NCBI RefSeq assembly: GCF_000427425.1
Contig: NZ_KE386494.1
Span: 928,524-992,523 of the forward strand
Direction: 5' to 3'
Source of the DNA: Caldanaerobius polysaccharolyticus DSM 13641
GTDB taxonomy: Bacteria; Bacillota; Thermoanaerobacteria; Thermoanaerobacterales; Caldanaerobiaceae
Length of the DNA stretch: 64,000 nucleotides
Made by a program: the position numbers and the translations under genes. The notes beneath the pieces were generated by a model that was not told where the DNA came from, made no database searches, and saw only the letters and a list, made by a program, of their open reading frames with translations. Numbering within the stretch: the stretch's first letter is position 1; every line of letters begins with the position of its first letter. Positions 1 to 64,000 of the stretch are shown here, piece by piece.

Positions 1-990
1 CATATATGCTCTCGCCATTCTTCTTCATCCACTTGCCTATCTCAGAGAGGATGTTAAGGGACTCCTCCGGTATCTCCCCTTTTGCGTCAGGACCTACATT
101 TAAAAGCAGATTCCCTCCTTTGCTCACACACTCCACCAGCGCCCTTATAATCTGCTTCGGCGTTTTAAAGTCTTTATCTGCAGCGCAATACCCCAGTGAT
201 TGTTCATCGTTATGCACGCTTCCCATGGAATCGGATTGCCCGCTTCATCTAAAATCCCTTCAGGAGGTATTATCTGCTCTGGTGACGCAAAATCCCCTGC
301 GTATACCTCTGGGTTGACAGACCTGATGTTGCCACCTAATCGATTGTCGATGATAATATCCGGCTGCAGCGAGCGCACCATTTTGACCAGTTCTGTGGCC
401 TTCCACGCCTCTCCTATCTTGTCATCGTAAGAAAAGTCAAACCACATAATATCGATTTTACCGTAGTTGGTCAATAATTCCTTAACCTGGCCGTGCATAT
501 ATTCCACATACCTTGAAAAATCGTGCTTTTTATCTCTGTACAGCTGGTTATCCCTCATGGGATGATGCCTGTCGCCATAGGCAGGGTAATCTTCATGGTG
601 CCAATCCAACAGCGAGTAATAAAAGCCTACGCGCAAGCCTTCCTCGCGGAACGCCTCTACGTATTCCCTCACCAGATCTCGTCCTGCTGGCGTGTTGGTC
701 GCCTTGTAATCTGTAAGCTGGCTGTCAAACAGGCAAAAGCCATCGTGGTGCTTGGTAGTCAGCACAGCGTACTTCATGCCAGCCTCTTTCGCCGCCATGG
801 CCCACTTCCTGGGATCGTAGTTTACGGGATTAAACTCCTGGAAAAAGGGCTGGTAATCCTCAATAGATAACCTCTCATGGCTGCGTACCCACTCACCCCT
901 GGCCGGAATGGCATACAATCCCCAGTGGATGAACATGCCAAATCGGTCGTGCATAAACCACATCGTTCGCTTTAACCTATCCTGATCCAT
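1..990 (-). pseudogene. Alpha-L-fucosidase (GH29), frameshifted, 3' end off window
   Basis: Glycoside hydrolase family 29 retaining alpha-L-fucosidase, releasing L-fucose from glycans. The first 270 or so residues are clear: RFGMFIHWGLY near residue 17, TKHHDGFCLFDS near 79, and IDIMWFDF near 180, with the nucleophile Asp at about 185. The frame is lost at the C4 run at 191-194, after MNNHWG. The conserved continuation (YCAADKDFKTP, then GGNLLLNVGPDAKGE) is present in the next frame down to base 1, so one base is missing. This is either a sequencing error or a recent mutation. It is the last visible gene of the carbohydrate operon, and no signal peptide is seen, which suggests cytoplasmic action on imported oligosaccharide. 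The start is the ATG at 990. Confidence 0.9.
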
Positions 991-1068
991 TGTTCCTCCC
1001 CCTTGCTCTCGCTTTTTTAATTATACCAATAATTATACCATATATACCTGAAAAAGTTTATTTTTTAC

Positions 1069-1911
1069 TTATTGAAATTTCAATTCTACCCCCGCTTCTC
1101 GGGCTTTGGATCGGATGTAAGCCGCCGCCATATCGCGCTCTTGCTCGCTGGAGAGGTGTTCTATCATAAGGGGCATGTCTGCATCCAAGGCGTCAAGATG
1201 CCCAAGCAGAGTAACATAGTCCAGATTTCCGCAGCCAGGTAGCACCTCATCAAGGTGTGTAGTGAGCTGACCTGATAATATGATATCTTTAGCGTGGCAG
1301 CTTTTTATATAAGGCCCCAATTTGTCTATAAAATCGCGTATAAATGCCCCGTTATTAAAATACCGCTGAGGACTGCATATAAGATTTACAGGATCAAAAT
1401 GCACGGCAAAGCTTTTGCGATCAATGGCCTTTATCAGGTCCAGATAGCTATCCGCCGAATCGGGATACATCCACGGCATAGGCTCCAGCGTATAAAAGGT
1501 ACGGGTAGGCTTAACAGCATCTATTATCTCTCTTACCGTGTCTACTATCATATCAAAGGTTTCAGGCGTGAAATTATCAGGATGCGGCCCATCCCATTGC
1601 TCACCGCGAGAACCTGATATATTAACACAGCAACGTGCTCCTATTCTTTCAGCCAACGCCAGCTGCTCCTGACACTTTTTTATAGCCGCCCGACGCTCGG
1701 TTTCATCTGCACTCAAAGGGTTACTCCACGCTCCCACTTCTGCTATAACAATATCCGCACTGTAGGCTGCTTTAACATAATCTTCAATGACAACATCCTC
1801 ATCATCAACCGTCACAGGACAATAAGCTGCTCCATAGCCCAAATTTTTTAACTCCTTAATCCATTGTTCTGGATCAGAATAACTAGTAAATAGAGGCCCT
1901 CCTAAGCGCAT
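1069..1911 (-). CDS. Sugar phosphate isomerase/epimerase-like TIM-barrel protein
   Basis: 280-residue protein of the xylose-isomerase-like / AP-endonuclease-2 TIM-barrel superfamily. Typical barrel strand motifs are visible: RCCVNISGSRG near residue 91, TFYTLEPMPW near 140, FAVHFDPVNLI near 168, SCHAKDI near 203 and MPLMIEHL near 247. The Glu, Asp, His and Glu in these strands are the expected metal ligands. Members isomerise or epimerise keto-sugars, sugar acids or inositols, and some act on 3-keto-glycosides. It lies 34 bp downstream of a Gfo/Idh oxidoreductase in the same operon, which favours a role on an oxidised sugar. The exact substrate cannot be read from the sequence. Confidence 0.85.
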   Translation of the reverse strand: MRLGGPLFTSYSDPEQWIKELKNLGYGAAYCPVTVDDEDVVIEDYVKAAYSADIVIAEVGAWSNPLSADETERRAAIKKCQEQLALAERIGARCCVNISGSRGEQWDGPHPDNFTPETFDMIVDTVREIIDAVKPTRTFYTLEPMPWMYPDSADSYLDLIKAIDRKSFAVHFDPVNLICSPQRYFNNGAFIRDFIDKLGPYIKSCHAKDIILSGQLTTHLDEVLPGCGNLDYVTLLGHLDALDADMPLMIEHLSSEQERDMAAAYIRSKAREAGVELKFQ

Positions 1912-1945
1912 ACTCTATTCCTCCTCTTTTAACTTTTAATACAAG

Positions 1946-3076
1946 TTAAAATTTCACGTCTTCCCAACTTCCAGAATTTGCACTCCTCAAAATAGCGTCT
2001 ACTACCGCCATGATATGAGCTCCCTGTTCAAATGTAGCAAATTCATGTACATCCTTTTCCATTTTTCTTCCCTCAATTATAATTTTATAAAATTGTTCTA
2101 TATTATTTGCCAACGCATCATGCCATCCATCACCATGACCGCCCGGCAATTTAACAATGCTCCTGGCTTTATCGCTCATAAGTTTAGGATCTCTCATAAG
2201 CATTTCGTTTGGAGCATCCCTGTGCCCTATCCATAGAACATTGGGGTTTTCTTGATCCCAACACATAGATGCTTTTGAACCATCTATTTCAAAGCTTAAT
2301 CTATTTTTTCTTCCAGCGCTAACCTGCGACACATAAAAGACACCCCTTGCACCATTGGCAAAGCGCACCATCACAGCACCATAGTCCTCGGTATCCACTC
2401 TATAATTTATCAGCGTACCACCCGTACCATCAGGCTTTTTCCTGTACTCAATTATAGTAGCTAAATCAGCAAACACCCGGGTTATCCGGCTGCCGATAAT
2501 CGTTTCCACCGTATCACACCAATGGGATCCTATATCCGCAATAGCCCTGGAAGACCCGCCATAATCCTTTTGGATTCTCCAGTCATAATCCGTATCGTAA
2601 AGCAACCAATCCTGTAAATAATGGCCATGCACCAGGTAGACGTCTCCTATATCGCCTTTGCTCACCCTTTCTCTCATCTCTTTAACCAAAGGATACTGTC
2701 TGTAATTAAAATTAACAGCATTCGCCACGCAGTACTCTTTAGTTAACTCATATAACGCAAACGCCTCCTCAAATTTAGTAGCCAGGGGTTTCTCAGAAAA
2801 AATGTGCTTGCCCGCTTGTATAGCAGCACGGTTTATGGCAAAATGCATGTTATTCGGTGTGCAATTATGGATAACCTGTATATCTTCATTTTCTATAAGT
2901 TCCATATAATCATCGTAGTATTTATCAATATACAGTTTCTGAGCGCGTTGTCTAGCCACTTCTTTATTTGATTCCGCAAGCGCTATTACTTCTACAAACC
3001 CTAACCGCCTTAATGCCTCTATTTGCGCCTGCCCGATAAAGCCAGCACCTATAACACCTACTTTTATTTTGTCCAT
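1946..3076 (-). CDS. Gfo/Idh/MocA family NAD(P)-dependent oxidoreductase
   Basis: About 376-residue dehydrogenase. The N-terminal Rossmann fold (VGVIGAGFIGQAQIEAL) and the family motif SEKPLATKFEEA, with its Lys, are clear. The C-terminal alpha/beta substrate domain contains YRQYPLVKEM and a DIGSHWCD segment, where His is the usual catalytic or binding residue. The family oxidises or reduces sugars, inositols or glycosides at one carbon. The ATG at 3076 was chosen because AGGAAGGG lies just upstream and because a longer start at 3112 would overlap the preceding SDR gene. Its neighbours (SDR, TIM-barrel isomerase, sugar ABC transporter) suggest intracellular redox conversion of the imported sugar. 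Confidence 0.88.
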   Translation of the reverse strand: MDKIKVGVIGAGFIGQAQIEALRRLGFVEVIALAESNKEVARQRAQKLYIDKYYDDYMELIENEDIQVIHNCTPNNMHFAINRAAIQAGKHIFSEKPLATKFEEAFALYELTKEYCVANAVNFNYRQYPLVKEMRERVSKGDIGDVYLVHGHYLQDWLLYDTDYDWRIQKDYGGSSRAIADIGSHWCDTVETIIGSRITRVFADLATIIEYRKKPDGTGGTLINYRVDTEDYGAVMVRFANGARGVFYVSQVSAGRKNRLSFEIDGSKASMCWDQENPNVLWIGHRDAPNEMLMRDPKLMSDKARSIVKLPGGHGDGWHDALANNIEQFYKIIIEGRKMEKDVHEFATFEQGAHIMAVVDAILRSANSGSWEDVKF

Positions 3077-3092
3077 GGCTTTTCCCTTCCTA

Positions 3093-3800
3093 TTACAAAT
3101 CCATTGGTTCACCCTTATAATTGATAAATCCGTTGTTGTTATCAGATACCTTACGCAAACCCGTCACTATACTATAAATGCTTTCGGCGGATTCCTCTGG
3201 TTCTATTTCCGCAGTAGTGCGCCCCATGTCCGTATTCATCCTGCCAGGGTGTACAGCATAAACTTTATATTTATCGCCCACAGTAGCCCTTAAAACAAAC
3301 ACCGCCTTATTGGCAGCGGCTTTTGATATGGAATAAGCAGGAAAATTCATGCCGTTATGTGAAACACTCCCGGCTTCAGACGTAATAAACAGCAATAACC
3401 CCTGGCCGTCTGATCTCATACATGGCAAAAAGTGTTTAATGACATTTACCGTACCTATAGTATTAATTTCAAGGGTTTTCCTAAGTTCTCCTATATCCAT
3501 TTCACTTATAGTGTTATTTCTATCTCCTGGCAATAATATGCCAGCACAATTTATAAGGCAATCAATAGCGTTATTTTTTGCAAAACCGACTCTCATGGCG
3601 GCTTCTTTAACTGACAATTCATCAGAAACATCCAATTCAATCACGTCCACATATTGGCTTAGCTCTTCTTTAACTTCCTCGATACGGGAAAGATCATCTC
3701 TTCCGTATACTCCAGCAAACACGTGATGACCTCTCATCGCAAAAATCTTAACAAGGCATAAGCCCAATCCCTTATTGGCACCTATTATTACAACATTCAT
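3093..3800 (-). CDS. Short-chain dehydrogenase/reductase (SDR)
   Basis: 235-residue classical SDR. The cofactor motif GANKGLGL is at the N-terminus, an NCAG-like INCAGIL segment follows, the catalytic Ser lies in LLFITSEAGS, and YSISKAAANK carries the Tyr-x-x-x-Lys pair. A PGRMNTDMG segment follows the active site as usual. It oxidises or reduces an alcohol/ketone with NAD(P). The chosen start (ATG at 3800) has GAGG 8 bases upstream; GTG and ATG codons 6 to 9 bases earlier are too close to that site. The gene is 22 bp downstream of the permease gene and 16 bp upstream of the Gfo/Idh gene, so the three are co-transcribed. Confidence 0.88.
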   Translation of the reverse strand: MNVVIIGANKGLGLCLVKIFAMRGHHVFAGVYGRDDLSRIEEVKEELSQYVDVIELDVSDELSVKEAAMRVGFAKNNAIDCLINCAGILLPGDRNNTISEMDIGELRKTLEINTIGTVNVIKHFLPCMRSDGQGLLLFITSEAGSVSHNGMNFPAYSISKAAANKAVFVLRATVGDKYKVYAVHPGRMNTDMGRTTAEIEPEESAESIYSIVTGLRKVSDNNNGFINYKGEPMDL

Positions 3801-3822
3801 TTTCATCACCTCAAAGAGTAAT

Positions 3823-4695
3823 TTAATCTACTTTCCCCCAGCTGGTGGTCTTAAGCAAAAACATCGTAAGAACAAGGGTTATGACTAACATTATCCATGC
3901 CATTGCAGACGCATACCCCATATGCTGGTACAAAAACGCATTCTGATACAAATATAAAGCGTAAAAATTAGTGGAATTGTTAGGACCTCCCTGGGTAATA
4001 ATAAAAGCTTCTGCAAAACTTTGAAATGCATTAAGTATAGCTGTTATCACATTAAAAAGTATAACAGGTTTAAGCATCGGTAGCGTCACATACCAAATCT
4101 TATGCCACGTAGTACCGCCGTCAATATCTACTGCCTCGTAAAGTGTCTGTGGAATATCCTGCAACCCAGCTAAAAAGATAATTATATAGTTTCCACCGGC
4201 CCAGACAGCCATCAATATAAACGCTGGCTTTGACCATGTTAAACTTGCAAACCAACCGGGCCCTGGAATATGAAAGAAATTTAAAACTGTATTAACCAGC
4301 CCATTGTCGGGCTGAAGCAACCATATCCACAATATGGACAAAATAACCGTAGGTACCAATGTGGGAATGAAAAAAATTACGCGGAAAAACGAAACCCTTT
4401 TTAATCTCTTATCATTGAGAGCTATGGCGATTATAAGTGTAGTTATCATAGTCAACGTTACACCGAATACAATCATATACAGCGTATTATAAAGCGATGT
4501 ATAGAATAACCCATCTTTAAACAGTTGTATATAATTTTGCAATCCGACAAATTTAGGCGACGATATAACATTGTAATCAGTCAAGGAATAATAAAACGAA
4601 CTTAAAATCGGATACAAGGTAAATAGCATAAACCCTACTATCCATGGAGAAATAAATAACAAGCCATTTATCATATTTCGCCTAGATTCTTTCAC
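3823..4695 (-). CDS. Sugar ABC transporter permease (MalF/UgpA type)
   Basis: 290-residue inner-membrane permease of the CUT1 carbohydrate ABC family. It has six predicted membrane segments starting at GLLFISPWIVGFMLFTLY. The cytoplasmic EAA loop is present near residue 188 (LYEAVDIDGGTTWHKIWYV, then LPMLKP). It pairs with the MalG-type permease encoded 11 bp upstream (4707-5546) and with the lipoprotein at 6181-7521. No ATPase gene is in the visible operon, so a shared MsmX-type ATPase elsewhere is likely, as is common in Firmicutes. Confidence 0.92.
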   Translation of the reverse strand: MKESRRNMINGLLFISPWIVGFMLFTLYPILSSFYYSLTDYNVISSPKFVGLQNYIQLFKDGLFYTSLYNTLYMIVFGVTLTMITTLIIAIALNDKRLKRVSFFRVIFFIPTLVPTVILSILWIWLLQPDNGLVNTVLNFFHIPGPGWFASLTWSKPAFILMAVWAGGNYIIIFLAGLQDIPQTLYEAVDIDGGTTWHKIWYVTLPMLKPVILFNVITAILNAFQSFAEAFIITQGGPNNSTNFYALYLYQNAFLYQHMGYASAMAWIMLVITLVLTMFLLKTTSWGKVD

Positions 4696-4706
4696 TTTTT
4701 ACACCC

Positions 4707-5546
4707 CTATTCCTTTAAAGCTCCAAACGAAATACCCTGGATAAAGTACTTCTGTAAAAGGAAGAATAAAACTAATACAGGCACCGTCATTATCACACCC
4801 AAAGCCATAAGAAGTGTCCATCTAGGATCGTTGGCTGACATTATCTGCTGTACACCTATTGAAAGCGTATAAAGCTTGTTGTTATTTAAAAATATCAAAG
4901 GCCCTATAAAATCATTCCAGCGAAATAGGAAAGTAAATATAACAACCGTGGTAATAGCGGGTTTAGCCATAGGCATTATTATATGCCAAAATGTTTGAAA
5001 TTCATTAGCACCATCAATCTTTGCCGATTGAGATATCTCAAAGGGTATTCCTATGAAAAATTGTCTGAGCAAAAATATATAAAAAGCATTTCCAAAAAAT
5101 GATGGTACCAATAGCGGCAAAAAAGTCCCTATCCACTTAAACTTTTGAAAAAGCAAAAATTGAGGTATCATGACTACTTGAAATGGCAACATCATGGTTA
5201 TTAACACCATTATAAATACAGCATCTCTGCCTTTCCATTCAATTCGCGAAAACCCATAAGCAACTAGCGAGCTTGAAATCACACTTCCTATTATATTGAC
5301 AATTATTATATACAACGTATTTTTAAGGTATAAGAAAAAAGGAAAATCACTTAATGCTACTACATAATTGTTCCATTGTAGTTTTTTAGGTATAAACACC
5401 GGGGGACTGGCGAACAATTCCTGGGTCGTCTTAAGTGAACCGCTAAAAAGCCATAGAAAAGGCACAATATACGCCACCGCAAGCAGCACCAAAATCAAAT
5501 AAAGAATTAATTTTCCTACAATATCATCTTTCCTATCCCATTTCAT
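4707..5546 (-). CDS. Sugar ABC transporter permease (MalG/UgpE type)
   Basis: 279-residue CUT1 permease, the second half of the membrane channel. Six membrane segments are predicted, beginning with LILYLILVLLAVAYIVPFLW. The EAA loop reads QSAKIDGANEFQTFWHIIMP, with the conserved Gly-Ala positions and the following KPA. The start is ATG at 5546, with GGAG about 12 bases upstream. It is preceded by a VOC-fold gene (32 bp gap) and followed closely by its MalF-type partner. The order binding protein, (VOC), MalG, MalF is unusual, since MalF normally comes first. Confidence 0.92.
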   Translation of the reverse strand: MKWDRKDDIVGKLILYLILVLLAVAYIVPFLWLFSGSLKTTQELFASPPVFIPKKLQWNNYVVALSDFPFFLYLKNTLYIIIVNIIGSVISSSLVAYGFSRIEWKGRDAVFIMVLITMMLPFQVVMIPQFLLFQKFKWIGTFLPLLVPSFFGNAFYIFLLRQFFIGIPFEISQSAKIDGANEFQTFWHIIMPMAKPAITTVVIFTFLFRWNDFIGPLIFLNNNKLYTLSIGVQQIMSANDPRWTLLMALGVIMTVPVLVLFFLLQKYFIQGISFGALKE

Positions 5547-5578
5547 CCCTATCTACTCCATTTCTTATAAATCTCGCT

Positions 5579-6037
5579 TTAATCATCATTCTCAAGCAAC
5601 TCTACTATGACTTTAAGGTCCTGCGTACAGTCAATATAGGAATACCTACCACCTGTATACTCACCTTTTTGAATCAGCGGCATCCCCATCTCTGCGAGTC
5701 TACGTACTTTCCCTTGCATATCCTTTATCACAAAAGCAATGTGGTGCACACCTTCACCTTTCGTATCGAGAAACTCGCGCCACGTTGAAGGCTCTTCATC
5801 TGGCTCTATCAGCTCGATGTCTAAAGTATCACCTACTTTGAAAAATGCCAGCTTGGCTCGGGCAGCAGTTGGTTCACCTTTATACTGTGTACCTGTTTCC
5901 TCATACGTACCTGTAACTATAATCTCAGGAACATCTACGCCCAGAAAAGCAGCATATTTTTCTGCCGTCTTCTTTATATCCCTTACAATTATGCCCACCT
6001 GGGTAACTATTTTTGTACCTAAAACACTGTTATTCAT
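5579..6037 (-). CDS. VOC-fold (glyoxalase/epimerase-like) protein, second copy
   Basis: 152-residue vicinal-oxygen-chelate protein resembling methylmalonyl-CoA epimerase. Two beta-alpha-beta-beta-beta modules are visible: VTQVGIIVRDIKKTAEKYA at the start and GVHHIAFVIKDMQGKVRRL in the second half. Candidate metal ligands are Gln in TQVGI, Glu in IELIEP, His in VHHIAF and Glu in VIVELLEN. It is clearly paralogous to the gene at 7583-8077; both share PS(T/S)WREFL followed by G-GVHHI. The start is ATG at 6037 with GGGAGG upstream. Sitting between a binding protein and its permeases, it probably acts on the imported sugar or its keto intermediate; the reaction is unknown. Confidence 0.85.
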   Translation of the reverse strand: MNNSVLGTKIVTQVGIIVRDIKKTAEKYAAFLGVDVPEIIVTGTYEETGTQYKGEPTAARAKLAFFKVGDTLDIELIEPDEEPSTWREFLDTKGEGVHHIAFVIKDMQGKVRRLAEMGMPLIQKGEYTGGRYSYIDCTQDLKVIVELLENDD

Positions 6038-6090
6038 TACAAATTTTCCTCCCTTATATATATTTCCTTGCCTACATCACAAAATCCCGT

Positions 6091-6148
6091 CATAAGGTTT
6101 AAGGCCAACTTATTGAAAATGTTACCATAAATAGCCTTAAACCTTATG
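6091..6148. promoter_or_regulatory. 15-bp intercistronic inverted repeat after the binding-protein gene
   Basis: CATAAGGTTTAAGGC (6091-6105) and its exact complement GCCTTAAACCTTATG (6134-6148) flank 28 bases. There is no U-run after it on the minus-strand transcript, so it is unlikely to be a simple terminator. It sits between the binding-protein stop (6181) and the next gene (6037). It probably protects the upstream mRNA or partly attenuates the downstream genes, so that binding protein exceeds permease. Confidence 0.75.
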
Positions 6149-6180
6149 ATCAAGCGTAAAAAATAGAAAGCGTATTCTTG

Positions 6181-7521
6181 TTACTTACTTCTATTCACCA
6201 TACCCTGTAACTTCTGTTCCTCTTCTTTGAGAAGAGTTGAAGGATCAGCCCCTGTATAAATTACCTTGTCTCTTATAGCTCTTAAGTCATCGCTCATTTG
6301 CTTAGAAACACTTGTCAACGCAGTGTGTCCAGAATTAGGATTGGATGCAATATCTAAAATAGTAGGATATAATGGATCTTTTTCTTTCACAAGGGTAAGA
6401 TCTTTTACCTGATCGGGTAACGCAGGAACACTTCTCCACGTTTTTACATTGTCATCTTCTATTCTAGCCTGTTCTGCAAAGAGGATAAAATCCATAGCGC
6501 CTTTAATATTTTTCGCTCCTTTTGGAACCGCAAAAACATTTGTACCAAGATTTGAACCGCCATACCTTCCTCCAGAAGGAGCAGGTATAGGTGCAATACC
6601 ATAATTTATCTTGGGTGCATAAATCCTCAGGGCATTGGTAAACCAGTTGCCATTAATAGTCATGGCCACTTTGCCTGTCATAAACGGATGGCTTGGCGAA
6701 AAAGCGCCCCCAAAACCCGACGTGAAAGATTTAATCTTTTCCGGATCATACTGCTGAGCATACTGCTTCTCCCATGTCAGTACAGCCGCCATCTTGCCGT
6801 CAGTAAGGTTAATCTTATTGGCATTTACATCGTAAAAGTTAGCTCCAAACATATAGCCCCACATATAAGCATCGTCACCAGCATCAATCCAAGGTATAAA
6901 TCCCAGACGCTCTATTTTCCCACCATTAATTTTGGTAAGTTTCTTAGCCATAGCATCCAATTCATCAATTGTCTTAGGCGGCTTGGACGGATCAAGTCCT
7001 GCTTCTTTGAAAAGATCTATATTATAATACAACAAGTTTACATTAGTATCCTGAGGGAACAAATAAGTTACATCTTTGTATTTCATAACATCTTTAAAAA
7101 CAGGATTTACCTTTGATTCATCAAAACCTGCATCTTTTAAGGCATCATCAAGAGGTAAAAACGCGCCTTGCACCGCCAGCGAATACGCCGACGCATAATC
7201 AGACGTAACTATTAAATCAGGCACATCGCCTCCGGTTATAGCAGCCATTAATTTCCCGTTGGAAATACCTGCGTCAGGTGGAACGTAAGTAGCCTCCACT
7301 TTATATTCAGGATGAGCTTTCTCAAACTCACTTATCCTCCATTTATCCCACTTCTCTGAATCTCCACCCCACGGATACCAATATTTAATCACTTTGGTCT
7401 TTGCAGAAGAGGTATCCCCCTTCTGAGCACTTTTGCCTGTATCATTTGATTTACTGCAACCAGATAAGGCAACCGTAAACATAAACAACAGGCACAAAAC
7501 TAGCAAGCTTAACTTTTTCAT
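6181..7521 (-). CDS. Extracellular sugar-binding lipoprotein (ABC transporter)
   Basis: About 446-residue CUT1-type solute-binding protein. The signal peptide MKKLSLLVLCLLFMFTVALSG ends in a lipobox (ALSGC) with the lipidated Cys, followed by a low-complexity Ser/Asp/Lys linker. The mature part begins VIKYWYPWGGDSEKW and carries LMAAITGGDVPDLIV, typical of cluster-B sugar binders. The ATG at 7521 was chosen because GGAGGAG lies upstream and the signal peptide begins there; a longer frame to 7599 lacks a ribosome site. It captures the sugar outside the membrane for the two permeases encoded downstream. Confidence 0.93.
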   Translation of the reverse strand: MKKLSLLVLCLLFMFTVALSGCSKSNDTGKSAQKGDTSSAKTKVIKYWYPWGGDSEKWDKWRISEFEKAHPEYKVEATYVPPDAGISNGKLMAAITGGDVPDLIVTSDYASAYSLAVQGAFLPLDDALKDAGFDESKVNPVFKDVMKYKDVTYLFPQDTNVNLLYYNIDLFKEAGLDPSKPPKTIDELDAMAKKLTKINGGKIERLGFIPWIDAGDDAYMWGYMFGANFYDVNANKINLTDGKMAAVLTWEKQYAQQYDPEKIKSFTSGFGGAFSPSHPFMTGKVAMTINGNWFTNALRIYAPKINYGIAPIPAPSGGRYGGSNLGTNVFAVPKGAKNIKGAMDFILFAEQARIEDDNVKTWRSVPALPDQVKDLTLVKEKDPLYPTILDIASNPNSGHTALTSVSKQMSDDLRAIRDKVIYTGADPSTLLKEEEQKLQGMVNRSK

Positions 7522-7582
7522 AATAGTTCTCCTCCACAAAATTGATTTATAATCAACCAGAAAGGTTGACTTTTTACACAAA

Positions 7583-8077
7583 TTAAGCATTATTCCCACT
7601 CGTGTGCTTTTTAACTTTATCGCTATTATCTTCGTTGCCGTGTTTTATGTTTACCCTGACTCCTAATTGATCCTCGCTATCCATAAACCAGTAACTGCTA
7701 GTAGGATAATATCCCACCTGGATTACATCAGCACCTACTTTCTTTAAAGCATTGAGAGCGTTATCCAAATTTTGAACTTCTATGCCAATATGGTGTACTC
7801 CTTGTCCATGCCGTTCTAAAAATTCCCGCCAAGAGCTAGGCCCTTCTCCTGGCTCTGTTAATTCCAGTACAATCGGTCCCATCTGGAAAATACAAATCTT
7901 TGCTTTTGGTGAAATAAGTTTTCCGTGATAATAAACAGGCACTTCTTCTGCCGGCGGTACAGTGAAAATTTCGGGCATTTCCATGCCAAACAACTCAGAA
8001 TAATTTCTGGCTGCTGCTTCAATATCCTTTACTACAATGGCAATCTGACAGATTACATTGCTATCGATCTTGCTCAA
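7583..8077 (-). CDS. VOC-fold protein, first gene of the sugar operon
   Basis: 164-residue vicinal-oxygen-chelate protein, paralogue of the one at 5579-6037. Motifs are CQIAIVVKDIEAAARNY, LELTEPGEGPSSWREFL and GVHHIGIEVQNLDNAL. Candidate metal ligands Gln, Glu and His are kept, but the final Glu of the family (VELLE in the paralogue) is replaced (GVRVNIKHG), so metal binding or chemistry may differ. The start is TTG at 8077 with GGGAGG 7 bases upstream; a longer frame to 8143 would run through the promoter and operator. As the promoter-proximal gene under the LacI-type regulator, it is likely made in the highest amount with the binding protein. Confidence 0.84.
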   Translation of the reverse strand: MSKIDSNVICQIAIVVKDIEAAARNYSELFGMEMPEIFTVPPAEEVPVYYHGKLISPKAKICIFQMGPIVLELTEPGEGPSSWREFLERHGQGVHHIGIEVQNLDNALNALKKVGADVIQVGYYPTSSYWFMDSEDQLGVRVNIKHGNEDNSDKVKKHTSGNNA

Positions 8078-8097
8078 AAGAATACCTCCCTTATTTT

Positions 8098-8111
8098 TGA
8101 ACGCGCGTTCA
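8098..8111. promoter_or_regulatory. Operator O2: perfect 14-bp palindrome TGAACGCGCGTTCA
   Basis: Perfect palindrome with a central CG, as in LacI-family operators. Its edge touches a TATTAT -10 candidate (minus strand, 8116-8111), and the site lies 21 bp upstream of the TTG start at 8077. It matches the 8137-8150 site in 12 of 14 positions. Confidence 0.8.
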
Positions 8112-8136
8112 TAATACAAAATAAAAATAAATTCCA

Positions 8137-8150
8137 TGAACACGTGTTCA
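8137..8150. promoter_or_regulatory. Operator O1: perfect 14-bp palindrome TGAACACGTGTTCA
   Basis: Second perfect palindrome, centre 39 bp from O2. It covers the place of the -35 hexamer for the operon and the stop codon of the LacI gene. Two operators bracketing the core promoter suggest steric repression, possibly with a short loop. Confidence 0.8.
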
Positions 8151-9221
8151 TTTACATGTAGATTTTACTTCTTTACACGAGTTCCTGACTATTAACTGCC
8201 CCCCAAACTCCAATACCACCCCCTTCACAGAATCAGCCTTAACACACTCTACTACTTTCTGCGTTAATGTGCTAAGAACCTCCTGGAAATCTACTCGAAA
8301 AGTAGTAAGCGGAGGATCAATATAAGCGCTAAAGTTTGAGTCATCAACACCGACTATTGAAACATCATCAGGAATAAGAATACCTTTTCTCTTTAATGCA
8401 TCAATCACACCATATGCAATAGTATCATTTGCGCAAAATATTGCTGACGGAAGTTCATACCCGCTTGCCAAAAATTCATCCATCAACTGCTTGGCCCTAA
8501 AACGTTCAAACCCCGGAAAAAGCATCCATTGATCACGTATCTCAAGTCCATATTTCTTCATGCCACGGATAAAAGAATTATACCTTTGCATACCACTAAA
8601 ACGTTGTAAATCGCCATGAATTCCCATAATCTTTTTATGTCCTAACGACACCAAATAATCCACTGCTTGTTCTCCAAACTTATCATCAAAGTTTGCAACG
8701 ACACAATTTATTTCTTTTCTTCCCTTTACATTATAGTCCAATACCCCTACAATAAAACCTTCTTTAATTAATTCTTCAATTACAGGTTCGTTATCAGAAC
8801 ATCCTATAAAAATACCTGCATCAATGCGTTTCTGATAGAATATCTCTTTAATCATTTTTATATTATCCGGTTGTTTGACTTCGTGTATAATATTGATCAA
8901 CGTAAAAAAACCACTATGAGAAGCTGCTTCCGCTATACTCGCTAATATAAAATCAGCATGAGCATCTTCTTTAAAATAATTTATACCAGGACTATTTATT
9001 ACAAAAAATAACCCTATTGTATTAGTCTTTTTTCCCGTCAATACCCGTGCAGCACTATTCGGAGTATAGCCATATTGCTCAATTATTCTTAATACCTTTT
9101 CCCTTTTACTCTCACTTACATTTGGATAATTGTTTACAACCCTACTTACCGTACTCCGAGAAACTCCCGCTAGCCTTGCTATTTCTGCACTGTTAAAAAT
9201 CCTCTTATTATACTCCTTCAT
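8148..9221 (-). CDS. LacI family transcriptional regulator
   Basis: 357-residue repressor. The N-terminal helix-turn-helix (NSAEIARLAGVSRSTVSRV, then VNNYPNVSE) and hinge helix (PNSAARVLTGKKTNTIGL) are canonical. The rest is a periplasmic-binding-protein-like effector domain, ending in the VGVDDSNFSAYIDPPLTTF segment typical of sugar repressors. It sits directly upstream of the sugar operon on the same strand, and operator-like palindromes occur both before the operon and before this gene. It probably responds to the fucosylated sugar or a breakdown product; the effector is inferred, not seen. The start is ATG at 9221. Confidence 0.93.
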   Translation of the reverse strand: MKEYNKRIFNSAEIARLAGVSRSTVSRVVNNYPNVSESKREKVLRIIEQYGYTPNSAARVLTGKKTNTIGLFFVINSPGINYFKEDAHADFILASIAEAASHSGFFTLINIIHEVKQPDNIKMIKEIFYQKRIDAGIFIGCSDNEPVIEELIKEGFIVGVLDYNVKGRKEINCVVANFDDKFGEQAVDYLVSLGHKKIMGIHGDLQRFSGMQRYNSFIRGMKKYGLEIRDQWMLFPGFERFRAKQLMDEFLASGYELPSAIFCANDTIAYGVIDALKRKGILIPDDVSIVGVDDSNFSAYIDPPLTTFRVDFQEVLSTLTQKVVECVKADSVKGVVLEFGGQLIVRNSCKEVKSTCK

Positions 9222-9228
9222 TTCTCCG

Positions 9229-9242
9229 TGAACCCGCTTTCA
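9229..9242. promoter_or_regulatory. Imperfect operator TGAACCCGCTTTCA before lacI-type gene
   Basis: Matches TGAACGCGCGTTCA in 12 of 14 positions. It lies in the leader of the regulator gene, downstream of its predicted -10, which fits weak autorepression. Confidence 0.6.
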
Positions 9243-9273
9243 AACTGCCGTATGCATTGTCTTAACTGCTTTA

Positions 9274-9302
9274 ATAATAATCTATACGTAAAACATTTTC
9301 AA
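9274..9302 (-). promoter_or_regulatory. Sigma-A-type promoter of the LacI-family gene
   Basis: On the minus strand TTGAAA (9302-9297), a 17-bp spacer and TATTAT (9279-9274). It lies about 53 bp upstream of the ATG. The 9303-9413 stretch beyond it shows nothing further. Confidence 0.6.
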
Positions 9303-9413
9303 TGCTCATTTTTTCGCAAAATCCTTCGATTTTACTAAAATATCTGCAGGTTCCGCGCTTTTCCTTGATATTTCTCACGATTTCTTCGCTTCATGCTTTT
9401 TATCAAATGCACG

Positions 9414-9444
9414 AAAGCCCTCACGTTAGTTCCGTGAGGGCTTT
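9414..9444. terminator. Terminator hairpin after tRNA-Arg
   Basis: 12-bp perfect stem: AAAGCCCTCACG (9414-9425) and CGTGAGGGCTTT (9433-9444), loop 7 nt. It lies just past the 3' end of the minus-strand tRNA. T-runs occur on both sides (five T on plus, three on minus), so it may work in both directions. Confidence 0.75.
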
Positions 9445-9450
9445 TTGCTG

Positions 9451-9523
9451 TGCGCCTGAAAGGAATCGAACCTCCGACACGTGGTTTAGGAAACCACTGC
9501 TCTATCCACTGAGCTACAGGCGC
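9451..9523 (-). tRNA. tRNA-Arg(CCU)
   Basis: 73-nt cloverleaf read on the minus strand. The acceptor GCGCCTG pairs with CAGGCGC, the D arm has AGCTCAGTGGATAGAGC, and the T arm has GGTTCGATTCC. The anticodon stem GTGGT/ACCAC encloses TTCCTAA, giving anticodon CCU, which reads AGG. The discriminator is A, and the CCA end is not encoded. Confidence 0.95.
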
Positions 9524-9591
9524 ATCTTCTATCGACAGGAGATATTATATAGCATTAATGCATGTTTGTCAATAACTTTTGAAAAAAGATT

Positions 9592-9969
9592 TTATCTCAT
9601 TCTATTACATACTTTTTGCCAGTCACAGCCGTTACAAAAATCCCAGAACCATGAGCGGGAAATGCTATTTACCTTTTGTTTGATCTCGTTCCAGACTACC
9701 TCCTGACTTGATTCAATGCATAGATGATTTCTGGCTTTGTCATCCATCTCTTTTATCTCCTCATCGGCTCCTTCCTTATGGGTGCAAATATCTCCCTTTA
9801 GATAGGGGCAAGCACTGCAAACATCATCAGGACCTTCTACTACCTTTATTTTTTCACCTTTTTGCACCATATCTAACAACTGCTTGACATTGTCTATAAA
9901 ATCACCACTGTAGCCTTCTCCCTGGAAAAAATTAAGGCATATGAGGTGATGTCCTCTCAATCGCACCAT
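9592..9969 (-). CDS. DUF1284 domain protein
   Basis: About 125-residue protein that begins MVRLRGHHLICLNFFQGEGY, the signature of the DUF1284 family (small bacterial/archaeal proteins of unknown function). It has several cysteines: CSACPYLKGDICTHK in the middle, and CNGCDWQKVC near the C-terminus. These could bind a metal or an Fe-S cluster. ATG at 9969 is preferred because GGGAG lies 9 bases upstream; ATG at 9978 is directly next to that site. It stands alone between tRNA-Arg and the amino-acid ABC operon. Function unknown. Confidence 0.8.
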   Translation of the reverse strand: MVRLRGHHLICLNFFQGEGYSGDFIDNVKQLLDMVQKGEKIKVVEGPDDVCSACPYLKGDICTHKEGADEEIKEMDDKARNHLCIESSQEVVWNEIKQKVNSISRSWFWDFCNGCDWQKVCNRMR

Positions 9970-10070
9970 AACTTTCATCTCCCTATCATTCTTCGCTGTT
10001 ATACGGACTAGAATGAGCTTTTCTTAAATTAAGTATAAATAATTTGCTAAAAAAGTCCAGCTTTTGATTA

Positions 10071-10099
10071 TTTACAACTTTATTGTGATAAAGTATAAT
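10071..10099 (+). promoter_or_regulatory. Promoter of the amino-acid ABC operon with embedded palindrome
   Basis: TTTACA (10071-10076), 17-bp spacer, TATAAT (10094-10099). The spacer is itself the palindrome ACTTTATTGTGATAAAGT (10077-10094, 7-bp arms), a likely repressor site between the -35 and -10. Confidence 0.75.
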
Positions 10100-10131
10100 A
10101 GGGCTTGAAAACAAAGAGAGGAGAAATGGGA

Positions 10132-10982
10132 ATGAAAAAATTACTCATATTCCGCAAGGCTTTTTTTATCATGACTGCTTTTACTTTAATTGCAGCTATA
10201 TTATCAGGCTGTGGGGCTAACAATGCATCTAATGCCTCAAAAGCTGCCAGCAAAACAGATAACTCTCTGGAAAGGGTAAAAAAGCTGGTAAACTAACCAT
10301 CGGCATTGACGATGCCTTTCCTCCCATGGAATTTAGAGACGAGAAAAACCGACTGGTAGGGTACGACATCGACCTAGCCCGGGAAGCCGGCAAACGGCTG
10401 GGTGTAAAAGTAGAATGGATCCCCACAGACTGGAACGGCGTAATCCTGGCGCTTAATTCCGGAAAATTCGATATAATATGGTCGGGTATGAGCATAACAG
10501 AGGAAAGGGCAAAAGAAGTGGATTTCAGCCCTGCATATATAAACGAGTCACAGGTAGTAGTGGTAAAAGCGGGGAATGAAAAAATCAAAAACCAGGACGA
10601 TTTAAAAGGCAAAGTGGTAGGAACTCAGCTGGGCAGCACAGGAGAACAAGCAGCTAAAAAGCTTAAAGGCTTAAAAGAGTTAAAAAAGTATTCCAAGTAC
10701 ACCGAAGCTTTTCTGGATTTAGACGCAGGAAGGCTGGATGCCATTGTGGTTGATGAACTGGTAGGAAGGTACTACATGACTAAGAGGTCAAATCAGTTCA
10801 AGGTAGTATTTTCCCTGGCAAAAGAACCCTTTGGCATCGCTTATAGAAAACAGGACAAAGAGCTGCAAAAGGCCTTAAATAAAGTCATGGAAGACATGAA
10901 AAAAGACGGTACCATGGCCAGAATATCTAAAAAATGGTTTGGCGAAGACATATCTACGTGGGAACAGCCTGATGCCCTTTGA
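10132..10982 (+). pseudogene. Amino-acid ABC substrate-binding lipoprotein, frameshifted at an A6 run
   Basis: Family 3 polar amino-acid binding protein (HisJ/GlnH type). The signal peptide MKKLLIFRKAFFIMTAFTLI leads to the lipobox LSGC. After SLERVKK the frame ends in a stop at 10296, but the expected KLTIGIDDAFPPMEF continues in another frame from the A6 run at 10278-10283 and then runs intact to 10982 (LVGYDIDLAREAGKRLG, IWSGMSITEERA, VGTQLGSTGEQAA). One A is missing. It could be a real mutation, a sequencing error, or slippage at the A-run restoring a full protein. The start has AGGAG upstream. The permease and ATPase genes downstream are intact, so the protein is probably needed. Confidence 0.88.
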
Positions 10983-10996
10983 TACGTTCAAAGGGC
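10974..10996. promoter_or_regulatory. 9-bp intercistronic hairpin after the binding-protein gene
   Basis: GCCCTTTGA (10974-10982) pairs perfectly with TCAAAGGGC (10988-10996) around a 5-nt loop; the stop codon is inside the stem. It is followed by AAAAATTATT rather than a U-run, so it likely stabilises the upstream message or attenuates the next genes. Confidence 0.7.
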
Positions 10997-11025
10997 AAAA
11001 ATTATTGTATTAAGAGGTGGACAGT

Positions 11026-11676
11026 ATGGACTACAAGTATTTTTTAAGCCTGATTCCTGTCCTAGGAACAGGCGCGATCATGACCATTGAGCTCACGGTG
11101 CTCTCAATTATAATCGGTACAATTTTAGGATTAGTTCTGGCATTGATGAGAATTTCCAATAATTTTATAATATCCCGTCTATCTGGGCTTTACATTTACA
11201 TCATGAGGGGCACACCGCTTCTTTTACAGCTGTTCGCTATATACTATGGACTACCCAGCCTGGGAATAAAATTAAATCCCTTTCCTGCAGCGGTCATAGG
11301 TATGAGCCTAAACTCCGCGGCATATATAGCTGAAATAATAAGGGGCGGTATACAATCCATAGACAAAGGACAGATGGAAGCCTCTAAAGCTCTGGGTATG
11401 ACGTACTTTCAGGCCATGAAGAGAGTTATTCTACCCCAGGCGTATAGAAGGCTTATACCACCTATGGGGAACGAATTTATCGCCCTTTTAAAGGATTCAT
11501 CGCTGGTTTCAACTATAGCCATGGTAGACCTGATGCGCACGGCGCTTCAGATGTATTCCAATTCATTTAAGCCCGTAGAAGTATTTACACTGGCAGGTCT
11601 TTATTACCTATTGCTTACATCAGTATTTACGTTGATTTTCGGAAAGATGGAAAGGAGGTACTCTATATATGAGTGA
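11026..11676 (+). CDS. Amino-acid ABC transporter permease
   Basis: 216-residue HisMQ-family permease for polar amino acids. It has about five membrane segments ([20 protein letters not shown] first). The conserved [11 protein letters not shown] motif is near residue 64, and the EAA-type loop [19 protein letters not shown] follows, then [21 protein letters not shown] at 11026 is used because GAGGTG lies 6 bases upstream; a GTG at 11017 is part of that site. Its 3' end overlaps the ATPase gene by 8 bp, so the two are translationally coupled. Confidence 0.94.
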
Positions 11677-12418
11677 CAGCGCGCCTGTGATCTCTGTAGA
11701 CAATCTGCGTAAAACCTTTGGCAAAAACCAGGTCTTAAAAGGCGTAAATTTAAGTGTAAAAAACGGCGAAGTTCTTGTCATAATAGGGCCCAGCGGCTCC
11801 GGGAAAAGCACGCTTTTAAGGTGTATAAAGGGCCTGGAAAAACCTGACGAAGGCCACATATATGTAGAAGGTCAGATTCTGAATGATAAAAGCAAAAACT
11901 ACCGGATGTTGCAGCAACAAATTGGCATGGTCTTTCAGCATTTCAATCTCTTCCCCCATATGACGGCATTGCAAAACATAATAGAAGGACCTATAACGGT
12001 CAAAAAAACTCCAAAGAAAAAAGCCGTAGAACAAGGGCTATACCTTTTAGAAAAAGTGGGATTGTTGGATAAAAAAGACGAATACCCGTCAAGGCTTTCA
12101 GGAGGTCAAAAGCAGAGAGTAGCCATAGCCAGGGCTTTGGCCATGCAACCAAAAATAATGCTGTTCGATGAACCTACATCAGCACTGGACCCCGAACTCG
12201 TGCAGGAAGTTCTAAGGGTGATAAAAGAACTGGCCAGGGACGGCATGACCATGATTGTGGTGACCCATGAAATGGAATTTGCAAAAGAAGTGGCAAATAG
12301 GATAATTTTCATGGATGATGGATTGGTGCTGGAAGAGGGATCGCCGGACAAGATTTTCGCCAATCCGGAACACCGGCGAACCAGGAGCTTTCTTGGAAAA
12401 TTTATTTTAGCACAATGA
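11669..12418 (+). CDS. Amino-acid ABC transporter ATP-binding protein
   Basis: 249-residue cytoplasmic ATPase (GlnQ/HisP type). Walker A is GPSGSGKST, the Q-loop is in [18 protein letters not shown], the signature is [15 protein letters not shown], Walker B is [12 protein letters not shown] and the switch His is in VVTHEMEFA. The start ATG at 11669 has AGGAGG upstream within the permease gene. It powers uptake by the permease at 11026-11676 with the frameshifted binding protein before it. The substrate amino acid cannot be named from sequence. Confidence 0.96.
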
Positions 12419-12473
12419 TCACCATTGACCAAAAAAATCGTTAGCTTATACTGGTAAGTGCGGAGGTGATTTT

Positions 12474-13682
12474 TTGAAACATTTTGTTATTATAGGCAAC
12501 GGTATAGCTTCGATTTCGGCAATTGAAGCAATTCGGCAAATTGACCAGCGAACACCTATCACTATAATAAGCGAAGAACCCTATCACACCTATTACAGGA
12601 CGCGGCTCTCTCATCTTTTAGGCGAAAATCCAGACGCAGATAAGCTGCTGATCCACAAACCAGCGTGGTTTGAGGAGAACGGCGTAACTGTTTTTCTAAG
12701 CCGTAAGGCCACATCCATTGACTTCCAAAATAAATCCGTGAAATTAGACGATGGCAGTAAGCTGGAATACAGCAGCCTACTATTGGCTACAGGAAGCTAT
12801 CCCTTCATACCGCCGGTTCCCGGGGCAAATTTAAAAGGAGTTTTCAGCATCAGGACACTAAACGACGTAAAAAGCCTATATCAATACATAGTAAACAAAA
12901 ATACAGGAGCAGTAATAGGAGGTGGAGTTTTAGGACTGGAAGCCGCATGGGCACTGGCCAGCAAGGGAAAGAAAATATACGTCATCGAAAACGCACCGTA
13001 CATACTGGTAAAGCAGCTCAATAAAAAAGGCTCTGAAATCATCCAGGCTATGGGCGAAAAAAACGGTATATCTTTTGTCGTCCCAGCTCAGCTTAAAAAA
13101 ATCACAGGAAATGAGTTCGTCTCTGGCATAGAGCTGGCAGAGTTCACGAGTATACCTGTGGATTTCGTAATCTTCTCTACAGGCGTAAGGCCTAACACGC
13201 TTCTATTAAAAGACAGCCCTGTAAAGGTAAACAGGGGCATTGTGGTAGATCAATTTATGAGGACAAACATAGAAGGCGTTTACGCAGCTGGGGATGTAGC
13301 AGAATATGAGGGACGTTGTTACGCAATATGGCCTGTAGCCGCAGAGCAGGGCAAAGTAGCCGGTGCAAATATGGCCGGAAAACCCATCATTTACAATGAA
13401 ATGATACCCTCCAATTATCTTAAAGTATTTGGCATTAACATGTTTTCCATCGGCGACATTTTCGGTGACGATTCTGCCAGTTTTGCTGTTGAAGAAATTG
13501 ACGAAGAGAAGAATGTATACAAAAAAATATTCTTCAAAGACAATGTGCCAGTAGGTGCTATACTAATAGGTGATATAAAAGCATCCAGCGCCATATCAGC
13601 GGCTATTAAAAGTAAAAAAGCCATGTCTAGCGAATTTATAAAAAAACCTTCATTTACATCTTTTCTCGAAAACATAAACTGA
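12474..13682 (+). CDS. NAD(P)/FAD-dependent oxidoreductase (NirB-N / rubredoxin reductase-like)
   Basis: 402-residue pyridine nucleotide-disulphide oxidoreductase family protein. FAD motif IIGNGIASISAIEAI is at the N-terminus, the NAD motif AVIGGGVLGLEAAWALA is near residue 143, and the second FAD motif NIEGVYAAGDVAEYEG is near residue 265. There is no redox-active Cys pair in the usual place, which fits the NADH:rubredoxin reductase / NirB N-terminal group. The start is TTG at 12474 behind GGAGGTGA. It is 55 bp downstream of the ABC operon and may be read through from it. The electron acceptor is unknown. Confidence 0.88.
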   Translation: MKHFVIIGNGIASISAIEAIRQIDQRTPITIISEEPYHTYYRTRLSHLLGENPDADKLLIHKPAWFEENGVTVFLSRKATSIDFQNKSVKLDDGSKLEYSSLLLATGSYPFIPPVPGANLKGVFSIRTLNDVKSLYQYIVNKNTGAVIGGGVLGLEAAWALASKGKKIYVIENAPYILVKQLNKKGSEIIQAMGEKNGISFVVPAQLKKITGNEFVSGIELAEFTSIPVDFVIFSTGVRPNTLLLKDSPVKVNRGIVVDQFMRTNIEGVYAAGDVAEYEGRCYAIWPVAAEQGKVAGANMAGKPIIYNEMIPSNYLKVFGINMFSIGDIFGDDSASFAVEEIDEEKNVYKKIFFKDNVPVGAILIGDIKASSAISAAIKSKKAMSSEFIKKPSFTSFLENIN

Positions 13683-13693
13683 GCATAAAAACA

Positions 13694-13723
13694 GGATGAA
13701 GGGCCTCACTTCACCCTTCATCC
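13694..13723. terminator. Bidirectional terminator between convergent genes
   Basis: GGATGAAGGG (13694-13703) pairs with CCCTTCATCC (13714-13723) around a 10-nt loop, between the ends of the FAD oxidoreductase (plus) and DedA (minus) genes. The T-runs are modest. Confidence 0.75.
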
Positions 13724-13726
13724 CTC

Positions 13727-14362
13727 TTAAGCCTTTATTTTCTGTTTCAAAAAGCCAATAATAGCAGGCAACAAAGATATTATGATTATAGCTATTATTA
13801 CAAAGCCGAAATTCTCCTTTACAACTTTCAGGTTTCCAAAAAAATACCCTCCGAATGTAAAAAGAGCTGTCCAGCTTATACCGCCCACAACGTTATAACT
13901 TAAAAACCTTATGTAGTTCATCTCACCGATTCCCGCTACAAATGGAGCAAACGTCCTGATTATGGGTATAAACCTGGCAAGCACTATAGTAATAGCACCG
14001 TATTTCTCGTAAAACATTCGAGCTTGCATCAGATACTCTTTCTTGATAAACCTGACATTTTCCTTCTCATATATCCTGTACCCTATTTCTTTTCCTATAT
14101 GGTAATTTAGCGTATCTCCCAATACAGCAGCTGCCAAAAACACGATATAAAGAACGTAAATGTCAAGGGATCCTATAGCGGCAAACGCCCCTGCAGCAAA
14201 TATGAGAGAATCACCGGGCAAAAACGGTGTAACCACCAACCCTGTTTCCAAAAACACCACAGCAAAAAGCAAAAAATACGTTGTCGTTCCATACACCTGT
14301 ATCACATTGCCCAAATGCTTATCCAGGTGTAAAACCACGTCAATAAGGGTCTTTACTATCAT
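13727..14362 (-). CDS. DedA family membrane protein
   Basis: 211-residue DedA/VTT-domain membrane protein, thought to act as a lipid flippase or proton-coupled transporter. Motifs are VFLETGLVVTPFLPGDSLIFAAG near residue 36, ARFIPIIRTFAPFVAGIGEM near 125, and GGISWTALFTFGGYFFG. Conserved acidic and arginine residues (Glu in FLETG, Arg-Phe-Ile-Pro, Arg-Thr-Phe) are present. Four to five membrane segments are visible. The start is ATG at 14362 with GAGGAG upstream. It appears to have its own promoter (14399-14404 is its -10). Confidence 0.93.
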   Translation of the reverse strand: MIVKTLIDVVLHLDKHLGNVIQVYGTTTYFLLFAVVFLETGLVVTPFLPGDSLIFAAGAFAAIGSLDIYVLYIVFLAAAVLGDTLNYHIGKEIGYRIYEKENVRFIKKEYLMQARMFYEKYGAITIVLARFIPIIRTFAPFVAGIGEMNYIRFLSYNVVGGISWTALFTFGGYFFGNLKVVKENFGFVIIAIIIISLLPAIIGFLKQKIKA

Positions 14363-14384
14363 TCATTCCACTCCTCAATGTATC

Positions 14385-14404
14385 ATGGTACAAATACCAT
14401 TATA
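14385..14404 (-). promoter_or_regulatory. DedA gene -10 box with adjacent 16-bp palindrome
   Basis: TATAAT on the minus strand (14404-14399) is followed at once by the palindrome ATGGTACAAATACCAT (14385-14400), which would cover the transcription start. A weak TTTAAA about 16 bp upstream may be the -35. Confidence 0.5.
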
Positions 14405-14492
14405 CACTTTTGAGAGAAATTTTAAATTAAAATAAAATTAAAAATTAATGAATATACGAAAACTCTTAACCCCCAGAACAACTAAGCGACTT

Positions 14493-15392
14493 TCAGAAAC
14501 CGGCAATAACCAATGCCCCTACGAGGATAAGTCCAAAAACAAAATGAAGCTTTGCCGTCGCTGGCACAAATTTAACTCTATCTACATTGTGAAGCTTATA
14601 AACGTTTAATGCCATAGGTACCGTAACCAAAGTCGCGAGGGTAAACAGAGGAAATACCTTAAACAACACCAGAATAACCGTCATCATATACGATCCGACC
14701 ACAAGCCCTTTATACACTTTAAGACCTGTGGAAAAGCCAAATCTGACCGAAAACGTAGCGATGCCATTTAGTCTGTCTCTCTCAATATCCCTCAACTCAT
14801 TGCTTATGTGAAGGGCCGGTATAAGGAGCCCCACAGATAGCGACGCTAAAATCACGTGGGCAGGAACTTTAAGAGCAAAAAGGTAATAGGCTCCACATAT
14901 CATCAAAGGCCCCATCAATACAAATGAAAATAAAGGGCCAAGCCCTTTATCTTTGTAATTAAAGGGGTATCCCGTATAAAAATAACCACCTATCACCCCT
15001 ATTATGCCAATGGCCAGCACCACAGCGTTTGAAAAATACACCAGTAAAAGCCCTATTAGGCTGCCTGCGAAAAAGCACAGGATTCCACACAAAAATATAC
15101 ATATCTCTGTCTTGGTCCTTTCCATACCCAAAAACCTATACTTTTTTTCAGCCGCGTTGGCGCTATCGTATTTCCCCTCAAAATAGTCGTTAACGAGGTT
15201 AACACCTGCTTGAACAAAAAGCCCTACTAGCGTGGAAAGGACTATCATTAAAATCACTACATAAAATGGCCTTCCTTTAAAAAGTTCTCCATCATAAAAC
15301 GCCATCGAAATGCCCAAAGACGTCGATATAAATGCGATGGTCAAAGAAAAAAACCTTAAAGCTTTCCATATGCTTTTAGCCACCCTATTCAC
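14493..15392 (-). CDS. UbiA-family prenyltransferase (MenA-like)
   Basis: 299-residue integral membrane prenyltransferase with about eight membrane segments. The first Mg-diphosphate motif is VNLVNDYFEGKYDSANA near residue 64, and the second acidic motif is SNELRDIERDRLNG near 196, as in MenA/UbiA enzymes. MenA joins a polyprenyl chain to 1,4-dihydroxy-2-naphthoate, but no other menaquinone genes are nearby, so the aromatic acceptor is uncertain. The start is ATG at 15392. It lies between DedA and a zinc-ribbon gene on the same strand, and 130 bases (14363-14492) separate it from DedA. Confidence 0.88.
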   Translation of the reverse strand: MNRVAKSIWKALRFFSLTIAFISTSLGISMAFYDGELFKGRPFYVVILMIVLSTLVGLFVQAGVNLVNDYFEGKYDSANAAEKKYRFLGMERTKTEICIFLCGILCFFAGSLIGLLLVYFSNAVVLAIGIIGVIGGYFYTGYPFNYKDKGLGPLFSFVLMGPLMICGAYYLFALKVPAHVILASLSVGLLIPALHISNELRDIERDRLNGIATFSVRFGFSTGLKVYKGLVVGSYMMTVILVLFKVFPLFTLATLVTVPMALNVYKLHNVDRVKFVPATAKLHFVFGLILVGALVIAGF

Positions 15393-15420
15393 CTCAAATC
15401 ACTGCCATAAAAAATAGCTG

Positions 15421-16140
15421 TTATCTCTTTATAAACTTCGGCAAATATGGCACCTCGTCTTCAGGGCTTCCTACATAACCACATACGCCTACCCTCGGAG
15501 AATTTGCGAATTCGATCTCCCTCACGCCCTCTTCTTCACACTCGTGTTCTTGGATACAGTCTTCGCAGAAATAGCTCTCACAGTAATAGCAATAATATTT
15601 CGCTTCTTTCTCGCAAAAAGAACACTGAAAAACAGGTTCATTATTTCTGGCCATTATTTCAACCCTCTTTTTGACCTCAAAGCCCTTAAACTCGCCAACA
15701 ACGCTTAAATCTACATAAGTAGTGGAACCGTAATCGTACTTATACGTAAACCTCATACCTACACGCAGGACGTCTGACAGCTTGTAATCCATGCTCTTGG
15801 AAGGTTCTCCGAAAAGCCACTCATCGTCCTGAGACACTTCATATCTTTCTCCTTCAATATCAAAACAGCTCAAATGTCCACAGCACTCCACCCATACATC
15901 TCTTATAAACTTGTCCAATTTTCTCAATGTCGTTTCCTTGTCAATAGCGATGTACATCCAGAACAGAGAAGGCTCGTATTTTTCCCATATACCTAATACA
16001 AAATACTCTTTACCGCTTTTATTCTTTGAATTTTCCATCTTAGATTTTAAATACCTGGCCCTTTCGTAGCATGAACTTAAATGCCTCAGCATACCTCGCC
16101 TTTCAAATTCTCTCCCGCAATAATAACATTTTCCTTTCAT
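15421..16140 (-). CDS. pRiA4b ORF-3-like protein with two zinc-binding ends
   Basis: 239-residue protein. The N-terminus is a zinc finger (CYYCGREFERRGMLRHLSSC). The middle (FWMYIAIDKETTLRKLDKFI, then DEWLFGEPSKSMDYKLSDVL and FTYKYDYGSTT) matches the plasmid pRiA4b ORF-3 / IS1096 TnpR-like domain. The C-terminus has a B-box-like ribbon (CSFCEKEAKYYCYYCESYFC, followed by EDCIQEHEC). The family is widespread near mobile DNA but has no settled function. The start ATG at 16140 has GAGGGGAG upstream; the previous small gene ends 3 bp before it. Confidence 0.82.
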   Translation of the reverse strand: MKGKCYYCGREFERRGMLRHLSSCYERARYLKSKMENSKNKSGKEYFVLGIWEKYEPSLFWMYIAIDKETTLRKLDKFIRDVWVECCGHLSCFDIEGERYEVSQDDEWLFGEPSKSMDYKLSDVLRVGMRFTYKYDYGSTTYVDLSVVGEFKGFEVKKRVEIMARNNEPVFQCSFCEKEAKYYCYYCESYFCEDCIQEHECEEEGVREIEFANSPRVGVCGYVGSPEDEVPYLPKFIKR

Positions 16141-16143
16141 TTT

Positions 16144-16365
16144 TTACTCCCCTCTTTCCCTATTTTTATTATAAATCAATTTAAGAAGCCTGTAAATTCC
16201 AAGATAACTATCTGGTAACAATGCTAAAGCGGCAACACATATTATACCTGATAATGTAAATGCACTTTGCAATGATATATCCGCAGCTTTATCTATGATT
16301 AAGTTAACTACTGCTGCTACAGCAAGGGCATAAGGTATAATCGTCATTAATACAGCATAACTCAT
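16144..16365 (-). CDS. Small two-helix membrane protein, unknown
   Basis: 73-residue protein if the ATG at 16365 is used; the open frame extends to a GTG at 16410, but that part overlaps the remains of an MFS gene in another frame. Two hydrophobic helices are visible (AVLMTIIPYALAVAAVVNLI and SGIICVAALALLPDSYLGIY), with a basic C-terminus KNRERGE. It lies 3 bp upstream of the zinc-ribbon gene, so the two are likely co-transcribed. No family was recognised, and no clear ribosome site decides the start; it could be further debris from the MFS gene. Confidence 0.45.
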   Translation of the reverse strand: MSYAVLMTIIPYALAVAAVVNLIIDKAADISLQSAFTLSGIICVAALALLPDSYLGIYRLLKLIYNKNRERGE

Positions 16366-16372
16366 TGACTTC

Positions 16373-16639
16373 TCAAAGTGTTGTCGATGAGTATAGGTAC
16401 GCCGAATCACATCCCGATATACCCGAAACGCCTAATGCAACAATAACTCTTTATCCGCAAAATACCCCCACGGTATCTCGAATGCAGTTAATAATATGAA
16501 ATAAATTGATTCAATCATGAAAATCTGATACATTGTAATGCCGCGGTTAAGCCTGTAAAGCGTTGCAACCGGGCCATAAAAAACAAGCCCCTGCAAAAAC
16601 ACAATGGTAATACATGAGGACAAGATTTCTTTTATTCAT
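16373..16639 (-). pseudogene. Remnant of an MFS transporter (frameshift plus internal deletion)
   Basis: The ATG at 16639 has GGGGGTG upstream and begins MNKRNLVLMYYH. The frame then shifts, and the next-frame segment IVFLQGLVFYGPVATLYR, then YFILLTAFEIPWGYFAD, is the typical first two helices of a clostridial MFS permease. After ADKELLLH the frame ends, but VIVALGVSGISGCDSAYLYS, normally from helix 4, follows in a third frame to 16373. The 40 or so residues between were deleted, and the remaining eight helices are absent. The gene is dead. Confidence 0.75.
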
Positions 16640-16640
16640 C

Positions 16641-16738
16641 GATACACCCCCAAAATATGCATAACAAAAAGACCTTTTTTAAGGCCTGAAAAAATAAGCT
16701 CAATTCGGGTGTATCAATTAGGCATAGCAGTCCTCCTT
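16641..16738 (-). promoter_or_regulatory. Possible attenuator leader with 3-codon ORF before the dead MFS gene
   Basis: On the minus strand an ideal site AAGGAGG (16738-16732) stands 6 bases before ATG CCT AAT TGA (16725-16714). A terminator-like stem AGGCCTT/AAGGTCT with a T-run follows (about 16686-16664). GATACACCC (16641-16649) can pair with GGGTGTATC (16707-16715), hiding the ribosome site of the MFS start. This looks like a drug-inducible leader, though the ORF may simply be debris. Confidence 0.4.
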
Positions 16739-17135
16739 AAAATATTGTATAAAAAATTATCAATCCTATTACTACTACCCATATGAGTACGATGACTATT
16801 CCAGATACCCAGCTCTTCGGTTTTCCATTTATGAACGCGTCTTCCGCTTGTAGTCTACATTCTTGCATTACATTTGAAGGTATCATTTTTATTGCCAATG
16901 TGATACCTAATGGAATCAACACCAAATCATCCAAATAGCCTAAAATGGGTACAAAGTCTGGAATCAAATCTACAGGGCTTAAGGCATAGCTCACTACAAA
17001 AATAGCAAAAAGTTTTGCATACCATGGCACATCAGGTCTTTTATAAGCTAAATACAAAGCTTTTATATCTTTTCTCAAACTTCTGGCTTTTGCCTTAAAC
17101 TGATTAAAGGAATCTCTCAACCACATACCCGCCAT
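16737..17135 (-). CDS. DUF1232 (YkvA-type) membrane protein
   Basis: 132-residue protein. The DUF1232 core is clear from about residue 36: PDVPWYAKLFAIFVVSYALS, then PVDLIPDFVPILGYLDDLVL, with the conserved SPxDLIPDF. A basic N-terminal helix precedes it, and a C-terminal membrane helix (GIVIVLIWVVVIGLIIFYTI) follows. The family is of unknown function, and members are often near envelope genes. The start at 17135 lacks a strong ribosome site; ATG at 17126 is an alternative. Its stop codon overlaps the AAGGAGG of the small leader downstream. Confidence 0.82.
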   Translation of the reverse strand: MAGMWLRDSFNQFKAKARSLRKDIKALYLAYKRPDVPWYAKLFAIFVVSYALSPVDLIPDFVPILGYLDDLVLIPLGITLAIKMIPSNVMQECRLQAEDAFINGKPKSWVSGIVIVLIWVVVIGLIIFYTIF

Positions 17136-17213
17136 ACCCCGCGGCCATTAATTTCACCTTGCTATTATTATATCATATCATATCACAAACATCTTACTCA
17201 AAATTTTTACGCT

Positions 17214-17234
17214 ACTTATAATACGGCTCAGCGT
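17214..17234 (-). repeat. Distal copy of the rlmH 3'-end sequence (att-like)
   Basis: Matches 18749-18769 in 20 of 21 positions in the same orientation. Read on the minus strand it would encode AEPYYK-stop-like codons, resembling the RlmH tail AEPYHK. Similarity stops abruptly on both sides. It lies in the 354-base gene-free stretch 17136-17489, which otherwise holds only the promoter of the toxin gene. Confidence 0.7.
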
Positions 17235-17410
17235 ATCACTCAATACCTCAAACTCAATTACGAGTATACATTCTCAATTTAATTACACTTTTCCTATAAG
17301 AATTTCATAAGATTCTTACTAGAAGTTCATAATTAAACAAATACCTGCACCGTTTCCCTGCCGAACTGCATATGGAATTATAGCAATCATTATAAAAAAT
17401 ATAAATAGTA

Positions 17411-17439
17411 TTGAGAGATAGGATAATGGCACTTATAAT
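17411..17439 (+). promoter_or_regulatory. Promoter of the PemK/MazF-type gene
   Basis: TTGAGA (17411-17416), 17-bp spacer, TATAAT (17434-17439), with GGGAGGGGGTG just before the ATG at 17490. Confidence 0.7.
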
Positions 17440-17489
17440 TTTATATAATGAGAATATCTTAAAATCATTCAGGGAGGGGGTGACATATT

Positions 17490-18069
17490 ATGGATAATAA
17501 GGAGCAACCCGAAATAACACTGCTTTTATCCGATATAGCAAAGCTATTAGAAAAAATAAAATCACAAATAACGAAACCTAATAAAATTGAGAAAATATGG
17601 CTTGAACATTTGGTTTTGGGTAAAAAGATACTGGAATGGTCGCTGAAAAAGTACCGCATATTTTTTAAGGGAACTCCAGATGTAGTCAAGAAAGGGTACA
17701 TATTCTTTTGTGAGCTTGGTTTTAATATTGGAAGCGAACAAAACCACAAACGCCCAGTAATAGTTTTACAAAACGATAAAGGTAACAGCAGTTCGCCAAC
17801 CACTATTGTGGCTCCAATCACTACACACCGAGGGATGACAGTTTTAATATTTGGATGATCAAGGCAATGAATGCTATAAGAAATTGGACTATTATGAGAT
17901 ACCAGTTGAAATCATGCCTGGCTACAAAAAAGAAATCACTGGATACATAAATCTTGCTCAAATAAGGACCATAAGTAAGAAAAGACACGAAAAGTCACAT
18001 GTTGCAATTATAAATGAAAGAACATTTAACAAAATAAAGCCTGCTCTGTTGCAATTGCTTGATATGTAA
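17490..18069 (+). pseudogene. PemK/MazF-family mRNA interferase, frameshifted
   Basis: The first frame (17490-17858) carries an unusual 65-residue helical N-terminal extension and then the PemK/MazF core: KKGYIFFCELGFNIGSEQ, HKRPVIVLQND and SSPTTIVAPITTHRG. The second frame (17851-18069) continues with DDQGNECYKKLDYYEIPVEI, GYINLAQIRTISKKRH and a tail INERTFNKIKPALLQLL. Removing one T at 17850-17852 would join the two frames. Members are ribosome-independent RNases neutralised by a small antitoxin; no antitoxin gene is visible next to it. Loss of the toxin by frameshift without an antitoxin would be harmless. Confidence 0.8.
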
Positions 18070-18144
18070 ACGATCAATAAGTTTCTTCAGCTGGCTTGAC
18101 ATATTGGCAAAAAGGTTTTAAAATATAATTGTTACAACAGATAT

Positions 18145-18322
18145 CGTTCTAAATGCTATTTAGAACGTTTTCAACTTTTACAGCCAGTATGCTATACTGG
18201 CTAAAATCATCTGTATGGTGTAAATCTATAAACTTTCGCATAATATATAGTACAACTATTATCGCATTGGACGCTGTCCAGTGCATTCTCAATCTTTTGT
18301 GGGATACCATTAGGGTATCCCA
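18145..18322 (+). repeat. Row of four near-perfect hairpins, three with a GCT loop
   Basis: Hairpin 1: CGTTCTAAAT / ATTTAGAACG (18145-18167), loop GCT. Hairpin 2: AGCCAGTAT / ATACTGGCT (18182-18202), loop GCT. Hairpin 3: GCATTGGAC / GTCCAGTGC (18264-18284), loop GCT, one T-G pair that is a wobble only in plus-strand RNA. Hairpin 4: TGGGATACC / GGTATCCCA (18300-18322), loop ATTAG. Stems differ in sequence while the loop is kept. This lies in the 677-base gap 18070-18746, the rest of which is the broken gene downstream. Confidence 0.7.
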
Positions 18323-18325
18323 TAG

Positions 18326-18740
18326 TCATGTAGGCTTCGTCGGTATCCACCGCCAGACAAACCGTTGGTTATTCAAACCAATCTCTTCAAAAAAGAATGC
18401 TAACTGTTCGTTTTGCGTCATTTTATAAGCGTCTGATATTTTACGAATCATCCTATCTCCGTATTTTTGCCCTTGTAATTTGGGGACAATGATTCTCATA
18501 CCATCTTCGATTAGTTCATCAAACTACTTATGTTTCTGTGCAGTTAATGTTAAAATAGTGCTCAAGTTTTTGTACAAATTGCTGCCTTTCCTCTGATTTT
18601 GCTCCACCACTTCTCTCTCCAATGTAAGCTAAAGTTAAATGTCGACTGTGCATTCTGTTTTTCCCACCGTAGGACCAAAACCATTTCGTACTAGCTTGCT
18701 AATGTAGTAACTGTCTAGTACAATCTCGTGTCTATTCTTG
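18326..18740 (-). pseudogene. Decayed unknown gene
   Basis: Three linked reading segments on the minus strand, in different frames: HEIVLDSYYISKLVRNGFGP near 18720-18660, then MHSRHLTLAYIGERSGGAKS and ERQQFVQKLEHYF, then FDELIEDGMRIIVPKLQGQK down to FVWRWIPTKPT and a stop at 18326. A TAG before FDEL could be a mutated CAG. The composition is protein-like, but I do not recognise the family. At least one frameshift and one nonsense change mean it is not functional. Confidence 0.5.
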
Positions 18741-18746
18741 TTTCCC

Positions 18747-19226
18747 TCACTTATGATACGGCTCAGCGTGTATTATCTTGAAACACCTATACAGCTGTTC
18801 TAAAAGTATAAGCCTGAAAAGCTGATGGGGAAAGGTAAATTTTGAAAAGGACAGCCTCATATCGGCACTCTCTATAAGTTGATCCCACAAACCCAATGAA
18901 CCACCTATAATAATGGACAAATCGCTTTTACCAGAAATTATGATGTCATTTAATTTCCGCGCCAACTGCTCTGACGAAAGTTCTTCACCGTTTATGTCTG
19001 TAGCGATCACATAGCTTCCTTTTTTTATCCTGGCTCTTATCCTCTCGCCTTCTACCTGTCTGATCCTCTCCCTTTGGGCGTCAGAAGAATCGTCGGGTAC
19101 CTTCTCATCCGACACTTCAATTATGTTTAACTTACAATAACTAGACAGGCGTTTTTTATACTCCTTAATACCCTCCTGAATATACTTTTCTTTAATCCTA
19201 CCTACCGCAATAACATCTATATTCAT
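18747..19226 (-). CDS. rlmH: 23S rRNA (pseudouridine-1915-N3)-methyltransferase
   Basis: 159-residue SPOUT-class methyltransferase acting on the 70S ribosome at helix 69. The full family length is present: MNIDVIAVGRIKEKYIQEGI at the start, SAM-binding IIIGGSLGLWD near residue 105, SKFTFPHQLFRLILLEQLYR, and the invariant tail HAEPYHK. The last codons form the sequence known as the SCC attachment site in staphylococci, and a near copy lies at 17214-17234. The start ATG at 19226 has no nearby ribosome site; GGAGGG is about 28 bases upstream, separated by a hairpin. It is the last gene of the wal operon. Confidence 0.97.
   Translation of the reverse strand: MNIDVIAVGRIKEKYIQEGIKEYKKRLSSYCKLNIIEVSDEKVPDDSSDAQRERIRQVEGERIRARIKKGSYVIATDINGEELSSEQLARKLNDIIISGKSDLSIIIGGSLGLWDQLIESADMRLSFSKFTFPHQLFRLILLEQLYRCFKIIHAEPYHK
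18749..18769 (-). repeat. rlmH 3'-end att-like sequence (proximal copy)
   Basis: Last codons of rlmH. 20 of 21 bases equal those at 17214-17234, and the flanking bases do not match. The distance between copies is 1535 bp. Confidence 0.7.
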
Positions 19227-19234
19227 ATAAAAAT

Positions 19235-19250
19235 GCCCGGATCACCGGGC
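19235..19250 (-). promoter_or_regulatory. GC-rich hairpin between the ribosome site and start of rlmH
   Basis: GCCCGG/CCGGGC with a 4-nt loop, followed by ATTTTTAT and the ATG of rlmH on the minus strand. GGAGGG lies just before it. It could be a weak terminator after htrA, or fold to bring the ribosome site near the start codon. Confidence 0.6.
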
Positions 19251-19269
19251 TCCCTCCTTTACTTTAAAC

Positions 19270-20388
19270 TCATTGTAACTTGACCTCGACTGTTTTTTTA
19301 TCCGTTTTAACAGTTACCACATCTCCTGGATTTTTGGCAAAAAGTATCTCCTTGAGCTTAAGCATGGTATTCACAGGTTTTCCATCAATGCTCAGTATCA
19401 CATCGCCTGGCCTCAACCCCGCTTTATATGAAGGGCCGCTTTTATCAATATCGGCGATGTATACGCCTTTTGTAAGCTTTACGTTTTCGTCAAAATAGCC
19501 CGCAATCTCCCTGTCATAGGCCACTATACCCATGTACGCCGGCTTAAAACTCCCCGTTTTGAGTATCTTTTGCGCCACCGGTTTAACGATGTTTATGGGT
19601 ATGGCAAAGCCCAACCCTTCCGCCGAACTGACCTTGGCGGAATTTATGCCCACTACTCTGCCCTGGGCATCAAGAAGCGGACCACCGCTGTTTCCGGGGT
19701 TTATAGAGGCATCAGTTTGAAGCAAATTTTCCAGTATAGAATTTCTGCTGTCTTCCTTCACCATTATGCTCCTGTTAACAGCGCTTATAATCCCCGATGT
19801 GACCGACCTCTCAAACCTGAGCCCTAAAGGATTGCCGATAGCTATAGCCTGCTGCCCTACTACTACTTTGTCAGAATCCCCCAGTTCCACTGTAGGCAAA
19901 TCAGTGGCGTTTATCTTTATTATGGAGAGATCCAAAGATGGATCAGCCCACAATACCCTGGCAGGTAGGGTCCTACCGTCAGCTAAATAGACAGTCACCT
20001 TTCGAGAGGTTTTACTGGCCACGTGGTTATTTGTAACAATGTAACCATTAGGATCTATTATAAAGCCGGAACCGGTGCCTTCAACCTGTCTCGTTCTAAA
20101 AAAGAAGTCGGTGGTTACATCTACGGTGACTATTCCAACTACAGCAGGCATGACCTTCTCTGCAACGGCTGTAGTAACAGTAGCCTTTACGGTTTCAGGG
20201 ATAATCACCTTGGTATAAGACTTTGCCGGCGCCTGCATGTCTGGAGGATATGGGAGAACCTTGCCATACAGGTATTGAGGGGCTATGTACGATGTAACTA
20301 CACCGCCTATAAAAGCACCTATTATAGCAGCTATAAATACCAACCACCATACGCCGCTTTTATTCTTATAATAGTAACCGTTCAACAA
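19270..20388 (-). CDS. htrA: HtrA/DegP-like serine protease with PDZ domain
   Basis: 372-residue membrane-anchored protease. An N-terminal membrane helix (GVWWLVFIAAIIGAFIGGVV) is followed by the trypsin-like domain: His in IVTNNHVAS, Asp in WADPSLDLSIIK and Ser in INPGNSGGPLLD. The PDZ domain begins near residue 285 and includes KAGLRPGDVILSIDGKPV. It degrades misfolded exported proteins at the cell surface. The start is TTG at 20388 or 20385 behind GGGGTG. Its position after walJ in the wal operon is the usual one in Firmicutes. Confidence 0.95.
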   Translation of the reverse strand: MLNGYYYKNKSGVWWLVFIAAIIGAFIGGVVTSYIAPQYLYGKVLPYPPDMQAPAKSYTKVIIPETVKATVTTAVAEKVMPAVVGIVTVDVTTDFFFRTRQVEGTGSGFIIDPNGYIVTNNHVASKTSRKVTVYLADGRTLPARVLWADPSLDLSIIKINATDLPTVELGDSDKVVVGQQAIAIGNPLGLRFERSVTSGIISAVNRSIMVKEDSRNSILENLLQTDASINPGNSGGPLLDAQGRVVGINSAKVSSAEGLGFAIPINIVKPVAQKILKTGSFKPAYMGIVAYDREIAGYFDENVKLTKGVYIADIDKSGPSYKAGLRPGDVILSIDGKPVNTMLKLKEILFAKNPGDVVTVKTDKKTVEVKLQ

Positions 20389-20397
20389 ATCACCCCT

Positions 20398-21177
20398 TTA
20401 CAGGTTTACCACCTCGCCTCTTATATGTCTAGAAGCGATTCTTATATCTAATTTTACGCCGTTTTCCGTAAGTTTATTCATAACGGTGGCCAACGCCAGT
20501 TCAGGGGTGTTGTTATTTTCACTGAGATGCCCTAAAAACACCATTCCACATGCTTTTAATCGAGATATCTTTACGAGAAATTCCCCTGCGGCGTCATTGG
20601 AGAGATGTCCATGATCGCTTAAAATCCTTCTCTTTAGGAAGTAAGGATAACTCCCTTCTTTTAGCATCTTCACATCGTGGTTGGATTCCAGCACCATCAA
20701 GTCAGAATCGAGAACGCAACGGGCCAATCCCCTGCTCACATACCCCAGATCGGTCACCACAGAGACTTTACAGCCCTTATGGGCTACGCTGTACATGACA
20801 GGATCTGCCGCATCGTGAGCCTTTCTGCACGCGGTGATATTTAAATCGCCAACGGCAAATGAGCTATTAGACTCAAAGACGCGTATATTGTCCTCCCGAA
20901 CTTTCCCTATATATGGTGCCATAGCATTCCACGTGAGGCGATTAGCATAAATAGGTATATTAAATCTCCTGGAAAGTACCCCGGCACCTGATATGTGGTC
21001 ACTGTGTTCATGGGTTATGAGAATTGCATCAATGTCCCCAGCCCAGACCCCTATTTCCTCAAGAGCCCTTTCAATAGTCCTGCCGTTTATGCCGGCATCT
21101 ATAAGTATCTGGGTGCTGTCTGAGCTCACATAGTAGCAATTGCCATTGCTGCCGCTTCTAATAGAACAAAACCGCAA
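20398..21177 (-). CDS. walJ: MBL-fold metallohydrolase WalJ (YycJ)
   Basis: 259-residue metallo-beta-lactamase-fold protein. The metal motif THEHSDHISG is near residue 55, SGSNGNCYYV is the start motif, an Asp in VVTDLGYVS and His in VFLGHLSENN supply further ligands, and ILSDHGHLSND is near residue 186. Homologues are 5'-3' DNA exonucleases linked to envelope stress and mismatch repair. The start is TTG at 21177 with GAGGGG just before it. It lies between murA and htrA. Confidence 0.94.
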   Translation of the reverse strand: MRFCSIRSGSNGNCYYVSSDSTQILIDAGINGRTIERALEEIGVWAGDIDAILITHEHSDHISGAGVLSRRFNIPIYANRLTWNAMAPYIGKVREDNIRVFESNSSFAVGDLNITACRKAHDAADPVMYSVAHKGCKVSVVTDLGYVSRGLARCVLDSDLMVLESNHDVKMLKEGSYPYFLKRRILSDHGHLSNDAAGEFLVKISRLKACGMVFLGHLSENNNTPELALATVMNKLTENGVKLDIRIASRHIRGEVVNL

Positions 21178-21183
21178 GGCCCC

Positions 21184-22437
21184 TCATTCCTTAACTCTTA
21201 CTATATCGCCGCCAAGCTGGATAAACTTTTTCTCAATACTCTCATAACCCCTATCTATATGCTTTAAATTGTGCACTTCGCTGACCCCTTTTGCCGTCAA
21301 AGCAGCGACTACCATCGCTGCTCCAGCTCTTAAATCCGTAGCCGAAACCTCTGCCCCTGAAAGGCTCTCAACTCCTTCTATTATGGCGCTTCTACCTTCT
21401 ACTTTGGCATTGAGCCCCATGCGCTTCAATTCGTCAATGTACTTAAATCTGCTTTCCCATACATTTTCAGTTATTATACTGGTGCCCCGGGACACTCCCA
21501 GTAGCACCGCCATGGGCTGTTGTAAGTCCGTAGGAAAGCCGGGATAAGGCAGCGTCTTTATATCAGTAGCTTTCGTCCGCTCTTTGCATACAACCCTTAT
21601 GCTGTTTTCTCCTTCTTCTACGGTTACGCCCATCTCCCTGAGCTTTGCAGTCAGCGGCTCCATATGGGTAGGAATAACGTCGTCTACCAAAACATCACCA
21701 CGGGTAGATGCTGCTGCAATCATAAATGTCCCTGCCTCTATCTGATCAGGTATTATAGAGTATTCACAGGGCTTTAATTCACTGACCCCTTTAATCTTTA
21801 TCACATCAGTGCCAGCACCCCTTATAGAAGCGCCCATAGCGTTTAAAAAATTAGCTACATCCACCACATGGGGCTCCTTTGCCGCATTCTCTATAACCGT
21901 CATCCCTTCAGCCATGCATGCAGCCAGCATTATATTTATAGTAGCACCTACGCTCACCACATCAAGGTATATATTGGTGCCAACAAGCTTATCTGCTTTT
22001 GCATTGATAATGCCGTGTTCAATATACACCTCAGCTCCTAAACTTCTAAACCCCTTTATGTGCTGGTCTATAGGCCTCACGCCTATATTGCACCCTCCGG
22101 GCAATGGAACGTGAGCCTCTTTGTACCTCCCCAATAAGGCACCTACAAAATAGTAGGAAGCCCTCAATCTATTGGCCAAATTAGCAGGAATATAAGTGCT
22201 CTTTATACCGCTCGAATCTATATAAACCGTGTTACCCTTAAAATCCACACCGATTCCTATATTCTCTAACATGTCCATGATGTAAATAGTGTCGTTTATC
22301 CTGGGTATATTGGATACAACACACCGAGAGCCCGACAGAATAGCTGCCGGTATTATCGCAACAGCTGAATTTTTCGCGCCGCTGATTTTCACGCGGCCAT
22401 GAAGAGGTGTACCGCCATGCACTATAAATTTCTCCAT
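21184..22437 (-). CDS. murA: UDP-N-acetylglucosamine 1-carboxyvinyltransferase
   Basis: 417-residue enzyme of the first committed step of peptidoglycan synthesis, transferring enolpyruvate from PEP to UDP-GlcNAc. The start motif [20 protein letters not shown] includes the conserved Lys and Asn. The active-site Cys is at about residue 116 in [12 protein letters not shown], so fosfomycin sensitivity is expected. FPTDLQQPM and [13 protein letters not shown] are typical late motifs. It lies between yycI and walJ, inside the wal operon, tying cell-wall synthesis to the WalRK stress regulator. Confidence 0.97.
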
Positions 22438-22519
22438 TTTATCTTCCCTTCAGCATTCTAGAATAACTCTAAAATAGGTACATGTTAACTTTAATACAAA
22501 ATCCATCAGTTTTCAAGAA

Positions 22520-23215
22520 CTATTTTGTCTCTACATTACCTGTATAGGCATTTACATAGTAAGTTCTGCCATCTACAACCAATTTCCAAGCGGGTATAGC
22601 CTCTCCTGATGTGGCATTATCCCACGTGAAATAATAACCGATTTCCAAATGGGTAACCTTAGTACCTTTTAATTTCCCCGTTTCCCCCAAAACCGAATAC
22701 ACAGCCTGAACCCCGTTGATAACCGACTTTTCTTTTCCTGCAGTACCGTTAATGGTCAAATAAGACCATCTTACAGTGATGTGATCAGGGTAAATATAGA
22801 CATAAATATAACTGGTATCCACGTAATAGCCCCTGTAAACCTCTCCAAACCGCACGACAAACGAATCAGAAGACGATTGATAAACAGATTTAAGTACGGT
22901 ATTCCTGTCACCTATGCCGTTTTTATCCAAAAGCTTTTGGGCAAGCTTTTTTGCGCTGTCAACGTCATATACCTTTGTACTCAACCTGTAGGTCTTTTCC
23001 CCTCTTCGGTTATGCACTTTTAGCATTTTCATAGGCCTTATATCCTTCGGAACTCTGGCGGCTACAGTGATTCCTTGGCCCTGAAGGTCTTTCACCGATT
23101 CAGAAGAAATGCCGTTTTCGTATCCTGAGTTATAATAGGCGTAAATAAAAAAAAGATATATATTCACCAGCGCAAAGGATATTATTAAAATCCACTTGGC
23201 CCTCTGCCAATCCAC
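22520..23215 (-). CDS. yycI: WalRK regulatory membrane protein YycI
   Basis: 231-residue protein with one N-terminal membrane helix (WILIISFALVNIYLFFIYAY) and an extracytoplasmic domain ending in an A-W-K-L-V-V-DGRTYYVNAYTG segment typical of YycI/YycH. With YycH it controls WalK kinase activity in the membrane. The GTG at 23215 is taken as start because GGGGGAG lies 5 bases upstream; a longer frame to 23233 overlaps yycH. An 82-base gap separates it from murA downstream. Confidence 0.88.
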   Translation of the reverse strand: MDWQRAKWILIISFALVNIYLFFIYAYYNSGYENGISSESVKDLQGQGITVAARVPKDIRPMKMLKVHNRRGEKTYRLSTKVYDVDSAKKLAQKLLDKNGIGDRNTVLKSVYQSSSDSFVVRFGEVYRGYYVDTSYIYVYIYPDHITVRWSYLTINGTAGKEKSVINGVQAVYSVLGETGKLKGTKVTHLEIGYYFTWDNATSGEAIPAWKLVVDGRTYYVNAYTGNVETK

Positions 23216-23217
23216 TT

Positions 23218-24519
23218 TTACTCCCCCATCCACCGGGCATCTTTGGCATCTACAAAATAGGTCCTATTGCCGCTTACGATCTTCCACACCAATCTGCACC
23301 TGCTATCGCTGAAGTTCCCGGTATCGTAATACGCCAACTCAATATCAGATATATAACCCGCATCGGGTATATGTTGATATAATACGTCAATAGCTTTAAT
23401 AGCGTTTATAATTCCCGTTTCCTGTCTGACAGCTTCAGCCACTTTAAGCCAGCGGCTGTATTCCTGGATATTATCATACGATATGCTTACGTTGATGTAA
23501 TCGCCCTCAGGCATCAGTATAGGAATTCCTTTATAGTCATAGCCAAAAGCTACTTGATAATCCACTCTCTGATCTTTTTTAGACTCTATTATAGATTTAA
23601 AATATATGCCTTGGTCAATCCCTCCGTGCTCCTTTATAAACTGTATGGCCATTTTAACGGCTGTCACCATATCCACATTGCGATACCCCATCGAAGAATC
23701 ATTGTATTCCAATTTGCCATAAGGGTATATCCTTAACCCTTTTTTGCCATCAGTATACGCCACCGTGCCAGATCTCTCCTGTACTTTTCTCACCACCGAT
23801 AAATCAGTAAAAAAACGCCTCTGTATATCCCTCTCATACCCTCCAAGCAGCTTAATGGACCAATATAAAAAGCCATCGGTATCCACCGGAATAAGCACAT
23901 CACTGCGTATCTTGCTGTTAAATCCCAATTCGTACGAGGTGGAATAATTGGCGGCACTGAATTTCTCCGCAGAATTTATTAATTGATTTACGTTGGTGGT
24001 TATATAACCCAAATCCACCTGATAATACGAATCAGAGGCGGAGTCTTTTATGTACATCATTGGATTTTCTCCACTGGTTATCACTATATCCTTTATGTAC
24101 TTAGGTGGCGTATCCAACTTAAAGCCAAACAGTTTGCTGAAAAGCTCGTAACGTATGTCTGACGCAAATATGTACATTATAGACCTCTGGCTTATCGCCT
24201 TAATCCATTCTGTTTTGTTTATTGACTTTATAGGGTTTTTATTTTTAAGGTCGCGGTATTCTCTCAATATATTGATGAACTCAGACCAGAATCTATCATA
24301 TCTGTCTCCTACCATAAGGCTGTGAAAAGGCCCACCGTAATTGGCATAGATCATTTCCGGCCTTACAATAGCCCTCACATCGCTATCGTTTATTTCAATG
24401 TTTTTTAAAGCACCCCCTGCCGTATAAGGTTCTTCAAACCAGATTTTATAGCTTAAAATAATGCTCGTAATCACGAGGACAACGAGCATCAGCGACTTAT
24501 AATCCAGTTTTAATACCAT
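23218..24519 (-). CDS. yycH: WalRK regulatory membrane protein YycH
   Basis: 433-residue protein with a single N-terminal membrane helix (LMLVVLVITSIILSYKIWF) and a large extracytoplasmic part. The end LVWKIVSGNRTYFVDAKDAR matches the YycH/YycI C-terminal domain. The sequence is more divergent than walRK, as usual. It lies 2 bp upstream of yycI, so the two are translated together. It is a regulator of WalK with no enzyme motif. Confidence 0.86.
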   Translation of the reverse strand: MVLKLDYKSLMLVVLVITSIILSYKIWFEEPYTAGGALKNIEINDSDVRAIVRPEMIYANYGGPFHSLMVGDRYDRFWSEFINILREYRDLKNKNPIKSINKTEWIKAISQRSIMYIFASDIRYELFSKLFGFKLDTPPKYIKDIVITSGENPMMYIKDSASDSYYQVDLGYITTNVNQLINSAEKFSAANYSTSYELGFNSKIRSDVLIPVDTDGFLYWSIKLLGGYERDIQRRFFTDLSVVRKVQERSGTVAYTDGKKGLRIYPYGKLEYNDSSMGYRNVDMVTAVKMAIQFIKEHGGIDQGIYFKSIIESKKDQRVDYQVAFGYDYKGIPILMPEGDYINVSISYDNIQEYSRWLKVAEAVRQETGIINAIKAIDVLYQHIPDAGYISDIELAYYDTGNFSDSRCRLVWKIVSGNRTYFVDAKDARWMGE

Positions 24520-24529
24520 TATAATTACC

Positions 24530-24931
24530 TCATTTTAGCAGAGCATTTATTATATCATCAAAACTGCTAAAATCATCTCCATACCCCAGGTCCTTTAAAA
24601 AATCCTTAAGCAACACTATCTTGCCTTTCACTATCTGAAAAGCTTCTCCTTTGCGGGCAACTATGACCAGGTAGTTATTCCCTTCCCTTAAAAGTATCTC
24701 TTTGGCGAACAAACCCGATGGGCCTACATACAGGCTTACAGGCCTTCCTTTGTTTATACTTATAGCTATAAACGTACCTGGAATTCCCGTACCTGATATT
24801 ATATACTTATCGTCGAAGGTCTTGACGTTATCGATGTCTGATTTCACATCAATGAGATTAGCTGCATATCCTACTGTAGTATTGAGTACCATTAATAACA
24901 CAAGGAGGAAAAAAACTACAGTTTTTTTCAT
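24530..24931 (-). CDS. Small secreted Ig-like protein in the wal operon
   Basis: 133-residue protein. The signal peptide KKTVVFFLLVLLMVLNTTVG ends at about AYA. One domain follows with the pattern ISGTGIPGTFIAISINKGRP, then YVGPSGLFAKEILLREGNNY, typical of bacterial Ig-like / glucodextranase-B-type beta-sandwiches. A short helical tail follows. It is not a standard member of wal operons, where yycH usually follows walK directly. A surface role linked to WalK sensing is possible but inferred only from position. Confidence 0.75.
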   Translation of the reverse strand: MKKTVVFFLLVLLMVLNTTVGYAANLIDVKSDIDNVKTFDDKYIISGTGIPGTFIAISINKGRPVSLYVGPSGLFAKEILLREGNNYLVIVARKGEAFQIVKGKIVLLKDFLKDLGYGDDFSSFDDIINALLK

Positions 24932-25016
24932 TAAAACACCTCCGCATCCAACAATGCTTCAACTTAATTATAAATTGACTATATTACATCTTTGTTACAA
25001 CAGTATTAAATTACCT

Positions 25017-26765
25017 TTACGATGACGGGAGGCATATGCGCACGCTTGTCCCTCTATTTAGTTCGCTCTCAATCTCTATGGTCCCCTTGTGAGCGCTCAC
25101 TATCTCCTTACATATAGAAAGCCCCAGCCCTGCCCCCCCTAACTCCCTTGACCTAGCTTTGTCCACCCTGTAGAACCTCTCAAACACCTTTTCAATATCT
25201 TCCCTGGGTATACCTATGCCATTATCAGTTATGGTAACTATGGCTTTATCCCCTACCAGTGCAGCGCTTATCTCTATCTTGCCATTATTGGGCGTATACT
25301 TTATGGAATTATTTATCACGTTTATAAAAACCTGCTCTAGCTTATCAGCGTCTCCCTCAACAGTTATATCCTCCTCACAAAATTTAGTGTACAACTGCTG
25401 GGATTTATTGTAAGCCAAAAGCCTCATGTTTGAAACTACGTCTGTAAGCATCTTTTTAAGATCGATGGTCTCCTTTTTCATAGCGTACTTATTGCTGTCA
25501 AGATTGGATAAAAGGAGGAGATCTTTTACCAGGCGTACCATTCTATCCACTTCTTTATTCACAACCTGCAAAAACCGATTTCTGGCATTATCATCGATGT
25601 CATCACTCATCAACGTTTCCACGTAGCTCTTTATGGTAGTCAACGGCGTCCTCAGCTCATGGGACACATCTGCCACAAATTGCTTTCTCATACTGTCCAG
25701 CTTTTGCTGTTCTGTTATATCGTGGATGACCACTACGAACCCTTCTGTTTCATCCCTATCCCCTTTAAATTGGGCAAAATGGGCATTAAAAACCCCATTT
25801 GAGGTCTTGAAAACCATCTTATTATTTACTGACAGGTCTTCAAACGCCATAGTTTGTCCTGTGAGCTCCTTTATCATGTCAAAAGCGTTGTCGCCTTCAG
25901 ACACCGGATAGCCCGACAGCATCGATCTTGCCGCGCCATTAATCACCTGTATGGTGCCGTCTTTAGAGGCGGCAATGACGCCATCGCTCATGTTCATCAG
26001 TATTCCTTCTGCCTTGCTCTTTTCTCTAGCTATCTCATCAAGGGTACGCCTTAACCTCCCCGTGAGGTAGTTAAACATGTTAGCTAGCCGCCCAATCTCA
26101 TCGTCAGCCCTGACCTTTATCACCTGGTCAAAATCTCCGTTAGCAAGGGCTTCGGCCTTATTGGTAATCTCCTTTATAGGCTCTGTAATTGTCCTAGCCA
26201 AAATAAAACCCAGGACAATAGTAATCAGCACAGCTATTACAGTAGCGCTAAACAAGATGACTTTGACATCATTTATCGTCTTTAAAGTTCTATCCATGGA
26301 AGCGCCCATATATACCACAGCCTCCACATCACCCTGGCCAGACCTGACGGGATAGGCATAATCCATGGTGTTTTTTTCATCATCTTTTATGGGCTTTAAA
26401 GTCTTGCTAAAGGAAAGGGCTTGAAAAACCAGAGGAGATATGATCCTGCCATTTCTGTAATCAGTACCTTGAATAATTCGCCCTTCTTTGTCCAGCACGT
26501 ATATGTACTTAAGCTGGGAATCAGGTGACATATAAAGGTACAAAATGGTTTTTATGTTTTTCCCATCTTTGATGTTATCTTTTAAAATAAAGCTCAAGCT
26601 TTTGGCCTGGTACTCCAAGTAATCAGCCAGATTTTTGAACTGGTAGTCCTGAAAGGATTTAATAAGGTATACTCCTACGATTTCCATAGCAAGCAATATC
26701 AGCATCAAATAAATGATGACAAGTTTCCATTGCAAGCTTCTATACGATCTAAACTTCTTTTTCAC
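25017..26765 (-). CDS. walK: Sensor histidine kinase WalK
   Basis: 582-residue membrane kinase. Two membrane helices ([20 protein letters not shown] and [20 protein letters not shown]) flank an extracellular sensor, then HAMP ([20 protein letters not shown]), PAS, HisKA ([20 protein letters not shown]) and HATPase with [28 protein letters not shown] and GGAGLGLSI. It senses the state of the wall and phosphorylates WalR. The GTG at 26765 overlaps walR by 17 bp; a longer frame to 26822 lies inside walR. Confidence 0.96.
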
Positions 26766-27444
26766 TAAAATAGTATCCCACTCCCCTTTTGGTGTAAATG
26801 TATTTCGGATTGCTGGGGTCATCTTCTATCTTCTCTCTTAACCGCCTTATAGTCACATCTACCGTCCTTATATCGCCATAATACTCATATCCCCATACTT
26901 TCTCCAGCAATGTCTCCCGTGAAAAGATCTGGTTTTTATTCACCACAAGAAACTTCAGCAGTTCAAACTCCCTAGAGGTAAGATCCAACACCTTGCCGTT
27001 TTTCATGACTTCGTACTTGAGAAAATTGATTTTTAAATCTCCCGCTGTTATAACCTGCCCTTCTGACATATCCCCATTCATAATAGTTCGGCGCAAATTG
27101 GCTTTTATCCTCGCTAAAAGCTCTCTCATGCTGAAAGGCTTGGTAACGTAATCATCAGCTCCCAGCTCCAGCCCTAGCACCTTATCTACTTCGTCGTCCT
27201 TTGCCGTCAGCATGATTATAGGCGTTTTCATCTTGCTCCTTATGCTCTTGCAAACCCCAAAGCCATCTACGCCCGGCAACATAACATCCAATAATATAAG
27301 GTCAGGCTTTTCATCAAAAGCCTTTTTAATAGCCTCATGGCCATCATAAGCCGCAGAGACGGCATATCCCTCTTTTTGCAGGTTAAAACACAATATATCC
27401 ACAATCGGCTTTTCATCGTCTACTACAAGTATTTTTGCACCCAA
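26749..27444 (-). CDS. walR: Response regulator WalR
   Basis: 231-residue OmpR-family regulator. The receiver has VVDDEKP at the N-terminus, the phospho-acceptor Asp at about residue 53 ([13 protein letters not shown]), TAKDDE, and Lys in [13 protein letters not shown]. The C-terminal winged helix contains [15 protein letters not shown] and [18 protein letters not shown], then [12 protein letters not shown]. It controls peptidoglycan hydrolase genes in Firmicutes. It is the second gene of the operon, 12 bp after the gluzincin-like gene. Confidence 0.97.
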
Positions 27445-27456
27445 AAATGCTTCCCC

Positions 27457-28275
27457 CTATCTACTGTTAATATCGATGACATCAATGGATGTATTTAACA
27501 CATCCTCAAAGGCGCCATCCATCGATCTGCCGGCGCCCAGCTGCTTTAATATGTCTACGATCTTTTTATTTCCGTACTTCACGCTTATATAATTGACGAC
27601 CTCAAAAGACCTCTTATAGGCCAAAATCTCATCCAGCTTGTTGAAATTAGCAGTAAGCTCTTTTACAGTATAAGGTCCGTTTTTATAGGAAAACCCCTCA
27701 CCCCACTTATAATTATTTAACCTGAATTCCTCGTTTAAGGCAATACCCTCTGTAAACCATATGGGGTAATTCCCTTTGGCTATATCGTCAACCACAAAGT
27801 GGGTGTACTCGTGTAACACAGGCCCTTCCTTTCTAAAAACCTCATCTACATTCTTTTTCCCATCAATCCACAGATCTGGTGATAAAACGCCTATGACGCC
27901 GTTTAAATACACGCCCATAGCATCATCTCCTTTGGGCAAGGAAAGGCTTTTATCCATAACAGCCCTGGAGTGGAATATAATTATATCTACCTTTTTTGTG
28001 GGATAGTAGCCCAGATCCTCTCCTACTCTTTTATAACTGTCCTCTGCTACGCTTTCTACCAGCTTTACGTATTTTGCATCGGCATCAGTGTATTTAATGA
28101 CAAAGTGCTTTGTCTGCACTTCGCTGTATCCGTCCATTTTGCTTACAATCCTATTTTGCTGAAACACTTTGTATACAGGATAAGCCGTAGCCACTACCTT
28201 CCCTGAGTATAACCCCGTGTAGATAGCTACAGATACCAAGAGGCATATCAAAATTATATCAATTATTTTCCTCAC
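27457..28275 (-). CDS. Peptidase MA-like gluzincin, membrane anchored
   Basis: 272-residue protein. One N-terminal helix (IIDIILICLLVSVAIYTGLY) anchors an outside domain. Zinc motif HEYTHFVVDD is near residue 151, and the third ligand Glu lies in YPIWFTEGIALNEEF, the pattern of peptidase-MA gluzincins. It heads the operon directly before walR, on the same strand, so a wall-surface protease linked to WalRK output is likely. The start is at 28275. Its substrate is unknown. Confidence 0.82.
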   Translation of the reverse strand: MRKIIDIILICLLVSVAIYTGLYSGKVVATAYPVYKVFQQNRIVSKMDGYSEVQTKHFVIKYTDADAKYVKLVESVAEDSYKRVGEDLGYYPTKKVDIIIFHSRAVMDKSLSLPKGDDAMGVYLNGVIGVLSPDLWIDGKKNVDEVFRKEGPVLHEYTHFVVDDIAKGNYPIWFTEGIALNEEFRLNNYKWGEGFSYKNGPYTVKELTANFNKLDEILAYKRSFEVVNYISVKYGNKKIVDILKQLGAGRSMDGAFEDVLNTSIDVIDINSR

Positions 28276-28350
28276 AGCAAAAGCCCCCTTTACAAATTAT
28301 ATTATAAAATAATTCGTTTTATATTTCTAGGAAAGCACATTTAAAATTTA

Positions 28351-28390
28351 AAAAGAGCAGGAAAATGAAATCACATCTTCCTGCTCTTTT
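28351..28390. terminator. Terminator after the M23 peptidase gene
   Basis: AAAAGAGCAGGAA (28351-28363) and TTCCTGCTCTTTT (28378-28390) form a 13-bp stem with a 14-nt loop and T-runs on both strands. It lies 4 bases past the stop of the M23 gene and separates it from the wal operon. Confidence 0.85.
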
Positions 28391-28393
28391 ATA

Positions 28394-29710
28394 TTATTTT
28401 AAATAATTCATGGGATTTTGAGGTATGCCGTCTTTTCTCACCTCAAAATGCAGGTGTGGGCCTGTGACGTGCCCTGTGGCACCTACCTTTCCAATAACAT
28501 CCCCTTTTGACACCCTCTGTCCCACTTTTACGAGTATAGAGCTGAGGTGGCCGTAATACGTCACATATCCGTTTTCATGGTCTATCTTTATGAGTTTACC
28601 ATAACCCGACTCCCATCCAGCAAATACCACTTTGCCCGCATCGGAAGCTTCTACAGGCGATCCGTAGCTAGCCGCAATATCCACCCCTGTATGCATCCTA
28701 CCCCATCTCATGCCAAAGCGCGAGGAAATACCACCTCTTGAAGGGTACAAAAATGTGCCACTGGCTATCATGCGATTGGTACCTTTTACAACCACCTCAG
28801 TTACGGGATTTTTTACTATAGATTGGCTTATAGCCTTTTCAGCAACCTTGATGCCATTTTCCATTACCTCGATAACATGGAACACCTTGCGCCCGTTTTC
28901 ACCCTTTTGCTTTACAGCTATTGAACCATACGGCGCTTTGGGATCATAAGTCACTTTTACATCGTACGGTATCTGCTGTTCTCTTTCAAAATCCCGCGTC
29001 GTCACTATCGTAATGTACTTCTTTTCAGCATTAAGCTTTATGACATCACCAGGATTAAGATCTTCAGTAATTCCGGGATTGTATTTTTTCAACGTATCCA
29101 CGTATGTATCAAACTTCCTGGCTATGGACCACAGGGAATCGCCCTGTTTTACGGTATATGTCTTTACCACATCTTTGGTGCCGTTCTTTAACATGTCTAC
29201 CATTTGGTCTTCGCTGATCACCTCAGAGGGGTTTACATCTCTTTCTTTAAAGGAAACTCTTTCCTTTATATAATAGCCGCTGATCTGCCCGGAGGACTTC
29301 TGCAACGCATAGGGCCTCAAAAGCTTTACAAATACATCTTTTGCCACTTGATCGCTTTTAACCACGCCAACGCTTTTCCCGTCTACAAATATTTCAACAC
29401 CTCTAACTTTATACCCTAAGGTCCTCAATATGTTTTTTTTCAACACGCTATAATCCGTTAAATCCCTCGACCACATCCTCTTGTAATCCAGATTTCCCTT
29501 AAATTTAACGTCAATGCCGTAATCTTCCTTCATCTGCTTCTTTACATCCTGAACAGCCTTATCCACCGTATCCACATCTCTTACCACAGCTATCAATTTG
29601 TTCCCTGCATAAACACCGTAGGCAAGCGATTTACTTATATAGTACGCGCTACCTATCAAGATAACAGCCAGCACAGATACCAAAATATACAATCGCTTTC
29701 TACTACCCAT
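28394..29710 (-). CDS. M23 endopeptidase with LysM and G5 domains
   Basis: 438-residue exported peptidoglycan hydrolase. An N-terminal membrane helix is at LYILVSVLAVILIGSAYYIS. LysM (TYTVKQGDSLWSIARKF) is near residue 185, G5 (TTRDFEREQQIPYDVKVTYD) near 240, and the M23 zinc domain contains HTGVDIAASYGSPVEASDAG and HLHFEVRKDG. LysM binds the glycan and G5 may bind N-acetylglucosamine. It is a likely WalR-regulated wall enzyme given its neighbourhood, but it has a separate transcript. It stands back to back with dnaD. Confidence 0.94.
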   Translation of the reverse strand: MGSRKRLYILVSVLAVILIGSAYYISKSLAYGVYAGNKLIAVVRDVDTVDKAVQDVKKQMKEDYGIDVKFKGNLDYKRMWSRDLTDYSVLKKNILRTLGYKVRGVEIFVDGKSVGVVKSDQVAKDVFVKLLRPYALQKSSGQISGYYIKERVSFKERDVNPSEVISEDQMVDMLKNGTKDVVKTYTVKQGDSLWSIARKFDTYVDTLKKYNPGITEDLNPGDVIKLNAEKKYITIVTTRDFEREQQIPYDVKVTYDPKAPYGSIAVKQKGENGRKVFHVIEVMENGIKVAEKAISQSIVKNPVTEVVVKGTNRMIASGTFLYPSRGGISSRFGMRWGRMHTGVDIAASYGSPVEASDAGKVVFAGWESGYGKLIKIDHENGYVTYYGHLSSILVKVGQRVSKGDVIGKVGATGHVTGPHLHFEVRKDGIPQNPMNYLK

Positions 29711-29826
29711 TTCATCAACTCCTCACATTTGCAAGCTCCCGCCTTTTATTATAACATAATTCCCTCCTATCTCAAAATATATGCCTTTTTATCTTTTTAT
29801 GCTATAATATGTACGAGGTGTTACAT

Positions 29827-30831
29827 ATGCTGACGTTTAAATTTCAGAATCCCGAAGAGTTTGGCATAACCCCTGTGGACAACTTCTTCATAGAATACCA
29901 TATGGTCGATGCTCCCGGCGACTTTGTAAAAGTATACCTTCTTGCACTCAAATACTGCTATACCGGTCAAAACAAAATCTCCAACGCGACGCTCGCTAAC
30001 AAATTGGACTTACTGGAAAGTGACGTAGTCAAAGCCTGGGAGTATTGGTCCGAAAAGGGGCTTGTCAATGTAATAAAATTACCATCAGACAAGGAAGATA
30101 ACATCATAGTAGAATTTATCGATCCAAAGTACAGCGCAAAACTAAATACGGGATCTGATAAGGTTATCAGCGTCATGGACAAGCCTGAGATCAAACAGGT
30201 ATTTGAGACCATTGAGAAAATAGTCAGCAGACCTCTTTCTCCAAAAGAAATGGAAATGTACCTGGAGTGGATAGATGAATACTCCATGTCTCCTGAAGTG
30301 ATAATAATGCTGGTTCAGTACTGTATATCTAAAAACATTCACTCGCTTAAATACATGGAAACAGTAGCGCGAAGCTGGCACGACGCAGGTATAAGAACCC
30401 TCGACGATGTGGAGGCTTACCTTAAAAAAGAAGAGCAGAATTACATAAATTACAGGAAGATATTAAGATTTCTGGGGCTTGATGACAGCGAAATCATGGA
30501 ATTGCACAAGGAATACATGTCAAAATGGCTCAACGACATGGGCTTTGAATTGGACGTAGTGCTGGAAGCCTGCAAAGCATGCACCCTAAACATAAACAAA
30601 CCCAATTTCAGCTATATAGACAAGGTGCTCACGTCATGGGCAAGGGAAGGAATTAAAACAATGGAGGACTATAGAAAACGGGCTGCTCAGCTGAAGTCAG
30701 ACAGAGTTGCCAAAAGCACTGAATTTCAGGTACCCAAAAACTACTTTAACAGCTACAAGGATCAGCGAAAATACAATATAGCAGAATTAGAAAAAAAACT
30801 ATTGGCCAGGAGCAGGAGTGAAGAGCCATGA
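29827..30831 (+). CDS. DnaD domain replication protein
   Basis: 334-residue primosome protein. The N-terminal winged helix includes FFIEYHMVDAPGDFVKVYLL and NATLANKLDLLESDVVKAWE. Two DnaD/DnaB_2 repeats follow; the second has the motif YMSKWLNDMGFELDVVLEAC. It helps load the replicative helicase with the downstream ATPase. ATG at 29827 has GAGGTG upstream; a TATAAT lies at 29803-29808. The 3' end overlaps the next gene by 4 bp (ATGA). Confidence 0.92.
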   Translation: MLTFKFQNPEEFGITPVDNFFIEYHMVDAPGDFVKVYLLALKYCYTGQNKISNATLANKLDLLESDVVKAWEYWSEKGLVNVIKLPSDKEDNIIVEFIDPKYSAKLNTGSDKVISVMDKPEIKQVFETIEKIVSRPLSPKEMEMYLEWIDEYSMSPEVIIMLVQYCISKNIHSLKYMETVARSWHDAGIRTLDDVEAYLKKEEQNYINYRKILRFLGLDDSEIMELHKEYMSKWLNDMGFELDVVLEACKACTLNINKPNFSYIDKVLTSWAREGIKTMEDYRKRAAQLKSDRVAKSTEFQVPKNYFNSYKDQRKYNIAELEKKLLARSRSEEP

Positions 30832-31811
30832 ACAAAGAAATTGCCTTTCAGATAATGCGGGAATACGAAAAAAAACAGGATGATGTAATCCGCGAGATAA
30901 AGAGAAAAACTCAAGAAGTGTACTCAAAAATCCCGCTAATTGAAAAAATCGACGCAGAACTTTCTAAAATCTCCCTGTATTTTATAAAAAACTCTTTTTA
31001 CCACCCTGACAAGTCCCAAGAGTACATCGTCCAGCTTAAAAAGAAAATAAACACCTTAAAAGAAAAAAAAATCCATATGCTCACAGCCAATGGCTATCCT
31101 CCTGATTACCTAGAACCCAAATACCAATGCCAGGATTGCAAAGACACCGGCTTTGTTGATGGCAAAAAATGCCATTGTTATAAAAGGCGCCTGATCGAGA
31201 TATGCTATGAAAAATCAAATTTAAAAGAAGTCCTCAAAACCCATAATTTTAATAACTTCAGACTGGATTTTTACTCCGAAGATGTAGACCCTGAACAGGG
31301 GATGTCCCCTCGTCAAAACATGCAGCAGATATTAGAAAGAAGCCGCAAATTTATCCAAAGCTTTGGCGAAAATGACGGCTACAGCTTTCTTTTTTACGGC
31401 AGATCAGGACTGGGCAAGACGTTTCTGTCATACTGTATCGCAAAAGAACTGCTGGACAGAGGGTATGTGGTCTTATACCTCACTTCTACCGATCTATTTG
31501 ACATCCTCAGGGAATTTAAACTCAGCGATGACGATTACACCGATGAGCATATACAGATGATCTTTGACAGCGATCTCCTTATTCTGGACGACCTAGGCAC
31601 TGAACCTCTTACAGGATTTACCTTGCAAGAGCTCTTTAACGTAATAAATAAGCGTTTAATTCACGGCAAAAGAATGATCGTGTCCACAAACCTGACATTG
31701 GACGAGATCACTTCTTATTACCCTGAGAGAATTTATTCAAGGCTTTTGGGAAACTTCAAGCTGTTTTATTTTTTCGGCGAAGACATAAGGCTAAAAAAAA
31801 GGGACATCTAG
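30828..31811 (+). CDS. dnaC: DnaC/DnaI-like helicase-loading ATPase
   Basis: 327-residue AAA+ helicase loader. An N-terminal coiled coil is followed by a zinc site (CQDCKDTGFVDGKKCHCYK), then Walker A YGRSGLGKTFLSYCIAKELL, Walker B LLILDDLGTEP and sensor STNLTLDEI. The zinc site plus P-loop arrangement is that of Firmicute DnaC/DnaI. It works with the DnaD protein encoded just before it. The frame ends at 31811, 7 bp before the end of the convergent M1 peptidase gene. Confidence 0.93.
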   Translation: MNKEIAFQIMREYEKKQDDVIREIKRKTQEVYSKIPLIEKIDAELSKISLYFIKNSFYHPDKSQEYIVQLKKKINTLKEKKIHMLTANGYPPDYLEPKYQCQDCKDTGFVDGKKCHCYKRRLIEICYEKSNLKEVLKTHNFNNFRLDFYSEDVDPEQGMSPRQNMQQILERSRKFIQSFGENDGYSFLFYGRSGLGKTFLSYCIAKELLDRGYVVLYLTSTDLFDILREFKLSDDDYTDEHIQMIFDSDLLILDDLGTEPLTGFTLQELFNVINKRLIHGKRMIVSTNLTLDEITSYYPERIYSRLLGNFKLFYFFGEDIRLKKRDI

Positions 31812-31818
31812 GTATATT

Positions 31819-33267
31819 TCAATAAAGCCACTCTTGAAAAAATCCTCCCAGATCTTTACCGTATACCTGTGTAGCCACATCTATGAGGTTTTGAGTAGTG
31901 GCATTTTTATACTTGTAATCGTTATAATACTTTCTCAATATCTGATTAAACACCTTATCGCCTACCAGTTTCCTAAGATGGCTATACATGACAGCCCCTT
32001 TATTGTAGGTCAGGTTAGTATAGTCCTCCCATCCTTTAAATTGAGACAGCGGTTTAAGGGTATTAGTATCCTTGGAAGACGCCATAAACTCCTCAAAAGG
32101 CTTCTCTATAGCCTTTGAGAACACGTTATCGGCAACGGACTTGCCGTAATACCCTTCCAGATACATGATAGTGGAGTACTCGGTCAGTCCTTCGTCCAGC
32201 CATGCCTCATTAACCTCGTCGTTGCCCACAACGCCATACCACCATTGATGGGCAGTCTCATGGGCAATGACGTACTCCATATTGAATACGTTAGACTTTG
32301 TATACAATCCTTTGTCGATCATAACCAGGTTGGGATACTCCATTCCTCCCACGTAAAAATCCGCCTGTACTACGGAAAATTGATGGTACGGATAGGGTCC
32401 TATATAATCGCTGAAAAACTTTAAAGCGTCTCTTCCATACCTCAACGCCCTCTTGCCAAACTCATCTTCTGAAAAATAATAGCTGTATACAGTAATACCG
32501 TTCACTTTATCTGAGGCTATTTTAAACTTATCGCTTACCACCATGGCAAAATCCCTTACGTTTTTGGCCACGATAGACCATGTTTTATAGCCGCCCCGGA
32601 CTGCTTCCTTTTTAATATCCCCTGTGGAAGCCACTATAAAACTCGCAGGGGTTTTTATTGAAACCCTGTAATCCCCTACATCGCTGTAAAAGGGGTCTCC
32701 TAATATCCAATAAGCATCCTTATGCCAGCCTTTTTCATCGTAAACACAAGCTATAGGGTACCAGTTGGTTATATTGTAAGTATACTTCCCGTGCCCAAAC
32801 CGACCTTCAGAAGGAGGAATTTTAATGGTATATGACATAAAAACGGCTATAGATCTGCCGCTTTTTAACGGTTTTAGAAGATCAACCTTTAAAATCGTCT
32901 TATCCCTGCCTTCTATAGTAAAAGGAATGCTCCTGCCACCGACTTTCACCCACTGTATGTCTATCCCCCCTGGGGAAAAACCCGAAGGATATGCCTTGGA
33001 AAATTCACTGGGGAAAAAGGGAGCTGTCTTCTCATCCCTAAACGCATTGGGGTAGATGTGAAAGATAACCTCTTTAAGTGACCTCCCCGACGTATTGACG
33101 TAAACAGTCTTTTGGACGGCCGTTATGGTTTTTTGAGCTGGGTCAAAGGACGCTGTTATCTCGTAAAGATTTTTATGGGGCACACTGAGATTTTGGTAAG
33201 CCAGCAGCGAAAAGACCAAAATTGCCAATACCACAACAGCAAATACATATTTGCGCTTTTTTAACAT
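31819..33267 (-). CDS. M1 family metallopeptidase, exported
   Basis: 482-residue gluzincin aminopeptidase-like protein. An N-terminal membrane helix (YVFAVVVLAILVFSLLAYQN) acts as an anchor. The M1 beta-domain includes KDAYWILGDPFYSDVGDYRV. The zinc motif VIAHETAHQWWYG with the third ligand Glu in EAWLDEGLTEYS is complete; GGMEYPNLVM resembles the GxMEN exopeptidase loop. The start ATG at 33267 has GGAGGG upstream. It is convergent with dnaC. Confidence 0.93.
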   Translation of the reverse strand: MLKKRKYVFAVVVLAILVFSLLAYQNLSVPHKNLYEITASFDPAQKTITAVQKTVYVNTSGRSLKEVIFHIYPNAFRDEKTAPFFPSEFSKAYPSGFSPGGIDIQWVKVGGRSIPFTIEGRDKTILKVDLLKPLKSGRSIAVFMSYTIKIPPSEGRFGHGKYTYNITNWYPIACVYDEKGWHKDAYWILGDPFYSDVGDYRVSIKTPASFIVASTGDIKKEAVRGGYKTWSIVAKNVRDFAMVVSDKFKIASDKVNGITVYSYYFSEDEFGKRALRYGRDALKFFSDYIGPYPYHQFSVVQADFYVGGMEYPNLVMIDKGLYTKSNVFNMEYVIAHETAHQWWYGVVGNDEVNEAWLDEGLTEYSTIMYLEGYYGKSVADNVFSKAIEKPFEEFMASSKDTNTLKPLSQFKGWEDYTNLTYNKGAVMYSHLRKLVGDKVFNQILRKYYNDYKYKNATTQNLIDVATQVYGKDLGGFFQEWLY

Positions 33268-33359
33268 GGGACACACCCCTCCTGTATGATCCTCCTATAT
33301 GATCACTATTATAATTTATTACAGTATGTACAAAGTAGAACAAAATTTTTAAAAAGTCC

Positions 33360-33388
33360 TTGACATACAAAGCCCACTTAAGTATAAT
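33360..33388 (+). promoter_or_regulatory. Consensus promoter of the tRNA-Lys/tRNA-Asp unit
   Basis: TTGACA (33360-33365), 17-bp spacer, TATAAT (33383-33388): a perfect sigma-A promoter 16 bp before tRNA-Lys. Confidence 0.92.
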
Positions 33389-33403
33389 ATAAAAATGTGA
33401 GCT

Positions 33404-33479
33404 GACCCATTAGCTCAGGAGGTAGAGCACTTGCCTTTTAAGCAAGGTGTCCCGCGTTCGAATCGCGGATGGGTCACCA
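33404..33479 (+). tRNA. tRNA-Lys(UUU)
   Basis: 76 nt with encoded CCA. The acceptor GACCCAT pairs with ATGGGTC, and the anticodon stem CTTGC/GCAAG encloses CTTTTAA (anticodon UUU). The T arm CCGCG TTCGAAT CGCGG is normal. It is 7 bases upstream of tRNA-Asp. Confidence 0.97.
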
Positions 33480-33486
33480 TTTTTAT

Positions 33487-33560
33487 GGCCCGGTAGTTCA
33501 GCTGGTTAGAACGCTAGCCTGTCACGCTAGAGGTCGAGGGTTCAAGTCCCTTCCGGGTCG
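33487..33560 (+). tRNA. tRNA-Asp(GUC)
   Basis: 74 nt. The acceptor GGCCCGG pairs with CCGGGTC (one G-U), and the anticodon stem CTAGC/GCTAG encloses CTGTCAC (anticodon GUC). The discriminator is G. CCA is not encoded, unlike tRNA-Lys just upstream. Confidence 0.97.
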
Positions 33561-33599
33561 CTAAAAGTGCGAAAAAGGTATTACAGAACTAAAGAGTGG

Positions 33600-33630
33600 A
33601 CCGCGGTGTGCTCGCCGCGGTTTAGTTTTT
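33600..33630 (+). terminator. Terminator of the tRNA unit
   Basis: ACCGCGG (33600-33606) and CCGCGGT (33615-33621), then TTAGTTTTTT on the plus strand. Confidence 0.85.
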
Positions 33631-33640
33631 TGGGGTGCAA

Positions 33641-33669
33641 AAAAAGGCCTCCATTTGTGAGGCCATTTT
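33641..33669 (-). terminator. Terminator of the aldo/keto reductase gene
   Basis: On the minus strand the stem GGCCTC/GAGGCC (33664-33659 and 33651-33646) is followed by a run of seven T. It lies 13 bases past the stop at 33682; A/T runs on both sides allow bidirectional use. Confidence 0.75.
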
Positions 33670-33681
33670 TATTTATGCTTT

Positions 33682-34818
33682 TTAAGCCCTTTCAAAATAC
33701 GCTGCTACGTCTTTCAGGAGATCGATTATGGGAAGATGTTGCGGACACACACTTTCGCAGTTCCCGCATCCCACGCAGTTACTAGCCTTTGCCTCTTTCA
33801 ACCCATTGTAGTCTCTCTTACTACCTTCAAAGATATTATACATATGAGCTTCGTTATATATAGTGAAATTGCGCGGAATATTTACGCCATTGGGACAAGG
33901 CATGCAGTAGTTGCACCCTGTACACGCTACAGGCGAAAGTTCTTTATACCTATTACGCACCTTTTCAATAAGTTGCAGCTCCTCTTCTGTAAGGGAATTG
34001 ACTCCAGAACGGCTGGCGCTCTCTATATTCTCTTTCACTTGCTCCAGCGTACTCATGCCGCTTAACACCACAGTTACCTCAGGCTGATTCCACAGCCACT
34101 GAAGCGCCCATTCAGCAGGGCTTCTCTTTACTTTGGCAGTATTCCACAGCTCTTTTATAGGCTCAGGTGGATTGTTTGCAAGCCTACCGCCCCTTATAGG
34201 CTCCATTATAACCACGGGTAAGCCTTTTGATGCCGCATATTTGAGCCCTTTTTCGCCAGCCTGCACGTCTACATCCATGTAGTTGTACTGTATCTGACAA
34301 AAATCCCACCCGTCGTAATCATCAATGATCTGTTTGAAGACGTCGAATTCATCGTGGAAAGAAAAACCTATATTCTTTACTTTGCCTTCGGATTTAACCT
34401 TATCAATCCACTCAAAAACGTTCAAATCCTTGTATTTATTCCAGTGATCTTTATTGAGAGAATGTAACAGATAAAAATCAATATGGTCCGTCTGCAATTT
34501 TTTTAGCTGTTCATTTAAATATTTATCCATATCCTGTTGGCTTTTGATAAGCCAGGACGGCAGCTTTGTAGCTAATTTAACCTTTTCCCTGTAACCGTCC
34601 TTTAATGCCTTACCTACGACCAGTTCGCTATTGCCACCGTGGTATGGCCAAGCTGTGTCTATGTAATTTACACCGTTATCTATAGCATACCTTATCATTT
34701 CAATAGCTTTAGGTTCGTCGATTTTATTATTATCGCCATCGATGACAGGAAGTCTCATAGCGCCAAAACCTAATGCCGAAACTTTCCACCCTGTCTTGCC
34801 AAAATCCCTGTATTGCAT
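33682..34818 (-). CDS. Aldo/keto reductase with C-terminal 2x[4Fe-4S] domain
   Basis: 378-residue oxidoreductase. The N-terminal AKR barrel has GFGAMRLPV, NYIDTAWPYHGG (Asp, Tyr), VKLATKLP (Lys) and DFYLLHSL (His), so the catalytic tetrad is complete. The last 90 residues carry ferredoxin-like cysteines: CTGCNYCMPCP and CVGCGNCESVCP. This fused family is common in anaerobes. ATG at 34818 has AGGAGG upstream; TTG at 34824 is too near that site. It is transcribed alone. Confidence 0.93.
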   Translation of the reverse strand: MQYRDFGKTGWKVSALGFGAMRLPVIDGDNNKIDEPKAIEMIRYAIDNGVNYIDTAWPYHGGNSELVVGKALKDGYREKVKLATKLPSWLIKSQQDMDKYLNEQLKKLQTDHIDFYLLHSLNKDHWNKYKDLNVFEWIDKVKSEGKVKNIGFSFHDEFDVFKQIIDDYDGWDFCQIQYNYMDVDVQAGEKGLKYAASKGLPVVIMEPIRGGRLANNPPEPIKELWNTAKVKRSPAEWALQWLWNQPEVTVVLSGMSTLEQVKENIESASRSGVNSLTEEELQLIEKVRNRYKELSPVACTGCNYCMPCPNGVNIPRNFTIYNEAHMYNIFEGSKRDYNGLKEAKASNCVGCGNCESVCPQHLPIIDLLKDVAAYFERA

Positions 34819-34960
34819 AAACAACCTCCTATAAAAGAATTTAAATATAAATATACGTGAATAATTATAGCATAATATTTACATAAAATAAATAAATGTT
34901 AAAAAAACAACAGTGTCCTCCTTAAGACTGGGACTTTTTGAGATAAGCCCTTAAACGTTA

Positions 34961-35011
34961 CTATTGTATTCTGGTGATAAACAGCACATCGACGTTAACG
35001 CTTTCACTCAT
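34961..35011 (-). CDS. Micro-ORF of 16 residues after hepT
   Basis: MSESVNVDVLFITRIQ, from an ATG at 35011 with AAAGGGGGA upstream, then TAG. The strong ribosome site and its position 13 bases after the hepT stop suggest the start of a gene now truncated, or a small peptide. The rest of the 34819-34960 stretch shows nothing. Confidence 0.35.
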   Translation of the reverse strand: MSESVNVDVLFITRIQ

Positions 35012-35024
35012 AAAATATCCCCCT

Positions 35025-35456
35025 TTAATCATGCACACTTCCGATGTATTTTTTAATCTCAGATACAAATTCTTTTATATCACCTAATTCTGTGGTTATT
35101 ATATCGTACAGCTCCTCCTCACTTATCATATGGTACATATGTACCATCCTGTTTCTATATCCTGCCATTTGTATAAGCTTATCGCGCAAATCACCTTTTA
35201 TAATGCCTTTTTCACCAAGGCCCCTCGCAATAGCCTTATATTCCATAGACATATCAATACCACCTGTTTTAGCCAATATATGCCGCCCTATATCAAAAAT
35301 GGCTTCCAATGTTCGACGCAAAAAACTTTCAGTGGCCGCCACATTTTTTTTGTCATGCAAAAAAGAAGCTTTATCCATGGAAGACAGCTCTTCTAAACCC
35401 TCTATATAGCTATTTATTAATGCAAGTCTGTCTAGTATAAGCTGGCGATTTATCAT
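35025..35456 (-). CDS. hepT: HepT-like HEPN toxin (DUF86)
   Basis: 143-residue HEPN-fold RNase toxin. The active motif RxxxxxH is in YRNRMVHMYH near residue 105. The helical pattern INRQLILDRLALINSYIEGL and the Lys/Glu-rich end match DUF86. HepT is blocked by MntA, which adds AMP to a tyrosine near the active site (the Tyr in VHMYH). The start ATG at 35456 has AAGGTG upstream. The cognate mntA is 17 bp upstream, after the BREX operon. Confidence 0.9.
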   Translation of the reverse strand: MINRQLILDRLALINSYIEGLEELSSMDKASFLHDKKNVAATESFLRRTLEAIFDIGRHILAKTGGIDMSMEYKAIARGLGEKGIIKGDLRDKLIQMAGYRNRMVHMYHMISEEELYDIITTELGDIKEFVSEIKKYIGSVHD

Positions 35457-35473
35457 GATTATCACCTTTACTT

Positions 35474-35917
35474 TTAGTATTTTTCCAAAACTTCCTCAGT
35501 ATATTTATCCAGGACATATTTAAAATCTGCGGCTCTGCGCAATATCATCATCTCATATTCATCTTTAAACTCTTCTGATATGCTGTATACACAGACACCC
35601 TTTAATGCCTCACATTGGAATATTGAATTATTCTCCTGCAAAAAGATCAGATCTAGTGGATATGGCTTAAAGATATCTTCCATTTCGTTGTATATTTTCG
35701 CATACAATTTATACCTGTTTTTAATTTCATCTATGTTTCTAAAAAAAACCACGCCCACATCTATATCCGCTAAAGGATCGTCAATGTTCACCACATCACC
35801 TTTTAAAATTCTCAAGGCATTTTCCTTTTGAGACCCAAACAGGTAAGCCAATGCTATATCATTTTCTTTGCATATCTTTATAAACTCATCCTGCGTTTTC
35901 GTTTTTTTTCTATCCAT
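35474..35917 (-). CDS. mntA: MntA-like nucleotidyltransferase antitoxin
   Basis: 147-residue minimal nucleotidyltransferase. The catalytic pattern is GSQ near residue 32 and DIDVGV about 26 residues later (LFGSQKENALRILKGD, then DPLADIDVGVVF), an unusually long insert between the Ser and the Asp pair, where about 10 residues is typical. A third Asp lies in LDLIFLQ. MntA AMPylates HepT. ATG at 35917 is preferred to GTG at 35929 since GGTGAG precedes it. Confidence 0.86.
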   Translation of the reverse strand: MDRKKTKTQDEFIKICKENDIALAYLFGSQKENALRILKGDVVNIDDPLADIDVGVVFFRNIDEIKNRYKLYAKIYNEMEDIFKPYPLDLIFLQENNSIFQCEALKGVCVYSISEEFKDEYEMMILRRAADFKYVLDKYTEEVLEKY

Positions 35918-35977
35918 ATCACTCACCACTGATATTATAACATAAAATCCGTTTTTTATCGCAAACCATAATTACCT

Positions 35978-36181
35978 CTATTTGAAAAGCTTTTTAAGTA
36001 ATTTAAAAATATCAAATGTGGTTCTGTTATAAACCTTGTTGTAAACATACTTTTTCGGATCCCTCAACCATCCATACCCTCTGGGCATCTTAAGGCCTGC
36101 TCTATGCACTATTTGCCTCCTTAAGCTTGTCCTGGCCGATATCCTCTTTTTCAGGCTTGGCTTTCTTATGCCAAATTTCAT
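35978..36181 (-). CDS. Small basic phage-type protein
   Basis: 67 residues, very rich in Arg/Lys: MKFGIRKPSLKKRISARTSL, then PRGYGWLRDPKKYVYNKVYN and RTTFDIFKLLKKLFK. This pattern is seen in small proteins of Firmicute prophages and accessory regions, of unknown function. The start ATG at 36181 has AGGGGG upstream. It lies 18 bp after brxA on the same strand and may be part of the BREX transcript. It could bind nucleic acid, judged by charge only. Confidence 0.6.
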   Translation of the reverse strand: MKFGIRKPSLKKRISARTSLRRQIVHRAGLKMPRGYGWLRDPKKYVYNKVYNRTTFDIFKLLKKLFK

Positions 36182-36199
36182 CAATAATACACCCCCTCG

Positions 36200-36910
36200 T
36201 TATAATAAAATAACAAGCTCATTGCCCATCCTATTTAACTTTAGCACATCGGACTTATGAAAATCACATATACCAAATTCAATATCAAAGGGGAACGCTT
36301 CATAAAGCCTGTTGACTTCATAGTAGTTTACGTAGGGTCTATTATGTGCCTTTAAATAACATTCTAAAAAGAAGTGTTTAAAATGCGTATCTTCGATTTT
36401 AATCGAAGCTGTTCTTTTATACAAGCCAGGTTTATTCTGCCTTTCAAGCACACCCCACTGAGCCATGGAACCCAATATTTTCCCTACGGCATATTTAACC
36501 GTGCTGCGCTCGCCCCATATCTCATAAATCCTGTTTTTCACCATTTTCAGTGTAAAACTGTCCTGAAGGTTTAAAAGCCTGCCAACAACCTTTATAATAT
36601 CCACAAAAATTGGATACGCCAACATAAGCATACACCAATGGAGCATTATTCTTTCATTTCCACCAGCACTTTTATACAAGCTCAACGCCCTATCCCTCAA
36701 CTCCACACAGTCATCGGGCACATTTACCCATGTACGCATCAAGACCTTTAAGACATTATTGGCGTGTTTCTCGCTTTTTAATTCTCCTCTCAGGTATTCT
36801 TTTAGTTCCTGTCTCGACTTGCTTTCATCTCTTTCTACTGAATATATCTCTACTGCTTTGTCAAGCCATTCCAATCTGATAAATCTATTAAAGCCAACCA
36901 TTCTAAGCAC
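36200..36910 (-). CDS. brxA: BREX protein BrxA (DUF1819)
   Basis: 236-residue DUF1819 protein, NusB-like fold. Helical repeats are evident (FIRLEWLDKAVEIYSVERDE; LHWCMLMLAYPIFVDIIKVV). BrxA binds DNA in other BREX systems, but its precise role is unsettled. It ends the type 3 order brxF-brxC-pglXI-brxHII-pglZ-brxA. The GTG at 36910 starts 2 bp after the pglZ stop, with AAGGGAAG inside pglZ serving as ribosome site; ATG at 36901 is an alternative. Confidence 0.83.
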   Translation of the reverse strand: MLRMVGFNRFIRLEWLDKAVEIYSVERDESKSRQELKEYLRGELKSEKHANNVLKVLMRTWVNVPDDCVELRDRALSLYKSAGGNERIMLHWCMLMLAYPIFVDIIKVVGRLLNLQDSFTLKMVKNRIYEIWGERSTVKYAVGKILGSMAQWGVLERQNKPGLYKRTASIKIEDTHFKHFFLECYLKAHNRPYVNYYEVNRLYEAFPFDIEFGICDFHKSDVLKLNRMGNELVILL

Positions 36911-36912
36911 TG

Positions 36913-38841
36913 CTAATCTTCCCTTCTTATATGTATAAACGGCACTATGACTTCCTGTATCGAGGTTCCTCCATGGCTTATCGCCCTTTCCCCTTGAGCA
37001 GAATATGTATACCTGTCATCGCATATTAAATAACTATAATCCTCCGGAAGACCAAAACCTGGCCACTTAAAAGACCTATACCCATCTACTGCTTTCCCAT
37101 AATCATATCCGCTGTCATATACCACCACGCGCTCAGCAGCCTTCTCTACAAAGATCCCTCCCTGAGCTTTCCCCTGCCCTACAGAACTTATATTCCCGTG
37201 GTCTGAGGCAATAAATATCTCGTACCCCTTTGACTGCAATTCTTTGAGGAACCTCTCAAAATAGCCTTTTTTAAGCCATAACCTTATATCCTGGTGCATC
37301 CCCTCTACAGATAGCTGCTGGCCGTGCATAATTCGGTCTATTATGTTCACCACAAGGCCAACGGCCTTTGCCCTGCGATTATCTATTATATCACTCAACC
37401 CTTCTTCGCTAAAGTCAAAAATGTTCCTCATGTAAAACACGCTGTCGGAATTAAGGCCCTGATTGAGCCAGAACCGCTTCCAGTGCACGGCGTCGCTATT
37501 TGTGGAAAACAGCGTATCTTTAAAGTATACGGGCACCTCCCCGGAAAAAAGGGCCTGCCGCGATACTGACGTTATTGTGGGTATCCATGCAAAGGACAGC
37601 GCTGATTCCATCGTCCAGTCATCCACCTGTTTCAAATAGTCCCTTATCACATACCAGTCGTCCAGAGACATGCCATCCATCACTATAAGCGCAAACTTGT
37701 TATAACTCATCTTCCTCATTTTGTAATTGATATGCCATGGTATATGATGCACCATGACAGGAGACCTGACATAGGATAACGAGGTGAGATAGCGATAATT
37801 GTCCAAAAGCCATCGGTTAAAACTATTATCCAGCACCTGACCTGTATAAGCAAATTTCTCTTTATCAAGCTTTAAATCCACATCTACCCTATGGTATATC
37901 AACAATGCCTCAGCCCACATGGAAGCTATATTAAACCAATCCTTGAAGGATTTTACGGATTTTACTGAATCATTGATCTTATCCAGCAAACCATCATAAT
38001 CTTTCCTAAGCCTGTCGATTTCATCGTAAACTATCCCAGCACGAACCCAAACAGGCAATCCATCAATGCCGTCCACTTTTACAGGCTCCAGGTACTTTTC
38101 CGTAAAGAGATTGTCCATGTACGCCTTTATATCCTGATCGCTAAAATCGATTATGGAATTTCTGGTGTTATTTAGAAGATCCTGAACGTATAATTCCCAT
38201 TGCTTTTGAAGGAACTTAAAAAAACTCTCTTTGCTTAAAATCACTTCGTTTATCGGATAACCTTCCAAACTATTTTTGTCGCTTAACACGTCGCACAAAT
38301 AACGCCCAAGTATTTCAGGAAGTTCCATTTGCTTATAATAAAGGCTTATAAACAGCTTTACGAGGGCAGTGAAATTATTTATCAATTCAGGGACAATACC
38401 GTAGACGTATCTCAGTACAAAATTCATCGTGTCCCTATCGCCTAATCGTCTACCGTTATAGGTTTTATACGCCTCAAAAATATTTTTATAGATATCACTG
38501 CCCAGCTCTTTTAATACATCATAACTTAATTTAGGAAATATATCACTTAAAGATATTGATGCGTTATAGCAGGCCTTCTGTATATCATAGGGCAGAATAT
38601 GCCTTTTATCGTATCTTATAATCAACTTTTTATCGGGCATACTGCCGCTATCAATGACACTGCGCACATTTCGTTCGTAATAATACCTGAACATGTCCGG
38701 GTCCTGGTATTCTATTATCTCGTAACCGCTCTTATTTATTTCACCTGCCACGCTTTCTTCTAGCAGGATTCCGTCTCTATCACAAAGCAGTATTACATCA
38801 TACACGTTTAACCCTATTTTCTCAATAACATAATCGATCAT
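36913..38841 (-). CDS. pglZ: BREX phosphatase-like protein PglZ
   Basis: 642-residue PglZ-domain protein of the alkaline phosphatase superfamily. The metal-site start is KFALIVMDGMSLDDWYVIRD near residue 390. A second metal motif is IFIASDHGNISSVGQ near 555, and the end HGGTSIQEVIVPFIHI is the family hallmark. PglZ is a core component of every BREX type. It starts at ATG 38841 with GGAG upstream, 4 bp after the helicase gene, so translation is coupled. The motifs are intact. Confidence 0.93.
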   Translation of the reverse strand: MIDYVIEKIGLNVYDVILLCDRDGILLEESVAGEINKSGYEIIEYQDPDMFRYYYERNVRSVIDSGSMPDKKLIIRYDKRHILPYDIQKACYNASISLSDIFPKLSYDVLKELGSDIYKNIFEAYKTYNGRRLGDRDTMNFVLRYVYGIVPELINNFTALVKLFISLYYKQMELPEILGRYLCDVLSDKNSLEGYPINEVILSKESFFKFLQKQWELYVQDLLNNTRNSIIDFSDQDIKAYMDNLFTEKYLEPVKVDGIDGLPVWVRAGIVYDEIDRLRKDYDGLLDKINDSVKSVKSFKDWFNIASMWAEALLIYHRVDVDLKLDKEKFAYTGQVLDNSFNRWLLDNYRYLTSLSYVRSPVMVHHIPWHINYKMRKMSYNKFALIVMDGMSLDDWYVIRDYLKQVDDWTMESALSFAWIPTITSVSRQALFSGEVPVYFKDTLFSTNSDAVHWKRFWLNQGLNSDSVFYMRNIFDFSEEGLSDIIDNRRAKAVGLVVNIIDRIMHGQQLSVEGMHQDIRLWLKKGYFERFLKELQSKGYEIFIASDHGNISSVGQGKAQGGIFVEKAAERVVVYDSGYDYGKAVDGYRSFKWPGFGLPEDYSYLICDDRYTYSAQGERAISHGGTSIQEVIVPFIHIRRED

Positions 38842-38845
38842 AGCA

Positions 38846-41539
38846 TCACTCCAGATAAACCATATATACGGGATTTAAAGCAGGCATAAGGATAGATGAT
38901 TTTTGCATCTTATTTCGCCATGAAGTCTCTTCTTTTTCAATCTCCTTCAGCCGAAATCGCCTGACGGCTTCAAGGCCAATCCTGCCTGCCGCTTCCTTTC
39001 TCAATTTGAAGGCGTACTCGTACTTTTTCTTCTCTCTATCCAACTCCTCAAGGTAGCGGGTTTTCATCTTGTCAAATACGTTATAGGCCACATCTTTTGC
39101 TCTTTCCCATATCATATGGTACATTTCATCGTCCATTTCCCTGTAGCCGGTAAAATTCAAATTATCTTTTTCATTCACAAACACATCCCACAACAATCTG
39201 GAGGAAGGAATCCTGACCACACCATTATCATTTATAAATAGAGGAAAAAATTGCTTATAATCGGGGCGATTCTCGTTAATGCTCACCTCCCACAGCGTCC
39301 AGTAGCCCTTCTCATTGGAGCTATTATCTATACGCAATGCGGGAACCTTATCTTTCTTTATATACAGCGGCAAATCCCCCAGCATTCTCTTGATAACTTC
39401 ATTACTCAAAGAGAAAAAGTCATCATCCTCCAGCAAAAACAGGTTAACCTCGCCGCCATCCGCCAGGGTTTTGTTTATGTACATCTGCTTAATCCAGTTC
39501 TGAAGCTGAGTACCTGCCAATTTCTTTACGACGCTCTCATCCAAAACCTTATCATCCTTTATAAGCTCTTTAATGCTGCTAATTTTTTCGGTTTTCTCTT
39601 TTATCTTTCTTTCCATCACATCTACCCTGTAGCCTATATCCCTTGGATCTACGATGCTGTTCATATAAAGCTCGGTAAAATCCATCTCCGCCTGAACAGT
39701 GTCCAGTATATCTCCCCATTTATCCACGCCAAACTGCTCGGCTATGGTCTTTAACTTTTCCTCTAGGACTTCCCTTACCCTGAATTCCACCGTATCTGAA
39801 AGCATGAAATTGTAAACCTGGACATCGCTTTTCTGGCCTATCCTGTCCACCCTGCCTATCCGCTGTTCTATTTTCATGGGGTTCCATGGCAGGTCATAAT
39901 TTATAACCACATGGCAAAACTGCAAATTCAAACCCTCTCCACCGGCGTCTGTGGAAACCAGTATATCTGCTTTTTCTTTAAATTCTCTCAGCGCCTTATC
40001 CCTCTCGTCCATGCTCATTGAACCGTTCAATATGACTACACTGAAGCCCTTTTCCTGCAGATATTCTCTCAGAAATTCCTGCGTGGCCACAAACTCGGTA
40101 AATACTATCGCTTTAAAATCCTCTGCCATTTCCGCCTGAAGCCTGTTTATAAGATCTATAAGCACTTCAGCTTTGGCGTCAACATATTGATTCTCAGCCT
40201 GCCTGGCTATTATCAGAAGATCCTGGATTTCCTTCACCTCATTTTTCACATCTCGAATGTCTGCACCAATGAGGTCATCCAGGGCCTCCTGGGCATCTTC
40301 CTCCCAGAAATCCTCATCGTCCATTTCGGGAGCCCCTGTATCACCGCTCTTCAGTATCTCCAACCTCTTTTCCAGATTGACGCGAATCGCCCTGGTACTG
40401 CTGGTCACCAGCCGCTGCATCAACACCATGAGAAAACCTATGTAATACCTTTTTTCTCTTCTCGCCCTGTTGTAACCGTGTGCTACATATTCCGTAACCC
40501 TTTCATACAGCTCTCTCTGCAGGCTGTGCCTTACATCCCAGGATATATCCATCGTCCTGGTTATCCTCTTTTTAAACAGCGGATTGCCGTTTTTATCCAC
40601 TGCTTCCCTTTTTTCCGTCCGTATGATATAAGGTGCTACCTGCTCTTTGACGACCGCATTCTCATCGGGAAAGGCATCTTTATCCAGCAGCCTTATCAGC
40701 CTCAAGAAAGAGCCGGTTTTGCCCTGGTGGGGAGTGGCCGTAAGCAAAAGAAGATAGGGAGAAGCCTCTGACAGCAGCTTCCCCAGCCTGTAGCGGGCTA
40801 CATCGCTGGTAGAGCCGCCCAGCCTGTGGGCTTCGTCTATAATCACCATATCCCACCCCGCTGCCACAAGGTCGGCAATCCTCTCCTTATTGTATTCATC
40901 TACCTGCTCCTTACTCCATCCCTGCCTTCTCTTCAAAGGCTTAACCGAGTCCACGGGGCAGATGACCTGGTCAAACCTGCGCCACACATTGCCGTCACCG
41001 TACAGCCTTCTAATGGCATCAAAGTCCTGAGGCAAAACCACATTAAAGTCTTCATCGAACTTGTGTTTCATCTCCTGGTGCCACTGGGTTATAAGACCCT
41101 TGGGGCAGACTATGAGAATTCGCCTGATAAGCCCTCTCAACTTCAGCTCTTTTATTATCAGACCAGCCTCTATAGTCTTGCCCAGACCCACCTCATCTGC
41201 CAGCAGGTACCTTATCCTGTCACCGGACAAAGCCCTGTTAAGGGCATAGATCTGGTGGGGAAGGGGCATGATGTTGTTGCCAACAGGCGAAAGTATGTTT
41301 GCTGCCATCTCATTTTTTATTCTGGCAGCGGTAACAATGTATTTAAAGGCGTACAGGTTAAAATCATCGTTATCTCCATATCCTATGTAATCGTCAGCGG
41401 TAGAATAAATTTCTTTGTCCACAGGGTCGTAAACATCGTAAGTCCTGTACCCCCAAAGTTCTCTTATCTCGATAATCTTGACGTACCTGCCTCTTTCCCT
41501 ATCGTATACCACATCACCTGTTTTAAACAAATCAACCAC
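38846..41539 (-). CDS. brxHII: BREX type 3 helicase BrxHII (SNF2-like)
   Basis: 897-residue superfamily 2 helicase. Motif I is DEVGLGKTIEAG near residue 115, motif II VIIDEAHRLGG near 235, and motif III LLLTATPHQG. Helicase_C includes LVSTDAGGEGLNLQFCHVVI and EQRIGRVDRIGQ. The long C-terminal part is helical (KKKYEYAFKLRKEAAGRIGL). The GTG at 41539 overlaps the end of pglXI by 8 bp. Type 3 BREX uses this helicase; the substrate is probably invading or replicating DNA. Confidence 0.93.
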   Translation of the reverse strand: MVDLFKTGDVVYDRERGRYVKIIEIRELWGYRTYDVYDPVDKEIYSTADDYIGYGDNDDFNLYAFKYIVTAARIKNEMAANILSPVGNNIMPLPHQIYALNRALSGDRIRYLLADEVGLGKTIEAGLIIKELKLRGLIRRILIVCPKGLITQWHQEMKHKFDEDFNVVLPQDFDAIRRLYGDGNVWRRFDQVICPVDSVKPLKRRQGWSKEQVDEYNKERIADLVAAGWDMVIIDEAHRLGGSTSDVARYRLGKLLSEASPYLLLLTATPHQGKTGSFLRLIRLLDKDAFPDENAVVKEQVAPYIIRTEKREAVDKNGNPLFKKRITRTMDISWDVRHSLQRELYERVTEYVAHGYNRARREKRYYIGFLMVLMQRLVTSSTRAIRVNLEKRLEILKSGDTGAPEMDDEDFWEEDAQEALDDLIGADIRDVKNEVKEIQDLLIIARQAENQYVDAKAEVLIDLINRLQAEMAEDFKAIVFTEFVATQEFLREYLQEKGFSVVILNGSMSMDERDKALREFKEKADILVSTDAGGEGLNLQFCHVVINYDLPWNPMKIEQRIGRVDRIGQKSDVQVYNFMLSDTVEFRVREVLEEKLKTIAEQFGVDKWGDILDTVQAEMDFTELYMNSIVDPRDIGYRVDVMERKIKEKTEKISSIKELIKDDKVLDESVVKKLAGTQLQNWIKQMYINKTLADGGEVNLFLLEDDDFFSLSNEVIKRMLGDLPLYIKKDKVPALRIDNSSNEKGYWTLWEVSINENRPDYKQFFPLFINDNGVVRIPSSRLLWDVFVNEKDNLNFTGYREMDDEMYHMIWERAKDVAYNVFDKMKTRYLEELDREKKKYEYAFKLRKEAAGRIGLEAVRRFRLKEIEKEETSWRNKMQKSSILMPALNPVYMVYLE

Positions 41540-44105
41540 CCGTCTTCGTCACAGCATTGTCGTAGTACATGAGAAGGCTCTGATCCTCCTGCAATACGCT
41601 CTCAGGAAGCCTCTCGCCTACTTTAACAATAGTCTCATAGTCCTTATTTCTCCAGCAGTTCTTAAATCCAGCCCTTATGGCCTCCGTCCTGAAAACTTTC
41701 AACCTGCCGCTGCTATTTACGTACTCCTCAAATTCTTTAAGCAGCCTTTTCTCCCGCAGCTTCTCCAGATCAGACTGCTTGCTGACATCAGGCACATACC
41801 ATCGCCCATTTTCATCCTGCAAAAAGTTCTCTTCCAAAAGCTCATACAGCTCCAATGTCTTCTCATGCTTTGACCAGCGCAACACCTGCAGGAATTCAGG
41901 CTGTATCTCCGCATATGTCTTTGGGCTGTCCTGCAGTTTGCTCATGAGCCACATTATGGCCGATTTTTCGTCAGAAATCATGTAAGATATTTGACCGCTT
42001 AGTTCCATCCTCATCCTTCTGGTATCGTATACACTGACCTGCTCCGGCAGAAAATACATGCCATCCCTTTCAGGAAACCTCTGGCGCAATCCGGCGTAAA
42101 AATCCGCTGCTCCCATGGGTATGGTAGCACCTTTTTGAATGTGAAATGCTATCATGCTGTCATACAGAGCATAATTCAACCTCTCAGGTACTACCTCCAG
42201 CCTACCACCTGTCTCCACAACCACCGGCAGGTTCTTGAGGTGCTGCCTGACAAAATCCCATACCCCTTCTTCCGTCCCTGCCTCCTTCAAAAACTTTCTT
42301 ACAAAGGACTCCCTGGGCTTGTACGCCGATATGATGAGGTCCTGTTTAACAGCCGTATGTGTCGTCACCTGCTTAAAGGTCCCTTGCTTTTTATCGAGGC
42401 TCTTTACGCTGGCAATTACAAATCCCGCTTTCAGAATGGCCTCCTGGATGGCGTTCCACACGGCGTTTTTAGAATTGTGGAACTCCACCGTCATCCACCT
42501 GCCTGGCTTAAGTATGCGGTACATCTCAGCAAAACACCTGGTCATCAATTCCTGATACTCGTGAAGGCCCTTATGCTGTGTCTTATTTATAATCGCCTCT
42601 GTCTTATTGTTTGTAAAAACTCTAAGCCATGCCTCCCATATAAAATTGAGCTCGCTGTACATAAGGTTGTCCCCAAAAGGCGGATCTGTAAATATATAGT
42701 CGATGGAGTTGGAATGTATATTTTTAAGATCTGACGCTGATTGTGTAAAAAAGTTAGTGCAAGTTATAGTAGCATTAACCACCCATTTCTTAAGAAATAA
42801 CAATATAAGATTTAATCTATTTTCTACATGATGAAAAACTGAATTTTCTTTTATAAGAGACGGAATATACAATGTTCCTGTTACTTTACCTCCACCACCT
42901 CTATTAAATAAATATCTATTCATAATAGAGGTTCTTTCATGTAACGAATTCAATAGCCATATGAATTTAAATCTAATATAATTAAAATATATCCTGCTTC
43001 CTTTTTCATACAATGCGCTCAAAACCCACAAATTCCTCTTTGTATAAAAATGGTGCACATGGGTTATGCCATCTTTATCATTTCTTCTGGATTCATCGCC
43101 TTCCGGCATCCTATCCGTAGGATACCAGTAGGGTATATCCATTTCCTCAATTTTATTTATAAGGTCCAGATCGAATTTATCGGGCTTTTTCTCGTACCTC
43201 TTTTTACCTACAGAGTAATTTATCAACACAGGCACCTGTTTTACCTGTTTTATGGTCTGGTTTATAGCCTTATCATACACAGTCCTCCAGGCTTTTTCCA
43301 GGTTTCTCTTGCTCACTTTAGCGCCACAGTGAGGGCAGTTGAACTCATCCATGACGCTCCCTGTATCTTTATCCACCGCAGCGTCCCAGAAGACAATCTC
43401 CTCGGTGCAGTAAGGGCACACAAACACATCGGACCAGACGGTATAATTAATCCTCCCTTTTATCACATTGCCTGTAATATCGTATTGAGGCTGGCCGTCT
43501 ACGGTGTGAATGGTCTCGTACATCCACCCGCACTCCTCTTCTACCTCTTTAAGTATCCTACTGGCCTCTTTTTCAAATGCCTCCACATCCACAGGGGTAT
43601 TGTAGTTGTAGGCTATAAACGTGGCAGCAGGTGAGAGATCACCCAGTATGGCCCTTCGGGCTCCCCACTCTATCTTCTTGCCCTCTTTTCTGGCCTCGTT
43701 CTCTACCTTTAGCTTGAACTCGGGATCGGGATTTCCGCACATCTGGGCAGCCACACCTGTCATACCTGTACCGCAGAAACCGTCAAATACTATATCACCA
43801 GGCTTGGTGTAGTGGAGTATATACCTCATGATTGCCTTATGGGGCACCTTGGTGTGATAGGAATGGGCGTTGTATATGGGATCATTCTTGCCTTCCGAGA
43901 CATCGGCAGCATATGGCTCGCAGTTATAGTCATCATTTTCTTCATCATAAGGCGTGCCGTATTTTTCAATAAAGTCCTTGATGTATGGGTTAGGGCAGGC
44001 TGTGTAGTAAGGGGGATCTGACAGCTCGATTATAGCCTCATCATCCCCCACAGGAAATCCATCTATATTTCTTACAGTGTCGAGAATTTCTTTTGTTAGT
44101 TTCAT
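41532..44105 (-). CDS. pglXI: BREX type 3 DNA methyltransferase PglXI (DUF1156)
   Basis: 857-residue methyltransferase. The start PPYYTACPNPYIKDFIEKYG is followed by the SAM motif IVFDGFCGTGMTGVAAQ near residue 105. A zinc-ribbon pair, CPYCTEE and CPHCGAK, lies near 235 and 260. The catalytic motif is FTDPPFGDN near 480, a DPPF version of DPPY typical of amino-methyltransferases. It marks host DNA so that BREX spares it. The start ATG at 44105 has AAAGGAGG upstream. Confidence 0.92.
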   Translation of the reverse strand: MKLTKEILDTVRNIDGFPVGDDEAIIELSDPPYYTACPNPYIKDFIEKYGTPYDEENDDYNCEPYAADVSEGKNDPIYNAHSYHTKVPHKAIMRYILHYTKPGDIVFDGFCGTGMTGVAAQMCGNPDPEFKLKVENEARKEGKKIEWGARRAILGDLSPAATFIAYNYNTPVDVEAFEKEASRILKEVEEECGWMYETIHTVDGQPQYDITGNVIKGRINYTVWSDVFVCPYCTEEIVFWDAAVDKDTGSVMDEFNCPHCGAKVSKRNLEKAWRTVYDKAINQTIKQVKQVPVLINYSVGKKRYEKKPDKFDLDLINKIEEMDIPYWYPTDRMPEGDESRRNDKDGITHVHHFYTKRNLWVLSALYEKGSRIYFNYIRFKFIWLLNSLHERTSIMNRYLFNRGGGGKVTGTLYIPSLIKENSVFHHVENRLNLILLFLKKWVVNATITCTNFFTQSASDLKNIHSNSIDYIFTDPPFGDNLMYSELNFIWEAWLRVFTNNKTEAIINKTQHKGLHEYQELMTRCFAEMYRILKPGRWMTVEFHNSKNAVWNAIQEAILKAGFVIASVKSLDKKQGTFKQVTTHTAVKQDLIISAYKPRESFVRKFLKEAGTEEGVWDFVRQHLKNLPVVVETGGRLEVVPERLNYALYDSMIAFHIQKGATIPMGAADFYAGLRQRFPERDGMYFLPEQVSVYDTRRMRMELSGQISYMISDEKSAIMWLMSKLQDSPKTYAEIQPEFLQVLRWSKHEKTLELYELLEENFLQDENGRWYVPDVSKQSDLEKLREKRLLKEFEEYVNSSGRLKVFRTEAIRAGFKNCWRNKDYETIVKVGERLPESVLQEDQSLLMYYDNAVTKTGG

Positions 44106-44118
44106 TGTAACCTCCTTT

Positions 44119-44196
44119 TCATAAATGTTTTTTAAATTCTTCCAATGATATCCCTGCTTGCTCGAGAATGCTTTTTAACGTTCCTTTTAATCCCAT
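44119..44196 (-). pseudogene. C-terminal tail of a HicA toxin, re-started
   Basis: 25-residue frame MGLKGTLKSILEQAGISLEE then FKKHL. It matches the usual end of HicA toxins (KGTLKSILEQAG-S-EEF), but the catalytic His and the double-stranded-RNA-binding fold are missing. Its ATG overlaps the hicB stop (TAATG). It is likely the residue of a deleted hicA and has no toxin activity. Confidence 0.7.
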
Positions 44197-44405
44197 TATA
44201 TCGCTACCTCCAAAGTGGTTATAAATAAGGGCTTTTCTTCTATCTCAGGTTTTTCATTTTCATAATACAGCTCTAAAGCCTCACGCAAATTATCCAGGGC
44301 TTCTTCTATGGTTTTGCCCTGAGATGCTACGCTGTTTTCGATACACTTTGCCACATACCAGTTTTCTTCTTTTTGGATTGCCACCGTAAATTTGACTTTC
44401 AACAT
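44196..44405 (-). CDS. hicB: HicB-family antitoxin
   Basis: 69-residue partial RNase-H-fold antitoxin: KFTVAIQKEENWYVAKCIEN, then SQGKTIEEALDNLREALELY, the HicB hallmark. No DNA-binding C-terminal domain is present, so it is the short form. Start ATG at 44405, behind AAAGG; earlier GTG/ATG codons are nearer the site. A TATAAT lies in the 112-base gap upstream and may also drive pglXI. Its partner hicA survives only as a tail. Confidence 0.85.
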   Translation of the reverse strand: MLKVKFTVAIQKEENWYVAKCIENSVASQGKTIEEALDNLREALELYYENEKPEIEEKPLFITTLEVAI

Positions 44406-44486
44406 CATCACCCTTTCAATTCATTAACAAATTATAATTATACTACAGAGCACAAAACATTCTCATCATCAAAAAGCATCGCGCGG

Positions 44487-44510
44487 AAGCCCCTGGCTTT
44501 AGCCATGGGG
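44487..44510. repeat. Right-end hairpin of the IscB element
   Basis: Imperfect hairpin CCCCTGGCT/AGCCATGGGG with a bulged T and a 2-nt loop. It is identical to 46152-46175 and lies 14 bases past the iscB stop. Confidence 0.85.
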
Positions 44511-44523
44511 AGGAGCGTATGCT

Positions 44524-45879
44524 TTAATAAGCTACTTTCTCTTTTTCATACTGCCATCCATCCACGTACTGCAATAACCTTACGTACCTATATGAAATTC
44601 CCTGACATATACGATTCCCTTTGCTGTCTTTGATATCAAAATACCCGCTGGCGCGTACTGCCACTCTACCTCTCCATGTGCCTTTATATTTCCCTGAAAG
44701 AACTTCAGCTTCCACTATATCGCCCGTTTGAAATCCGAAGTGTCTCTTTTTCCTCTGCCTGTGACTTATCGGAAATCCGTACTTATCTGTATTGCACATT
44801 TTACGGTTGCCTCTGCCCACTGCCGTCCATATCTCTGTATACTTCGTCTTTATCTTGATTGTTTTTGGCGTGCTGGCACCCACGCAGCAAGCATCAAAAT
44901 AGTGGGCCTTGGGAAATCCGTGCTCTATCCTCTGCTTCTTCGTCCTTGCACCCGTACCGCATTCTACCGGCAATCCTGTACGCTTCAGTCTCTCGTACAG
45001 TGTCCATCTCGTTGCATTCATCATTGCTGCATCCTTCAGCGGTTTCTTCAGGTTCGCAAGCACCTTCAGCAGGTTCTCCGCTCGCACCCGATCAATTTTT
45101 CGTTTCGATTTTTGCAGTTCCTCAAGCCATTCTTCGGGTTGCTTATTCCCTTTGTCTTTGTTGCACCTTTCGCACGAAATCGTGAGATTGGAAACTCTGT
45201 TCGTGCCTTTCGGTCCGTGTTTTGGGTTTCTGGGTACCACATGCTCTATCTGCAAGGGCACGTTCTCGGTACCGCAGTATGCACATTTCCTGCCGTATTT
45301 CTCTAACAGGTACTCTCTTATTTCGTATCCGTACAGTTCGCCCTGCTGGTACTCAATTCCGCTGATTTCAGGGTTCTGCATGAGCTGGGTATCGAATTTG
45401 ACATGCTCCGTGCTTATCGATGTGATGGGCAGCCATTTCATCAGTTTCTCTGCTGCCCTTACCGTCTCTTCCACTCTCGCTTCCAATGACGGCGGCAGCC
45501 AGCCTTCTTCCCTCCTGCGGTTATCGAATCTCGGCTTTCTGTAACGCGTCTTGTGGTTCCTCCTTCCACGTCTTAATACCCTTCTGCTGTCAAGTCTGTC
45601 TTTTATCCCCTGCTTGTGATGAATTTCTCCCATTATTATTGCTGCTGATTTTTCAGCACTCTCTTCTCTCAACAAGGAAAAACCTGTTGTTTTGCTTCCC
45701 GGATCGAATTTCAACCTTAACGGTTGGAAGTTACTCTCTTCTGCCGTTCTATCTTTCAGGCGGATAACAAAGGGCATTAATCTATGCACCACCGCTCTGC
45801 CACTTTGCAGCAGTTTTCTTGCGCGTTTCTCCGTGCACGGCATGAGCGGTTTTTTCTTTTTATCCAGGACGAAAACCAT
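44524..45879 (-). CDS. iscB: RNA-guided nuclease IscB
   Basis: 451-residue IscB. The PLMP domain is at the N-terminus (KKPLMPCTEKRARKLLQSGR). RuvC-I has LKFDPGSKTTGFSL (Asp), then the Arg-rich bridge helix (RRVLRRGRRNHKTRYRKPRF), RuvC-II ISTEHVKFD (Glu), HNH with zinc (CAYCGTENVPLQIEHVVPRN, TISCERCNKDKG) and RuvC-III PKAHYFDACCVG (Asp). All catalytic residues are present, so the nuclease should be active. ATG at 45879 was chosen since GGAGGA lies upstream and it directly precedes PLMP; a frame to 45957 is part of the omega-RNA. It is an ancestor-type relative of Cas9. Confidence 0.95.
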   Translation of the reverse strand: MVFVLDKKKKPLMPCTEKRARKLLQSGRAVVHRLMPFVIRLKDRTAEESNFQPLRLKFDPGSKTTGFSLLREESAEKSAAIIMGEIHHKQGIKDRLDSRRVLRRGRRNHKTRYRKPRFDNRRREEGWLPPSLEARVEETVRAAEKLMKWLPITSISTEHVKFDTQLMQNPEISGIEYQQGELYGYEIREYLLEKYGRKCAYCGTENVPLQIEHVVPRNPKHGPKGTNRVSNLTISCERCNKDKGNKQPEEWLEELQKSKRKIDRVRAENLLKVLANLKKPLKDAAMMNATRWTLYERLKRTGLPVECGTGARTKKQRIEHGFPKAHYFDACCVGASTPKTIKIKTKYTEIWTAVGRGNRKMCNTDKYGFPISHRQRKKRHFGFQTGDIVEAEVLSGKYKGTWRGRVAVRASGYFDIKDSKGNRICQGISYRYVRLLQYVDGWQYEKEKVAY

Positions 45880-45884
45880 TCTTC

Positions 45885-46176
45885 CTCCTCTCCTTTCGGA
45901 GCCCCTTACGGGGCTGGTGACGCCGCAGATTGCCGATCTGCAGTCTTCCCTCGCCAATGTTGGAAGGGGTTTAGCTCACAGCGCACCGCTCGCTGCACCC
46001 CTGCTCGCTTTTAACGCTGTGCCACAGGGCAGAAGACTGGGAATGCATCTTAAGGTGTGCGCCCTTCCAACGTAGTGCCTTCATCGTTCCGGCTGAACTC
46101 CAGCACTCAGGCTGGTCATAGGTCTGGCTGAGCTGCAGGGGCTTGTCTCACAAGCCCCTGGCTTTAGCCATGGGGT
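45885..46176 (-). ncRNA. Predicted omega-RNA of IscB
   Basis: Just under 300 structured bases directly before iscB. It begins with the end hairpin CCCCATGGCTAAAGCCAGGG, has a second stem GGGGCTTGT/ACAAGCCCC (46140-46160) and ends with GCCCCGTAAGGGGC beside the iscB ribosome site. In IscB systems the guide is the sequence flanking this 5' end, here the last bases of brxC (about 46176-46195, reading ATAATAAGGTCATAGA). Confidence 0.8.
46152..46175. repeat. Left-end hairpin of the IscB element
   Basis: Same 24 bases and orientation as 44487-44510. It abuts the brxC stop (TAG, 46179-46177), and forms the 5' stem of the omega-RNA. Confidence 0.85.
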
Positions 46177-49100
46177 CTATGACCTTATTATTATCCTCAC
46201 CTTACTCACATCTTTGCCAAATACCAGGCTGTCGATATACCTTTCAAATTTCTTCTTGATCTCATCCACAGTACACGGCCCATCGCCGGCGATATACGTC
46301 TTTATATCAGAAACAGATACTTCCACCTTTTCTAGACCCTTCATGAGGTCATTTACGGCCGAAATAAACACATTGTCTATCCTATCAGGCAATTTGCGGG
46401 TAGACAAAAACTGTTGAATGGACTTTCGCTGATCTATACTCAAATATTTTATATTCTCTGCCAGCTGCAGCATGGGGTCCTCGATGTTATTCAGAAGCGT
46501 TTTAGTCCAACTCTCGTAAACCTCTTCGATCTTATCTTCTACATAGTCAAGTACACCATATACAGGCTGTTCGCTATCTGAAAAATTATAACCGCAGTGA
46601 GGACACATAGAATTGTCCTCCATATCTGATCGTTTCAAGCTGTAACACGTCTTCAATGCAGCCAGCCTATCTTGTACTTCTTTAAGTTCAAAAACGGGCA
46701 GTATGTTGTTTTCGTCCTCTATAGTCGCAAGTTTATTTAGGTTATTCAGTATGTCACTGCGCATTATCTTTTTCTTGCGCCCATCTTCGTTTATGTCCAA
46801 CCTGTATTTTCTGTGCATATCCATATACATTTTTACATATTCCTCTTTGAGATTTCTTAACTCTGCTACAACCTGTTTTAACGCGCTATCATCCCCTTTT
46901 GTATTATTCAGCAGCTCTTCTACCTTTGCTTTAGATTCATTCATTTTATTAACCATCTCAGTTGCCCAATCTTTGTCTTTTAACAACAATTCAGCAGAAG
47001 AAAGATAACTGGTATAAGGCCCTACTTTCTCTTTGATACTTTTTAACCTTTCTACTTCTTTCATAACTTTTATTCCAGCATTTTGCCTTGATATATCCTC
47101 TTCCCTGTATCTAAAATTCTTTAATTTACCAGCTGTATTGTAAACCCTTAAGGAATCCAGAAAGTTACCTAAATTATTTAGCACCTCTTTGTACTCTTTC
47201 TTTTTGTCTGCATCAATCACAGGTTTCCCCCATATAACTGCATCGCTAACAGCAAATTGCTTTACTACGTTTAAATCTTCTATTATCTCATCTATCCTAA
47301 TAAGCATATTTCTAATAGCTTCGTCCCTGGAGTTGGGATTGGTTATCTGGCCTGGCGGCAACCCGAGAAATTCAAAAAGCTTTTTGAGTTCCTTTACAGG
47401 CATATCTTTGGGCCTCTCGATGTGCTTAAACTTCACCAGATCGGCAGGATTCATGTTCGCCAACTGTACCAACATAGTAGCGTCGTATTTTGTATTGCTG
47501 CCTTCCAATGTCAGTGTAATATCACCGGTATAGACCAGCGAACAGAGGACCAACACTACCCATTCAGGCTCCAGCTTGAATTTTTTGTCTAAGGAATCCC
47601 CATACACATCCTCCATTATATCGTCATAAGTCAATACCTTCCCTGGTGGCAATTTATCCAACAAATCCAGATAATACTGAGCATACATAGAATCAGATGG
47701 TGATATAATGTCCCCATCCAGTAATTCCAGAGATGCCAGTATTTTGGCGCCGTGTTCAGTTTTTTTCCCTGCCAGATAATTAATTGCCGCTTTAAACATA
47801 TCCTCTAAATTGGTTTCTGTAATAGATACGGCAAAGGAAGGATAATCAGGATATTTATCACTAAAATACGACGATAAACACACTGATGCGGTCATATCCA
47901 CATAATCCTTAAGGGTCTTATCTCCTGTCATTCTGCTTTTTATCCATTGAAATATGCTTCTGCTTTCCCCTCTATATCTGACCATGAAGCAATCATTCAT
48001 ATTGTCCCTTATCCATTTCAACGCATTTTTCATATACTCATTGGCTTTAGTCAAGTATATTTGTTTTTCTTCGCTTGACGCTCCTGTATGCAATGACATA
48101 GCTGCAGCGTATTTCTTTATATTATCATCGATTATTTCATCCCTGTTGACAAATTCAAAGAAAACCTCGTCACGCTGTGCTTCATATTCATCTATATTAA
48201 AATATTTATCCCCATAGGGTTTAAGGAAATATATATAGAAATCCCTGGGAGGCTGGGCAGTAGTCCTCTCATTAGGTGAACCCATAAAAAGATAGCCATA
48301 TCTTGCAACCTTTTTCTCTTCCCACATAAGTTCATACTGCCATATCCTATGGTCTCTAACGTATTGAGGAGAATTCCAGTCCAGTGCCTTTATAAGGATA
48401 TCGTAATAGCCATTGTTAAAGGCATCATCATCCAGCATCTCGGCTTTGCTCTGTATTTTGACATTATAATCTATGCCCACTTTTTCCATATCCAGATAAT
48501 ACTGCTGATTTTGTGAGTTATACGTTATGAATTGACCGTTGGATGTCTTGATTATTTCCTTCATTATAGTTTGTATAGTGGACACAAGAAAATCCTCTTC
48601 CAGCTCAGGGGATGGTATGTAAATACAAAGATCATCTTTCATATTTTCTACGGTTATACCTATGGGCTCATGAATATCTCCTGTAGTAAGCCTGTGAACG
48701 CTTAACGCGTATATGATCCTCAAGGCAGCGGGTTTATAAATGGGTTTTGTAAAGGAATGCTGGATTATATCTTCCAATACTCCGCTCTTATCTGCCACTG
48801 TTTTTATATTGGGCTCTGTCCTCATCGCCCTGTCTTCTTTGATAAATTTCCAGTAAGCATCATAGGATATTAGGCCAGGTTGATCTTCAGGCACATCTTT
48901 ATCCAGCATCTCTCTCATCAACTGAGTTACTACCTTCAAAACCTCCCGTTTTTCCACCATATATATTTTCTCAAAGACCTCAATAAAAGCCGGATGTATA
49001 GGATAAAGGTCTACGTATTCCTCTAATCTTGAAATCATATTTTTATAAAGGGAGCTGAATTTTTCTAAATGATGCCTTATCCACGCCTTTTGCCTGTCAT

Positions 49101-49887
49101 CCTTTTTCAATAGACGCTGGGACACTACATAAGATATATCCTCCCGCCTTATTATAATCTGCTCATACCTGTCCTTTACTTTGAGTATGGTTTGGGCTAC
49201 ATGCTGGAAGTTGGGGTTATCAAAAAGCGATTCCTGAACACCAGACATAAACCTTATGCGGGAAGATTTGCACACCTCTCCCATTTCCCTCAAAAACGTG
49301 AGGTCCTGATAAAGCTCCAGCTCCTTCCTCGACTTCAGATAGTCTAAAAGCTCATCGACTACAATAAGGTAGCCTTTATCAGGGTATTTCTCCTGAAAGA
49401 CCTCCATCATCTCCATCAATGATTCTTTGTTGTTGGTTATCTGATCCATTGGTGGAAAGTGATATTCTATTCCAATTCTAGATAAATTCTTCTCAATCTC
49501 CTTCAGCAGCATATCCCTTAGAGGCATGGTGGTAGAACCTATGTCAAACCTTAAAATCTTAAATCTGCCAGCGATTTTCTCTGCAGTTTTCCTGAACGCT
49601 AAGTTATCTACGTATTCCAGCAGATCTTTGTTCTCGGCAATAGCTGATATAACCGACATGAGATGGGACTTACCTGTTCCGTAGTTGCCCACTATAAAGA
49701 TACCTTTATTGTCGATGGTCTCATCAAACTGCAGTTGTGGGATACACACGTTTATCAAGCTGTCAGCCATACTGTCTGACATCACATAGGTTTTTACAAG
49801 CCTTACAGCCTCTTCTTCCTTATCGGCATCTTTTAATTTTACCACCGTTTCAATAGGATCGTATTGAACTAAATCACCGTATTTCAT
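46177..49887 (-). CDS. brxC: BREX ATPase BrxC
   Basis: 1236-residue ATPase, the largest BREX component. Walker A is GIFIVGNYGTGKSHLMSVIS near residue 65; a Walker B-like LIVVDELLDYL follows near 175. The C-terminal part has coiled coils (KEVERLKSIKEKVGPYTSYL) and a zinc site (MCPHCGYNF). It matches type 3 BrxC in size. ATG at 49887 overlaps brxF by 4 bp and has AGGAGGG upstream. The IscB element lies immediately past its stop, so its last codons may be the guide source. BrxC probably interacts with BrxF, PglXI and PglZ. Confidence 0.93.
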   Translation of the reverse strand: MKYGDLVQYDPIETVVKLKDADKEEEAVRLVKTYVMSDSMADSLINVCIPQLQFDETIDNKGIFIVGNYGTGKSHLMSVISAIAENKDLLEYVDNLAFRKTAEKIAGRFKILRFDIGSTTMPLRDMLLKEIEKNLSRIGIEYHFPPMDQITNNKESLMEMMEVFQEKYPDKGYLIVVDELLDYLKSRKELELYQDLTFLREMGEVCKSSRIRFMSGVQESLFDNPNFQHVAQTILKVKDRYEQIIIRREDISYVVSQRLLKKDDRQKAWIRHHLEKFSSLYKNMISRLEEYVDLYPIHPAFIEVFEKIYMVEKREVLKVVTQLMREMLDKDVPEDQPGLISYDAYWKFIKEDRAMRTEPNIKTVADKSGVLEDIIQHSFTKPIYKPAALRIIYALSVHRLTTGDIHEPIGITVENMKDDLCIYIPSPELEEDFLVSTIQTIMKEIIKTSNGQFITYNSQNQQYYLDMEKVGIDYNVKIQSKAEMLDDDAFNNGYYDILIKALDWNSPQYVRDHRIWQYELMWEEKKVARYGYLFMGSPNERTTAQPPRDFYIYFLKPYGDKYFNIDEYEAQRDEVFFEFVNRDEIIDDNIKKYAAAMSLHTGASSEEKQIYLTKANEYMKNALKWIRDNMNDCFMVRYRGESRSIFQWIKSRMTGDKTLKDYVDMTASVCLSSYFSDKYPDYPSFAVSITETNLEDMFKAAINYLAGKKTEHGAKILASLELLDGDIISPSDSMYAQYYLDLLDKLPPGKVLTYDDIMEDVYGDSLDKKFKLEPEWVVLVLCSLVYTGDITLTLEGSNTKYDATMLVQLANMNPADLVKFKHIERPKDMPVKELKKLFEFLGLPPGQITNPNSRDEAIRNMLIRIDEIIEDLNVVKQFAVSDAVIWGKPVIDADKKKEYKEVLNNLGNFLDSLRVYNTAGKLKNFRYREEDISRQNAGIKVMKEVERLKSIKEKVGPYTSYLSSAELLLKDKDWATEMVNKMNESKAKVEELLNNTKGDDSALKQVVAELRNLKEEYVKMYMDMHRKYRLDINEDGRKKKIMRSDILNNLNKLATIEDENNILPVFELKEVQDRLAALKTCYSLKRSDMEDNSMCPHCGYNFSDSEQPVYGVLDYVEDKIEEVYESWTKTLLNNIEDPMLQLAENIKYLSIDQRKSIQQFLSTRKLPDRIDNVFISAVNDLMKGLEKVEVSVSDIKTYIAGDGPCTVDEIKKKFERYIDSLVFGKDVSKVRIIIRS

Positions 49888-50369
49888 CCCGTCTTCCCTC
49901 CTAATTTTATAACCATGCATTCAATCTCATTCTGACTATATTTCCTGAACTCAAGATGACCCGGTCGGGCATAAGTAAGATATCCATCATCCAGATCGCC
50001 GCCCCACGCCACAATCATCCCTCTGTACTTGCTCATGTTCTTAAATAACCGCAAAGGCTCCAGCTTCAGATGAGGTCCAAACAATATCACTATATTATCA
50101 ATTGCGAGAATTTCTGTCCTCTTCCCCGCTAAAATTTCATCAATAAAATCTTCTACATAATAGCAGCGCTCGTCAACAGGTATATTTATCAATTTCTCTG
50201 ATAGCTCTAAATTAAGGTTTATATAGTCAAAAGCGTATTTTAAAGATATGCTCTTAATAAAATCGGTCTTGCCTGAGCCCATAGGGCCCACTACCAGTAT
50301 CAATTTATAATATCGATATTTTAACTTTTTTAATGCCTCATCTATATCTTCTTTTCTGATTAACTCCAT
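49884..50369 (-). CDS. brxF: BREX type 3 small ATPase BrxF
   Basis: 161-residue P-loop protein. Walker A is VVGPMGSGKTDFIKSI near residue 28, and a Walker B-like EILAIDNIVILFG near 97. It is found only in type 3 BREX, always before brxC. ATG at 50369 is preferred to 50399 because AAAGGG precedes it. It overlaps brxC by ATGA. A weak TATAAT (minus strand) lies about 40 bases upstream, which may start the BREX transcript. Confidence 0.85.
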   Translation of the reverse strand: MELIRKEDIDEALKKLKYRYYKLILVVGPMGSGKTDFIKSISLKYAFDYINLNLELSEKLINIPVDERCYYVEDFIDEILAGKRTEILAIDNIVILFGPHLKLEPLRLFKNMSKYRGMIVAWGGDLDDGYLTYARPGHLEFRKYSQNEIECMVIKLGGKTG

Positions 50370-50438
50370 AATGTTTCCCTTTCTCACACAACGTAACATT
50401 ATAATTCTACATAAACCTGCAAAAATCCTCCATTAAAA

Positions 50439-50464
50439 TTAAAGCCGTCAATCAACGGCTTTTA
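50439..50464 (-). terminator. Terminator after the SLH protease gene
   Basis: TTAAAGCCGT and ACGGCTTTTAA around a 6-nt loop, with a T-rich end on the minus strand. It nearly repeats the hairpin at 54214-54241 and insulates the BREX operon from the gene upstream. Confidence 0.8.
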
Positions 50465-50487
50465 ATATTCTTTCAGTCCTTGTTTTT

Positions 50488-52437
50488 CTAATTCGCATAT
50501 GGTCTCCATTTAACATAAAAACCATTAATATTGCCAAACATTAGTATCCATTCTTCTATATCCCACATATTTGTATCTGGATTATATTTAATCTTATAGT
50601 AACTCTCAGGATTAGAAGGATAAAAACTATAGCTGAAATAAGCATACAACCCTCCTACTATTTCTTTCCCGGGATACCTCTTTTGAGCGTCATTGTATAT
50701 CTTCTGGATATAATTTTCAACATACTTTTCATTGGCCCTATATTCCTCTAAACTTATATTCGGCTTAGATAATAAACTTTCCAGATATTTGAGGTAATTA
50801 TCATCGCCTATTATAGAAATCAAAATATAAATCGTCCCACTGTCTTCAGTCACATAATAGTCATTAAAAGGCACAAATTGGCCATTTAGGATATATCCTG
50901 GATAGTTTTTCTCCAGATATGCTGCGTACTCCTCATACGTCATCTGCGTCAAATTGTTTACTTCTGCCAGTGTTTTAATTGAGTTGCCACCAAGCATAGG
51001 CTTTATCTCATTAATAGGGATAGCAAAAGCTAGGTTTCCTGTATCATAACCACTGTATATAACGCCGATTACCAATCCCTGCATATCAAACAGAGGGCTG
51101 CCTGAGCTCCCATGAGCCACAGGGGCGGTAGTCTGAAAATCTTTGAAACCCTTCCTCGTCGTCTCTCTTATGGCGCTTATATTTCCCTTTGATACAGTAT
51201 TATCCAGACCTTCCGGTCTTCCAATGACCACGACGTCATCGCCCACTTCCACCTTATCCGAATCGCCCAGTGCAAGTACAGGTAAATCTCTGGCATTTTT
51301 CAGCTTTAACACCGCTATATCCTGATTTTCACTATAACTGATTATACCTTCTACCTCATATTGCCTCCCATCACCTAATACTGCCTTTGCAGAGCAAGCA
51401 TCTTTAATAACGTGGTAATTAGTTACTATTTTTCCGTCCTGGGACACAATAAATCCACTACCCTGTGCCAGCGGTTTTTCATCGACACTAAATGTCATTA
51501 TTGTTACAACTCCATTACTCTTTTTGGCAATATCCTTAACACTTAATTGACTACTGCTAGCTTTTACCGTCAATGTCAAAATGACCTTCCTGTCATAGCC
51601 TGCAACATCACCATAATACAAACTGCTACCAGGTTTACTTGTATCAACTTTAGAGGGATTCCAGGACACACTCACCGATTGTACAGTGCCATCACTCATA
51701 GTAGCTTCCAGAGTCAACGGTAAACTATAACTTTCCCCCTGGTTTACCGTTATACTTATATCCGGAATATACTTAATTGTCTTCTGGACATTATCAGCGG
51801 CTTTTAAAATGCCCTTTTTAATTAACAGTCTATACATCAAAACAATAGCCTGCTCCCTTGTGGTATAAGCTTTTGGACTTATTTTATCATAAGACGTGCC
51901 TTTCATTATTCCTTCTTTATAAACATACGCAACGGCTGCCCTGGCCCAATCAGATATCTCATTTTTATCGGAAAAATTCAAGCTTTCCGATGCGCTGTAA
52001 TCGTCCTGAGGGTAAACCAGCTTTAAAAACCTGACCAGCATTACAGCCATCTGCTCTCTTGTAATTGGATCATAAGAGCCAAATACATCCTCTTTATAAC
52101 CCTTGATGACGCCTATTTGATAAGCCTTTTGAATGTAATCTCTATATAATGCATCGCATCCATCTTTAAACTTATAAGTATAATTTACCGGTAGCTGTAT
52201 CGGTCCTTCCATCCTCTCATAGGCTTTTACCAGAAGCATAGCAAATTCCTGTCTAGTCACATTTCTCTGATAGTCACTTAAAAATGCTGGCTCTGCCAGA
52301 TTATCTTTTTGAAAAGCATCCACAGCCTCGACGGCCCAGTCATTTGGGTTACTTCCGGCAAAAGAACGTAGCGGGAACATCGTCACAGATAAAGTAATAA
52401 TTAAAAACATTGATATTATTTTGCAATATCTACCCAT
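50488..52437 (-). CDS. SLH-anchored HtrA-like serine protease
   Basis: 649-residue surface protein. A signal peptide (FLIITLSVTMFPLRSFAG) is followed by three SLH repeats (residues 30-200; DWAVEAVDAFQ, DYIQKAYQIGVIKGY, ISDWARAAVAYVYKEGIM), an Ig-like domain (near 225-295), and a trypsin-like domain: His in TNYHVIKD, Asp in ENQDIAVLKL, Ser in APVAHGSSGSPLFD, a variant of GNSGGP. SLH repeats bind secondary wall polymer, so the protease sits on the S-layer. The C-terminal 160 residues are not recognised. Confidence 0.9.
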   Translation of the reverse strand: MGRYCKIISMFLIITLSVTMFPLRSFAGSNPNDWAVEAVDAFQKDNLAEPAFLSDYQRNVTRQEFAMLLVKAYERMEGPIQLPVNYTYKFKDGCDALYRDYIQKAYQIGVIKGYKEDVFGSYDPITREQMAVMLVRFLKLVYPQDDYSASESLNFSDKNEISDWARAAVAYVYKEGIMKGTSYDKISPKAYTTREQAIVLMYRLLIKKGILKAADNVQKTIKYIPDISITVNQGESYSLPLTLEATMSDGTVQSVSVSWNPSKVDTSKPGSSLYYGDVAGYDRKVILTLTVKASSSQLSVKDIAKKSNGVVTIMTFSVDEKPLAQGSGFIVSQDGKIVTNYHVIKDACSAKAVLGDGRQYEVEGIISYSENQDIAVLKLKNARDLPVLALGDSDKVEVGDDVVVIGRPEGLDNTVSKGNISAIRETTRKGFKDFQTTAPVAHGSSGSPLFDMQGLVIGVIYSGYDTGNLAFAIPINEIKPMLGGNSIKTLAEVNNLTQMTYEEYAAYLEKNYPGYILNGQFVPFNDYYVTEDSGTIYILISIIGDDNYLKYLESLLSKPNISLEEYRANEKYVENYIQKIYNDAQKRYPGKEIVGGLYAYFSYSFYPSNPESYYKIKYNPDTNMWDIEEWILMFGNINGFYVKWRPYAN

Positions 52438-52605
52438 AATAACACACCCCCATATACAATAATAGCATAGGAGGTAGCCATAATATGTCCTTGTACTAGA
52501 AAAAGAATTACACCGATAACAAAAAGTTTCAGCCCTTTATGTGAAAATATGTAATATGTTATATTATAATAATGACAAAACAAATATTTATTGGGGGGTA
52601 TATTG

Positions 52606-54186
52606 TTGAAAGAAGGCAAAAGTAGCACATATAGGGCAATAAAGAACTGGGAAGAATTCCGCAAGCGCATAATAGTCGAAGGGATTTTTACGGGTGCTTT
52701 AGTTGGACTTATTGTCTCTTTGTTCAGATTCCTTATTGGTAAGCTGAATATTTTACTCATCAACACATATGCAATGCTTCATGTACACACATATTTAATT
52801 TTCATGTGGGTCGTTATTTTGTTAGTCATTGGTTTTATAATCGGATTCATATTAAAAAAAGAACCCATGATTGGCGGAAGTGGCATACCCCAGGTGAAAG
52901 GTATGATAATTGGACATTTAAAAGCAAATTGGATGAGCGTTATTGTGTCAAAGTTTATCGGTACAATACTTGCAATCGGTGCAGGTCTTTCGCTGGGGAG
53001 AGAAGGCCCTTGTGTACAGCTTGGCGCATCTGTAGGCCAGGGTATAAGTAGGCTCTTAGGACGCTTGAGAGTGGAAGAGAAATATTTGCTCACATCCGGC
53101 GCCAGCGCAGGTCTTGCAGCGGCTTTTAATGCTCCATTGGCAGGTACCATATTTGCATTAGAAGAACTGCATAAAAATTTTTCCCCACTGGTCCTTGTTT
53201 CTGCGATGGTCGCATCATTAACATCTACTTTTGTGGCCGACTCTTTTTTAGGCCTAAAAACTGTTTTTAATCTAAAGAATCTCTATGTTGTGCCTTTAAA
53301 AAATTACTTATACCTCATCATACTCGGTGTAATTGTTGGTTTATGTGGAATTTTATTTAATAAAACCCTATTAAAGACACAGGATTTATACAGGAGGATA
53401 AACATAAAGGATCATCTAAAACCCATTATACCTCTTTTAATGTCAATCCCTATCGGTCTCTATATACCCCATGCGCTGGGCGGCGGTGAAGAAATTGTTG
53501 ATAAGTTAACAAGCAGCAACTGGGGCTTTAAATTTGTTCTCTTATTGCTTATTGTAAAATTCCTGTTTACAATGGCAAGCTATGGTTCCGGAGCACCCGG
53601 GGGCATCTTTATGCCACTTCTCATTATCGGAGCATTAATCGGTGATATATACGGCTCTGTGATTATCAGGATTACACATATGAACCCCGTATATCTCAAT
53701 AATTTTGTTATACTGGCGATGTCAGGTTATTTTGCTGCCATTGTAAGAGCACCTATCACAGGAAGTCTTCTTGTTACTGAGATGACAGGGTCTTTCAGCC
53801 ATTTATTGTCATTAAGTACGGTTTCAATAACAGCATATCTTTCATCAAGCTTATTTGGAAACGCGCCAATATATGAGTCACTTCTTGACAGGATTTTAAG
53901 GAAGAACGCCAAGGAATCGTGTAATGATAAGTTTGATAAAGAAAGCAAAACCATATTCGAGGTACCTGTTTGCGTAGGATCAATTCTAGATGGGAAGAAG
54001 ATTAAAGATTTAGAACTGCCTGATAACTTTTTAATTGTAGGTATAAAAAGAGGGACAACAGAAGTGATCCCAAAAGGTGATACTAAGATATTACCAGGTG
54101 ATTATATAGTTGTCCTTGCAGATAAAAGTGATGCATTGAAAATCAAGGAAAAATTAAGTATTCCATGGAAAAAAGACATATATTGA
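52606..54186 (+). CDS. ClC chloride channel/transporter with TrkA-C domain
   Basis: 526-residue membrane protein. The ClC selectivity motifs are GGSGIPQ near residue 94, GREGPCVQLGA near 134 (with the gating Glu) and GSGAPGGIFMPLL near 330. NAPLAGTIFALEEL lies between them. The C-terminal 80 residues form a TrkA_C ligand-binding domain (ILDGKKIKDLELPDNFLIVG). It moves Cl- or exchanges Cl-/H+. TTG at 52606 is chosen, since GGGGGG lies 7 bases upstream. It is divergent from the SLH protease gene. Confidence 0.93.
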   Translation: MKEGKSSTYRAIKNWEEFRKRIIVEGIFTGALVGLIVSLFRFLIGKLNILLINTYAMLHVHTYLIFMWVVILLVIGFIIGFILKKEPMIGGSGIPQVKGMIIGHLKANWMSVIVSKFIGTILAIGAGLSLGREGPCVQLGASVGQGISRLLGRLRVEEKYLLTSGASAGLAAAFNAPLAGTIFALEELHKNFSPLVLVSAMVASLTSTFVADSFLGLKTVFNLKNLYVVPLKNYLYLIILGVIVGLCGILFNKTLLKTQDLYRRINIKDHLKPIIPLLMSIPIGLYIPHALGGGEEIVDKLTSSNWGFKFVLLLLIVKFLFTMASYGSGAPGGIFMPLLIIGALIGDIYGSVIIRITHMNPVYLNNFVILAMSGYFAAIVRAPITGSLLVTEMTGSFSHLLSLSTVSITAYLSSSLFGNAPIYESLLDRILRKNAKESCNDKFDKESKTIFEVPVCVGSILDGKKIKDLELPDNFLIVGIKRGTTEVIPKGDTKILPGDYIVVLADKSDALKIKEKLSIPWKKDIY

Positions 54187-54213
54187 TTATGATATAAAAC
54201 AGATCGCTTAGAA

Positions 54214-54241
54214 ATTAAAGCCGTCAGTCGACGGCTTTAAT
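54214..54241 (+). terminator. Terminator after the ClC gene
   Basis: ATTAAAGCCGTC (54214-54225) and GACGGCTTTAAT (54230-54241), loop AGTC, T-rich after it on plus. It also lies just past the RNase Z stop (54253, minus), so it may serve both. Confidence 0.8.
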
Positions 54242-54252
54242 TTGTTTGGGTT

Positions 54253-55161
54253 TTATTTATCTCGAAACCTAAGGCTCCTCGTCATTAAATCTTTTCCAAG
54301 GCGGGTATTAGGGAACACAGATGTGGCATTTTTTATATACCTCTCCGGTTGCAACATGGAAGGACTGTAATGTGTAAGCCAGAGTTCACCCACACCGGCC
54401 TCTTTTGCCACATTGGCTGTTTCAAAAAACGTAGAATGACATTTCTCTCTGGCCTTTTCCGCATCTGCGTTGTCGCCATACATCCCCTCGCCTATAAAAA
54501 TGTCACTGCCTTTGACCAGCTCAACCAGATCCTTTGTCGGCCTGGTATCCGTGCTGTAGCTTATTTTCAAACCCTTTCTCTTTTCTCCCAACACCATATC
54601 AGGAGTGTATACACAGCCTTGATAGGTGACCACCTGACCGTGCTGAAGCAGGTTCCAGAATCGCACAGGTATGTTTAGCTTTTTTGCCTTTTCCACATCA
54701 AAAAGCGGTAGCCTTCTGGCCTCAAAGCTATAAGCATAACATGGAGCCGTGTGTAAAACCGACGCGGCTTTCACCACTATATCGCCTATTTTTATCTCCT
54801 CACCGCTTTTTAATTCCAAAAACTCTATTTCAAAAGGCGTCTTCTTAAACAAAACATCTACTATGCTCTTTAAAACCAAGATGCCTACAGGGCCCATAAG
54901 GGTCAACTTTTCTGTCCTCTCCGCATTTAGCATCTGATAAAGTATACCAGGTAATCCTGTTATGTGGTCTCCGTGATAATGGGTGAATAAAATCGCACTT
55001 ATACCTTTGAACCCCCAGCCCAGCTGTTGAATGGGCACCTGCGTACCCTCACCGCAGTCCACAAGCAATGTGGTGCCATTGTATCTCAATATCAGTGAAG
55101 AGAGGTACCTATGAGGAATAGGCACCATGCCTCCTGTGCCCAGCAAACATATGTCAAACAT
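54253..55161 (-). CDS. rnz: Ribonuclease Z
   Basis: 302-residue metallo-beta-lactamase-fold tRNA 3' endonuclease. The zinc motif is FTHYHGDHITGLPG near residue 60; further ligands lie in SYSTDTRPT and LWLTHYSP. GTGGMVPIPHRYLSS is the start motif. It trims tRNA 3' trailers, needed here since at least tRNA-Asp and tRNA-Arg lack encoded CCA. ATG at 55161 gives the usual start; a TTG at 55173 also opens the frame. It follows purA by 15 bases. Confidence 0.92.
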   Translation of the reverse strand: MFDICLLGTGGMVPIPHRYLSSLILRYNGTTLLVDCGEGTQVPIQQLGWGFKGISAILFTHYHGDHITGLPGILYQMLNAERTEKLTLMGPVGILVLKSIVDVLFKKTPFEIEFLELKSGEEIKIGDIVVKAASVLHTAPCYAYSFEARRLPLFDVEKAKKLNIPVRFWNLLQHGQVVTYQGCVYTPDMVLGEKRKGLKISYSTDTRPTKDLVELVKGSDIFIGEGMYGDNADAEKAREKCHSTFFETANVAKEAGVGELWLTHYSPSMLQPERYIKNATSVFPNTRLGKDLMTRSLRFRDK

Positions 55162-55176
55162 ATCTTTCACCAATGC

Positions 55177-56448
55177 CTACCTGATAATCGTCTGCTCTCT
55201 CGCCGGACCTACAGACAATATACTTACCCTGGCACCGCACAGTTCCTCTATCCTCTCGATATACCTTATGGCATTGACAGGTAACTCATCATATGTCCTC
55301 GCTTTTTCTATGCTCTTATCCCATCCGGGTAACTCCTCATAAACCGGCTCGCATTCAGACAAAAATTCAAGACTTGCGGGGAAGTTCTCTATGATCTCAC
55401 TTCCTCTGCGGTACGCCGTGCATATCTTTACTGTCTCAAGGCCAGCCAATGTATCCAACTTTGTGATGGCCAGATCCGTTATGCCATTTACCCTTACAGA
55501 AAAGCTGACGATCACCGCGTCAAACCAACCGCATCTCCTTGGTCTGCCAGTGGTGGTTCCGTATTCGCGGCCTTTCTCTCTTATGCTCTGCCCTATTTCA
55601 TCAAATAGCTCTGTAGGAAACGGACCTTTTCCTACTCTGGTGGTATAAGACTTTGCCACACCTACTACTTTGTGGATCATGGTAGGACCTATCCCCGCCC
55701 CGACGCATACACCACCTGCTATAGGATGAGAAGAGGTGACATAGGGATATGTCCCAATGTCAATGTCCAACAAAGTACCTTGCGCACCTTCAAACAACAC
55801 GTTTTTGTCCGCTTTTAATGCCTGGTAAACAATAACAGTGGTATCCGCTACATAACAAGAGAGCTGCCTGCCGTACCCCAGGTATCTATCAATCATCTCA
55901 TCGGCATCAAAGGGCTCTTTGCCATATATTTTAGTCAATATCTCATTTTTTTTCTGTAAATTGGCCTTAAGCTTATCTCTAAAAACATCCTCGTTCATAA
56001 GGTCGCATACCCTTATACCTATTCTCTCGGATTTGTCCATATAAGCAGGTCCTATTCCCTTTCTCGTGGTACCTATGTCGTTAGCACCTTTCTTGTCTTC
56101 CTCAAGCCCATCAAGGAGCTTGTGATACGGGAAAACCAGGTGTGCTCTGTCGCTTATCCTCAAGTTGCTCACATCAACGCCTTGCGACACCAGCATTTCT
56201 ATTTCCTGCAAAAGCTCTTCAGGGTCCAGCACCACGCCATGGCCTATAAGGCACTGCTTATCAGGATACAATATGCCAGACGGTACCAGGTGAAGCTTAT
56301 ACTGCTTACCGTCAACCTCCACGGTATGCCCTGCATTAGAACCTCCTTGATACCTCATTACGATGTCCGATCTCTCTGCGAGGTAATCGGTTATTTTGCC
56401 TTTGCCCTCATCTCCCCACTGTGTACCTACTATTACCACTGACGACAT
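55177..56448 (-). CDS. purA: Adenylosuccinate synthetase
   Basis: 423-residue enzyme joining IMP and aspartate with GTP on the way to AMP. The GTP-binding start [20 protein letters not shown] and IMP site NAGHTV are clear, as are [16 protein letters not shown] near residue 128, [12 protein letters not shown] near 296 and the C-terminal [10 protein letters not shown]. Full family length. One base separates it from the FAD oxidoreductase gene upstream, so the two share a transcript. Confidence 0.98.
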
Positions 56449-56449
56449 A

Positions 56450-57835
56450 TCAATCTCTCCCCATCAATCTATTTAAAATCTCTCTTGCCACAACAACACC
56501 TGAGACAGAGGCCTGAGCCAATCCCCTGGTTATGCCAGCCCCATCTCCTGCAGCAAAGAGATTTTTTATTTTTGTCTCAAATTTGTCCGTAAGCTCCACC
56601 CTGGATGAATAAAACTTTACTTCCACTCCGTACAACAGCGTATGCTTTGAATAAACACCCGGAGCGATCTTATCCATCGCCTGAAGCATCTCTATGATAG
56701 AAGTCAAATGCCTGTATGGTAAAACCAGGCTTAAATCCCCCGGCGTGGCATCAGCCAGCGTAGGTTCTACAAGGCCTCGTTTTATCCTCTCGTATGTGGA
56801 CCTTCGCCCATCCAGCAGATCACCTAGCCTCTGAACGATAACTCCTTCGCCAAGCATATTCGCCAATGTAGCTATATACTTGCCGTAAGCAATGGGTTCT
56901 TTAAAAGGCTCTGTAAACTCTTTGCTCACCAACAGGGCAAAATTGGTATTCTGGGTTTTTATGTCCTTGTAGCTATGTCCATTAACAGTCTTGATGCCAT
57001 TATTGTTTTCTTCCACTACCTGACCGTAAGGATTCATGCAGAAGGTCCTAACTCTGTCGTCAAAAGACTTAGAAAAATATATGAGCTTGGATTCGTAGAC
57101 GGCATCAGTTATATCCTCCATAACCACAGCGGGCACCTCAACCCTTACTCCAATATCTACGGCGTTGTTTTTTGTCTTAAGTTTTAACTTTGCCGTCTGC
57201 TCGTTAAACCATTCGGCACCTTCCCGGCCAGGTACTACAACCACATAATCGGCATAATATTCTTCTCCATTCTCTGTTCTGACACCATATACTGTATTTT
57301 CATCCACCAATATATCTTTAACAGGTGTTTCTGTCTTTATAGTAACCTTCTCACTTAACTGATATTGCATCTTTCTGAGTATATCATAACATTTATCCGT
57401 ACCCAGGTGCTTTACCCTGGCTGGAATCAATTTGAGATCAGCTGCAGCAGCCTTTCTCTCTATCTCCCGGACTTTTTCTTCATCGGTTCCGTGGACCTCT
57501 GTAGTCGCACCAAATTCTACGTAAACCTGATCCACGTATTTTATAAGCTCCTCCAGCTTTTGCTTGGAAATATATTCGTCTAGAACACCGCCAAATGCCG
57601 ACGTCAGTGTAAGCTTTCCATCGCTGAAAGCTCCTGCTCCACCCCAACCGCAGGTTATAGAACAGGGTTTGCAGTTAATGCACTTAACCCCCTTATTGTT
57701 TACAGGGCAGTTCCTTTTTTCGATCGCCTTGCCTTTTTCCAGCATCAAAATATTAAGGTCGCTGTTTTTTGTAAGTTCTAGCGCGGTAAAAATACCCGCC
57801 GGACCAGCCCCCACTATGATTACATCGTACTTCAA
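56450..57835 (-). CDS. NAD(P)/FAD-dependent oxidoreductase
   Basis: 461-residue flavoprotein. The FAD site is [20 protein letters not shown] at the N-terminus. A Cys cluster ([20 protein letters not shown]) near residue 50 could bind a metal or take part in redox. [20 protein letters not shown] near the end completes the dinucleotide fold. This uncharacterised family often sits beside purA in Clostridia. TTG at 57835 is chosen, since AAAGGAG lies 8 bases upstream. It has its own promoter at 57917-57945. Confidence 0.83.
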
Positions 57836-57852
57836 GATTCTCACTCCTTTTT

Positions 57853-57884
57853 ACTGAACCTTCCATAGGTCATATTGGTTCAGT
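57853..57884. promoter_or_regulatory. 8-bp inverted repeat in the leader of the FAD oxidoreductase-purA unit
   Basis: ACTGAACC (57853-57860) and GGTTCAGT (57877-57884) with a 16-nt loop, just before the ribosome site. It may be an operator or an RNA stem. Confidence 0.5.
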
Positions 57885-57916
57885 CGTCCCATGTGAGGAC
57901 TCAAAATCCCTTGTTT

Positions 57917-57945
57917 ATGATACCAGAAGTTTATAGGGATTTCAA
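57917..57945 (-). promoter_or_regulatory. Promoter of the FAD oxidoreductase-purA-rnz unit
   Basis: On the minus strand TTGAAA (57945-57940), a 17-bp spacer and TATCAT (57922-57917). Confidence 0.75.
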
Positions 57946-58030
57946 GTGTAAATTGTTCGTGTTCTGGACATGCTATTAGGTATATAATTTAAAAATGAAT
58001 TGTATATTGCGAACTTTATTGCGATAAAAA

Positions 58031-58073
58031 CAGGCTTTCATTTTTCACGTCAACCCAGAAAAATGAAAGCCTG
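58031..58073 (-). terminator. Terminator of the mgl operon
   Basis: CAGGCTTTCATTTTTC (58031-58046) and GAAAAATGAAAGCCTG (58058-58073), 16-bp perfect stem, loop 11 nt, with T-runs on both strands. It lies 27 bases past the permease stop. Confidence 0.88.
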
Positions 58074-58100
58074 TTTTTTAAAAGCTATTCAAAATGTGTA

Positions 58101-59105
58101 TTACCTCTTAGCAAGATACTTTCTAATATCAAAAGCTATAGCTGCAATAATGATAATGCCTTTTACAACCTGCTGCCAGTATGCAGACAAACCCAATATA
58201 ACAAGTCCATTATTGAGCACCTCAAAGATAAGAACGCCTGTAATTATACCGGATACCTTTCCAATACCACCCGAGGTCGATACCCCTCCTATTGTAGCAG
58301 CAGCTATTGCATCAAGTTCGTACATTAGACCATAGTTGTTGGTCGCTCCTCCAGTTCTTGCCGCAAGCAATGCTCCAGCCAAGCCATAAAGAGCGCCCCC
58401 AAGTCCATAAACTGTTATTAATGTGCGGTTTACGTCAACCCCGGAAACCTCGGCAGCATTAGGGTTGCCACCTATAGCGTATATATACTTACCTAATCGC
58501 GTCTTATTTAAGATAAACCATATCAGAATCGACACTATTAAAGCAATCATAACTATATTAGGGATAAAAAATACAGAACCTGAAGCGAGATTCATAAAGT
58601 CATCCCTAAGGCCACCTATAGGTTGGGCATTTGTGTATATACTCGCTACCCCGTAGGCTATTACCATCATTCCAAGCGTCGCAATAAAAGGAGGTATTTT
58701 CAAGTAGGCAGTAATCATGCCATTGATTACGCCTATAATCAACCCTATAAGTATAACTAAAAGAATGGGCACAAAAACCGGCATGTAAGGCAGACTTTTA
58801 AACATCTTATAAGCGTAATCTGGCCTTTGAAGAAGGCTGGCGGCAATACAAGCAGTAAGCCCTACGACACGCCCCGCAGAAAGGTCGACTCCGCGGGTGA
58901 TCAGAATACCGCCTTCACCCAGAGCGATAATAACGCGCACAGATGCTATTATAAGTACATTTCTAAGATTTGCAATAGAGAGGAAACTTTTATCCAAAAA
59001 GCCTATCCCTAGAATCAACCCTATTAGCACAAGGTAAATTGCGTTTTTATTTATAAACTCTCGAAGGTCAAAACGGCTTTCTCTTTTAAATACAGCGTCT
59101 ATCAT
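58101..59105 (-). CDS. mglC: Galactoside-type sugar ABC permease (MglC)
   Basis: 334-residue CUT2 permease with about nine membrane segments. The BPD_transp_2 family loop is GITRGVDLSAGR-like (GGILITRGVDLSAGRVVGLT near residue 66); GGNPNAAEVSGVDVNRTLI near 219 and ATIGGVSTSGGIGKVSG near 268 are conserved. It forms the channel for the ATPase encoded 18 bp upstream. MglC imports galactose/methyl-galactoside, but other sugars are possible within this family. Confidence 0.9.
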   Translation of the reverse strand: MIDAVFKRESRFDLREFINKNAIYLVLIGLILGIGFLDKSFLSIANLRNVLIIASVRVIIALGEGGILITRGVDLSAGRVVGLTACIAASLLQRPDYAYKMFKSLPYMPVFVPILLVILIGLIIGVINGMITAYLKIPPFIATLGMMVIAYGVASIYTNAQPIGGLRDDFMNLASGSVFFIPNIVMIALIVSILIWFILNKTRLGKYIYAIGGNPNAAEVSGVDVNRTLITVYGLGGALYGLAGALLAARTGGATNNYGLMYELDAIAAATIGGVSTSGGIGKVSGIITGVLIFEVLNNGLVILGLSAYWQQVVKGIIIIAAIAFDIRKYLAKR

Positions 59106-59123
59106 TTTATCAAACCTCCTGGC

Positions 59124-60635
59124 TTACATAAATTGCGTAGCATATTTCATGATAAGTTCTTGATTGGCTTCTCTTCCATCCACTATACCGCTAACCCTTC
59201 CTGCACACATAACCATTATCCTGTCTGACATGCCTAAAAGTTCGGGCATTTCTGAAGAAATCATTATTATGCTCTTACCTTGTTTAGCCAGGTCAGCGAT
59301 AATCTTGTATATCTCGTATTTGGCGCCTACGTCAATTCCTCGGGTAGGCTCATCGAGGATCAAAATGTCAGGATCGGTCAATAACCATCGAGCAAAAATT
59401 ACTTTTTGTTGATTTCCTCCAGATAAAAATTGAATAAGCGTTTTTAACGACGGAGTCTTTACCTGAAGCATATCTATATGTTTTTTTACATCGCTCTTAC
59501 CCCGCTTCCCATCAACGACAAAGTTGAATTTTGTATAATTATCGATACCAGAAATCAACGCATTATCCTCTACCGACAAAACCGGGAATATACCTGTTGA
59601 CCTGCGATCTTCAGTTAGCAAAGCAATGCCGTGGCGTTTAGCCTCTATAGGGCTGTGGATTTTTACTTCTTTCCCCGATATAAACAATCTTCCTTTAGAT
59701 ATACTGCGTAATCCAAAAATGGCTTCCACCAATTCCGTGCGCTGTGCTCCCACAAGGCCACCTATTCCAAGTATTTCTCCACGCCTTAGTTCAAATGAAA
59801 CATTTTTAAATGATTTAGGATCCGTCGACGTAAAGTCCTCTACCCTCATTATCACATCGCCGGGAGTATTCTCCCGAGGCGGAAAGCGGTCGGTTAAATC
59901 TCGACCTACCATCTTTGAGATGAGCATGTCTATAGAAACCTGATTTGTCGGCCAGGTCCCAATATACTTTCCATCCCTCATTACAGTTACTTCATCCGAT
60001 ATTTCAAGTATTTCCTCTATTTTGTGAGAGATATATATAATAGCAATTCCCTGTCTTCGGAGGCTTTTTATAATCTTAAATAGGTGTTCCACTTCATTTT
60101 CTGTCAACGATGACGTAGGCTCGTCCATGACTATAACCTTGGCTTTACATGAAATTGCTTTAGCAATTTCCACCATCTGTATCTGCGATACCGAAAGTCT
60201 GGCCACCAGTGTATCCGGTTTAATATCTATCTGAAGTTCTTGCATTAAAGATTTTGTGTCATTGTACATCTTTTTATGGTCCACCACTTTGATGCCCATG
60301 ACATCTTTAACCGGAAATCTACCAAGCCATATATTCTCCATAACAGTTCTGTATGGAACAGGGTTGAGTTCCTGATGGATCATAGAAATACCATGATCCA
60401 ATGCTTCTCTAGGATTTTTAAATTGCACTTTATTTCCTTCTAAAATTATTTCTCCGGAATCAGGTACATATATACCAAAAAGGCATTTCATCAATGTGGA
60501 TTTACCTGCCCCATTTTCACCCATAAGGGCGTGAACCGTTCCCGGCCTTATCTTTAACGTAACGTTGTCAAGGGCTTTTACACCAGGAAAGTTCTTGCAA
60601 ATATTGCGCATCTCCAAAACGTATTCTTGTGCCAT
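59124..60635 (-). CDS. mglA: Sugar ABC ATPase with two nucleotide domains (MglA)
   Basis: 503-residue double ATPase. First domain: Walker A GENGAGKSTLMKCLFG, signature LSVSQIQMVEIAKAI, Walker B VIVMDEPTSSL. Second domain: degenerate P-loop GLVGAQRTELVEAI, signature LSGGNQQKVIFARWL, and DILILDEPTRGID. This degenerate second site is normal for RbsA/MglA. It lies between the binding protein and the permease and powers CUT2 uptake. Confidence 0.95.
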   Translation of the reverse strand: MAQEYVLEMRNICKNFPGVKALDNVTLKIRPGTVHALMGENGAGKSTLMKCLFGIYVPDSGEIILEGNKVQFKNPREALDHGISMIHQELNPVPYRTVMENIWLGRFPVKDVMGIKVVDHKKMYNDTKSLMQELQIDIKPDTLVARLSVSQIQMVEIAKAISCKAKVIVMDEPTSSLTENEVEHLFKIIKSLRRQGIAIIYISHKIEEILEISDEVTVMRDGKYIGTWPTNQVSIDMLISKMVGRDLTDRFPPRENTPGDVIMRVEDFTSTDPKSFKNVSFELRRGEILGIGGLVGAQRTELVEAIFGLRSISKGRLFISGKEVKIHSPIEAKRHGIALLTEDRRSTGIFPVLSVEDNALISGIDNYTKFNFVVDGKRGKSDVKKHIDMLQVKTPSLKTLIQFLSGGNQQKVIFARWLLTDPDILILDEPTRGIDVGAKYEIYKIIADLAKQGKSIIMISSEMPELLGMSDRIMVMCAGRVSGIVDGREANQELIMKYATQFM

Positions 60636-60654
60636 AGCTCACACCTCTCAACCA

Positions 60655-60684
60655 GATTCAGGGAGCCATAAAACTCCCTGAATC
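60655..60684. promoter_or_regulatory. 11-bp intercistronic hairpin between mglB and mglA
   Basis: GATTCAGGGAG (60655-60665) and CTCCCTGAATC (60674-60684), loop 8 nt, no U-run after it on the minus strand. It could favour the mglB message over mglA. Confidence 0.75.
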
Positions 60685-60694
60685 ATATCCTCTT

Positions 60695-61783
60695 TTATTT
60701 GCTGAATTCGCTTAGATTGTCCTTTGTAACAGGTCTATATGGAATCCACACGTATTTCCCGTCTGTTAGATTTTTCACAGACTTGGTAACATCTTCACCT
60801 TTCGCCAGACTATACGCCAGATCAAAAATAGCTTGAGCCTGGCCTTTTGCATCGTTTAACACGGTGCCAAGCAATTGTCCTGCTTTTATAGCATCAAGCG
60901 CAGGCGCAGTAGCATCTACCCCGATAACAGGCATGTATTTACCACCTTGAAAATAGCCTGCTGCTTTCAGGGCTTCAATAGCTCCCAATGCCATATCGTC
61001 GTTATTGGCAAGTACAGCTTCAATTCTGTCTCCAAATGCCGATAACCACGCTGCCATTTTTTCCTGCCCCTGTGCCCTTTGCCAGTTTGCGGTATCACTA
61101 GCCAGCTTCACTGCCTTTATACCTGCCTCCTCAAGGGCTTGTATAGAATACTGGGTACGCAAAATAGCATCTTGATGTCCCGGCTCTCCTTCTAACATCA
61201 CGTACTCTAATTTCCCATCCTTATTCTTATCAGCCTCAGGGTGTTTCTTCCAATAATCAGCGAGGATTTGCCCTTGTAGTTTACCAGACTCTTCAGCCTT
61301 AGCTCCTACATAATACAATTTATCCCATTTATTCATGTCTTCTTTTAGCGGCTCTCTATTGAAAAAGACCACAGGTATACCTGCTTGTTTGGCCTTTTGA
61401 ATAATTACAGAAGCTGAGGTACGATCCACCATATTTACAGCGAGTACATTGTAACCCTGGGTTATAAATGTATCAATCTGATCATTTTGGGTCGCTTGTT
61501 GCCCTTGACCATCTGCAGCGTTTATAACGATCTTTTCACCCGTAGCTTTACTTTTTTCCTGTGCCGCTTTTTCAAGGGCATCACGCACATTAGAAATAAA
61601 GGTGTCATCAAACTTGTAAAGCGCAACACCAATCTTTATCTCTTTGCCACCGGACGCCTTAGTCGCACCATCAGACCCACTTTCCTTGCTGCTTTGCTTT
61701 GCACTACAACCAGCCAATATAGTTGCTACCAACATTGCAGCAACAAGCAGAGAAATAAGTTTCGCTATTTTCTTCCTTGTCAT
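60695..61783 (-). CDS. mglB: Galactose-type sugar-binding lipoprotein (MglB)
   Basis: 362-residue periplasmic-binding-fold lipoprotein. The signal LISLLVAAMLVATILAGC gives lipobox LAGC, followed by a Ser/Lys linker. The mature part has IGVALYKFDDTFISNVRDAL, INAADGQGQQATQNDQIDTF and AVLANNDDMALGAIEALKAA, matching galactose/glucose-binding MglB. ATG at 61783 has GGGAGGG upstream; a frame to 61810 lacks a site. Its promoter region carries direct repeats likely bound by the neighbouring YesN-type regulator. Confidence 0.92.
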   Translation of the reverse strand: MTRKKIAKLISLLVAAMLVATILAGCSAKQSSKESGSDGATKASGGKEIKIGVALYKFDDTFISNVRDALEKAAQEKSKATGEKIVINAADGQGQQATQNDQIDTFITQGYNVLAVNMVDRTSASVIIQKAKQAGIPVVFFNREPLKEDMNKWDKLYYVGAKAEESGKLQGQILADYWKKHPEADKNKDGKLEYVMLEGEPGHQDAILRTQYSIQALEEAGIKAVKLASDTANWQRAQGQEKMAAWLSAFGDRIEAVLANNDDMALGAIEALKAAGYFQGGKYMPVIGVDATAPALDAIKAGQLLGTVLNDAKGQAQAIFDLAYSLAKGEDVTKSVKNLTDGKYVWIPYRPVTKDNLSEFSK

Positions 61784-61824
61784 TAATTTAACCCTCCCTT
61801 TAAATCTCATGATTTACGTTTTCG

Positions 61825-61840
61825 ATGATAATGTTATCAT
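61825..61840. promoter_or_regulatory. Palindrome before mglB
   Basis: ATGATAATGTTATCAT with 7-bp arms around TG, about 42 bp upstream of the mglB start. A possible operator for an unseen regulator. Confidence 0.45.
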
Positions 61841-61863
61841 TTGATCATGTAGAAATTAATATA

Positions 61864-61893
61864 AAATCCTACGTTTTTTTATAGAAATCCTAC
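61864..61893 (-). promoter_or_regulatory. Tandem AraC-type sites before mglB
   Basis: AAATCCTAC occurs at 61864-61872 and 61885-61893, exactly 21 bp (two helical turns) apart. This is how AraC-family regulators such as YesN bind; the gene for one is the next unit upstream. Confidence 0.6.
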
Positions 61894-61909
61894 TATATTT
61901 TCGATAAAC

Positions 61910-61930
61910 AAAAAAAGGCTTTCAAAAGCC
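61910..61930 (-). terminator. Terminator of the yesNM operon
   Basis: On the minus strand GGCTTT (61930-61925) and AAAGCC (61922-61917), then seven T. Confidence 0.85.
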
Positions 61931-61933
61931 CTC

Positions 61934-63709
61934 TTATTCTTTTACAATGGGAAGCCATATCTCAACAGTCGTACCGACCTCCAGCTCGCTCTCTATATGC
62001 AAGCCGTATTCTTTGCCAAAAAACAACTGTATCCTCTCATGGACATTTTTTATCCCTATACCAGAACCCCGTTTGCCTTCTGTCTGGTATTCTAAGATAT
62101 TTTTTAAAATCTCAGGCTTTATGCCAAGGCCATTGTCACGGACTACGTATAATAGTTTATTATCCACAATTTGGGCAGATACTTTTATAAAGCCTTCATC
62201 TACCATGTTTTCGATGCCATGATATATAGAATTCTCAATTATTGGCTGTAAAATCAATTTTAAAGTTCTACACTCAAGGGCCTCGGGCTGGGCTTGGATT
62301 TCAAACCTGAACTTGTCTTTATACCTTATCTTCTGAATGGTCAGGTAGCTTCTGGCGTATTCAAGTTCTTCTCTTACGGTAATTATATTTTTGCCTTTGC
62401 TTATACTTATCCTAAAAAACCTGGCCAGTGCTGTCACCATTTGTATGACTTCATCCATCTTCCCATTCTCTGCCATCCAAACGATTGAGTCCAATGTGTT
62501 GTACAAAAAGTGAGGATTTATCTGCGCCTGAAGCGCGCTCAACTCGCTTTTCCTTTTTTGTTCTTCCTCAAGCACTATTTGGCTCATAAGGTGCTTGATC
62601 TTTGAAACCATCAAATTAAAAGCTCTCGACAGCTGCGCTATTTCATTTTCACCTTTAACCTCAAGATGTACATCAAAATTTTCTTTTTCAATCATTTTCA
62701 TGCAGTCTTCTAAGCGCTTCATGGGGCGAAATATTTTTTTAAAGATCAGGACAGAGCTAAGAATCACAAAAAATAAGGCTAAAACTACCGCAAAAACAAT
62801 AAATCTGCTAACTTCTTTTTTGGTCGTTATCAATTCATCCATGTACGATACACCTATTATTTTCCACCTGGTGTACGCAACCGTTCTTACAATAACCAGG
62901 CGTTTTTCACCGTTTATTCTTTCTAAATAGCTACCATCAGGATGACTTGCAAAGTTCATATTATTTTTTCTGCTCAATTCTAAATGATTTAATTGTTGCG
63001 GAGGTTTGTAAATCATGTTGCCACCAGAGTCTATTATATAAATATAGCTTCTTTTGCCGAGATTCACCATCTGGCATAAACGGTCTATTGTTCTAAAATT
63101 CATATCCAGCAACAGGACTCCATTCATCCTCCGCCCTTTTCTTTCAAAGGTGACACCTCTGCTCAGCGATATCACCCAGCTGCGCTGCCCTTCAAAAAGG
63201 TCCTGAACATGCGGTGGAGAAAAATAGTAGTTGCCAAAATTCTCTAGAGCCAGATTAAACCAATTTTGATTTTGCACATTGGATCCCGCTTTAAGCTTGG
63301 AAAACGGCGTTGCCAATAAAAGTTCTCCTTTATCCGAAAAAACCGCAATGGTAACTATGTCATCTTTTGAATTCAGTATCACATTCATCTGGTCTAACAA
63401 TTTGCTATTAGGGAAATCCTCTCCTACACTTAGCTGATTACTTATGGTGTTGGATATATATATCATGTCTTTAATGTAATACTCAAAATTTAAATTAACT
63501 TCTTCCAAAACCTGTCTGAAATTAAATATCATATCTTGCTCTGTTACCTGCAAAAATTTATCATATAGCACAAATCCCACGAACAACATACCCATAAACG
63601 CAATTAAAGCGAATGAAAATGTAATTATAAATTGCATACTTCTTACTTTAATTTCTTTAAATACATTCACAAATACGCTTTTAATGTATTCAAAAACCCT
63701 ATCTCTCAA
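61934..63709 (-). CDS. YesM-type sensor histidine kinase
   Basis: 591-residue membrane kinase. Two membrane helices (FIITFSFALIAFMGMLFVGF, and FIVFAVVLALFFVILSSVLI near residue 305) flank a Cache-type sensor. HAMP follows, then the His_kinase motif LQAQINPHFLYNTLDSIVWM (phospho-His) and HATPase with ILQPIIENSIYHGIEN, VRDNGLGIKPE and GIGIKNVHERI. Such kinases sense a sugar or sugar-bound protein outside. TTG at 63709 overlaps the regulator gene by 4 bp, so translation is coupled. Confidence 0.93.
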   Translation of the reverse strand: MRDRVFEYIKSVFVNVFKEIKVRSMQFIITFSFALIAFMGMLFVGFVLYDKFLQVTEQDMIFNFRQVLEEVNLNFEYYIKDMIYISNTISNQLSVGEDFPNSKLLDQMNVILNSKDDIVTIAVFSDKGELLLATPFSKLKAGSNVQNQNWFNLALENFGNYYFSPPHVQDLFEGQRSWVISLSRGVTFERKGRRMNGVLLLDMNFRTIDRLCQMVNLGKRSYIYIIDSGGNMIYKPPQQLNHLELSRKNNMNFASHPDGSYLERINGEKRLVIVRTVAYTRWKIIGVSYMDELITTKKEVSRFIVFAVVLALFFVILSSVLIFKKIFRPMKRLEDCMKMIEKENFDVHLEVKGENEIAQLSRAFNLMVSKIKHLMSQIVLEEEQKRKSELSALQAQINPHFLYNTLDSIVWMAENGKMDEVIQMVTALARFFRISISKGKNIITVREELEYARSYLTIQKIRYKDKFRFEIQAQPEALECRTLKLILQPIIENSIYHGIENMVDEGFIKVSAQIVDNKLLYVVRDNGLGIKPEILKNILEYQTEGKRGSGIGIKNVHERIQLFFGKEYGLHIESELEVGTTVEIWLPIVKE

Positions 63710-64000
63710 TTTTCAACACCTGCAATTTCCCCATTAGCTGAATTTCTGTACTCTGTTGGAGACATACCCACGTATTTTTTAAAACTATAGCTAAAATAAT
63801 TGGGCTCAGGATAGCCGACTTTTTCGGCAATTTCAAACACCTTCATATTTGTGGTTTTTAAAAGCTCTTTTGCAACGTTCATTCTAATTTGTAATAAATA
63901 ATTCATATATGTCATTTTTGTCTCTTTTTTGAATATAAAACTGAAATAGGTAGGACTTATGTGGAGAAATTTACAGATTTTATCAATAGTTATATCGCTT
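63706..64000 (-). CDS. YesN-type response regulator, C-terminal AraC domain (5' end off window)
   Basis: Only the last 97 codons are in the window; the frame is open to base 64000. It contains the two helix-turn-helices of AraC family proteins: ITIDKICKFLHISPTYFSFI, then MKVFEIAEKVGYPEPNYFSY and FKKYVGMSPTEYRN. The receiver domain would lie beyond the edge. It pairs with the kinase gene it overlaps and probably activates the mgl operon through the tandem sites at 61864-61893. Confidence 0.9.
   Translation of the reverse strand, partial: SDITIDKICKFLHISPTYFSFIFKKETKMTYMNYLLQIRMNVAKELLKTTNMKVFEIAEKVGYPEPNYFSYSFKKYVGMSPTEYRNSANGEIAGVEN

What the first reader, a model, noticed from the sequence alone, without database searches (positions are those of the whole stretch)
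18145..18322. Four hairpins in a row with different stems, three sharing a GCT loop
Seen: stems of 10, 9, 9 and 9 bp, nearly perfect, at 18145-18167, 18182-18202, 18264-18284 and 18300-18322. The stems differ but three loops read GCT, so structure and loop rather than sequence seem kept. The one mismatch is a G-U wobble only in plus-strand RNA. They lie between the toxin gene and a dead gene in the rlmH segment. Inference: a small structured RNA, an antitoxin RNA for the PemK-fold toxin, or recombination/replication sites of the element.
Basis: partly seen in the sequence, partly recalled or inferred. Interest (0 to 1): 0.66.

Follow-up and report, generated by a model that had tools for sequence, protein, structure and literature searches.

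The report
Paired T-shaped RNA beside a toxin
The four hairpins are real and turn out to be two copies of a previously undescribed T-shaped RNA-like fold with its own predicted promoter, sitting beside a broken bacterial toxin gene in the scar of a mobile cassette; what the fold does is not known, though a role as an RNA partner of a toxin is plausible.

Summary
The hairpins exist exactly as described and exceed chance (0 of 3000 local shuffles gave four; RNA fold z -6.0). They are better read as two tandem units, 18132-18223 and 18251-18332. Between the units 5 of 9 pairs of the first arm change on both sides, while the unpaired flanks stay alike. A near-consensus promoter (TTGACA-17-TAAAAT, 11 of 12) ends 7 bases before unit 1. 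A relative (Clostridia MAG, contig DULG01000027.1) keeps the promoter and both units downstream of the same PemK gene. A third genome of the class has one unit after dapF. No other copy was found in the whole class (37 genomes), about 800 further genomes of the phylum, an exact-pattern scan of 85,000 species, phages, plasmids or Rfam. Best reading: a small structured non-coding RNA of an rlmH (SCC/ECC-like) cassette scar, possibly an RNA partner of the adjacent RNase toxin. The antitoxin role is not shown: distant PemK relatives lack the hairpins, and the third genome has the unit without PemK.

The parts
17217..17236 (.). Distal direct repeat of the rlmH 3' end (att-like; minus strand reads ...YAEPYYK*, core TATTATAA)
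   Evidence: core motif compared with TATCATAA in PMC6222049
17411..17439 (+). Promoter-like site of the toxin gene, TTGAGA-17-TATAAT (11 of 12)
17490..18069 (+). PemK/MazF-fold toxin gene with about 65 extra N-terminal residues, frame-broken (17490-17858 and 17851-18069); lacks about 29 bases present in the relative
   Evidence: Pfam PF02452 in both halves; alignment with L017
18096..18124 (+). Promoter-like site for the RNA, TTGACA-17-TAAAAT (11 of 12); chance within a 5-base slot about 8e-5; kept in L017
18132..18223 (+). Unit 1: three-way junction; foot helix 18132-18142 with 18209-18214 and 18219-18223
18145..18167 (+). Unit 1, first arm (H1)
18182..18202 (+). Unit 1, second arm (H2)
18251..18332 (+). 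Unit 2: same architecture; foot helix 18251-18258 with 18323-18326 and 18329-18332
18264..18284 (+). Unit 2, first arm (H3)
18300..18322 (+). Unit 2, second arm (H4)
18370..18526 (-). Fragment of a HEPN-like gene (the 'dead gene'), 96% identical in DNA to the open gene in L017
18751..18771 (.). Proximal direct repeat inside the rlmH 3' end (minus strand ...HAEPYHK*, core TATCATAA)

Best explanation
The four hairpins form the core of a small non-coding RNA transcribed on the plus strand from its own promoter at 18096-18124. The RNA begins at the foot of unit 1 and contains two tandem three-way-junction domains of about 80-90 nt, 18132-18223 and 18251-18332. It travels as a two-gene block (PemK-type RNase toxin gene followed by the RNA gene) inside an SCC/ECC-like cassette at the 3' end of rlmH, of which only a scar with a broken toxin gene remains here. 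Most likely the RNA folds into T-shaped domains that are bound by a protein of the cassette, the neighbouring RNase toxin being the first candidate, so that it would act as an RNA antitoxin or decoy. Shown: the hairpins, the tandem units, covariation, the foot helix, the promoter-like sequence and co-conservation with PemK in one relative. Inferred: transcription, protein binding and the antitoxin role.
For: Hairpins exceed chance. Units 1 and 2 keep their flanks but change arm 1 by compensatory changes: 5 pairs with changes on both sides in A3, covariation score 0.64 against 0.34 shuffled, 0 of 500; slid controls at most 0.20. Foot helix: shuffle p 0.002, 0.0075 and 0.0245 in three units, with a G-C to A-U exchange in L017; three units fold independently to the same junction. 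Stems change less than non-stem bases between the window and L017, 4/73 against 20/124, p=0.04. A promoter-like site (11/12) ends 7 bases before the foot, chance about 8e-5, kept in L017. The L017 homology runs from the att-like repeat through PemK to H4. The G-U pairs are pairs only on the plus strand.
Against: No transcript data. Only five units in three genomes. In G032 the unit has no PemK nearby, no promoter, and a T9 run inside it that would stop transcription before the foot helix is complete. Unit 2 of L017 lacks the 3' strand of the foot, and the lowest-energy fold of window unit 2 does not use the foot. PemK relatives with about 50% identity have no such hairpins. Both toxin copies carry frame-breaking indels, so any present antitoxin function is doubtful. 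No terminator follows H4 in the window.
Confidence: 0.38

Rival explanations
1. A 3'-end element: the hairpins cap or stabilise the 3' end of the upstream mRNA (PemK or dapF) or act as an intrinsic terminator.
For: In all three genomes the unit lies just downstream of, and on the same strand as, a gene; in G032 the second hairpin is followed by T9.
Against: No T-run after any hairpin on the plus strand in the window or in L017; a strong promoter-like site lies between PemK and the hairpins; a terminator needs neither the kept UACAAC/UAUCG/UCAA flanks nor two copies with a foot helix.
Confidence: 0.22
2. A small mobile palindromic DNA element (REP/MITE-like) that was copied into the toxin locus and behind dapF.
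For: One-unit homology between the window and G032 stops at the unit's edges in unrelated contexts, and other family members lack it behind dapF.
Against: One locus only in each genome; arm sequences differ between tandem copies by compensatory changes; no target duplication or transposase seen.
Confidence: 0.18
3. A single-stranded DNA site for recombination, replication or transfer of the cassette.
For: The T-shaped fold also forms as DNA; it lies inside an rlmH cassette; the T9 run in G032 would be harmless in DNA.
Against: Lies away from the att-like repeats; the G032 copy is not at rlmH; a promoter-like site is placed at its foot; no relaxase, Rep or recombinase gene in the segment.
Confidence: 0.1
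4. Antitoxin or regulator RNA for the HEPN-like protein of the cassette rather than for PemK, as RCd22 is for AbiF.
For: HEPN-like gene and RNA occur in the same cassette in both genomes; AbiF/RCd22 is a tandem-hairpin RNA antitoxin of a HEPN toxin (PMC12373285).
Against: In L017 the HEPN gene is on the other side of PemK and divergent; no abiF motif match; the HEPN_Apea match is below the curated cut-off.
Confidence: 0.1
5. Chance cluster of hairpins.
For: AT-rich intergenic DNA; short two-arm palindromes are common in it (22 hairpins of at least 9 bp in the window against 9.4 in shuffles).
Against: 0 of 3000 local shuffles, covariation, independent refolding in three genomes.
Confidence: 0.02

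Closest known systems
Type III toxin-antitoxin systems (ToxIN, CptIN, TenpIN)
   Same: A MazF-fold RNase toxin gene next to a repeated structured RNA.
   Different: RNA is downstream of the toxin with its own promoter-like site; units are three-way junctions of 80-90 nt with different stem sequences; the toxin matches PemK (PF02452), not the ToxN family.
AbiF/RCd22 RNA antitoxin (abiF motif, Rfam RF03085)
   Same: Small RNA from its own promoter with two tandem hairpin motifs of differing sequence beside an RNase toxin in Clostridia; a HEPN-like gene belongs to the same cassette here.
   Different: No abiF motif match; RNA lies behind PemK, not before a HEPN gene; each unit has two arms and a foot.
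SCC/ECC cassettes at rlmH
   Same: Direct repeats of the rlmH 3' end with core TATCATAA; variable cargo.
   Different: 1.5 kb scar without recombinase genes; distal repeat reads TATTATAA; in a clostridial genome.
REP/MITE-type palindromic elements and intrinsic terminators
   Same: Short perfect hairpins in intergenic DNA.
   Different: Tandem units with compensatory stem changes, a foot helix and a promoter-like site; not dispersed.

Membership tests
Type III toxin-antitoxin | Toxin of the ToxN/CptN/TenpN families | tested here: not met
   Pfam gives only PemK_toxin PF02452; nearest solved chains are EndoA/MazF
Type III toxin-antitoxin | Repeated RNA encoded next to the toxin | tested here: met
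   Two tandem units behind PemK in two genomes; in type III systems the RNA is before the toxin
Type III toxin-antitoxin | RNA neutralises the toxin by direct binding | not testable with these tools
   needs expression and binding assays
abiF RNA (RF03085) or any Rfam family | Covariance-model match | tested here: not met
   No match at gathering in the region; at E<=10 only chance hits far below cut-off, best RefA9 19.8 bits against 49
Intrinsic terminator | Hairpin followed by a T-run on the transcribed strand | tested here: not met
   Not met in the window; met only for the single unit in G032
Dispersed palindromic element (REP/MITE) | Many copies in a genome | tested here: not met
   One locus per genome
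SCC/ECC cassette | Insertion at the rlmH 3' end between direct repeats with the TATCATAA core | tested here: met
   18751-18771 carries TATCATAA; 17217-17236 carries TATTATAA, one base off
SCC/ECC cassette | ccrAB-type serine recombinases in the element | tested here: not met
   No such gene between the repeats; two PF07508 proteins lie on another contig, not examined further

The most novel reading that the evidence does not exclude
A new RNA-antitoxin type: a PemK/MazF-family RNase controlled not by a protein but by a downstream RNA of two tandem three-way junctions with its own promoter, carried by rlmH cassettes in Clostridia.
Probability: 0.22. Interest if true: 0.75.

Novelty: new variant of a known kind. 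Interest (0 to 1): 0.47.

Why it matters
If the RNA acts, it adds an undescribed structured RNA with a T-shaped, tandem architecture to mobile cassettes, and could show that PemK/MazF-family toxins, thought to be held by protein antitoxins, can be paired with RNA. It also extends rlmH cassettes to a clostridial genome.

Tried and rejected
Rfam (RefA9, Plastid-psbM, SCARNA7 and ARRPOF hits are chance). DNA pattern scans of GTDB and IMG/VR: only the L017 contig is real, all others lack pairing or lie in coding DNA. blastn in phages and plasmids: nothing. Weak BLAST hits in G007, G014, G021, G023 and weak model hits in G005, G008 are chance. PemK tblastn in phages and plasmids gave only remote PemK genes. 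A hammerhead core, an integron attC reading and an IS200/IS605 end reading were considered from memory and dropped: the core sequence, att core sites or an extruded T in the stem are not seen. Processive antitermination (put-like) was dropped because no gene follows the RNA in L017. A MAFFT alignment of whole units misaligned H2 and H4, so the model R1 covers only leader, first arm and linker, and the foot helix was tested by script.

Full report
Observation. The four hairpins are present at the stated coordinates with the stated stems and loops. Four hairpins of at least 9 bp in 286 bases were not reached in 3000 dinucleotide shuffles, and the strand folds far better than shuffles (RNA z -6.0, DNA z -7.8).

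Anatomy. The hairpins are two copies of one unit. Aligned in register, leader (TACAAC..WTATCG), loop and linker (TYTCAAY) agree in 24 of 35 unpaired columns, while only 7 of 18 stem columns agree. The first arm keeps pairing by compensatory changes: over the five known units 5 of 9 pairs have changes on both sides, 95.6% of cells are paired, and sliding the partner by 1-3 columns drops this to 29-44%. The second arms (H2 and H4) share almost no sequence but both pair perfectly. A further helix closes each unit: in unit 1 UUACA-ACAGAU (18132-18142) pairs with AUCUGU (18209-18214) and UGUAA (18219-18223); in unit 2 UACA-ACUA (18251-18258) pairs with UAGU (18323-18326) and UGUA (18329-18332). Against shuffled flanks the chance is 0.002 and 0.0075, and 0.0245 in the third genome. 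In L017 one G-C pair of the foot is A-U. Folding unit 1 of the window, unit 1 of L017 and the unit of G032 alone gives the same three-way junction each time; window unit 2 alone prefers to extend H4 on the plus strand.

Relatives. A Clostridia MAG contig (G009:C2 = DULG01000027.1; L017, L046) carries the same block at 88% identity, from the att-like TCAGCRTATCAC through PemK and both units, ending right after H4. There stems changed less than the rest (4/73 against 20/124, p=0.04), and PemK differences fall mostly on third codon positions (7, 2, 22). G032 of another family has one unit directly after the dapF stop codon, absent behind dapF in those relatives whose downstream DNA was read. The covariance model R1 finds nothing else in all 37 genomes of the class, 398 genomes drawn from the phylum, and 59 and 399 genomes of two other classes of the phylum (strict filters, so weak relatives could be missed). 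Scans of GTDB, IMG/VR, phages and plasmids add nothing. Rfam has no such family.

Transcription. A site TTGACA-17-TAAAAT (18096-18124) ends 7 bases before the foot of unit 1; a site of at least 11 of 12 falls in a 5-base slot by chance with probability about 8e-5. It is kept in L017. The toxin gene has its own site TTGAGA-17-TATAAT. No promoter-like site precedes unit 2 or the G032 unit. G-U pairs (H3 in the window, H2 in L017) are pairs only on the plus strand. This is sequence evidence; no transcript was seen.

Setting. The block lies between direct repeats of the rlmH 3' end (17217-17236 and 18751-18771). The proximal one carries TATCATAA, the core of SCCmec and ECC att sites (PMC6222049); the distal one reads TATTATAA. 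No recombinase gene lies between them. The 'dead gene' 18370-18526 is a fragment of a 495-residue HEPN-like gene, open in L017 but on the other side of PemK. The toxin is a PemK/MazF family protein with about 65 extra N-terminal residues, broken here by a missing stretch of about 29 bases; the L017 copy also differs by an indel near its 3' end.

Mechanism. The toxin gene and the RNA gene move together and no antitoxin ORF was seen beside the toxin, so an RNA partner of the toxin is the leading guess, as in type III systems and AbiF/RCd22 (PMC12373285). Against it: PemK genes of this kind elsewhere have no such RNA, and G032 has the unit without PemK. I put about 0.22 on the antitoxin role for PemK and about 0.6 on a functional RNA of some kind. 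From memory, EndoA-type MazF enzymes cut at UACA-containing sites; every unit has UACA at its foot, in a helix. This is a lead only.

Verdict. It is a candidate new structured RNA with good structural but thin phylogenetic support.

Noticed in passing
17217-18771: SCC/ECC-like insertion scar at the 3' end of rlmH in a clostridial genome: direct repeats CTTAT[AG]ATACGGCTCAGCGT, one with the TATCATAA core and one with TATTATAA.
   Followed up: partly
44524-46183 (-): HEARO RNA (RF02033, 110.6 bits) directly before a 477-residue ORF with an HNH motif, an IscB/IsrB-like pair, between a methylase-like and a large ATPase-like gene.
   Followed up: no
L017:364-3897 (+): 1177-residue protein matching the PADLOC model Upx (E 1.6e-47) with a C-terminal NERD-like part, near the PemK-RNA block: possibly a defence island.
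   Followed up: no
18326-18369 and 18527-18750: Further gene debris of unknown origin beside the HEPN fragment (frames reading e.g. YIGERSGGAKSEERQQFVQKLEHYF); Pfam finds nothing.
   Followed up: partly
L017:5812-6378 (-): The relative's PemK gene also seems frame-shifted near its 3' end, so both sequenced copies of this toxin look damaged while the hairpins are intact.
   Followed up: partly

Follow-up and report, generated by a model that had tools for sequence, protein, structure and literature searches.

Toxin-antitoxin modules of the hicBA type that belong to class 2 are described, in the relevant part of PMC10865869, as encoding a small HicB (63-103 codons) first and without a recognizable DNA-binding domain. 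For BREX loci, the relevant part of a recent survey (PMC12839542) counts HEPN, PIN and Schlafen nucleases among the auxiliary genes, and the main text of that survey contains no mention of 'hic'. Our literature searches returned no title on HicB in association with BREX and no paper on degenerate toxins beside intact antitoxins. Here we describe a short hicB and the remnant of a hicA gene that lie inside a BREX operon of Caldanaerobius polysaccharolyticus DSM 13641, in a 64,000-nucleotide stretch of DNA (the window; contig NZ_KE386494.1).

According to PADLOC and NCBIfam models, brxF, brxC, pglXI, a helicase gene, pglZ and brxA occur together in the window, as expected of BREX type 3. All are on the minus strand, in the order brxF-brxC-IscB element-hicB-hicA'-pglXI-helicase-pglZ-brxA:

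49884..50399, minus strand, brxF (NCBIfam BREX_3_BrxF, 160 bits)
46177..49920, minus strand, brxC, whose last codons now read ...RIIIRS-stop, with the stop inside the IscB element
44466..46183, minus strand, IscB element separating the final sense codon of brxC from its stop (ends accurate to 1-2 bases)
44466..44524, minus strand, right end of the IscB element, a hairpin resembling a terminator, with UUUUU behind it (44469-44528 folded)
44406..44465, minus strand, 60-nt hicB leader with the former brxC stop TGA (44465-44463), TATAAT (44442-44437) and the ribosome site AAAGGG
44196..44405, minus strand, short-form hicB, an intact ORF with its start at ATG 44405 (69 aa) or at the alternative GTG 44411 (71 aa)
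44119..44196, minus strand, hicA' remnant of 25 codons, made up of the native start and the C-terminal 22 residues after an in-frame internal deletion
41532..44105, minus strand, pglXI (brxXI) methyltransferase gene (PADLOC PglXI, 1430 bits) with the ribosome site AAGGAGG
38846..41539, minus strand, BREX helicase gene (best PADLOC model labelled BrxHI|BrxHII)
36913..38841, minus strand, pglZ of BREX type 3 (NCBIfam BREX_PglZ_3, 788 bits)
36200..36910, minus strand, brxA (PADLOC BrxA, 304.7 bits)

A first-pass annotation of the window had described a full short-form HicB and a pglXI gene behind a strong ribosome site. Both descriptions hold: the hicB ORF is intact from 44196 to 44405 or 44411 (69-71 aa), and pglXI starts at 44105 behind AAGGAGG. 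Directly upstream of brxF, positions 50488-52437 encode a protein of 649 aa. A DegP/HtrA-type protease domain spans its residues about 320-481, and the PADLOC RT-Protease_XI models cover the protein only over residues about 266-481.

The identity of HicB is based mainly on its partner gene, given that HicA comes after hicB in the relatives, which are 56-87% identical to the window HicB and occur in 19 other genomes (37 genomes of the class searched). Two of the genes behind hicB in these relatives were compared with PF07927 and matched it at E 6e-21 and 6e-22, and one of the two also matched the solved 70-aa chain 1whz at 2.7e-12. HicB itself scores above the Pfam cut-off for DUF7387 (6.8e-9) and below the cut-offs for UPF0150 (0.0023), HicB_lk_antitox and others, and its ORF ends where the short HicB proteins of the relatives end. 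Matches to solved structures are weak, both for the single sequence (2yzt at 0.0067 over residues 5-55; the HicB of 6g1c at 0.78) and for a profile of 13 sequences (2yzt at 0.016; the HicB of 9svk at 0.049). The chain in 2yzt is TTHA1756, a 67-aa protein and itself a putative HicB, whose likeness to the window HicB is a weak match, although the best one obtained. A single-sequence model (pLDDT 78) gives the order E-E-H-E, where a partial RNase H fold would be expected to give beta-beta-beta-alpha-beta. A fold search with this model returned no match at E <=0.001 (best E 0.65); a HicB of Burkholderia pseudomallei came 15th (E 2.5).

The toxin gene has been reduced from within. The overlap of the hicB stop and the hicA start is ATATAATGGGAT in the seven closest relatives (L002-L008) and is identical in the window. 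After MG, the remnant continues with L and then with KGTLKSILEQAGISLEEFKKHL, the last 22 residues of a 73-aa HicA. Compared with the 73-aa homologues, 48 internal codons (residues 3-50) are gone in frame, and with them the GSH stretch, which we take to carry the catalytic histidine of HicA; the position of the deletion junction is approximate. The retained end agrees with the HicA C-terminus at 22/22 residues in five loci (L003-L007) and at 21/22 in L002 and L008, a match that excludes chance. The remnant had first been read as a 25-codon HicA tail with its own ATG. The tail stands, at 22/22 residues, and the ATG is corrected to the native start of hicA, from which the tail is separated by the loss of 48 internal codons. 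We reject the idea that the ATG arose by chance before a tail, since intact relatives have the same ATG after the hicB stop. An alignment of the window ATG to an internal hicA ATG was also discarded, as the native start beside the hicB stop fits without mismatch. With most of the protein lost, we infer that the HicA toxin is dead.

Compared with the seven relatives, the retained hicA tail shows 5-6 synonymous differences and 0-1 nonsynonymous ones, with no residue change against five of the seven. For hicB, 31-32 synonymous and 10-13 nonsynonymous differences over 67 codons separate the window from five close relatives, and 37.5 synonymous and 26.5 nonsynonymous differences separate it from L009. 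Both hicB and the hicA tail look constrained for nearly all of their divergence, and the deletion in hicA is therefore probably recent. The 25-residue product could instead be a functional mini-protein that, for example, binds HicB, or its translation could couple ribosomes to pglXI. Such a role would suit the in-frame deletion, the kept native start, the tail free of nonsynonymous change against most relatives, and the hicA' stop only 13 nt from the pglXI start. However, a recent deletion accounts for the same facts, and the other 11 broken hicA genes beside intact hicB carry frameshifts or stops, are truncated, or have almost disappeared; none of them shows an in-frame internal deletion. We regard a function for the mini-protein or for its translation as highly improbable.

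The state of both genes was sorted by script in all 26 loci of the window's hicB family listed in the class (37 genomes, one per species). Both genes are intact in 12 loci, hicB is intact and hicA broken in another 12 (window included), and both are broken in 2; an intact hicA beside a broken hicB occurs in 0 of the 26. The 12 intact hicA genes include that of L009, which has ATA instead of the usual start. A search of the same 37 genomes with HicA as the query recovered the same 12 intact hicA genes, together with weaker matches of other subfamilies (E 1e-9 to 3e-7). Across the relatives, the lesions in hicA vary in kind and include a 101-nt deletion, a 40-nt deletion, several frameshifts and stops, although some of the frameshifts, seen in assembled sequences only, could be sequencing errors. 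Given that hicA is the broken gene in 12/12 one-sided loci, and that the lesions differ, the family appears to decay toxin first. We consider ordinary toxin-first decay of a hicBA pair to be the probable explanation of the window locus as well, with HicB left as a passive orphan antitoxin and not as a regulator. The family offers a clean worked example of loss order within one toxin-antitoxin family, in which the toxin went first in 12/12 one-sided cases.

A different role had been proposed for HicB in the first-pass annotation, in which it was kept as a transcription regulator, perhaps of its own promoter, which would now also drive pglXI after the insertion of the IscB element. The ends of the element, at about 46183 and 44466, come from comparison with a sister genome in which pglXI was not found and which carries a complete copy (96% identical) as well as two partial ends; two right-end copies there set the right boundary. 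When the flanks of the element are joined, brxC is restored as ...RIIIR followed by TGA and then by the hicB leader, and relatives end in ...RIIIK and a stop. The RNA of the right end folds into a long hairpin followed by UUUUU (-23.8 kcal/mol, z -3.3), and a consensus terminator scan did not list this end. Based on the hairpin and the UUUUU, we suspect that transcription from brxC and iscB may end there, which could leave pglXI beyond the reach of brxC transcripts. The sole minus-strand promoter-like site in 44050-46250 is ATGAGA-18-TATAAT (44466-44437), just beyond the element. That the element brought this site is ruled out, as the two right-end copies limit the overlap to <=1 base; a longer match to one IscB copy alone (to 44462) would put five bases of the first hexamer inside the element.

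A promoter in the hicB leader serving pglXI is plausible from the sequence, and this part of the proposal gains from the terminator-like right end and from the TATAAT in the 60-nt leader. Against it, promoter-like sites in 44050-46250 occur at the level of chance (2 found on both strands, 2.6 expected), and TATAAT arises in 9% of dinucleotide shuffles of the leader. Control by HicB is another matter. HicB transcription regulators of the HTH or RHH type have a C-terminal DNA-binding domain, whereas the window HicB matches no DNA-binding family of Pfam or NCBIfam at cut-off and has no recognizable C-terminal HTH or RHH domain, as described for its class (relevant part of PMC10865869). The one regulator name listed is NCBIfam PmtR, at 18.7 bits where the cut-off is 200, and a Pfam PHD_like antitoxin family (E 0.07) is likewise far under threshold. 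Moreover, retention of hicB needs no new job, because 12 of the 26 related loci combine an intact hicB with a broken hicA. The terminator-like end, the TATAAT and the strong pglXI ribosome site would fit a promoter under HicB control for pglXI and the genes behind it, but the missing DNA-binding domain, the chance level of promoter-like sites and the lack of any HicA or HicB relative at the same place in related operons (best 80 of 176 pglXI loci) make regulation by HicB scarcely credible. A tempting regulatory story for HicB in a BREX operon is thereby removed as unsupported.

From the perspective of the BREX operon, the hicBA pair has the look of a private insertion. The brxC-pglXI spacer measures 13-15 nt in six pglXI loci of the same order. 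The set excludes a seventh genome of the order (G011), in which pglXI is in pieces. One of the six (L103) gave no brxC match and shows only the last brxC bases before pglXI within 1.5 kb, with the rest missing or replaced upstream, and in another genome of the order (L108-L110) pglXI is matched in three pieces with internal stop codons and is probably broken. We also compared the best 80 of 176 other pglXI loci, of which 63 gave a spacer length; among the remaining 17, 16 have no brxC upstream in the stretch and one has brxC on the other side. The 63 spacers vary widely: 23 are <=40 bp, 16 are 41-499 bp and 24 are at least 500 bp. Apart from the window's own genes, HicA and HicB profiles found nothing at E <=1 in these best 80 of 176 loci (63 showing the junction) or in ten stretches of the order, where profiles built mostly from the window's subfamily could miss distant HicA or HicB. 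Likewise, 46 scanned ORFs (of 106 from junctions or from upstream of pglXI) included no HicA or HicB among the families listed (25 of 38), and complete match tables covered 21 of the 46. The first reading had asked whether related BREX loci have hicAB in the same place; with no relative found by the profiles in the best 80 of 176 loci, hicAB as a regular neighbor of BREX type 3 is ruled out. No such pair was found in these related loci, and elsewhere the junction takes other cargo.

This brxC-pglXI junction of type 3 BREX itself looks like a cargo slot. At L014 it holds a HepT-like/nucleotidyltransferase pair, with ORFs 92-96% identical in L015 and L016, and at L048 it holds an HTH protein. 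Other junction cargo includes an AAA protein, along with proteins of 500-650 aa that resemble one another as a family; loaded junctions include L014-L016, L023, L024, L048, L053, L071, L076, L078, L082, L085 and L089. The Schlafen AlbA_2 family is matched by 7 of the 46 scanned junction or upstream ORFs (loci not itemized), and the stretch upstream of pglXI encodes PIN and NYN proteins in L077 and L069, with brxC outside the view in both. Such cargo raises the possibility that the BREX operon acquired hicBA as a toxin-antitoxin guard, since disarmed; other junction modules may have been recruited likewise. The frequency of junctions of at least 500 bp (24 of the 63, the L014 pair included) and the Schlafen matches would agree with recruitment, but among the examined pglXI loci (best 80 of 176) HicA and HicB relatives occur only in the window, and in L002-L008 the ORF after hicA is, by eye, a different gene that is not part of BREX. 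We therefore find recruitment as a guard rather improbable.

Under toxin-first decay, the following order of events is suggested. A small hicBA module would have entered the short brxC-pglXI spacer of a type 3 BREX operon, as its absence from the relatives examined suggests. Later, as comparison with the 73-aa homologues shows, hicA lost its 48 codons through the in-frame internal deletion, presumably killing the toxin. HicB would have stayed as a passive orphan antitoxin, possibly still expressed, since an antitoxin can safely be lost only after its toxin. Separately, as the joined flanks show, the IscB element inserted at the brxC stop, and the stretch before hicB may now supply a putative promoter for hicB, hicA' and the genes from pglXI onward.

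The window hicB also seems to be without a partner elsewhere in the genome (about 96% complete). A PF07927 search found only two other HicA genes, both on contig 3 (L111 and L112), each followed by a 156-aa long HicB; in the one copy that was scanned, HicB belongs to PF15919 and HicA to PF07927. These two HicA genes are of another subfamily, in hicAB pairs of another class, and no partner for the window hicB was found among them. That the window HicB serves them is ruled out, as each is already paired with a long HicB. The ORF that precedes the hicAB pair in L112 resembles, by eye only, an amidase of the cell wall, a likeness in keeping with a prophage remnant.

An antitoxin in this position could have been kept against HicA arriving on phages or plasmids, or against HicA of related modules, and orphan antitoxins are discussed as possible anti-addiction modules in the relevant part of PMC7192599. 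Consistent with this, HicB is intact and strongly constrained relative to its relatives, and the solo hicB genes of two relatives are constrained too. These two genomes (L125 and L126) apparently share one loss of hicA, and over 64 codons their hicB genes show 15 synonymous differences and 3 nonsynonymous ones. Within the genus-level group that includes them, hicB pN/pS is 0.088 in 9 loci with a broken hicA and 0.055 in 6 loci with an intact one, both far below 1, with pairs that are non-independent. Unless hicA was lost recently in these genomes, passive decay alone should have left less constraint than such counts and low ratios suggest, and solo hicB genes may be under selection. On the other hand, the constraint on the window hicB may predate the loss of hicA, and the genome yielded no intact HicA of this subfamily. 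For the window, we judge retention for protection unlikely. An extension of the idea is very doubtful: small HicB proteins without a DNA-binding domain would be positively retained after the death of HicA as protectors against incoming HicA, and the window copy would have come under the BREX operon, coupling the production of this protection to that of phage exclusion. Should solo HicB turn out to be under selection, this family would make it tractable to study how an antitoxin outlives its toxin.

Passive decay thus remains our preferred reading, and it can be set against the described systems. Like the class 2 hicBA modules (relevant part of PMC10865869), the window pair has hicB first, a small HicB (69-71 aa) that matches no DNA-binding family, and a hicB stop that overlaps the hicA start; it differs in that 25 codons of hicA remain, 48 of 73 having been lost, which leaves no working module. 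Like the auxiliary nuclease and toxin-like genes of BREX loci (relevant part of PMC12839542), it is a toxin-antitoxin-type insert inside a core operon, but its toxin appears dead. It also resembles the orphan, or solitary, antitoxins, solitary hicB included (relevant parts of PMC10865869 and PMC7192599), which are antitoxin genes without a working adjacent toxin. The window hicB is intact by sequence, with no working partner beside it and no cognate toxin found elsewhere in the genome, and is most likely an orphan antitoxin of this already known kind, distinguished by the remnant of its toxin and by its place inside a BREX operon.
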